IMG/VR virus record: IMGVR_UViG_3300046485_000173 | Span: 1 to 21,816 of that record | Source of the DNA: a virus | Direction: 5' to 3' (one strand) | DNA length: 21,816 nucleotides | In this document: positions 1 to 21,816 of the stretch, in pieces | How the letters are laid out: every line of letters starts with the position of its first letter | Numbering within the stretch: position 1 is the stretch's first letter | Notes under the pieces: generated by a model | Database searches by the model: none | The model's input: only the letters and a program-made list of their open reading frames with translations | What the model was told of the DNA's origin: nothing | Program-made: the position numbers and the translations under genes

Positions 1-182
1 TGCTGTTCAATCGCTTGATTAATAATTATTATAACCACAGCAATGATAAAAGTAAATATTAAAAAACAGATAAACAAAGGAATGCTTATTAGTACCAGTG
101 ATATGAGGACTAGCGACAATAGTAAAAGTACTATTGTCGCTAGTCCATTGTCAAATAATGTCTGAATGATTGAATTTTTCAT
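1..182 (-). CDS. Small hydrophobic membrane protein (3' end outside window)
   Basis: This reading frame starts with ATG at 180-182 and runs off the left edge, giving 60 residues without a stop. Its start overlaps the stop of the FmdB-type gene as ATGA, the junction used throughout this strand, which supports translation by coupling. After a short polar N-terminus (MKNSIIQTLFDNG) the chain is almost entirely Leu, Ile, Val, Phe and Ala from about residue 14 to 54, enough for two closely spaced membrane helices; polar residues (NQAIEQ) resume near residue 55. An 18-bp perfect inverted repeat lies inside the first hydrophobic segment. No family is recognised and the C-terminus is not visible. The frame is likely real because of its composition and overlap. 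Confidence 0.6.
   Translation of the reverse strand, partial: MKNSIIQTLFDNGLATIVLLLLSLVLISLVLISIPLFICFLIFTFIIAVVIIIINQAIEQ
107..146. repeat. Perfect 18-bp inverted repeat with 4-nt loop, inside a coding frame
   Basis: The arm at 107-124 (GGACTAGCGACAATAGTA) is the exact reverse complement of 129-146, separated by AAAG. It would form a very stable hairpin in RNA of either strand. Neither side is followed by a T-run, so it is not a typical intrinsic terminator. It lies within the small membrane protein frame about 40 nt after its start codon. Confidence 0.85.
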
Positions 183-367
183 TTTCCAGAATATCCTGCT
201 TTGTACCAACCATCTCCTTTAAGAGAAAAACCGGCAGCAGAAATAATCTTCTTTGACGTCGAACCACAAATACCGCATTTAATTTCTGGAGTTTCTGTTA
301 TTTTATGCTTTACTTCTTGAATTGCTTCGCAATTTTCATTCGTGCATTTGTAGTCATAAAGTGCCAT
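179..367 (-). CDS. FmdB-type zinc ribbon protein
   Basis: A 62-residue protein opening with the ALYDYKCTNENC pattern typical of FmdB-family zinc ribbons. It has two cysteine pairs: CTNENC near residues 8-13 and CGIC near 31-34. The segment GFSLKGDGWYKAGYSG near the C-terminus matches the usual FmdB tail (G-F-x-L-K-G-x-G-W-Y). These proteins bind zinc; their exact function is unknown, and small copies are common in phages. An AGAGGT ribosome site precedes the ATG. The gene lies 15 bp after the nucleotidyltransferase gene and its stop overlaps the next start, so all belong to one transcript. Confidence 0.8.
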   Translation of the reverse strand: MALYDYKCTNENCEAIQEVKHKITETPEIKCGICGSTSKKIISAAGFSLKGDGWYKAGYSGK

Positions 368-382
368 TTTTACCTCTTGTTT

Positions 383-1369
383 TTAAGTATACCAGTAATT
401 GATTAATTGGTCAGCCAGCCATTCCTCAAATTCTTTTTTAAGTTCAGGTGTCTTTTCTGGAAGAGTTGTGGTTTTTTGTAATTCTTCCATACGAGTATTT
501 AGCTCGGTGAAAATACCAGTTGCTTCTTCAAAAGTCATTCGATGTTCTTTAATATCCACCAGCATTTCTGCATATACCAGTGGAAATGTTAATTCACCAT
601 ACTTCAACAAACTGACAGCTTGTCTAACAACCCGAACTGCATGCGATAGAGCCTTCCAATCAACTTCTTCACCTTGGGCTTTTTTAACACGTTCACCATA
701 CCGCTGTTTTACTTTATGCATCTCCTGGTTGAGATAGAACACCATAGAGGCCATCGGATACTCACGGTTGTTAACCTTAAGTGCCGGTTGTTCCTGATAC
801 GTGTGGTTAGTTCCCTTGATCACAGAATACGAAATAGTTTCATCGTCGATCAGTGTATCCAAGATTACTTTGATATCAGAAAGACGAGTAAATTGTGGAC
901 GTTCTACTAAGTTAAGAACCTTGATTAATCGTTCAATTGCATTAAGTCGTTCAGCTTTAACACCGTACATTTGCGATTGATGAATAGCATAACTTACCAT
1001 TGCTTTCAAATCACGAGTTAAAAAACTTTCAACAAGATCTTTGCAAAACCATTTCAATTCAGTAGTATAGAAATTGGTAATCATTTCGTGCCGATCTGAT
1101 AGAATAGCAAATACGCATTCAATAGCCCAGGATTGACCGGAAAAAAAGTCTTGAGCTAATCGTTGGAGTGGAGCATATTCTGTTTCAACTTCTCCTGGTT
1201 GCATGACTTCACTAGGCTTACCAGGTTTTTCTTTATAGATCTCGGCTTTTTTTCCAAGAACCATATCTTCTAATGATGGAAGATAAATGACTTTGTAATC
1301 AAAATCAGAACTTAGGGTATTAGTTCCATATAAATGAGAACCAAATGGAATTTTTACAATAGGTGTCAT
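383..1369 (-). CDS. Predicted nucleotidyltransferase (DNA polymerase beta superfamily)
   Basis: A 328-residue protein with an N-terminal nucleotidyltransferase signature. It has the GS motif in GSHLYGTNTLSSDFDYK (about residues 10-26), where SDFD supplies the two metal-binding aspartates. This spacing is that of the predicted nucleotidyltransferases of the COG3541/YcgL type, which occur in many large phages. The family transfers a nucleotide to an unknown acceptor; a role in RNA repair or modification is only a guess. The rest is mainly helical and has no second domain that I recognise. GAGGATTT before the ATG is a good ribosome site, and the start overlaps the stop of the upstream gene as ATGA. 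Confidence 0.75.
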   Translation of the reverse strand: MTPIVKIPFGSHLYGTNTLSSDFDYKVIYLPSLEDMVLGKKAEIYKEKPGKPSEVMQPGEVETEYAPLQRLAQDFFSGQSWAIECVFAILSDRHEMITNFYTTELKWFCKDLVESFLTRDLKAMVSYAIHQSQMYGVKAERLNAIERLIKVLNLVERPQFTRLSDIKVILDTLIDDETISYSVIKGTNHTYQEQPALKVNNREYPMASMVFYLNQEMHKVKQRYGERVKKAQGEEVDWKALSHAVRVVRQAVSLLKYGELTFPLVYAEMLVDIKEHRMTFEEATGIFTELNTRMEELQKTTTLPEKTPELKKEFEEWLADQLINYWYT

Positions 1370-1683
1370 TTGAAATCCTCAAATCTTTGTTTTAGTTCAA
1401 GATACAATTTATAATCTTCTTCTTGATGAGTTAATACCTCAGCATTTCTTTTTTTGATTTCCTTTTCAGTTTCTTCTCGATATCCATATACTTCTAGAAA
1501 CGTATCATTATTTTTATCAAAATCAAAAGTAATATTAACATATTTTTCTTGATATTTTTCTTGTAAATCTAACAATACCTTAGCCGCCTCTACGAGAGTG
1601 CCAAAGTAGAAAATATCATTAAGATAAATATCTCTAATATAAGTTTTGACTAAATTTGTAGTAACATCTGTTTCTGATTTCAT
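1366..1683 (-). CDS. Hypothetical phage protein, 105 aa
   Basis: This reads as a charged, helical protein rich in Glu and Lys, with a heptad-like C-terminal third (from about residue 70, EETEKEIKKRNAEVLTHQEE). I see no catalytic motif, signal peptide or membrane segment. Both ends use ATGA overlaps with neighbours, so it is probably co-translated with the unknown gene upstream and the nucleotidyltransferase downstream. No family is recognised. Confidence 0.6.
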   Translation of the reverse strand: MKSETDVTTNLVKTYIRDIYLNDIFYFGTLVEAAKVLLDLQEKYQEKYVNITFDFDKNNDTFLEVYGYREETEKEIKKRNAEVLTHQEEDYKLYLELKQRFEDFK

Positions 1684-2084
1684 AATTCAATTTCCTCTAA
1701 AAGTTCTGACATCGGTCTGGTTAAATCGATTTTGTTTTTGTTAAGTGCTAAGTTAGCACAAATAATCGCCATTTCTTTTGGGCCGATTGTTTCAGTCCAT
1801 TGGACGAAATGACCAAGCGAACTTAACCACAACAGCCAACGATATTCAGTATGACCTTTGAGAGTATCGTTTTTAACATGGGTAGTATGATGAATTACTT
1901 CACTTTTCTTGAAGACACCTTCTTCAGCGACTTCACCTTCCTCATTATTCGGAAGTGGCATCCAATCACCTTTTCTGAAATATTTGAATGTACCGGCCTG
2001 AGTTTCGATTTCGAAGCCCATTAAAAGCGCTTTAAGAACTGTAGCAGTATTGACAGGATTTACTTCTTTATGTTCACTGTACAT
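1680..2084 (-). CDS. Hypothetical phage protein, 134 aa
   Basis: The start is placed at the ATG at 2082-2084 because AGGTGA sits five bases before it; the GTG at 2091-2093 is itself part of that ribosome site. The protein has an N-terminal part typical of small phage proteins that read like single-domain binding modules (ALLMGFEIETQAGTFKYFRKG at about 20-40) and an aromatic segment RWLLWLSSLGHFVQW in the middle. It has no recognised catalytic motif. Its stop overlaps the next start as ATGA. Function unknown. Confidence 0.6.
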   Translation of the reverse strand: MYSEHKEVNPVNTATVLKALLMGFEIETQAGTFKYFRKGDWMPLPNNEEGEVAEEGVFKKSEVIHHTTHVKNDTLKGHTEYRWLLWLSSLGHFVQWTETIGPKEMAIICANLALNKNKIDLTRPMSELLEEIEL

Positions 2085-2093
2085 GATAATCAC

Positions 2094-2366
2094 CTATTCA
2101 ACAAGTGGTAAAATTTCAGCCGTGTAAATTAAGCGGTCTTTAGCGGCTTCATTATCACAATCCCAAACCATATGAGACGAAGTTTTTACAACAAGGTCAT
2201 CAGCAAACTGTTTACTTAATTCACAAAAAACTTCATACTGTTCAATTCGATCTTTATATGAAGTAAAGAATGGAAGTTCAGCTTCAATTACGTTTTCATG
2301 AACAGTTACTACTGCTTCAGGTAATTCAGCTGCCATTACTTTTAGTATTGCTTGTTGAATGTTCAT
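2094..2366 (-). CDS. Hypothetical phage protein, 90 aa, first gene after early promoter A
   Basis: A small acidic protein with a good ribosome site (GGAGA seven to nine bases before ATG) and a TAG stop ten bases before the next start. It begins MNIQQAILKVMAAELPEAVV and has alternating hydrophobic stretches consistent with an alpha/beta fold. It has no metal site or membrane segment. As the first gene after a strong early-type promoter, it is probably made immediately after infection; such first genes in T4-like phages often encode host-takeover proteins. That role is inferred from position only. Confidence 0.6.
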   Translation of the reverse strand: MNIQQAILKVMAAELPEAVVTVHENVIEAELPFFTSYKDRIEQYEVFCELSKQFADDLVVKTSSHMVWDCDNEAAKDRLIYTAEILPLVE

Positions 2367-2398
2367 CTTATTTTCTCCAATTCATCTTGTTAAACTAT

Positions 2399-2441
2399 GA
2401 TTATATTCTATCATAGTAATCTGAAAAGTAAACTGTTATTT
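2399..2441 (-). promoter_or_regulatory. Early-type promoter A
   Basis: On the minus strand the motif AAATAACAGTTTAC (2441-2428) gives a -35 region TTTACT (2432-2427), then a 16-bp spacer, then TAGAAT (2410-2405), followed by ATATAATCATAGTTTAA. The same 14-base motif occurs at promoters B and C. A partial second copy, ATAACAGTTT, lies about 21 bp upstream. GTTTAC at -35 with a near-consensus -10 resembles T4 early promoters read by host sigma-70. It drives the 2366 gene and those below it. Confidence 0.7.
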
Positions 2442-2463
2442 CACTCTCAAACTGTTATCTGTT

Positions 2464-3042
2464 TCACAAAATCTCAGCTTCTAATAAGTGAAGTTGCAAA
2501 ACAATTACCATCGCATATGAAATACTATGGCTTTTCTTGAAGGAAAAGCCATTATCATCTTTCATATATAATAATACATGACACGCTTCTCTTTCTGCTA
2601 TGTAGAAAGGCAGAAGTTCCTGCTTTCCTGGACGAATAAGGGCTAATACATCTGCTACTTCTTCAATAGATCTTGGTCTTAATTTTTTTAAAAGATCAGC
2701 ATGTTTGCCAACTTGAAATAGTTTTTCTACATTTCGTTCATCTAGCAATAAATCCCAATTTGGTTCTATCTTTAAAAGTTCTTCAATTTCTTCTCGTGAT
2801 TGAAAGTGTTGATATGTAGTAAGATGTAAAAAGTCTAACTTGAAATAGCCAAGTTCTTCAGCATTTTCGAATGGAATAGCAGATAATCCAGTTACTAGAT
2901 CTTTAGCAATAGCCTGTGGAAATACACCACAGGGATGAGGACCAAGTTTTTCGTTTTTGACTATACTCGCTTTAATCCAATTTGGAAATAACTTTAAAGG
3001 ATCTAGATTTGGTGGAGTATCTATGTCTACATCGAAACTCAT
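2464..3042 (-). CDS. DnaE-like DNA polymerase, C-terminal half (split gene)
   Basis: This 192-residue protein reads like the C-terminal palm and later core of bacterial DNA polymerase III alpha (DnaE, family C), strongly shortened. In order: SFDVDID (residues 2-8) matches the DFDVDF motif with two catalytic aspartates. GPHPCGV matches GKHAGGV. GYFKLDFLHLTT matches VKFDFLGLRT with the third aspartate. KLFQVGKHADLLKKLRP matches VFQLESRGMKDLIKRLQP. ALIRPGK matches ALFRPGP, and FKKSHSISYAMV matches FNKSHSAAYALV. Long segments between these blocks are deleted. The N-terminal counterpart is the gene at 14192-14722. Its ATG overlaps the zinc-finger gene as ATGA, so it is translated as its own gene. 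Activity is not certain. Confidence 0.75.
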   Translation of the reverse strand: MSFDVDIDTPPNLDPLKLFPNWIKASIVKNEKLGPHPCGVFPQAIAKDLVTGLSAIPFENAEELGYFKLDFLHLTTYQHFQSREEIEELLKIEPNWDLLLDERNVEKLFQVGKHADLLKKLRPRSIEEVADVLALIRPGKQELLPFYIAEREACHVLLYMKDDNGFSFKKSHSISYAMVIVLQLHLLEAEIL

Positions 3043-3782
3043 AAGCCTGCAGAACTAGAAAGATGTTGTAGTTCCTCTACAAGTTCTGGATTTTGACTAA
3101 ATCTTTCACCCCAAACAGCAGCATTGATAACACTTTCTATTAGTTTATATTCATCTATCTCAAGAGATTGTAAAAATTTAATTCCTATAGAAGAAGTAAA
3201 TAGGAACCAAGGAGAAAGCTTTTTCAATCTAAAAGCTTCAAGAACGACTTGAAAACCGAGAACAAATAATACTTCATTTAATTGACAGCCTTCTCGTTCA
3301 GCATGTTTTGCTAAGTATTCTATACTATCTGCTACTTGAAGATATGGATCATGTGTTTGATCGTAGAACTGTAAATATAGAGAATAGACATTATTACGAC
3401 ACCATAGAATTGGAGTAATATCAGATGCGTTTTTGACAATGAGAGTAATAAAGTTTTCAGCATCAATATTGAGTAGTTTACAATATTCTGTAAACTTAAT
3501 AAAACTGCTATACTGTTTTGATGTCATAAATGTATCAATTGGAGGAACAGTATGGCGTTGAAGTTTCATCCAAGTTGAATAATTTGCATACGCGGCTTGT
3601 CCAATAGGAGATTGGATTTGCTCTAATCGACGTTTGCCATTACAGATATGCTTCATGAAGCTTTTTTCATGAACGAATGTCTTTCTACAATAGTCACACT
3701 TCCATCCAATAACAGATGAAGCACTTGTTCTTCTATTAGAAGCTCTTGACTTAAGACTACTTGGGTCCATATTTAGTTGCAT
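3039..3782 (-). CDS. Zinc-finger protein conserved in T4-like phages
   Basis: A 247-residue protein with one C2HC/C2H2-like finger, CDYCRKTF then KSFMKHIC, at about residues 29-47. A basic KRR follows, then a long helical region (STWMKLQRHTVPPIDTF, KQYSSFIKFTEYCKLLNI). I recognise this arrangement from many marine T4-like phages, where a CxYCxKxF finger precedes a region with F-x-K-F and a Trp-Cys pair (here LWCRNN). The function is not known to me; the finger suggests nucleic acid binding. Ribosome-site support at the first ATG is poor, and an ATG four codons later is an alternative. It ends by ATGA into the DnaE-like C-terminal gene. Confidence 0.65.
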   Translation of the reverse strand: MQLNMDPSSLKSRASNRRTSASSVIGWKCDYCRKTFVHEKSFMKHICNGKRRLEQIQSPIGQAAYANYSTWMKLQRHTVPPIDTFMTSKQYSSFIKFTEYCKLLNIDAENFITLIVKNASDITPILWCRNNVYSLYLQFYDQTHDPYLQVADSIEYLAKHAEREGCQLNEVLFVLGFQVVLEAFRLKKLSPWFLFTSSIGIKFLQSLEIDEYKLIESVINAAVWGERFSQNPELVEELQHLSSSAGL

Positions 3783-3786
3783 AATT

Positions 3787-4281
3787 TTAAAAAGGAGATT
3801 TTACTTCTCTATTAAATTGAACAGGATAAGATGAATACCAATATCTTTCTCCATCATCTAAAAATTCTTTAATGAATGAATTAACAACCATATCTGTTAA
3901 TATTGGCAAATCAACTACGCCTTTGATGATTTCATGATAGTTACCACCAGTATGTATCTTAACACATTTTTGGAAAATAGGTAAATCTTTTTCATCTTTT
4001 AACCGTTCAATTTCTTGAAGTTCTTCATACATTAATTCTGTAGTTTGTTTAAGAAAATCTTGATTATTTTTGTTAACAATTTCGATTGCTAATTTTTTAT
4101 AAGCTCGTTCACGTTCAAAGTTGGCAGTACTCAAACATAACATATAAACAATTGGTCTTCTTTTTGAGAGAAAGTAACAATATAACCATTGACTGTCTTC
4201 AGTTTTGGTTTCAATGCTGAACAAATTATTACTTAGTTCAGCTTCAAATGATTTAATATATTGCTCTCTAAATCTACTCAT
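3787..4281 (-). CDS. Hypothetical phage protein, 164 aa, after the clamp loader genes
   Basis: A charged, mostly helical protein with a basic N-terminal stretch, a central Glu/Lys-rich helix (ELMYEELQEIERLKDEKDLP) and an aromatic C-terminus (RYWYSSYPVQF). It starts by ATGA overlap from the gp62-like gene. In T4 the gene after 44 and 62 is regA, the translational repressor, but I see no convincing resemblance to RegA here. No enzymatic motif, signal peptide or membrane segment is visible. A role connected to replication is possible from position only. Confidence 0.55.
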   Translation of the reverse strand: MSRFREQYIKSFEAELSNNLFSIETKTEDSQWLYCYFLSKRRPIVYMLCLSTANFERERAYKKLAIEIVNKNNQDFLKQTTELMYEELQEIERLKDEKDLPIFQKCVKIHTGGNYHEIIKGVVDLPILTDMVVNSFIKEFLDDGERYWYSSYPVQFNREVKSPF

Positions 4282-4760
4282 TTCAATTCCTTCTTTAACT
4301 TTTTAAGTTCTTCATTTTGCCAACCAAGATCTTCTGCCATTTCGTAAATGTCTTCTACATTTAGCAAGGAAATTGTTAATTTAGCTTCTCTAGTTGAATA
4401 GTCATAAAATTCCTTTACGACTTCTAATGCTAAATTTGAACCTTTCTTTCCACTTTTAGAATCTGCTATCCATTGGAATCGTTGACGTTTTTCATTGCCA
4501 CAACAAGCTAAAAGCTTACAAATTAATTCAGTATGGTTAGGGCCAATTTGAAACAATAGAGAATTAACAAGTTCATTTACATAAACAGTCTGAACTGGAT
4601 CAGAAGATCCTGACATCCATCTTGCAATAATAAAACTAGAAAAACCTTTACGTTCTTCTTCAGATAACTTCCCCCATACGTGCAAATCGCGCTGATTTAA
4701 TTTATCGAGAACTGAAAAAATGTCAAGCTTATAAGAAGGAGCTTTCTTTTCAACGGCCAT
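4278..4760 (-). CDS. 62: Sliding-clamp loader small subunit (gp62-like)
   Basis: A 160-residue helical protein directly after the gp44-like AAA+ subunit, the T4 gene order. It carries features I know from phage clamp loader A subunits: an N-terminal KLDIFSVLDKLNQRD block, the ARWMSGSSDPVQTVYVNELVN block near residues 47-67, the KRQRFQWI block, and a C-terminal YDYSTREAK followed by LNVEDIYEMAEDLGWQ and a KKLKKELK tail. In T4, one gp62 joins four gp44 subunits to load the gp45 clamp onto primed DNA. The start lies two bases after the gp44-like stop with little ribosome site, consistent with coupled translation that sets subunit ratio. The gene symbol follows T4 naming. Confidence 0.75.
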   Translation of the reverse strand: MAVEKKAPSYKLDIFSVLDKLNQRDLHVWGKLSEEERKGFSSFIIARWMSGSSDPVQTVYVNELVNSLLFQIGPNHTELICKLLACCGNEKRQRFQWIADSKSGKKGSNLALEVVKEFYDYSTREAKLTISLLNVEDIYEMAEDLGWQNEELKKLKKELK

Positions 4761-4762
4761 GG

Positions 4763-5713
4763 CTATAAATTGCTCAAATTGATAAACATTGATGCTAAAT
4801 TTATATCGACATGAGCAAAAGAAGCATGTCGATATAAATGATCAGCAATTACAACAATTGCTTTTTCTTGAGCTTCTTGACTTTTGAATTTATTAGCACG
4901 ATGGATATTTTGGTAAATCCATTTATACAAATCATCATATTCCTCGCGGTTCGCGCTTTCACATACTAATTTACGAGCTGCAGAAAAATTGTCAGATTCG
5001 ATATAATCTAACAATTGTAATCTATAATCAGCTGAATCACCAGAGGAAACACTAGCATTCCAACGTAATGAACCATTACTACAGCTTTGTTGCAGTAATT
5101 GAATTGTTTTTCGAATATCAGGATATGCTACAGATACGATTTTTTCTAAAGCTTCTAAACCAATTTCATCAAGTTCGATTTCTTCTTCGGCAAGCATTTC
5201 AGCCATTTTAAGGATAACTAGTTCTTGATCTGGAGCTTTAAAATGAAACTCTTGAAATCTCGATTTCATTGATGGCAAAATCTTATTAGCATAATTACAA
5301 GTAGCAATAAACCTACAATTTGCTGAATTGTCTTCAACGATATGTCTAAGAATAGCTTGAGAATTTTGCGATAAGAAATCAAATTCTTCAAGACGAACAA
5401 CTTTAAATTCACCGATAGCCATTGTTTCTGCGAATCGAGAAACATTATCACGGATGTTATCAACACCAGTTTCATCAGAACATTTAACTAACATAACGTC
5501 CATTGGATCGACATTAAGCTCATTCATTAATGCTAACGATAATGTTGTTTTTCCAGTACCTTGAACACCAGCAAAAAGCAAATTTGGAATATCGCCTTGT
5601 TTAACTTTATTTGTAAAAAACTCTTTCTGTTTTGCATCCTGAAAAATGATATCATCTAAAATTGAAGGTCTATATCGTTCAACCCATAATTTGCTTACTT
5701 TCTTTTTACTCAT
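4763..5713 (-). CDS. 44: Sliding-clamp loader ATPase subunit (gp44-like, RFC small subunit family)
   Basis: A 316-residue AAA+ ATPase. The N-terminus LWVERYRPSILDDII is the classic RFC/clamp-loader opening. Walker A is GVQGTGKTTL (about residues 49-58). The Walker B region reads VVRLEEFDFLS, where LEEFD replaces the usual DEAD/DEFD box. Sensor 1 is IATCNY, and MKSRFQEFHF holds the SRx arginine-finger motif. A helical collar follows. Length matches T4 gp44 (319). The family uses ATP to open and place the sliding clamp for the replicative polymerase. GAGAGAG lies before the ATG. The gp62-like gene follows after two bases. No clamp (gp45) or family B polymerase gene is inside this window. Confidence 0.9.
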   Translation of the reverse strand: MSKKKVSKLWVERYRPSILDDIIFQDAKQKEFFTNKVKQGDIPNLLFAGVQGTGKTTLSLALMNELNVDPMDVMLVKCSDETGVDNIRDNVSRFAETMAIGEFKVVRLEEFDFLSQNSQAILRHIVEDNSANCRFIATCNYANKILPSMKSRFQEFHFKAPDQELVILKMAEMLAEEEIELDEIGLEALEKIVSVAYPDIRKTIQLLQQSCSNGSLRWNASVSSGDSADYRLQLLDYIESDNFSAARKLVCESANREEYDDLYKWIYQNIHRANKFKSQEAQEKAIVVIADHLYRHASFAHVDINLASMFINLSNL

Positions 5714-5745
5714 TTTTATATTCTCTCTCTTTTACTATATTTTAT

Positions 5746-5775
5746 ATTTTATCATAAAAATTTTTATCTGTACAA
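5746..5775 (-). promoter_or_regulatory. Candidate sigma-70-type promoter for the clamp loader genes
   Basis: On the minus strand TTGTAC (5775-5770) and TAAAAT (5751-5746) are 18 bp apart, 33 bp before the gp44-like ATG. The 50-bp gap is very AT-rich, so such matches can arise by chance. The -35 overlaps the end of the upstream membrane protein gene. Confidence 0.3.
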
Positions 5776-6801
5776 CTGACTAAATTCTCTTGACATGTCC
5801 CCATTTGAACTTGTAACTTCAGAACCTGGTGTATGTCCAATATCTTCTAAAGATGATTTTGTTACGATTGCTTGTTCAGCTACTTCTTTAGCAAGTTCTA
5901 TTTGTTCTTTAGCAAAAAACGGATACATATTATCTTCTTCAATTACTGGCTCTTCAGTTACTGGCTCTTCAATTATTTGTATTTCTTCAGGAACATCAAT
6001 ATTATTAATTTCTAAATCTTCTTCTAGTCGAGAACTAATATCTGGCGGAAGTGTTTCAATTTTGCTAGATATGTAATCTTGTGCAGGCAATTCAAATATT
6101 TCTGTTTTAATTGTTTGCATTTTTTTATTTCTCTTTTCAACGAGATAGTTACCTGATAAAATTAAGGCAATTGCTAATGGATCAAATACGAAAATAATCA
6201 ATCCAATAATAACTCCCATTGCTTGTTCTGCAGTAGTATGAGTTGCTTCTGCAATATAAGTAATTGGACCAGCATGAGAACTTTTTTCGATGAGTTCAAC
6301 TTGAGCTAATGGCAATTCCTGATCAAGAGTGACAATTCTATTATTAACTCTACTTAGTTCTTCTTTGAAATTAGCGATTAGTTTTGTTCTGCCTTTAACC
6401 ATATCAGCCGGCAGATTAGTAATTTGATTATCAATATCTTTCTTTCTGCTCTCTAATTTTTCTTTTTCTTGAACGAGAGCATCAATTTTAACTTGTAATG
6501 ATTTTGTAGGAAGTAATGCTTTTTGAGATGCTGCAGATAAGTAACCAGCACCACCAGCACTTGTTATGGTCATCAATACTATGGATGCAGCAACCATATA
6601 GTACTTTATTTGTTTCGGTAGTTCATTCCATTCTTTATAGAGAATAGAAACACCAACAATTTTGCCAAAGTCAAACGCTATTGCTAGCGCTATGATAAGA
6701 GGTTCAATGCCAAATAAAAGACATAAACCTTGAATAGAAACGATCGTCCCGATGCTCTCTAAAAAGAGAGCAGCCAGGAACGTTAATAGAATAAAAAACA
6801 T
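5764..6801 (-). CDS. Multi-pass membrane protein with coiled coil and acidic tail
   Basis: A 345-residue protein. Hydrophobic segments at about 2-28, 32-54 and 67-88 form an N-terminal membrane domain. A charged heptad-rich region, about 100-165 (starts VKIDALVQEKEKLESRKK), is a likely coiled coil. A fourth membrane helix lies near 193-218 (GVIIGLIIFVFDPLAIALI), followed by a cytoplasmic tail rich in Glu, Pro and Ile (EEPVTEEPVIEED) ending near the start of the clamp loader gene. The layout recalls DUF4407-like proteins, but I cannot confirm that. AGAGGA precedes the ATG. It may organise an inner-membrane structure or act in host exclusion; function unknown. Confidence 0.65.
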   Translation of the reverse strand: MFFILLTFLAALFLESIGTIVSIQGLCLLFGIEPLIIALAIAFDFGKIVGVSILYKEWNELPKQIKYYMVAASIVLMTITSAGGAGYLSAASQKALLPTKSLQVKIDALVQEKEKLESRKKDIDNQITNLPADMVKGRTKLIANFKEELSRVNNRIVTLDQELPLAQVELIEKSSHAGPITYIAEATHTTAEQAMGVIIGLIIFVFDPLAIALILSGNYLVEKRNKKMQTIKTEIFELPAQDYISSKIETLPPDISSRLEEDLEINNIDVPEEIQIIEEPVTEEPVIEEDNMYPFFAKEQIELAKEVAEQAIVTKSSLEDIGHTPGSEVTSSNGDMSREFSQLYR

Positions 6802-6852
6802 AGTAGAAAATCCTCTTTCTTAAGTGAGAGTACGGTCTACTATTTAACAGTT

Positions 6853-7233
6853 TTAATCAGACCGAAAACAATCGAAGAAAGTATTGCCACAAATTAAATG
6901 TCTAATATATTTGCGATAAGTTGAAGAATATTGAACTTCATTGACACACAATAACATTAAAATTTTACTCAAAATTTCGTTACGAGTATAATCATTTGAG
7001 ATTTTAAGTTGACCACCAAAAAACGGTTTAATATCATTTTGCGCTATTGCGTCGCGAGCCGCAGTTTTAGTGAATTGGTCGTTTGGATTTTTAAAGGCAA
7101 CAGTCCATGAACAAAATGAAAAATCATCATTAATCTTTTCAAGATCTGTTGCTACAGTAATACACAAACCTTTCAGTTTAGGTTGCCGTTGAATTTCATG
7201 ATCATTGGGTTGTAAATATTGGTATTTTATCAT
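6853..7233 (-). CDS. Hypothetical phage protein, 126 aa
   Basis: A mixed alpha/beta protein, beginning MIKYQYLQPNDHEIQ, with a central block (FSFCSWTVAFKNPNDQFTKT) that reads like a phage-specific domain and a Cys-containing C-terminus. No membrane segment, metal-binding cluster or catalytic motif is clear. AGGAA lies eleven bases before the ATG. It follows the 43-residue gene after 12 bases and is probably co-transcribed. Not recognised. Confidence 0.55.
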   Translation of the reverse strand: MIKYQYLQPNDHEIQRQPKLKGLCITVATDLEKINDDFSFCSWTVAFKNPNDQFTKTAARDAIAQNDIKPFFGGQLKISNDYTRNEILSKILMLLCVNEVQYSSTYRKYIRHLICGNTFFDCFRSD

Positions 7234-7245
7234 ATGGTATTATTC

Positions 7246-7377
7246 CTATTTTATTGCTTGAGTTTTCTTATGTTTAAGAGATTTTAACAAAGCTTTACGA
7301 TAAAGCTTTCGTTCTTGTTCTTTATTGCCACTAAAAATAGCAGCATACATCTTCATGATTAGTTTTTTTACTTTCAT
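7246..7377 (-). CDS. Very small basic protein, 43 aa
   Basis: This short frame begins at ATG 7375-7377 and ends at TAG 7246-7248. It encodes a Lys/Arg-rich peptide beginning MKVKKLIMKMYAAIFSGNK and ending HKKTQAIK. The start overlaps the stop of the 7374-7586 gene as ATGA, the same coupling used by its neighbours, and it fills what would otherwise be a 140-bp gap in a densely packed strand. Overlap and position are the only evidence; composition fits an amphipathic nucleic-acid- or membrane-binding peptide. No family recognised. Confidence 0.5.
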   Translation of the reverse strand: MKVKKLIMKMYAAIFSGNKEQERKLYRKALLKSLKHKKTQAIK

Positions 7378-7586
7378 TTCCCGCCATAATCCTCCGCTAA
7401 TAATTTCAAGATTTCAGCCTTAAGTTCATTCTTCGCTTTTTGTGATGTGTAATTATGAAAGTCAAGAAATATCTGAACTTTATATAACGTTAGAGCCATT
7501 AATGGATGGGCAACACAATCGTGAATTAGGGCCCATCCTAAATGTTGTTCAAAGTTTATACACCATTTGTTAGGGTCCAATTTCAT
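7374..7586 (-). CDS. Hypothetical phage protein, 70 aa, downstream of nadV
   Basis: A small protein with the compact motif HLGWALIHDCVAHPLMAL in its first half and FLDFHNYTSQKAK in the second. I have the impression of a short phage family with this His/Cys-containing core but cannot name a function. Its start overlaps the nadV stop by one base (TAATG), so it is translationally coupled to NAD salvage. His and Cys residues (about positions 15-27) might bind a metal, which is only a suggestion. Confidence 0.55.
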   Translation of the reverse strand: MKLDPNKWCINFEQHLGWALIHDCVAHPLMALTLYKVQIFLDFHNYTSQKAKNELKAEILKLLAEDYGGK

Positions 7587-9046
7587 TATGACCGTGCTCT
7601 TGATTTAACTTCATCCCATGATTGACGATTAGTTCTATATCCATCTTCGAACCATTTTTTCCAGCCCGGTTGATCTTCCCACATAATAAAATCACTACCA
7701 TATTCATGTAGATTATCAAAGATTTCTAATTTACCATCAACTTCTTTACAACGAGCCAAACCAGTCAAAGATTTTTTACCACTGTCTGTTTTTGGATCTT
7801 TTAACAAACTTTGCCAGTGCCCGTTTTGCAATAAATTAGCAATTGCTTTAACTGAAAAGCTGAAGTCATCACGACGACCATCGTGAGTAACACCAGAACC
7901 CATACCCATACAGAAATTATCTAATGAAAAACCTGCATCAATCCAACCCATGACAACACTTTCGAATGTATCAATTGTAATGCCATCGCCTTGGATAACA
8001 CCAACTGACGGATGCAATACTTCGCGACCTTCTGCATTGACAGTTGATCCAAACTTTTCAGCCAGGATACGACCAATCTCGCCGGGCTTAGTTGTTGGAT
8101 CACCGCTATCTGGTCTACATACTAAACGACCACCTGAATTGATAACTCGATCTTTTAGTTTTTCACCAATGTATTCACGAACAAAGCGTACATCGTCAAA
8201 AGTATCAATTACACCTGATACAAATGGAATGCCAATACCTTGTTCTTTTGTACGCTTAACAGCGGCTTCCAGTCTTTCAACAATCATTACCGCTGCACTA
8301 TAATCGTCTTTGTTGGCACAATCAGAATTAGATGTCATTGTGTAGTGTTCTGATGCATCAATTGATGAAGTCGTTGGTTTACCAGTACCATATAGTTTTT
8401 TGACATAACGATTTACTTGTAAGCAATCCGAACCATCGAATAACATAGCATGAGCAATACCGGCGAGTACAGCAGCTTCTGGAGCATCAGCACCACGATC
8501 GCCAAAATTATTGAGCATATAACTGATATCAGAAACAGTACCAGTTTCTTTAGCATAGTGATCAAGAGTTGTTCTAATCTTACGACAGATAGAAGCGACA
8601 GTAGTCATTTTCCAAAGAATGCATTGGATAAATGTTTCCACATCACCGCACAACCAAGCAAAACCGGGGCGAGTGTTTATCCAACCCATCATTGGAGTTT
8701 GAACTGGTATAATTCTACCTTCTTCAACTCCCATAATTCTTAATGGCAGCTTACCATTATCTTCACGAGCAATTCGTTCCCAACCTTTCCGATTGAATTC
8801 GTAGCCCTGTTCATTGATTTCAATTTCGGCTTCATCAATCATTTCTTCAGTAATTCGAACTGAAGCCAGATATGATGCGACCATAGATTGACCGGTTGCG
8901 ACAATTTCAGTTGCAAAAGATGCCATTTTTCTAGGTACTGCAACTGTATACGTATAATCTACATTATACGGAATTTGATTATGATGACAAGTTTTGTAAC
9001 CATCAGCCATCAAAATAAAGTTCTGTTTTAATAAATGTTCGATCAT
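7586..9046 (-). CDS. nadV: Nicotinamide phosphoribosyltransferase
   Basis: A 486-residue enzyme of the NAMPT/NadV family, making nicotinamide mononucleotide from nicotinamide and PRPP in the cytoplasm. Visible signatures in order: ADGYKTCHHNQIP near residue 14 (the family's TDGYKxSH), GDRGADAPEAA with the phosphate-binding Arg, FDGSD with the substrate Asp, SSIDASEHYTMTS with the catalytic-loop His, and RLVCRPDSGDP with the Arg-Asp pair that binds ribose phosphate. Length is normal for the family. The ATG follows AAGGGGATTCCTC, a leader shared with nadM. T4-like vibriophages carry comparable genes. With NadM it completes a two-step route from nicotinamide to NAD. Confidence 0.93.
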   Translation of the reverse strand: MIEHLLKQNFILMADGYKTCHHNQIPYNVDYTYTVAVPRKMASFATEIVATGQSMVASYLASVRITEEMIDEAEIEINEQGYEFNRKGWERIAREDNGKLPLRIMGVEEGRIIPVQTPMMGWINTRPGFAWLCGDVETFIQCILWKMTTVASICRKIRTTLDHYAKETGTVSDISYMLNNFGDRGADAPEAAVLAGIAHAMLFDGSDCLQVNRYVKKLYGTGKPTTSSIDASEHYTMTSNSDCANKDDYSAAVMIVERLEAAVKRTKEQGIGIPFVSGVIDTFDDVRFVREYIGEKLKDRVINSGGRLVCRPDSGDPTTKPGEIGRILAEKFGSTVNAEGREVLHPSVGVIQGDGITIDTFESVVMGWIDAGFSLDNFCMGMGSGVTHDGRRDDFSFSVKAIANLLQNGHWQSLLKDPKTDSGKKSLTGLARCKEVDGKLEIFDNLHEYGSDFIMWEDQPGWKKWFEDGYRTNRQSWDEVKSRARS

Positions 9047-9060
9047 GAGGAATCCCCTTA
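9047..9060 (-). promoter_or_regulatory. Ribosome-binding leader shared with nadM
   Basis: On the minus strand TAAGGGGATTCCT (9060-9048) directly precedes the nadV start. The same 13 bases precede the nadM start at 12843-12831. The AGG and CCT parts can pair as a small stem around GGATT, which could partly mask the ribosome site. Confidence 0.6.
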
Positions 9061-9103
9061 TGTTTTAAGTTAAAAGATCCAGGTCTATCCCAAATCTTGA
9101 TAA

Positions 9104-9132
9104 ATTATACAATGCTTTTTCAATCTTGTACA
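9104..9132 (-). promoter_or_regulatory. Candidate promoter for nadV
   Basis: On the minus strand TGTACA (9132-9127) and a perfect TATAAT (9109-9104) are separated by 17 bp, about 58 bp before the nadV ATG. The -35 is a weak match, so the call rests mainly on the -10. Confidence 0.4.
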
Positions 9133-9138
9133 TTCTTT

Positions 9139-9606
9139 TTATTTGCTAAGTAAATCATAGCCGTCATCTAAATATTTCTTTTTCCAATAAGATTCTCGTT
9201 TAGCTTTTACTAATTGAGAATCTTCCCATTCTAAAAATTGTGTAACCATCCAGATTTTTTTATCTGGATTTCCTTGAAGACATTGAATAAGCATTCTAGT
9301 AAATGGACATCTATCAGGATATCCATTTCTAAATTGCTGTTTATACAAATTTATTCTGCTTTGAATTGATTTACATCTGCCAACTTTTTTTCCTGTTGAT
9401 TTTCCTAATGGATCGTCAGGATTATCTAAGAGATGTAAACAATACACATATTGTTTATTTGGATTTGAAATGATAGCACCTCGTGGGGTTTTATGATTTT
9501 CAAATCCAATGCATTTTGTTGTAATTTGATGAATTAATGATTTACATTCAAATAATTCGGTTCGTTTTAAGAGTTCATTTATTGTTGGAAGTTTTTGTAA
9601 TTTCAA
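9139..9606 (-). CDS. Possible GIY-YIG/T5orf172-like nuclease-fold protein
   Basis: A 155-residue basic protein. The central block QYVYCLHLLDNPDD, then KKVGRCKSIQSRINLYKQQF, resembles the YVYxL...KVGxTxxxxxRL core of GIY-YIG-related T5orf172 domains. A later Glu-containing helix (LEWEDSQLVKAKRESYWKKKY) could supply the catalytic Glu. The open frame has no early ATG; TTG at 9604-9606 is the most upstream start and has a weak ribosome site. It overlaps the gene before it by 32 bases. The fold assignment is uncertain, and it could instead be a general DNA-binding protein. Confidence 0.45.
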   Translation of the reverse strand: MKLQKLPTINELLKRTELFECKSLIHQITTKCIGFENHKTPRGAIISNPNKQYVYCLHLLDNPDDPLGKSTGKKVGRCKSIQSRINLYKQQFRNGYPDRCPFTRMLIQCLQGNPDKKIWMVTQFLEWEDSQLVKAKRESYWKKKYLDDGYDLLSK

Positions 9607-9799
9607 TTATTTGTCCATCAAGATGTTTATGTTTCTCATACCAAACATCCGCGTTTATTTCTTTTTGTATTCGTTCTCTAGCATCATCCTCATTTTGGTA
9701 CTCCCAAATAGTAATCCAGAATAGAAACTGTTTATACTGTACAAAGTACAAAATAGTTCCACATGGTTTTACTTTAATTTTAATTCTATAAGTTATCAT
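9575..9799 (-). CDS. Hypothetical protein, 74 aa
   Basis: I place the start at ATG 9797-9799 because GAGGAA lies just before it; an ATG five codons upstream lacks such a site. The protein has a strand-rich first half (RIKIKVKPCGTILYFVQYKQFLFW written in pieces: RIKIKVKPCG, TILYFVQYKQ, FLFW) and a helical charged second half (NEDDARERIQKEINADVWYE). It may be a small adaptor-like alpha/beta domain. Its 3' end overlaps the next gene. Not recognised. Confidence 0.45.
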   Translation of the reverse strand: MITYRIKIKVKPCGTILYFVQYKQFLFWITIWEYQNEDDARERIQKEINADVWYEKHKHLDGQIIEITKTSNNK

Positions 9800-9864
9800 C
9801 TTTTTATTCCTCATCTTCTAAAAATGTTGTTAATATTTTGTTCTAAAGTGTTCTTTAAAATCTG

Positions 9865-10137
9865 TTACCATAAATCATTCGTTAAAAATATTACACTAAC
9901 AATTACAATTATATTAGTAACAGCGAATACCATTCGACCTTGTGGTCCATAATGGTCTCTAACCATTTGTGGCCAATATAATTCAAAATCTCGTCTTAAT
10001 CTATCCCATTCATATTGAGATACAAAAAACATAGTAACAAACCCAAAAGTAAATATCATCATTCCTGTTTCTAACAAAAATAAAGAAATCATTATTTTTG
10101 TAAATCCAAATAATAATGTAACTAATTCTGGATTCAT
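9865..10137 (-). CDS. Small two-helix membrane protein, 90 aa
   Basis: Hydrophobic segments at about residues 4-40 (probably one or two passes) and 69-87 flank a charged, aromatic loop (SQYEWDRLRRDFELYWPQMVRDHYG). The start overlaps the stop of the deoxyribosyltransferase-like gene as ATGA. A holin or exclusion role is conceivable, but the gene sits among nucleotide genes rather than lysis genes. Not recognised. Confidence 0.55.
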   Translation of the reverse strand: MNPELVTLLFGFTKIMISLFLLETGMMIFTFGFVTMFFVSQYEWDRLRRDFELYWPQMVRDHYGPQGRMVFAVTNIIVIVSVIFLTNDLW

Positions 10138-10625
10138 AAATGTTTCCTGTGTTCTATAAAGTTTTCTAAGTAAATTAAAAGTCTATCAAAACTTTCAATC
10201 ATTTTGATATCATACCTATCACAAATCATTTCAATATTACCCTTCCTCCAAAATCCATCTGGACAACAAACTACTGTTTGTTGTCCTAGTCCGGCAACAA
10301 GTCCAATTTCCATTAGTGTAATTGGCGATTTAGTATTAGGATCAATATAAAAAACAACTAAATCACTCTGAGATATACCAGACAATTCCCAATTAACTTG
10401 ATTCCGGAAGTTCTTATCTTCACATGTCTGTTTAATATTGACATCCCAGTCATCTCTTCTTGGGTTCAAGAAAGTAACATTCTTATTTTCAAATGTTCTA
10501 ACAACTCTTTCTTGCCATCTTTCAGCAGTATCCATTTCAATTGATCCACCTAAGAAAATCATTGGACCATGTATTTTATTAAATTCGGACGGTGGTAAAG
10601 CTTGCAATGGTTGTAAATGTAACAT
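10134..10625 (-). CDS. Nucleoside 2-deoxyribosyltransferase-like protein
   Basis: A 163-residue protein with the nucleoside 2-deoxyribosyltransferase-like pattern. IFLGGSIEMDTAERWQ (about residues 23-38) is the N-terminal glycine motif, NPRRDDWD follows, then QVNWELSGISQSDLVVFYID and SPITLMEIGL, whose Glu matches the catalytic position. A C-terminal strand VVCCPDGFW follows. The family cleaves or exchanges N-glycosidic bonds of (deoxy)nucleosides or nucleotides. Phage members of this type are common. Here it sits between nadM and nadV, so NAD-related or nucleoside salvage roles are both possible. Its start is seven bases downstream of the radical SAM fragment gene. Confidence 0.7.
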   Translation of the reverse strand: MLHLQPLQALPPSEFNKIHGPMIFLGGSIEMDTAERWQERVVRTFENKNVTFLNPRRDDWDVNIKQTCEDKNFRNQVNWELSGISQSDLVVFYIDPNTKSPITLMEIGLVAGLGQQTVVCCPDGFWRKGNIEMICDRYDIKMIESFDRLLIYLENFIEHRKHL

Positions 10626-10631
10626 TTATTT

Positions 10632-11150
10632 TCATCCTTTTAACATAGGAGCATGGACTTTTTCATATTTCATTCCACAAGAAGGAATGGCATTAGGATT
10701 ATTCTGTACCCAGTTTTGATAATGCGGAAGTTGGCCACATCCACCGCCAATCGTATCTTGTCCGGCTGGATCAAATACTCGAACATTATAGCCAGCTTCT
10801 ACAAGTAGTGAAGCAAAACCTGTTGCAAGATTACGTTGTCTATCATTCGATTTATTGAAACCTTGTTCTCTTTCACAGATAACGGAAACTGTTGCTTCCC
10901 AGATTTTAACATCAAATAAAGAAAGTAATCTATCAACATCAGCATCAGATGCATTCTTTTCATGCGCGCAATAATTAAAGAATGGTTTTCTACCTGTAGC
11001 ATTATACCACAATTCTCCTAACTTTATAAAATTATATAATTCAGGTTTAATGATTTTCCTATCGACTAAAATGTCAATATTTTTTTTTATACAAATATCA
11101 AATTCTAGCAATGGTATAAATATATTAGGATAAAATGCAGTATTATTCAT
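10632..11150 (-). CDS. RlmN/Cfr-like radical SAM enzyme, C-terminal fragment
   Basis: A 172-residue protein whose last 125 residues match the C-terminal part of RlmN/Cfr-type radical SAM methyltransferases. LWYNATGRKPFFNYC matches YVEKTGRRVTFEYV. NASDADVDRLLSLF matches the NDSDEDAEELAELL region. ATVSVI, then RNLATGFASLLVEAGYNVRV, parallel the NLIPxNP and FxxxLxxxGxxxTVR blocks. GGGCGQL contains the conserved CGQL cysteine, which forms the methyl-carrying intermediate in RlmN. The N-terminal barrel with the CxxxCxxC iron-sulfur site is absent. A GIY-YIG gene lies just upstream on the other strand. It may be a relic, or half of a split enzyme whose other half is outside the window. Confidence 0.55.
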   Translation of the reverse strand: MNNTAFYPNIFIPLLEFDICIKKNIDILVDRKIIKPELYNFIKLGELWYNATGRKPFFNYCAHEKNASDADVDRLLSLFDVKIWEATVSVICEREQGFNKSNDRQRNLATGFASLLVEAGYNVRVFDPAGQDTIGGGCGQLPHYQNWVQNNPNAIPSCGMKYEKVHAPMLKG

Positions 11151-11169
11151 TCGGTTTATATGTTATAAT

Positions 11170-11177
11170 TAATAAAT
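11170..11177 (+). promoter_or_regulatory. Possible late promoter for the GIY-YIG gene
   Basis: TAATAAAT lies 22 bp before the plus-strand ATG. It differs from the TATAAATA late box, and the surroundings are very AT-rich, so this is weak. Confidence 0.25.
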
Positions 11178-11198
11178 TTCATTTCTAAAAAATATTCA

Positions 11199-11777
11199 AT
11201 GCTACAAACATATCATTTCACTTATAAAGTAACTAATACAAAAAATGATGAATATTATTTCGGAATGCATTCTACACAAAATTTAAATGATGGGTATTTA
11301 GGTAGTGGGAATAGGATAAAACGTTCAATTAAAAAACATGGAAAAGAATTTTTTAATTTAGAAATTTTGTCTTTTTTTGAGACCCGTAAACTACTTATTG
11401 AAGCCGAGAAAAAATTAATAATTCTGGAAATTTTAAATGATCCTTTGTGCTTAAATTTAACTTTAGGTGGCCAAGGTGGAAATACCCATGAATGGTCAAA
11501 AGAATCACGAGAAAAAAGTTCTAAAAAATTAAAAAATCGTATTAATAATTGGGGCAATAAAGTTTCAAAAGCTCTTAAAGGTAAAAAACCTCCAGTAGAT
11601 AGAGTTTTAAGAGCTGCAAATTCTAGAAGAGGAGAAAGAAACGGTTCTTGGAAAAATATAAATTTAACACATTTAGAAATTTTAAAAAAAGAAGGTTTTA
11701 CTATTGATAAAATAGCTGAAAAAATGGATATCAGTCGTTCTACAGTAAAAAGAAAACTTAAATTAATAAACATTTAA
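11199..11777 (+). CDS. GIY-YIG homing endonuclease (Seg-like)
   Basis: A 192-residue basic protein encoded against the surrounding strand. It contains a GIY-YIG-type core: YKVTNTKNDEYYFGMHST, then GYLGSGNRIKRSIKKHGKEFF with the catalytic Arg region, and LLIEAEKKLI with the metal-binding Glu. A Gly-rich GGQGGN linker follows, then a Lys/Arg-rich DNA-binding segment and a C-terminal helix-turn-helix, ILKKEGFTIDKIAEKMDIS. This architecture is that of T4 Seg-type free-standing endonucleases, which spread by cleaving cognate DNA. Its stop is two bases from the nadM stop on the opposite strand. Strand, composition and its place beside a truncated radical SAM gene suggest later arrival. Confidence 0.85.
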   Translation: MLQTYHFTYKVTNTKNDEYYFGMHSTQNLNDGYLGSGNRIKRSIKKHGKEFFNLEILSFFETRKLLIEAEKKLIILEILNDPLCLNLTLGGQGGNTHEWSKESREKSSKKLKNRINNWGNKVSKALKGKKPPVDRVLRAANSRRGERNGSWKNINLTHLEILKKEGFTIDKIAEKMDISRSTVKRKLKLINI

Positions 11778-11779
11778 AA

Positions 11780-12829
11780 TTATCTCCCTTGACAAGCTTT
11801 AACGGACCAACGAATAATTTCGATGTGATCCTCGAATAGAAATTCCTCCATATCTAGAGCATCATTGATAGGAAACCATTTAGCTTTTGCAGCATCATCA
11901 GAACCTTTTACTTTTGGTAATTCACCAGCAGGTAATTGAAATGCGAAAGCATGTGTAATAGTTCTACCTCTTAAAGATCGACCTGGATGATCAAATACTT
12001 GTTTATCAATCATAGAACCAGCAAGCACTGCAGTTGGTATTTTAAGTTTAGTTTCTTCTCTTAGTTCTCGTAAAACAGCAACAGTAAGATATTCATCTTG
12101 ATTAACAAAGCCACCTGGTAGAGCCCATAGACCTTTGCCAGGAGCTGATCGACGTTGCACTAAAAGAATATGACCTGCCTGAATAACAGCAGCATCCACT
12201 GTAACATATGTTGGTGGATATGGAGCTTTTAGAGCTTCTTTTTTGTAAGCTTCGATGAATCGATATTCTTCGCAAAGCAAATGGTATTCTTTGCATTCAG
12301 CCCATTTTCGCAGATATTCTTCTAATTTAATGTCAAGAAGTGGTTTATCATGCCAGTGAAACAATTTACCAGAAAAGTATTCATTACGAACTGTAGTAGC
12401 ATTGACATCTTCAATGTGATCCATTTCGATTAGTTTCCATTGTGGAAACATATCCAAGTAGTAACTCGTAGAATCTTTTTTGCAACCAATGATGCCAATT
12501 CTTCGTTTATCAATATAACCGAGGACTTCTTTCTTTACGATAGATTGTACTTGTTGTACCCATTCTTGGTCATTATAACGATAATCATGGAGACCTCTAC
12601 ACATAACTCTTGCAGTTGCAGCAGGTGGTAATTGGTTGAGCAGCATGGCTGCTCGTTCCATCCAATTCCAAGGATTTTTAATTGTACGAGGTTGAAAGCT
12701 AGAACCAAATAGAACTAGAACTCTTTCAGAAAGTTCAAGTGCTTTTTTGACATTAGCTACATGAGCATTTGTTGGTGGTTGCATACGGCCGATATAAACG
12801 ACCAAATCATATGGTTTTTTAGTTGTCAT
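11780..12829 (-). CDS. nadM: Bifunctional NMN adenylyltransferase / Nudix hydrolase
   Basis: A 349-residue fusion. The N-terminal domain (about 1-190) is a nucleotidylyltransferase: GRMQPPTNAHVANV replaces GRFQPxHxGH, and FGSSFQPRTIKNPWNWMER matches the ISSSxxxRTxxNPFTxxER motif. It joins NMN and ATP into NAD. The C-terminal domain (about 205-345) has the Nudix box GFVNQDEYLTVAVLRELREE followed by TKL, so the box ends in Lys-Leu instead of Gly-hydrophobic. Related fusions hydrolyse ADP-ribose. The start shares the TAAGGGGATTCCT leader with nadV. Together they rebuild NAD from nicotinamide, and the Nudix activity could clear ADP-ribose left by NAD-cleaving defences. Confidence 0.93.
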   Translation of the reverse strand: MTTKKPYDLVVYIGRMQPPTNAHVANVKKALELSERVLVLFGSSFQPRTIKNPWNWMERAAMLLNQLPPAATARVMCRGLHDYRYNDQEWVQQVQSIVKKEVLGYIDKRRIGIIGCKKDSTSYYLDMFPQWKLIEMDHIEDVNATTVRNEYFSGKLFHWHDKPLLDIKLEEYLRKWAECKEYHLLCEEYRFIEAYKKEALKAPYPPTYVTVDAAVIQAGHILLVQRRSAPGKGLWALPGGFVNQDEYLTVAVLRELREETKLKIPTAVLAGSMIDKQVFDHPGRSLRGRTITHAFAFQLPAGELPKVKGSDDAAKAKWFPINDALDMEEFLFEDHIEIIRWSVKACQGR

Positions 12830-12830
12830 A

Positions 12831-12876
12831 AGGAATCCCCTTAGGTTAGTGATTTACGAAGTTGTCTATCAACTTC
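12831..12876 (-). promoter_or_regulatory. nadM leader: shared ribosome-site motif and hairpin
   Basis: The minus-strand leader holds TAAGGGGATTCCT (12843-12831), identical to the nadV leader, with AAGG/CCTT able to pair around it. Fifteen bases upstream is a hairpin with 7-bp stem GAAGTTG (12858-12864) against CAACTTC (12870-12876) and a 5-nt loop. Both sit between the possible late box and the start codon. Confidence 0.5.
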
Positions 12877-12881
12877 ATTGG

Positions 12882-12889
12882 TATTTATC
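12882..12889 (-). promoter_or_regulatory. Possible late promoter box for nadM
   Basis: The minus strand reads GATAAATA, one base off the TATAAATA box, 53 bp before the nadM ATG. One-mismatch boxes are common in AT-rich DNA, so support is limited. Confidence 0.3.
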
Positions 12890-12893
12890 AATT

Positions 12894-12927
12894 TCGTGAA
12901 GCTATAATAACATATTAAGCTTCACGA
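12894..12927. repeat. Strong bulged hairpin upstream of nadM
   Basis: TCGTGAAGCT (12894-12903) pairs with AGCTTCACGA (12918-12927). The inner TAATA (12905-12909) pairs with TATTA (12913-12917), leaving one bulged A and a 3-nt loop: 15 bp in total. No T-run follows on either strand. It lies between the stop of the 12940 gene and the possible nadM late box, so it could mark a transcript end or protect an RNA end. Confidence 0.7.
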
Positions 12928-12939
12928 GTACATCAAAAA

Positions 12940-13158
12940 TTATTCAAACATACCAGCTTTTATGAATAATGCTACTGGAATTGGATCTGTATCTGACGAT
13001 ACTTTAGATCTATCTTGTTGAATGATATGTTTTTGTGTTACCCGATCCATGAGTTTAGTTGGATCTAAGAAGAACCTAGCTTCAGCAGGTTGAAAGCTAG
13101 GTTCTTCATAGTCAATATCTGTTAATGAACTAGAAACGGTAGGTTGCTGATTCGTCAT
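12940..13158 (-). CDS. Hypothetical phage protein, 72 aa
   Basis: The start is placed at ATG 13156-13158, with GGCGGT just before it, rather than a further-upstream ATG that would overlap the GroES-like gene by 77 bases; it still overlaps by 29. The protein (starts MTNQQPTVSSSLTDIDYEEP) is polar with a disordered N-terminus and a C-terminal motif DPIPVALFIKAGMFE. Such short tails follow co-chaperonin and structural genes in phages, but no function is recognised. Confidence 0.5.
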   Translation of the reverse strand: MTNQQPTVSSSLTDIDYEEPSFQPAEARFFLDPTKLMDRVTQKHIIQQDRSKVSSDTDPIPVALFIKAGMFE

Positions 13159-13471
13159 TTGATACCGCCATAATGAAGTTTTCTTCAGACATCCAGAAAC
13201 GATCACTATCGAAGTTTATTCCAGGTGACCATTTGCCTGGTTCTACTAGAATATATTTGTGTGATTTTATTTCTTCATTTACGTCTGGTCCATGTGCAAT
13301 CACTTCACCCCATTTAGGAGAATGAATTTCCTGATAGCCATGAACGTCAGTAATCAAAAAACCATTCTTCGTTTTTGGCATAAATCCAGTAGAAGTAACG
13401 TTTTCTGTGAACTTGAAATAAATTTTATCCGTAAGCGGAGTGATAGTATAATTTGCAGTTTTGTATTGCAT
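13130..13471 (-). CDS. GroES-like co-chaperonin (gp31-type)
   Basis: A 113-residue beta-rich protein. ITPLTDKIYFKFTE resembles the opening strands of GroES (x-PLxDRVxVK). WGEVIAHGPDV matches the GEVVAVGPG motif. HKYILVEPGKW and FMAV-like FIMAVSNDE match the later strands. Co-chaperonins cap the host GroEL ring; T4 gp31 is required to fold the phage major capsid protein. The mobile-loop part between residues 22 and 42 (STGFMPKTKNGFLITDV) has a GFLI stretch like the GroEL-binding loop. The gene sits between two small genes. The ATG is preceded by a weak AGAG. Call based on pattern only. Confidence 0.6.
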   Translation of the reverse strand: MQYKTANYTITPLTDKIYFKFTENVTSTGFMPKTKNGFLITDVHGYQEIHSPKWGEVIAHGPDVNEEIKSHKYILVEPGKWSPGINFDSDRFWMSEENFIMAVSNDESATYRF

Positions 13472-13496
13472 ATGTTTTATCTCTTATATGAGTATT

Positions 13497-13775
13497 TTAT
13501 TTAGCTTTTTTAGTTGATACTTCAACGACTGGTTCTTCAACTGGCTCTTCTTCAACAACAAAATCGGCAGCCATTGACATAGCAGAAATATCTTTCAGCC
13601 CAGTTGGAATTTCTGAAGCAGAAACAGTTTTTGGTTTTACACCATCTTTCGTATCAATGAATCGTCGGCGTTCTTCGGTACCAACTTGAACGGGTGTAGC
13701 AGCAAGTTGCTGCTTAATTTGAAGTATATCGAAATCGACGATTTCTCCTCTTGCTGAACGTGCAGTAATTGGCAT
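13497..13775 (-). CDS. Conserved phage protein (MPITARSARGEIVDFD type), 92 aa
   Basis: The N-terminus MPITARSARGEIVDFD, followed by LQIKQQLAATP, is a pattern I associate with a small protein found in many tailed phages, usually annotated only as hypothetical. The C-terminal third is acidic and repetitive (VVEEEPVEEPVVEVSTKKAK), probably disordered. AAGGAGA seven bases before the ATG is a strong ribosome site. A late-box-like element with an inverted repeat lies upstream, which suggests late expression with virion or assembly genes. Confidence 0.6.
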   Translation of the reverse strand: MPITARSARGEIVDFDILQIKQQLAATPVQVGTEERRRFIDTKDGVKPKTVSASEIPTGLKDISAMSMAADFVVEEEPVEEPVVEVSTKKAK

Positions 13776-13807
13776 GTGGCTTTCTCCTTATAGTTTTCTG
13801 TTATTTG

Positions 13808-13834
13808 ATAAATAGAGTGATCTTTCTATTTATT
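13808..13834 (-). promoter_or_regulatory. Late-box-like element within a 9-bp inverted repeat
   Basis: The minus strand reads AATAAATAG (13834-13826), near the T4 late box. ATAAATAGA (13808-13816) is the exact reverse complement of 13825-13833, with an 8-nt loop. The HNH-type gene's stop lies inside the distal arm. The element could act as late promoter for the 13775 gene, as a transcript-end hairpin, or both. Confidence 0.45.
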
Positions 13835-14150
13835 GTATCGAATTATAAAAGTTTGCTATCTTTTCTAGTTCTTCTTTAGTAGCATTATTTTTTAGTCGGT
13901 TAGCTTTCCAGCTTACAACAATAATGTTATCTATCTCATATGGTTTTGAACTGTCTATTCTATCAAAGCTGTAACTATTATCTTGAGCTTCTATTCTGTT
14001 AAAAGAAAGAGGAATTCCAAGAATAGGACATGTTATCGGGAATGAAAGGTGATTAAGTTCAGGAATAGTTAGTTTGAATTCAATATTACGTCGTTTTGCT
14101 GAGGCTTTTAGACGATTGTAAATCGATTTTATTTCTGGAGGCCGTGTCAT
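13830..14150 (-). CDS. HNH-type endonuclease-like protein
   Basis: A 106-residue basic protein. TCPILGIPLSF gives a Cys-containing strand. SYSFDRIDSSKPYEIDNIIV, then VSWKANRLKNNAT, match the phage proteins that carry the pattern SxDRIDxxKGYxxxNVxxxSxxANxxKxxxT. This is the HNH/endonuclease-VII-related core, in which the Asp-Arg-Ile-Asp and Asn residues lie at the active site. It sits directly after the truncated N-terminal half of the DnaE-like polymerase, the typical place of a homing endonuclease next to a broken target gene. Expression appears controlled by a hairpin and late promoter just upstream. There is little ribosome site outside that hairpin arm. Confidence 0.65.
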   Translation of the reverse strand: MTRPPEIKSIYNRLKASAKRRNIEFKLTIPELNHLSFPITCPILGIPLSFNRIEAQDNSYSFDRIDSSKPYEIDNIIVVSWKANRLKNNATKEELEKIANFYNSIQ

Positions 14151-14185
14151 AATACATCATCGAGATTGATAATGATGTATTTATA
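14151..14185 (-). promoter_or_regulatory. Late promoter TATAAATA overlapping a start-codon hairpin
   Basis: The minus strand has an exact TATAAATA (14185-14178). ATGATGTATT (14172-14181 on plus) pairs perfectly with AATACATCAT (14151-14160), a 10-bp stem with 11-nt loop. The downstream arm abuts the ATG of the HNH-type gene. RNA reading through from the polymerase half would contain both arms; RNA starting at the late promoter (near 14172) would lack the upstream arm. Confidence 0.7.
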
Positions 14186-14191
14186 AAGCCG

Positions 14192-14722
14192 CTATTCATG
14201 AAAAAATTCACTATAATGAATATTATATTTCAGCGGATCTACACAATGCAAGCCTAATAAGAACAACAAATAACTTGCGCAACTTGAACCCCTACCTACT
14301 CCCCAAACTATATTATTTTTCTTAAATGTATCTACAACAAAGATAATAGTTCTTAAACCCATTTCGAATTTAAATTTTATTACTTGTTCTAATTCGATTC
14401 CAACGCGTTCATATGCTGCTGAAGTCGCATTTTTCTTATAAAGTAATTGAGCAAAATATTCAATAACATTTAATTGTTGATATTCTTCAGGAATTAGCCA
14501 AGTATAGTCCAAATCAATAGAATCTGATTCACTGAACACTTTCAGTTCAACATCCGAACGCAAATTGAATTGACCTATATCCTCATTTATTTCAGTTACC
14601 TGAATACACTCAGGTGAAAGTCCTGCTAAAAATAAATCAATAACAGATTCTGGTTCTACAACAGAAATACCATTTGCTAATAGTAATCTATCTTCAAGAA
14701 CTGTGACTAAAGCTGGATGCAT
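14192..14722 (-). CDS. DnaE-like DNA polymerase, N-terminal half (split gene)
   Basis: A 176-residue protein whose second half matches the start of the DnaE palm. YERVGIELEQVIKFKFEMG matches the LDYELQVINQMGFPGYF region, followed by FKKNNIVWGVGRGSSCAS, the GRGSxAGS motif that binds the incoming nucleotide phosphate, then LLGLHCVDPLKYNIHYSEFF, the DPLxxxLLFERF motif. It stops (TAG) right after FFHE, exactly where DnaE would continue into SMPDFDVDF. That next block starts the gene at 2464-3042. Only about three residues are missing at the joint. The usual PHP domain is absent. The ATG overlaps the dCMP deaminase gene by 16 bases. An HNH-type gene follows. Confidence 0.75.
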   Translation of the reverse strand: MHPALVTVLEDRLLLANGISVVEPESVIDLFLAGLSPECIQVTEINEDIGQFNLRSDVELKVFSESDSIDLDYTWLIPEEYQQLNVIEYFAQLLYKKNATSAAYERVGIELEQVIKFKFEMGLRTIIFVVDTFKKNNIVWGVGRGSSCASYLLFLLGLHCVDPLKYNIHYSEFFHE

Positions 14723-15171
14723 TCAATTCCACATTCTGCTAAAAGTTCAAGACCTTCTGGTTCTCTATCATACTTTTCAAGATAAAAAACAGTTTTAATG
14801 CCAGAGGTAATTATAGCTTTTGCACATGAAAGACACGGAGTATGTGAAACTGCCATTTCGCAACCGTCGATCGCAATACCAAGTTTTGCTGCAGTTGCAA
14901 TAGCTGAAATTTCAGCATGACCTTCATTTCGTAATGAAAATTTACGATGGGTTTCAACAGCAATTTCAGATCCGGATTTCATTAGAAATTGTTCTGCTAC
15001 ATCAAAAACTTCATTACAATGAGGTTGACCAGGCATACTACCATTATATCCGCTACAAAGTATTCTTCCTTTACTGACAATAATAGCACCAACTTGAACC
15101 CTTGAACAAGTACTTAGTTTAGTTGTTGCTATTAAAACGTCTTTATAGTATTGATGATATTTGTTACTCAT
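14707..15171 (-). CDS. cd: dCMP deaminase
   Basis: A 154-residue zinc enzyme converting dCMP to dUMP for thymidylate synthesis. The catalytic HAEISAI motif (His-Ala-Glu, near residue 88) and the second zinc site TPCLSCAK (near 111-118) are both present. STCSRVQVGAIIV and GYNGSMPG are the usual substrate-binding blocks. Length is close to that of T4 Cd. The start has TGAGGAA as ribosome site and follows two bases after the zinc-protein gene. With the TS-fold enzyme at 19011 it belongs to nucleotide supply for replication. The gene symbol follows T4. Confidence 0.9.
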   Translation of the reverse strand: MSNKYHQYYKDVLIATTKLSTCSRVQVGAIIVSKGRILCSGYNGSMPGQPHCNEVFDVAEQFLMKSGSEIAVETHRKFSLRNEGHAEISAIATAAKLGIAIDGCEMAVSHTPCLSCAKAIITSGIKTVFYLEKYDREPEGLELLAECGIECIQL

Positions 15172-15173
15172 TT

Positions 15174-16031
15174 TTATTCCTCAATTTTTAAGCCTTTAGA
15201 TGATACTGAAATATGTTTGTTGTTTTCAGATATCCATTTAATTGCGGCTGATAAAGTAAACCAAGTTCCATCTTCACAAAGTTTATCCATTCTTGAAATC
15301 AGTTTTTCTGAACCAGTGCTAAAATGAAATTCTTGACGAGAATGAGTTTTTATTGAAATTTTTGTAATCTCACCAGCTCCAAATTTATTATCAACTACTT
15401 CTTGACGAATGCTTACGATTTTACCTTTTACTGAAGCTGTTTCTCCAACTCTGTATTCTTTATAAAGGGATTTTTCTACATCTTGTAGACATTGTTGTTT
15501 ATAGCTTCTTAAAACTGCATTCACTTGGTTTTCTGACAATTTTCCAAATACTTTCCATTGCGATTTAATGCTTGTGATAAATGAACCAGTTCCTTCGTTA
15601 AGAGCATCAATGAAATCTTCACGATCTGAATCTGAAAGAAATGCTATGCTTTCGATTCTTTTTTCTTCACGACCTTTTTCTAAAAGAACAAGAGCTTCAG
15701 CTTTTTTTCTCAATTGTTCAGCATAACGGGCAACGACTGTCATTAAACGTTTTTCAAAAACTTTATGCTTTGCAGCCATTAAAGCTTCAACACTTTCAAC
15801 TGAAGGAAGATTTAAACCTGTATGACATTTACCTTTACAAGCTGTACAGGTACGATTCATTTTTCTACCAGTTCCACAGCAACGTTTGCATACTAGAACT
15901 TTAGCAACTGAACAGTATGTCATAAAGCAAGCATTTACTGATAGTTCATCAAAATCTTCAGGTTGAAGAAGTTGACTTGCTAATAGTACAGCTAAATCTT
16001 TTAAAGTTGCAAAATATTCATCGTTTAACAT
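15174..16031 (-). CDS. DnaJ-type zinc-binding phage protein, 285 aa
   Basis: A first gene after early promoter B. Two CxxC pairs, CKRCCGTGRK (about residues 48-57) and CTACKGKC (about 62-69), form the DnaJ-type CxxCxGxG cluster, though without a J-domain. A helical region follows. The stretch SFITSIKSQWKVFGKLSENQVNAVLR (in parts SFITSIKSQW and KLSENQVNAVLR) is a motif seen in phage helicase- or recombination-associated proteins. A C-terminal beta-rich part, ASVKGKIVSIRQEV onward, reads like an OB-type fold. It may bind single-stranded DNA or RNA; the exact role is unknown. GAGGAGA precedes the ATG. It is followed after two bases by dCMP deaminase. Confidence 0.6.
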   Translation of the reverse strand: MLNDEYFATLKDLAVLLASQLLQPEDFDELSVNACFMTYCSVAKVLVCKRCCGTGRKMNRTCTACKGKCHTGLNLPSVESVEALMAAKHKVFEKRLMTVVARYAEQLRKKAEALVLLEKGREEKRIESIAFLSDSDREDFIDALNEGTGSFITSIKSQWKVFGKLSENQVNAVLRSYKQQCLQDVEKSLYKEYRVGETASVKGKIVSIRQEVVDNKFGAGEITKISIKTHSRQEFHFSTGSEKLISRMDKLCEDGTWFTLSAAIKWISENNKHISVSSKGLKIEE

Positions 16032-16058
16032 GACTACTATCTCCTCAATTCATAAAAT

Positions 16059-16097
16059 ATTATACTCTACTTTATCAGCAAAAGTAAACTGTTATTT
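16059..16097 (-). promoter_or_regulatory. Early-type promoter B
   Basis: AAATAACAGTTTAC (16097-16084) gives TTTACT as -35, then 18 bp, then a perfect TATAAT (16064-16059), 28 bp before the ATG of the zinc-protein gene. It shares the 14-base motif with promoters A and C, and shares CTAGTTA upstream with C. Confidence 0.75.
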
Positions 16098-16181
16098 TTG
16101 ATAACTAGTTATCATTCCTCTAAAGTAACTTATTTGTTTCAATAGATTTAACTTTCAAGTTGACCAAAATTAATACCTTTT

Positions 16182-16190
16182 TAATAAATA
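16182..16190 (+). promoter_or_regulatory. Possible late promoter of the plus-strand island
   Basis: TAATAAATA lies 53 bp before the likely ATG at 16244 and diverges from early promoter B. It is one of several TAATAAAT(A) boxes here. The rest of the 210-bp divergent region (16032-16243) shows no other feature. Confidence 0.4.
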
Positions 16191-16243
16191 CGTTTGTATT
16201 CATATTCTTATATCAACCTTTATCAAACCTTTACAATAAAACT

Positions 16244-16645
16244 ATGATTAGAAAAACGGGATCACAGAATCAAAAGGCCGATCAAATTTTAATAGATTGG
16301 GATGGTATTGAGCGAAGATTGCAAGAACGTCGCAATGCAGAATTATTAGAACTTGATCAACATCAAAACAATGAAAAGCAGAGTTTTATCAGTCGTTATG
16401 GTTCAATTCTAGCAACTGTAATTTCAATACTTGCTACTGTAATTACATTTGGAGCTTCTTTATACAATAGAGTTTCAAATTTAGAAGTTAAACAGAATAC
16501 AGCAGTAGAGAAAATAGAAGAAGTAAAACGAGATATGACTGATATTAAAAACGTTTTGAAGGAACAAGATAAATCACAGAAATCGCTAGATGGACATATT
16601 TCAAGCATTGAAGAAACAATGATGCAACTTTACAGGAAAAAATAA
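16244..16645 (+). CDS. Coiled-coil protein with one or two membrane helices, 133 aa
   Basis: The frame extends upstream to a TTG, but the ATG at 16244 (MIRKTGSQNQK) is preferred, since the extension would add an unrelated hydrophobic leader overlapping the promoter. After a charged N-terminus (GIERRLQERRNAELLELD) a hydrophobic segment ISRYGSILATVISILATVIT lies at about residues 46-65, long enough for a helix. A C-terminal coiled coil follows (VEKIEEVKRDMTDIKNVLKE). No ribosome site is visible. The layout, a charged N-terminus, one membrane span and a coiled coil, fits a phage membrane or lysis accessory protein, but no family is certain. Confidence 0.6.
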   Translation: MIRKTGSQNQKADQILIDWDGIERRLQERRNAELLELDQHQNNEKQSFISRYGSILATVISILATVITFGASLYNRVSNLEVKQNTAVEKIEEVKRDMTDIKNVLKEQDKSQKSLDGHISSIEETMMQLYRKK

Positions 16646-16662
16646 GTTAATATTGCCATTTC

Positions 16663-17100
16663 ATGGATAGAATAATATATTTCATATTTTGTGCCTTGCT
16701 TTTTTTTAGCAATTCTATACGTGCGACAGAACCTGTCGTAATTGCTGAAGCGTCACTGCCAGAAACTAAATTGCAACGTTCTGATTTAGTTTATATTTTT
16801 ACTAGACAGCGAATGTTTTGGGCAGATGGACATAAAATTAAAGTATTTGTGAAACCATCAAATTCAATTGAAAATAAATTATTTGCTATTAATGTTTTGA
16901 ATTTGTCTCCTTATAAGTATAGATCTTTATTAGATTCGGTGATTTACGCAGGATTAAATACTCCAGCAGATGAAGTTTCATCTGATGAAGAAATGTTGCT
17001 TAAGATTTCTTCAACTCCATATTCAATTGGCTATTTGAATTACCATACTGTTATTTCAAATGCATATGCTCCAGACATTATGATAATTCATCATGAATAA
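16663..17100 (+). CDS. Secreted phosphate-binding-like (PBP-like) protein
   Basis: A 145-residue protein with a clear signal peptide (MDRIIYFIFCALLFFSNSIRA, cleaved after about residue 21). The mature part matches the small PBP-like/PstS-related domain of Gram-negative bacteria. LQRSDLVYIFTRQRMFWADG matches the xDxxxIFxGKxxxWxDG pattern. KIKVFVKPSNS, LNLSPYKYRSLLDSVIYAG and the ISSTPYSIGYL block, which corresponds to the VxxxPGAIGYL strand, follow. The protein is too short for a full PstS. It is probably periplasmic and may bind an anion or peptide. Its stop overlaps the start of the outer-membrane protein by eight bases, so the two are made together. No ribosome site is obvious. Confidence 0.7.
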   Translation: MDRIIYFIFCALLFFSNSIRATEPVVIAEASLPETKLQRSDLVYIFTRQRMFWADGHKIKVFVKPSNSIENKLFAINVLNLSPYKYRSLLDSVIYAGLNTPADEVSSDEEMLLKISSTPYSIGYLNYHTVISNAYAPDIMIIHHE

Positions 17101-18220
17101 GCTAATTTTCTTAATTTTGTTTTTTCTATTAGCATTTAAAGTAGAAGCATATACTTTTACAAATGGTGATCTCAAATTAGATGCTAATGGATATATTGGC
17201 TATAAGTTTATTGGAGCAACTGTAAAACATTCTGTTTTGCCATCTGAACCAGAACTTGGTTTAGCACTATCTGCTCAATATGGAAATCATCTTTCATTTT
17301 ATACACAATTTGCATATGATGATCAAATTGATAGAGCTCTTGTTTACAGTTTTGCAGCATATGATATTCAATTCGAAAATGAAATAAATTTAACATTGAA
17401 AGCTGGAAAACTTAGACATCCTTATGGTTTGTATAATGCAGCTCGTATTAATCCAAGAACAAGACCCGGAATAATTGTTCCGCAAGCAATTTATTGGGAT
17501 TCACTTAATCACCTATTAACATCGGGTGTTGGTGCCGGTTTTGATGTTAAATGGAGAAATGTTGAATTAGGTTATGAAATGGATAATCCAGGTACTGGCA
17601 ATCCAAAAGATGAAGCTTTAGTTTGGTCTGGTGGATTATTAAAAGAAACAAATACCTCATTTGGATCTCACCAATCAGCTTATGTAAAGTATAATTTTTC
17701 TAGTATTCCTGCAACATTTAAATCTTCTTGGATGAGAATTAACTTAGGAAACAAAACTGCTCCAATAGCAAGTTATTTGTTTCCTCAAATTACTAACAAA
17801 GATAATATAGCAAATATGTTTATAAATTCTGTAGAATTTAATCCATTTGATAAATTTACTTTTACTGGTGAATCACTATTTGTAAAAACTCCAATTAACT
17901 TCAATAATGATTTTACAAAATGGTCTAATGGCTATTCGTTTACGGGCAAATATGAATTGACTGACAAAATCAATGTTTACGCAAACTATAACTATTATCA
18001 ATCACAACATATTCCATTTACTCCTGAACAAAAATGGCAATATCAAAATACTACTGATGTCAGCATTGGAATAAATTATCACGAAAATAAATGGCAGGTT
18101 GGAGCAGAAATCCACAAAATTCAAGGTGGAAGATGGGCAAATCCTAATGACTATTTTAGCGATCCAAATAGCTTCAAGAATTGGTACATGGTTGGGGTTA
18201 ACTTCGCGTACTTTTTTTAA
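17093..18220 (+). CDS. Outer-membrane beta-barrel (porin-like) protein
   Basis: A 375-residue protein with an N-terminal signal peptide (MNKLIFLILFFLLAFKVEA). Many alternating-hydrophobicity strands follow, such as LDANGYIGYKF, LSFYTQFAYDD and INVYANYNYYQ. It ends in NWYMVGVNFAYFF: a terminal Phe after an aromatic strand is the BAM-recognition signature of outer-membrane proteins. KLRHPYGLYNAAR is a periplasmic or loop block like those in bacterial barrels found beside PBP-like genes. It overlaps the PBP-like gene, so they probably form an envelope unit. Phage porins are unusual. Possible roles are solute uptake, pore formation or receptor masking. The final four bases overlap the convergent 18217 gene. 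Confidence 0.75.
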   Translation: MNKLIFLILFFLLAFKVEAYTFTNGDLKLDANGYIGYKFIGATVKHSVLPSEPELGLALSAQYGNHLSFYTQFAYDDQIDRALVYSFAAYDIQFENEINLTLKAGKLRHPYGLYNAARINPRTRPGIIVPQAIYWDSLNHLLTSGVGAGFDVKWRNVELGYEMDNPGTGNPKDEALVWSGGLLKETNTSFGSHQSAYVKYNFSSIPATFKSSWMRINLGNKTAPIASYLFPQITNKDNIANMFINSVEFNPFDKFTFTGESLFVKTPINFNNDFTKWSNGYSFTGKYELTDKINVYANYNYYQSQHIPFTPEQKWQYQNTTDVSIGINYHENKWQVGAEIHKIQGGRWANPNDYFSDPNSFKNWYMVGVNFAYFF

Positions 18221-18510
18221 TCTTTAAAATTTGTTGCAAGCATTTTAACTAAATTAGCTATTTCTTCCATATATTCGTTTTTAACGGTTCTTAAAATATC
18301 ATTTGTATCTAATTCAAAAACAGTAAACATCTGATCTTGACTAGCTAAATTACAAACTCGACTAATAACATCATAAATGGTTGGAGAAATATTATTTATT
18401 TTAGAACAAGTTTCTACCTCATTCAATGCATCTAAAATTAATTCATGCACAATAATATCATTAACGACATAAGTTTGTGCTATTTGTTTTGGAGTTAAAA
18501 ACTTGCTCAT
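18217..18510 (-). CDS. Hypothetical helical protein, 97 aa
   Basis: A helical acidic protein (starts MSKFLTPKQIAQTYVVNDII) with two Cys residues and no membrane segment or clear motif. It lies alone on its strand, converging with the outer-membrane protein gene, with an exact late box 25 bp upstream. It is therefore probably a late protein, but its function is not recognised. There is little ribosome site before the ATG. Confidence 0.6.
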   Translation of the reverse strand: MSKFLTPKQIAQTYVVNDIIVHELILDALNEVETCSKINNISPTIYDVISRVCNLASQDQMFTVFELDTNDILRTVKNEYMEEIANLVKMLATNFKD

Positions 18511-18518
18511 ATATTTTT

Positions 18519-18543
18519 CTATAAATGTTTATTATATTTATAG
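18519..18543 (-). promoter_or_regulatory. Late promoter TATAAATA within an 8-bp inverted repeat
   Basis: The minus strand has exact TATAAATA (18542-18535). CTATAAAT (18519-18526) is the exact reverse complement of 18536-18543, with a 9-nt loop, so read-through RNA can form a hairpin that RNA starting at the late promoter would lack. The downstream arm ends about eight bases before the ATG of the 18510 gene. Confidence 0.65.
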
Positions 18544-18568
18544 CTAATTAAGAAGTTTGCTTTCATAA

Positions 18569-18601
18569 AGAATAGATTGAAAATATCTCTCAACCTATTC
18601 T
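18569..18601 (-). terminator. Possible terminator of the 18620-18937 gene
   Basis: In minus-strand RNA AGAAUAGGUUG (18601-18591) pairs with CAAUCUAUUCU (18579-18569) across 11 nt: 11 pairs, with one G-U pair that exists only in this strand's RNA. A short U-rich UUUAUG follows rather than a full U-tract, so it may be partial. Confidence 0.5.
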
Positions 18602-18619
18602 CTATTTGCTGAGATTTGG

Positions 18620-18937
18620 TTAGCGGAGAATACTATTCCAACCGTGTTCAAGAGTATCATACTTATGAATGAATTCGTTGACTTTTGCCGGAGCTTGTTC
18701 AACTGAATGGAGGGATGAAAGCAGAATAATTTCTAATCGTGAAACATCTACTTTCAATTGTCTGATTTTTACACTGTCATCGTCTTTGGTATTTTTTACT
18801 CGGTTTTTAAAATCTCCAAGCATTTTAGCAGCACCTTGTGTTGAATGACAAATATAAACATATTTGTCAGCTTCACTAAGAGTACGACCTTTTTGTTTAA
18901 TGCCGAAAACTTGACATCTACCTGTTACTTTACTCAT
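18620..18937 (-). CDS. Hypothetical phage protein, 105 aa, first gene after early promoter C
   Basis: A basic protein (starts MSKVTGRCQVFGIKQKGRTL) with a middle helical section and no membrane segment. GAGGAGA sits unusually close to the ATG (about three bases from its GAGG core), but no other in-frame ATG occurs nearby. It is expressed from early promoter C and may end at the hairpin at 18569-18601, giving a single-gene transcript. No family recognised; small early basic proteins often target host RNA polymerase or nucleases. Confidence 0.6.
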   Translation of the reverse strand: MSKVTGRCQVFGIKQKGRTLSEADKYVYICHSTQGAAKMLGDFKNRVKNTKDDDSVKIRQLKVDVSRLEIILLSSLHSVEQAPAKVNEFIHKYDTLEHGWNSILR

Positions 18938-18965
18938 TTCATTCTCCTCGTTGGTTTAAACTATG

Positions 18966-19007
18966 ATTATATTTTATACCTTTTTTAGCAAATGTAAACT
19001 GTTATTT
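18966..19007 (-). promoter_or_regulatory. Early-type promoter C
   Basis: AAATAACAGTTTAC (19007-18994) gives TTTACA as -35, then 16 bp, then TAAAAT (18976-18971), followed by ATATAATCATAGTTTAA as at promoter A. It sits directly after the stop of the TS-fold gene and before the 18937 gene. Confidence 0.7.
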
Positions 19008-19010
19008 CTG

Positions 19011-19550
19011 TTAACTAGGTATCAGTATATGAGCTGAACTTGCATTTATATGCAATATTCCTAATGATAACTTATCTTCTCCATAAGACTTAACCATTCT
19101 CGAAACAAATCCAGAAATCAAACATAGATCATAAGCAGCAAAAGTTGAAAGCTCCCATGATCTAAAATTTACAACTACATGTAATTTTCTATCTCTAATC
19201 AGAAATTGAATTGAAGTCAAACATGTTGGAGTTGAATTATAATTTGAACCGAAATAAACGATTGCTCTACGAGTATTTGAATCTCGTAACAATTCATCTA
19301 AACAAGCATAAAAGCTTTTATGCCAATAGTAAGTGTATCCATTATATCGTTCTGTTCTATGATTGAACAAAACAGCTTGTTGTTCTTTGATTTGATCTTC
19401 AGTCCATTCAGTCAATTTCAGCACTTCTAGCGCAATTTGAGTATTAAAGTTAATAGTCTCTTTATACTCTTTCTCGTCAATCACTATAGAACGATATAGT
19501 TCTAAATGGAACTGTCTAATTAAGCCTTTAGTAATAGCTGATTCTTGCAT
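19011..19550 (-). CDS. Minimal thymidylate synthase/dCMP hydroxymethylase-fold protein
   Basis: The start is at ATG 19548-19550 because GGAGAT lies about seven bases before it. The 179-residue protein matches the ThyA core. TRRAIVYFG matches the phosphate-binding SRRIIV. PTCLTSIQF matches the APCHAFFQF block with the catalytic Cys. FRSWELSTFAAYDL aligns with YQRSCDVFLGLPFNI, and LGILHINASSAHIL matches the VGDFVWTGGDTHLY end. The Asn of FNI, which selects dUMP in thymidylate synthase, appears as Asp (YDL), as in T4 dCMP hydroxymethylase, which suggests a cytosine nucleotide substrate. Full-length enzymes are about 250-265 residues. It may act in base modification or thymidylate supply. Confidence 0.6.
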   Translation of the reverse strand: MQESAITKGLIRQFHLELYRSIVIDEKEYKETINFNTQIALEVLKLTEWTEDQIKEQQAVLFNHRTERYNGYTYYWHKSFYACLDELLRDSNTRRAIVYFGSNYNSTPTCLTSIQFLIRDRKLHVVVNFRSWELSTFAAYDLCLISGFVSRMVKSYGEDKLSLGILHINASSAHILIPS

Positions 19551-19731
19551 AATGTATATCTCCAACTTCTCGGTATTTTGCCATTCTCAAATTCGATGCT
19601 CTAATTCTACCAACTTTTGACATTGATACGTGACGAGAACCAATTTCAAATTTAGAATTCTGTAAATAACCAAAATACCCATTTGATCTATTCTTTCCGC
19701 CAGAACATCGTAAGCTTAAATATGAATTCAT
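19528..19731 (-). CDS. Small basic protein, 67 aa
   Basis: A Gly/Arg/Ser-rich small protein (starts MNSYLSLRCSGGKNR) whose start overlaps the 20018-19728 gene by ATGA and which overlaps the TS-fold gene by 23 bases. Its composition, with about nine Arg and many Tyr and Ser, hints at RNA or DNA binding. No family recognised. Overlaps support translation. Confidence 0.5.
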   Translation of the reverse strand: MNSYLSLRCSGGKNRSNGYFGYLQNSKFEIGSRHVSMSKVGRIRASNLRMAKYREVGDIHYARISYY

Positions 19732-20018
19732 CTGTTAAATCGTTTTGAAGTAGAAATTGTTTTCTTAAATTGTAGAATTGATTTAAAACTTTGCCATCCC
19801 ATAAGAACTTTAAGAAAATCTCTATTTGCCCAATCAGATAACTTAGGTTGAGTCCATCTTAACCTCTGAATATGTCTAAGTACACTGTTTCTTTTATGCT
19901 GTCCACGATAAATCGCTTGATGCTTTGAACGAAATTGAACATAGCACCATTTATAACTATCATCTTGATCAAATCGAGATTGCCAAACCATTTTTACTGA
20001 TTTTCGTTGTTTGTTCAT
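19728..20018 (-). CDS. Small very basic protein, 96 aa
   Basis: A protein rich in Arg and Lys with several Trp residues (KMVWQSRFDQ, YKWCYVQFRS, RLRWTQPK, LMGWQSF). Trp and basic residues suggest nucleic-acid binding. Both ends overlap neighbours by ATGA. No family recognised. Confidence 0.5.
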   Translation of the reverse strand: MNKQRKSVKMVWQSRFDQDDSYKWCYVQFRSKHQAIYRGQHKRNSVLRHIQRLRWTQPKLSDWANRDFLKVLMGWQSFKSILQFKKTISTSKRFNR

Positions 20019-20860
20019 TTTAATTTTTCGATACTTAAAATCGCATAAGCTGGGATATTTGCAAGAGTATACATTCCATTAGCATAATTTGGATCTCTAA
20101 AAAATCTAACATTTTCAGGTAACTTATCTGTCGAAATAATTAAAAGCTTTGACATACCTGAAAGTTTTAGTTGAGGAGCTAATCCGCTAATTAAAAATCC
20201 CTTATTGACACCAAAATAAATTCGTTCTGGATGTGTTGATATTTTATTTTTAGATTTCGGAACTAAACCAATTTTTCTAATTTTACTTATATTAAAATCA
20301 GAAGTCACATGATATAATTCTTCAGGCCAAAATTTTCTATCTAATTCTAAATCATATTTAGCTTCAATTTTCAATAATACTTGAGAAGCTTCTTTTAATT
20401 TCTTGACATTATTTTTAATAGAGTTAAGATCAACTTCATTAGAAGAACTCAAAGATTCTGTTTTTTGCTTCTTATAATAAACTACAGAAATAAACCAACC
20501 AAGAGTATTAATAAGCTTTAACAGATTTTCAAAATCATCAAATGGCAATGAAATAACTATTGTAAAATCATTAGGTTCAATACCATTTTCTGGTAAATCT
20601 TTATTGAACTTAAATTCAGACCATTTAGCTTTTAGACTTGAAATAGTAGTTGAAATTGAATATGTTTTTATTAGCCCTTCATAAACAAGATTTTGATTAA
20701 ATCTTTCTTGGAAAGCCAATTGGTAATTTTGAGAAACTCCAGAAGTTAAAGAAGAAATAGGTTGTTTAATAAATTCTGAAAACTTCATGCTAAAAGTCTC
20801 ATTTCGCAGTTTTTCTTCATTTCTTAATTGTTCAATTCTTAGCTTTTTATCTGCATTCAT
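20015..20860 (-). CDS. Phage protein with a possible ADP-ribosyltransferase-like C-terminus
   Basis: A 281-residue protein. The N-terminal half is helical and charged; an internal MKFSEFIKQP (residue 25) looks like the start seen in T4-like virion or internal proteins, so an internal start is possible. The C-terminal third carries ELYHVTSDFNISKIRKIGLV, ISTHPERIYFGVN and ANIPAYAI. The order H-x-T, GLxPK, then RIYFG resembles small ADP-ribosyltransferase or RNA phosphotransferase-like folds. No complete catalytic triad can be shown by eye, so the call is tentative. Its start overlaps the lipoprotein stop by ATGA. With a NAD salvage block nearby, NAD use would be coherent but is unproven. Confidence 0.4.
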   Translation of the reverse strand: MNADKKLRIEQLRNEEKLRNETFSMKFSEFIKQPISSLTSGVSQNYQLAFQERFNQNLVYEGLIKTYSISTTISSLKAKWSEFKFNKDLPENGIEPNDFTIVISLPFDDFENLLKLINTLGWFISVVYYKKQKTESLSSSNEVDLNSIKNNVKKLKEASQVLLKIEAKYDLELDRKFWPEELYHVTSDFNISKIRKIGLVPKSKNKISTHPERIYFGVNKGFLISGLAPQLKLSGMSKLLIISTDKLPENVRFFRDPNYANGMYTLANIPAYAILSIEKLK

Positions 20861-21249
20861 TTTTTATAAAGAGAACTACTTGAAGAATCATCTAACGTCC
20901 ACATTGCTCCGGTAAGAGGATCAACAAGCAAACCTCCAATAAATCCACCTAAAAGCAGATTTCCGAAGTACCAAATGTTAAGTGAACTATGAACTGTTGA
21001 AATACCTTCGCGATATCCAGGAAGTTCGTACGAAACGAGATAATTTTCGCCAATAAAATAAGTGCTACCAGTTTTCAATGTCACTAAAGATGGAGTTGTT
21101 CCCTGACTAACTACTTTTCCATGCTTATTCGTTACAGTGTACTGTGCTTTTGACGGAGTACTATCAATAACAACTTCTTTAGTTGAACCACTAATGACAG
21201 ATGCACAACCAGACAAAGTCATTAATGCAATTAAGATTAGATATTTCAT
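20857..21249 (-). CDS. Lipoprotein with PEGA-like and glycine-zipper segments
   Basis: A 130-residue protein with a lipobox, MKYLILIALMTLSGCASVISG, where Cys15 would be lipidated. The mature part has a PEGA-like strand pattern (VVIDSTPSKAQYTVTNKHGK, then TPSLVTL and YELPGYREG) and a C-terminal glycine-rich hydrophobic segment LLLGGFIGGLLVDPLTGAMW. Similar lipoproteins occur in phages and in Gram-negative bacteria. It likely sits in the envelope; a superinfection-exclusion role is possible. A late-type box and hairpin lie before it, so it may be made late. Confidence 0.75.
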   Translation of the reverse strand: MKYLILIALMTLSGCASVISGSTKEVVIDSTPSKAQYTVTNKHGKVVSQGTTPSLVTLKTGSTYFIGENYLVSYELPGYREGISTVHSSLNIWYFGNLLLGGFIGGLLVDPLTGAMWTLDDSSSSSLYKK

Positions 21250-21283
21250 AATATTTCCCTCGAGTTAAAAGAAATATTTATTA
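21250..21283 (-). promoter_or_regulatory. Late-box-like element overlapping a start-codon hairpin
   Basis: The minus strand reads TAATAAATA (21283-21275). AATATTTC (21250-21257) is the exact reverse complement of 21271-21278, so read-through RNA pairs GAAAUAUU beside the lipoprotein ATG with the upstream arm, 8 bp with a 13-nt loop holding the ribosome site. RNA starting near 21269 would lack the upstream arm. Confidence 0.5.
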
Positions 21284-21658
21284 TTTTAAGTAAGGTTTTA
21301 ATTTATCAATAAGAGCTTGAGCTTTTCCACCTTTAATATCATCATGATCACAACATAAAAGAGGTGTTATAATATGATTTGAAAATCTATATAAAAGCAG
21401 AACATCGCCAGCTAAATGACATTCTAAAATTTTATTCTTTTGAAAAAATCCACCAGTTAGTGCATGATCTTTACATTTTGATGTTAATTTTTCTTGAGGC
21501 CATTGTTTTTTACATCTAAAAAATTCTTGTAAATTATCTCTAACTCCATTTATATGAGCAAATTTATTATATGACTCTTTGAATAATGGACTGAATTCAA
21601 CTTTAGGATCAGAAACTTGTGCTTCAAATAAAGAAAGAAAATATTTAAAAGTGATCAT
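21281..21658 (-). CDS. YafQ/RelE-like toxin-fold protein
   Basis: A 125-residue protein whose C-terminal 70 residues match the YafQ family of ribosome-dependent mRNA endonucleases. KDHALTGGFF matches the HxLxGxW block. LECHLAGDVLLLYRF matches RECHIxPDWLLIYKI, with His and Asp at catalytic positions. CDHDD holds the C-terminal His. The family cuts mRNA on the ribosome and is paired with a DinJ/RelB antitoxin. The N-terminal 50 residues are an extra helical part. The start overlaps a short upstream reading frame by ATGA, a common toxin-antitoxin layout. It might instead be a phage regulator of host translation. Call from motifs only. Confidence 0.6.
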   Translation of the reverse strand: MITFKYFLSLFEAQVSDPKVEFSPLFKESYNKFAHINGVRDNLQEFFRCKKQWPQEKLTSKCKDHALTGGFFQKNKILECHLAGDVLLLYRFSNHIITPLLCCDHDDIKGGKAQALIDKLKPYLK

Positions 21659-21816
21659 TCATCTAACCATTTCATTATATCATCTATATCTTGTGATGGT
21701 GGTTCTATTGGTTTTAATTTTACGATATTAACTATTAATTGCACAAATTCAGGTGAATATCCGTTTTCATCTATATTAGAATAAAAATTAGGTTTTTTTT
21801 TCTTGTAGTTGAGTTT
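21655..21816 (-). CDS. Partial gene upstream of the YafQ-like protein, antitoxin position
   Basis: The last 53 codons of a frame entering from the right edge, with no stop until TGA at 21655-21657. It ends SQDIDDIMKWLDE and overlaps the toxin-like start by ATGA. The visible part (SPEFVQLIVNIVKLKP among others) is helical with an acidic C-terminus, consistent with a small antitoxin, but its N-terminal part is outside the window. The assignment rests on position and overlap only. Confidence 0.45.
   Translation of the reverse strand, partial: KLNYKKKKPNFYSNIDENGYSPEFVQLIVNIVKLKPIEPPSQDIDDIMKWLDE

Follow-up and report, generated by a model that had tools for sequence, protein, structure and literature searches.

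The window analysed here, a 21.8-kb stretch of jumbo-bacteriophage DNA, carries a gene for a PacI-like HNH endonuclease of 106 aa, probably a free-standing homing endonuclease (13830..14150, phrog_3322). Upstream of it lies the N gene of a split polymerase (14192..14722, PF07733, phrog_11127), and downstream are a conserved small ORF (13497..13775), which in relatives comes immediately behind the polymerase N gene, and a co-chaperonin-like gene (13130..13471, phrog_931, head morphogenesis). The C-terminal gene of the split polymerase is found at 2464..3042 (PF17657, phrog_11778). Two copies of ATAAATA flank the HNH gene, one at 14178..14184 ahead of its start codon and the other at 13827..13833, overlapping its stop codon. 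All of these features are on the minus strand.

The HNH protein matched the phrog_3322 endonuclease family (E 2.6e-28), and searches of Pfam and NCBIfam with it returned no match. Its AlphaFold model (mean pLDDT 87) had PacI (3ldy) as best PDB match (Foldseek probability 1.00, E 0.01), with a VIA Z of 7.9 over 96 residues, a moderate value to which the residue match adds weight; Gme HNH and Hpy99I were matched as well. The sequence profile reached PacI weakly (E 0.04), and the profile alignment placed R64 and Y71 opposite R93 and Y100 of PacI, which have been named as catalytic (PMC13139853). Y71 is invariant and R64 nearly invariant across the HNH family. The modelled fold is a His-Me finger in which a PacI-type Arg64/Tyr71 pair would replace the usual His. 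Since the fold matches PacI, the Arg/Tyr pair is kept and these residues are conserved in the family, the enzyme is likely to be active. PacI, although the best match in fold and catalytic pair, shares only 16-18% identity and has 142 residues as opposed to 106, and a restriction role is not implied. A T4 protein encoded at 11785 (minus strand), in our reading Srd, for which a role as sigma decoy has been postulated, proved to be a distant relative of the HNH family (phmmer E 7e-8), and for this reason a non-nuclease role of the window protein keeps a small probability.

The earlier note had placed the HNH gene beside a broken target, a description that did not survive comparison with relatives. 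Pol III alpha-like N and C genes lie 15-44 kb apart in jumbo relatives, and a split minimal Pol III alpha has been described for group 2.2 jumbo phages (PMC7824862). Gene order, from the polymerase N gene through the small ORF to a co-chaperonin or small gene, is kept in nine relatives (XacN1, RAS14, 121Q, PA5oct, SCTP-2, RaK2, GAP32, Hallingskeid and XaC1), as confirmed by protein comparisons in XacN1 and RAS14, and an HNH gene beside the polymerase N-half was absent from all nine. Because the split is ancestral, already published and present in nine relatives with no HNH gene at this position, the HNH gene did not break the polymerase. The description of the split enzyme is reportedly by Iyer and colleagues.

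Further relatives were sought with the polymerase N gene. A single-protein search found none, and a search with an alignment recovered 39 metagenomic loci. In the closest of these (L132, 57% identity), a decayed HNH remnant (3574-3821) separates the polymerase N gene from the small ORF; it corresponds to HNH residues 80-106 at 67% identity, with the promoter and hairpin at the stop codon kept. The next-closest loci, L133 and L134, have an empty junction without HNH. As nine relatives are empty and L132 holds a remnant, the HNH gene is a late insertion that followed the polymerase split, and it is decaying in a sister lineage. Sporadic insertion between conserved genes, with both empty and decayed sites, is what characterizes a free-standing homing endonuclease. 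At its downstream end, the ATAAATA at 13827..13833 is the putative promoter of the displaced downstream genes and coincides with a 9-bp hairpin, ATAAATAGA/TCTATTTAT (13808..13833, minus strand), that has an 8-bp version in L132. In XacN1 and RAS14 ATAAATA overlaps the stop codon of the polymerase N gene, just as it overlaps that of the HNH gene in the window.

ATAAATA was the top enriched upstream 7-mer in the nearest two sequenced relatives: it precedes 42 genes in XacN1 (2.4 expected) and 35 genes in RAS14 (2.2 expected), mostly 20-29 nt ahead of the start codon. In both genomes A is overrepresented about 12 nt past the first base of the motif, which marks the likely start site. In the window the predicted late promoter core, contained in TATAAATA (14178-14185), agrees in motif and spacing with these late sites, in relatives that have only about 40-50% protein identity: it stands 27 nt ahead of the HNH AUG, the right distance for a gp55-type motif, and predicts a +1 at about 14172. 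By count the window has no excess of TATAAATA (3 copies against 3.6 expected), and this sequence is taken as a promoter because of the position of ATAAATA before genes rather than its number. The exact TATAAATA was considered as the late motif and rejected as too strict, its counts in XacN1 and RAS14 being lower than those of a reversed-pattern control. A gp55-type late sigma profile had matches in all eight relatives searched, and no sigma factor was visible within the 21.8-kb fragment itself. Analysis of phage CBB had also predicted ATAAATA before structural genes, together with a gp55-like sigma (PMC5259590).

Across this promoter and the start of the HNH gene, the minus strand from 14190 to 14148 reads GGCTTTATAAATACATCATTATCAATCTCGATGATGTATTATG. 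It contains the perfect 10-bp stem that the earlier note had described at the start codon, with arms AATACATCAT (14172..14181) and ATGATGTATT (14151..14160) that are 100% complementary and enclose an 11-nt loop. The 3′ arm abuts the HNH AUG, and the 5′ arm does overlap the late-promoter sequence TATAAATA, as had been noted. RNAfold extended the stem beyond these 10 bp, to 14140..14190 on the minus strand, with the AUG paired within it; RNA containing the 5′ arm folded at -16.2 kcal/mol, which none of 200 shuffles matched (z -3.8). The core of the stem alone has -10.0 kcal/mol if a ribosome ending the upstream gene covers the stem base, the masking limit in this calculation being an assumption of the analysis. 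RNA from the predicted late +1 was nearly open (-2.0 kcal/mol). In the predicted RNA structure the hairpin therefore covers the initiation region and has its 5′ arm, present in read-through RNA only, upstream of the late +1, as in a T4-type switch. Because the predicted +1 sits inside the hairpin, read-through RNA would be closed and late RNA open, in line with the switch that had been proposed for this gene. The HNH gene has no Shine-Dalgarno sequence, so that the hairpin would hide the start codon rather than a ribosome binding site. The 3′ arm, which is part of the late leader, holds two out-of-frame AUGs; with these and the missing Shine-Dalgarno, even the open late RNA may be a poor template for translation. 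A search for the exact hairpin arms across viral contigs gave no match; the single HNH remnant among the 39 polymerase N-gene loci is without the window hairpin, so that none of these relatives has both gene and hairpin, and a scan of the empty junctions of relatives revealed no significant hairpin.

To quantify the predicted switch, we took every ATAAATA lying 14-45 nt ahead of a gene, across eight genomes or fragments, and calculated how much more it costs to open the start region if the RNA also carries the part before the predicted +1. In the T4 positive control the top ranks went to genes that, from their protein starts, we take to be 49, e, segB, I-TevII and soc. The HNH gene of the window scored 12.2 kcal/mol, as much as T4 gene 49 and more than e, segB and I-TevII. 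This score was reached by 1 of 184 swapped-in 5′ pieces from other late-promoter sites and by 5 of 3000 shuffled leaders, which places the combination of hairpin and promoter above chance. Overall, 32 of the 185 scored sites passed p 0.05, where about 9 were expected. Hairpins were significant at 6/6 endonuclease-like genes with a canonical late site as opposed to 26/179 other sites (Fisher p 2e-5), a post hoc comparison in which one of the six, from 121Q, is a GIY-YIG protein that is only endonuclease-like.

Within the HNH family itself the picture is less favourable to the switch: ATAAATA is missing ahead of the homologues in XacN1 and RAS14, and a canonical late site precedes only 2 of 67 distinct family members; we count both observations against it. 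One homologue, L189, was considered as a second case and set aside (score 5.2, p 0.06); it was the only similar one among the 67, and read-through is not expected there because its upstream neighbour runs the opposite way.

Other late sites with hairpins were detected. At 21275..21281 (minus strand) an ATAAATA is accompanied by a hairpin over the Shine-Dalgarno of the next gene (20857-21249). The switch score there is 6.8 kcal/mol, for which swapping gave p 0.07 and shuffling p 0.01; this hairpin, at 21249-21281, precedes a lipoprotein-like gene (phrog_6823). A weak example is the ATAAATA at 18535..18541 (minus strand), where an A/U hairpin of 8 bp precedes gene 18217-18510. Among all scored sites, the late-promoter hairpin predicted to be strongest (16.5 kcal/mol) belongs to RAS14, where it takes up the Shine-Dalgarno of a GIY-YIG homing endonuclease gene in its 3′ arm; the gene (217268-218086; L049:7268-8086) lies just upstream of a nicotinamide phosphoribosyltransferase gene. 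At 118483 in XacN1 (L027) and 208233 in RAS14 (L048), an Rz-like spanin gene is preceded by a terminator-like hairpin that has ATAAATA within it, and these two stems have a common layout with no evident shared sequence. In XacN1, ATAAATA-overlapping hairpins also close the starts of small function-unassigned genes at 20531 and 51208 (scores 11.9 and 9.4). On these predicted folds, the window HNH gene is one of several hairpin-gated late genes in the clade.

Taken together, these data argue, with a probability that we put at roughly three in four, that the HNH gene is kept off on read-through RNA by the hairpin and released on late RNA. The PacI-like HNH gene, free-standing and probably a homing endonuclease gene, entered behind the polymerase N gene, where relatives have a late promoter. 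Transcripts reading through from the upstream operon would hold the start codon locked in the long hairpin, and the gene would hardly be translated from them. A possible source of such RNA is a sigma-70-like promoter ahead of the operon that holds the polymerase N gene (16059..16088, minus strand), identified as a consensus match only; a terminator scan of the minus strand from 12800 to 16300 detected none, and so none in the stretch linking the polymerase N gene to the HNH gene. Later, a gp55-type sigma would bring RNA polymerase to ATAAATA, and transcripts starting at about 14172 would lack the upstream arm, leaving the start codon open and allowing the enzyme to be made late.

Several other explanations were weighed against this one. 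If the late promoter is real, the hairpin could still be a chance or neutral product of AT-rich DNA that has no part in translation control. Neither TATAAATA nor the inverted repeat is remarkable singly, because the former occurs at chance frequency and the window contains 22 inverted repeats of at least 10 bp, and no relative found combines gene and hairpin, as covariation would need. It is the rarity of the observed score among swapped pieces and shuffled leaders, and the presence of alike hairpins at two other late sites of the window and in relatives, that make a chance hairpin unlikely. We regard it as improbable that the promoter at 14184 serves mainly the downstream small ORF and co-chaperonin genes, with HNH expression incidental: in relatives ATAAATA does lie directly after the polymerase N gene, adjoining that operon, but the window has its second ATAAATA at 13833, next to this operon and 51 nt before its start.

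The inverted repeat might instead act as DNA, as an operator through which the endonuclease represses its own late promoter in the manner of I-TevI. The I-TevI operator overlaps its late promoter, candidate operators exist for I-TevII and I-TevIII (PMC2988022), and the window repeat overlaps a promoter too. RNA folding explains the repeat adequately, however; an operator, to which we give a slim chance, would also be compatible with the hairpin switch. A role at the 3′ end of the polymerase N-gene mRNA, in protection or processing or as a weak attenuator, would fit a hairpin that starts about 2 nt past the stop codon, and XacN1 and RAS14 have terminator-like hairpins whose loop contains the promoter. 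This we consider very improbable, as the stem is not followed by a U-run and was not among the calls of the terminator scan.

The hairpin switch has precedents in T4, where late-promoter/hairpin control of I-TevI, I-TevII, I-TevIII and segB has been reviewed (PMC2988022). The likeness to I-TevI seen by the earlier note was borne out: the geometry agrees with that of I-TevI, I-TevII and segB, in which late RNA from an endonuclease gene is without the 5′ arm of the blocking hairpin, and the same calculation flags known T4 cases. The I-Tev genes are intronic and have a hidden Shine-Dalgarno, whereas the window gene is free-standing, lacks a Shine-Dalgarno and has its AUG paired. The same promoter-in-hairpin geometry, with comparable or lower switch scores, is found at T4 e, soc and 49, which are resident phage genes and not mobile endonuclease genes.

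Independent use of the switch by an HNH-family gene, as the earlier note had suggested, would not be new, since mobE of Aeromonas phage Aeh1 and I-TevIII are published HNH cases according to the T4 review (PMC2988022). As described there, mobE resembles the window gene in being a free-standing HNH gene with hairpin and late promoter that adjoins a gene in pieces. It differs in being embedded in a ribonucleotide reductase gene, by a title cited in that review, whereas the window split is ancestral and the HNH gene came later; the window is therefore not a gene in pieces of the Aeh1 nrdA/mobE type, where the insertion brings about the split or happens together with it. The HNH subtype also differs, as the window protein has the PacI-like Arg/Tyr site. 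Only four canonical sites were scored in Aeh1, and mobE is not among them.

The switch has been known mainly from T4 and its close kin, and the present data would extend it to a distant jumbo phage group and a different type of nuclease, adding a PacI-like enzyme, a second locked endonuclease in RAS14 and a spanin lock in XacN1 and RAS14. They also provide an insertion series in which the gene is absent, intact or decayed. Tentatively, a promoter inside a hairpin could be a general safety lock that jumbo T4-like phages place on hazardous late genes within early or middle operons, both homing endonucleases (the window HNH gene and the RAS14 GIY-YIG gene at 217298) and lysis genes (the Rz-like spanins of XacN1 and RAS14, with unrelated stems), and that would have evolved anew at each gene instead of being inherited. 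Given the cases in RAS14 and XacN1, a rule of RNA-folding locks on dangerous late genes becomes a testable question.

The window contains a second homing endonuclease gene, of the GIY-YIG type (11199-11777, phrog_314), which is opposite in strand; the ATAAATA closest to it stands 76 nt upstream, beyond the usual spacing. Genes at 16663-18220 on the plus strand, phosphate-binding-protein-like and porin-like, stand amid minus-strand replication genes and have a host-like look in our reading of their translations.

Follow-up and report, generated by a model that had tools for sequence, protein, structure and literature searches.

Porin-fold barrel and single-lobe PstS-type protein acquired from bacteria by T4-superfamily jumbo phages, with a possible role in envelope signalling

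A three-gene cassette in jumbo phage contigs

The window (the whole 21,816-base stretch that was analysed, an IMG/VR virus contig) carried three plus-strand ORFs at 16244-18220, encoding a coiled-coil membrane protein (cc-TM), a PBP-like protein and an outer-membrane barrel (Table 1). The neighbouring gene-like ORFs, and the remaining genes of the contig, were on the minus strand, as the initial annotation had described. Its report of two signal peptides and an 8-base overlap was confirmed by hydropathy and ORF coordinates; the signal-peptide-like N-termini were on the PBP-like protein and the barrel, whose ORFs share the 8 bases. The minus-strand genes (clamp loader, split DNA polymerase pieces, dCMP deaminase, NAMPT and NMN-adenylyltransferase/Nudix) were assigned by sequence to a T4-superfamily jumbo phage, and the closest named phages by NAMPT were 350-kb jumbo phages with <50% identity. 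The DNA polymerase was seemingly split into small ORFs 11 kb apart (2464-3042 and 14192-14722, both minus strand), and these pieces matched PHROGs 11778 and 11127, each almost at full length. Two other minus-strand genes encode an RlaP-like nucleotidyltransferase (383-1369; Pfam RlaP 5e-7, PHROG 388) and a 184-aa protein (19011-19565) whose match to phage thymidylate synthase (PHROG 160) covered only about 100 residues near the C-terminal end and which is possibly a split or relic ThyA.

Table 1. Positions of the cassette genes and upstream features in the window
Feature	Position	Strand	Description
cc-TM	16244-16645	+	ORF, 133 aa, ATG start; upstream TTG at 16160 possible as start
PBP-like protein	16663-17100	+	ORF, 145 aa
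Outer-membrane barrel	17093-18220	+	ORF, 375 aa
T4-late-promoter-like box AATAAATAC	16183..16191	+	61 nt upstream of the cc-TM ATG
Perfect palindrome TGATAACTAGTTATCA	16099..16114	none	Between divergent transcription units

A search for homologues of the pair in phages and in host genomes had been suggested; homologues were found at many bacterial loci, described below, and in five other IMG/VR contigs, in which all three genes recurred (six including the window). Two of these contigs came from a NAMPT scan of IMG/VR and three more from barrel scans; initial single-sequence scans of viral contigs confirmed nothing. Recurrence of all three genes in five other viral contigs is beyond chance. The PBP-like and barrel genes were together in all six contigs, which are fragments of differing length, and the order cc-TM, PBP-like protein, barrel was kept in every one. 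cc-TM was directly upstream of the pair in five, and three small genes intervened in L098. The cassette ran opposite to its neighbours in four contigs (the window, G001, G002 and G379) and in the same direction in L013 and L098 (contigs G377 and G378), showing that the cassette is not defined by opposite orientation. A late gene lying among early genes of a T4-type genome would be expected to look like this. No match to the PBP-like protein or the barrel was obtained by direct tblastn in 50,697 named phage records, and cc-TM had no match at E<0.01 in named phages. A phage-encoded porin-PBP module was not described in the literature searched, whose coverage mostly excluded subscription journals.

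The segment marked in the initial annotation began at 16182, on a T4-late-like box (TAATAAATAC), and the late-promoter-like box that it placed upstream of the genes proved to be conserved. In all five phage contigs with an intergenic start, a NATAAATA[C/T] box preceded cc-TM at a distance of 36-66 nt; it was rare in the rest of the contigs, and was not found on the opposite strand upstream of cc-TM in the five contigs tested. The shuffle P was 0.03-0.08 per contig, with a product of 9e-7 over the five contigs for an exact pattern that was fixed after viewing the sequences. The box suggests late, not early, expression of the cassette. No Pho box was found in the window, and a simple sigma-70 scan gave no more matches than shuffled sequence. 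The palindrome was rejected as a conserved operator since the corresponding sequence in the other phages did not contain it; it may be incidental.

Other genes were recorded in the additional contigs. G379 is from a T4-type phage carrying UvsX, SSB, helicases and primase. Three small proteins with signal-peptide-like starts adjoined its cassette (L099, 4050-5430, minus strand), and 838- and 413-aa proteins with signal-like N-termini were encoded at 7939-10455 and 14194-15435 (-) of L151, so this phage is predicted to have further exported proteins besides the cassette. Immediately upstream of the cassette in G377, the sequence was read as tellurite-resistance-type genes, a TerC-like membrane protein and a TerD-like protein (L013, 5322-7023). 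A homologue of 5-hmdU DNA kinase 2 (L098, 11205-12011; Pfam HMUD2, 1e-15) suggests modified DNA in that phage.

Predicted properties of the three proteins

All protein structures used here were single-chain predictions. The AlphaFold model of the barrel had 16 strands (pLDDT 80.6), and Foldseek matched it to OmpE36 (E 5e-13), OmpC (7e-13) and OprP (1.6e-12). A signal-peptide-like N-terminus was seen by hydropathy on the barrel in all six phages, and identity of the window barrel to its five phage homologues was 35-52%. The signal peptide, the 16-strand barrel and the C-terminal aromatic residue of general/OprP-type porins were all present in the window protein, which is predicted to be an exported outer-membrane porin-fold protein. 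The terminal-Phe signature noted earlier was seen in the window barrel (...AYFF); of the five complete phage barrels, four end in Phe and that of L013 ends in Phe-Asp.

The PBP-like protein also had a signal-peptide-like N-terminus by hydropathy in all six phages, and pairwise identity of the window protein to its five phage homologues was 30-53%; in a second comparison, four were 47-54% identical to it and the fifth 31%. Its model (pLDDT 91.9) showed a PstS-type fold, with Z 10-15 to many PstS chains over lobe II alone; the match to lobe II of 4q8r had a VIA Z of 15.4 and an rmsd of 1.7 over residues 77-188, and E. coli PstS was aligned over residues 77-210. The mature protein of about 125 aa covers only such stretches of PstS, showing that lobe I is missing and, because of this, that the two-lobe ligand cleft is absent in the monomer. 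The R-x3-SGT phosphate motif of lobe II was absent: REASSGT of Vibrio was aligned to KPSNSIE in the window protein and to PDDxPLH in the bacterial relatives. The models thus describe the PBP-like protein as a putative exported lobe II of a PstS-type protein.

cc-TM was present in all six phage contigs, with 19-44% identity to the window protein. The window protein had an N-terminal WDGIERR, one transmembrane segment at about residues 55-73 by hydropathy, and a C-terminal coiled coil that is probably in the periplasm; the WDGxERR motif was doubled in three of the six phages. Weak PHROG matches were to holin and Rz-like spanin (1e-5 to 0.1, best named 1e-5) and were of the generic transmembrane/coiled-coil kind. 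Two other assignments were rejected. As a bacterial family, cc-TM gave weak, partly frame-broken matches alone in 369 Gammaproteobacteria, with internal stop codons in two of four; as a piece of the bacterial sensor described below, it had an hhalign probability of 1%. An Arg-rich RxxxR stretch followed WDGxERR in four of the six phages (window 16244-16340 and the same region in L011, L012 and L099). It recalls the RxxxR c-di-GMP motif of PilZ, a likeness that may be due to chance.

Bacterial relatives and origin of the pair

When 84,980 genomes were searched with the barrel, 281 relatives were obtained. Among the best 80 of these 281, a PBP gene adjoined the barrel in 79, and a sensor-family homologue, defined as a match to a profile made from 64 such downstream proteins, was located <=1 kb from the pair in 78. 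The two loci with no nearby sensor were at a contig end (L093) or had a second barrel ahead of the sensor (L074). All four downstream proteins that were domain-scanned contained dCache_3, PAS and GGDEF, and three contained EAL. An earlier genome scan with PBP alignment A1 confirmed nothing. When a phage-only PBP profile was used as an independent seed over 369 Gammaproteobacteria, 29 genomes were recovered at E<1e-12, and bacterial PBP-like homologues scored E 1e-18 to 1e-25. The barrel was adjacent at 29 of the 30 PBP-seeded loci, and at the thirtieth (L133) the PBP gene was directly next to the sensor. Both scans agree with the earlier statement that pairs of a PBP-like protein and a barrel occur in Gram-negative bacteria. 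Sensor position varied in the larger flanks (downstream, upstream in L144, convergent in L136), and cache/histidine-kinase systems took the sensor's place in L138 and L139. A membrane sensor is the regular companion of the pair in bacteria, in most cases one whose output is c-di-GMP. This varying gene order with constant linkage argues for a functional bond among the bacterial PBP, barrel and sensor. The cluster was found in Halomonadaceae, Nitrosomonadaceae, Methylophilaceae, Cellvibrionaceae and Nitrospirota. No description of a PBP_like_2 - porin - dCache/PAS/GGDEF-EAL cluster was found in the papers searched, and the bacterial trio of single-lobe PBP, porin and c-di-GMP sensor is widespread and apparently undescribed.

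When 112 pairs were concatenated for a tree, those of the six phages grouped together with a support of 100 and a branch length of 2.47, which fits a single ancient capture and prolonged evolution in phages since then. Because of flags for long branches and unusual composition, the tree does not allow the closest bacterial donor to be named. A T4-superfamily jumbo phage lineage has acquired the bacterial pair and keeps it behind a phage-specific cc-TM. No membrane sensor gene was present beside the phage pair when both flanks were read in the window, L008, L013, L098 and L099. A diguanylate cyclase with an intact RxxDxxxRxGGEEF (active and inhibition site) was encoded outside the cassette in two phage contigs. 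In G379 it is a REC-GGDEF protein, whose gene is separated from the cassette by about 6 kb; in G377 it is a PAS-GGDEF protein, at a distance of about 19 kb. The window contig had no diguanylate cyclase gene, and no EAL or HATPase_c (histidine-kinase) genes were found in the six phage contigs. The REC-GGDEF query matched just 126 of 50,697 named phage records, and many of these are fragments that are short or lack annotation; given fragmentary phage contigs of varied length, we claim no formal enrichment from two of six against this count.

Possible functions and known systems

Beyond the anatomy, relatives, origin, linkage and promoter-like box described above, we infer a function for the cassette in signalling, with a probability of roughly 45%: it may be an envelope-sensing module that was captured from bacteria and is expressed late, and whose porin and periplasmic adaptor alter envelope or c-di-GMP signalling. 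In bacteria, by analogy with NspS-MbaA, a membrane sensor would have an input arm made up of the porin in the outer membrane and the PBP lobe in the periplasm. During phage infection, the T4-late-like promoter would drive late synthesis of all three proteins, which would be exported to the host envelope, where the porin would let in or sense a small solute, or report the state of the outer membrane, and the PBP lobe would pass the signal to an inner-membrane partner. This partner could be the host's cognate dCache GGDEF-EAL sensor, engaged (as by an agonist) or decoyed by the phage pair, or it could be the phage cc-TM, oriented N-in/C-out and replacing the sensor. As a result, infected cells would differ in their c-di-GMP level, in the state of their envelope or in when they lyse. 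However, co-location of genes is no proof of physical coupling, the cyclases are outside the cassette and in two of the six contigs, and cc-TM has no detected sequence relation to the sensor. A more specific proposal, in which jumbo phages coupled the captured input arm to their own coiled-coil cc-TM, together with phage diguanylate cyclases in some, is doubtful; if it is true, the infecting phage would read the extracellular or envelope state and then set c-di-GMP or lysis timing. The cassette is a conserved envelope module that is carried by phages yet unmatched in named ones, and it makes phage steering of host c-di-GMP, or sensing of the outside of the cell, testable.

The initial annotation had suggested import of phosphate or another limiting nutrient, and this was not borne out. 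A porin and PBP that increase the intake of phosphate or some other anion while the phage replicates, a role that has been proposed for pstS of cyanophages, would be in keeping with the PstS-type fold of lobe II, with the resemblance of the barrel to general porins and OprP, and with a Pfam Porin_O_P match in one bacterial relative; cyanophages do carry pstS (PMC10976474). However, the missing lobe leaves the monomer with no two-lobe cleft, the SGT motif is absent, no Pho box was found in the window, the promoter box is of late type, and no ABC transporter genes were noticed adjoining the pair in the phage contigs, which are fragments. The bacterial relatives are beside sensor enzymes, not an ABC transporter. 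We regard nutrient uptake as quite improbable, and an envelope-signalling role is likelier than phosphate feeding because the two bacterial relatives are nearly always beside a c-di-GMP sensor. Labels of 'phosphate ABC transporter substrate-binding protein' on the small PBP-like family probably misassign its function.

A change of the host surface was also considered, in which a host porin that acts as a phage receptor would, late in infection, be masked or supplanted by the porin of the phage, so that superinfecting phages are excluded. The 16-strand general porin fold near OmpC and the late-type box would suit this, and the phage PA-2 lc porin offers a precedent; it is nevertheless unlikely, since the strict keeping of the PBP lobe and cc-TM would be left unexplained and late expression is an odd timing for exclusion. 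About as unlikely is a role in lysis or its timing, in which cc-TM would act like a holin or i-spanin and have the PBP lobe in the periplasm and the porin in the outer membrane as its partners or sensors. The single N-in/C-out transmembrane segment, coiled coil and holin and spanin matches of cc-TM, the late-type box, and the position of the L098 genes after a tail-fibre-type region and next to a small two-TM gene point this way; the matches are weak and generic, however, no lysis gene was confidently identified, and the bacterial relatives are signalling operons. That the barrel or cc-TM is a structural part of the virion is scarcely credible: the late-type box and the L098 genes following tail-type genes speak for it, but two of the three proteins have signal peptides and there is homology to membrane porins.

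The cassette can be compared with four known systems. The PA-2 lc porin (NmpC) is, like the window barrel, a phage-encoded porin of the 16-strand type; however, PA-2 is lambdoid, not T4-type, and its porin has no periplasmic partner or transmembrane protein. Cyanophage PstS (7xg7, 7xg8) is likewise phage-encoded with a PstS-type fold, and the PBP-like protein aligned to its lobe II with Z about 11.6, but it has both lobes and about 300 residues, compared with one lobe in the window protein. The bacterial cluster has the homologous PBP lobe and barrel adjacent, on the same strand, in the same order and usually overlapping; the phage pair is about 20-35% identical to it, is on a separate deep branch, and has cc-TM upstream instead of an adjacent sensor. 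In NspS-MbaA of Vibrio cholerae and Sinorhizobium, a GGDEF-EAL receptor is controlled by a periplasmic binding protein (PMC8967002, PMC9993111). NspS binds polyamine and no porin is reported; as a works-like analogy, however, it resembles the bacterial cluster in joining a periplasmic binding protein to a membrane c-di-GMP enzyme.
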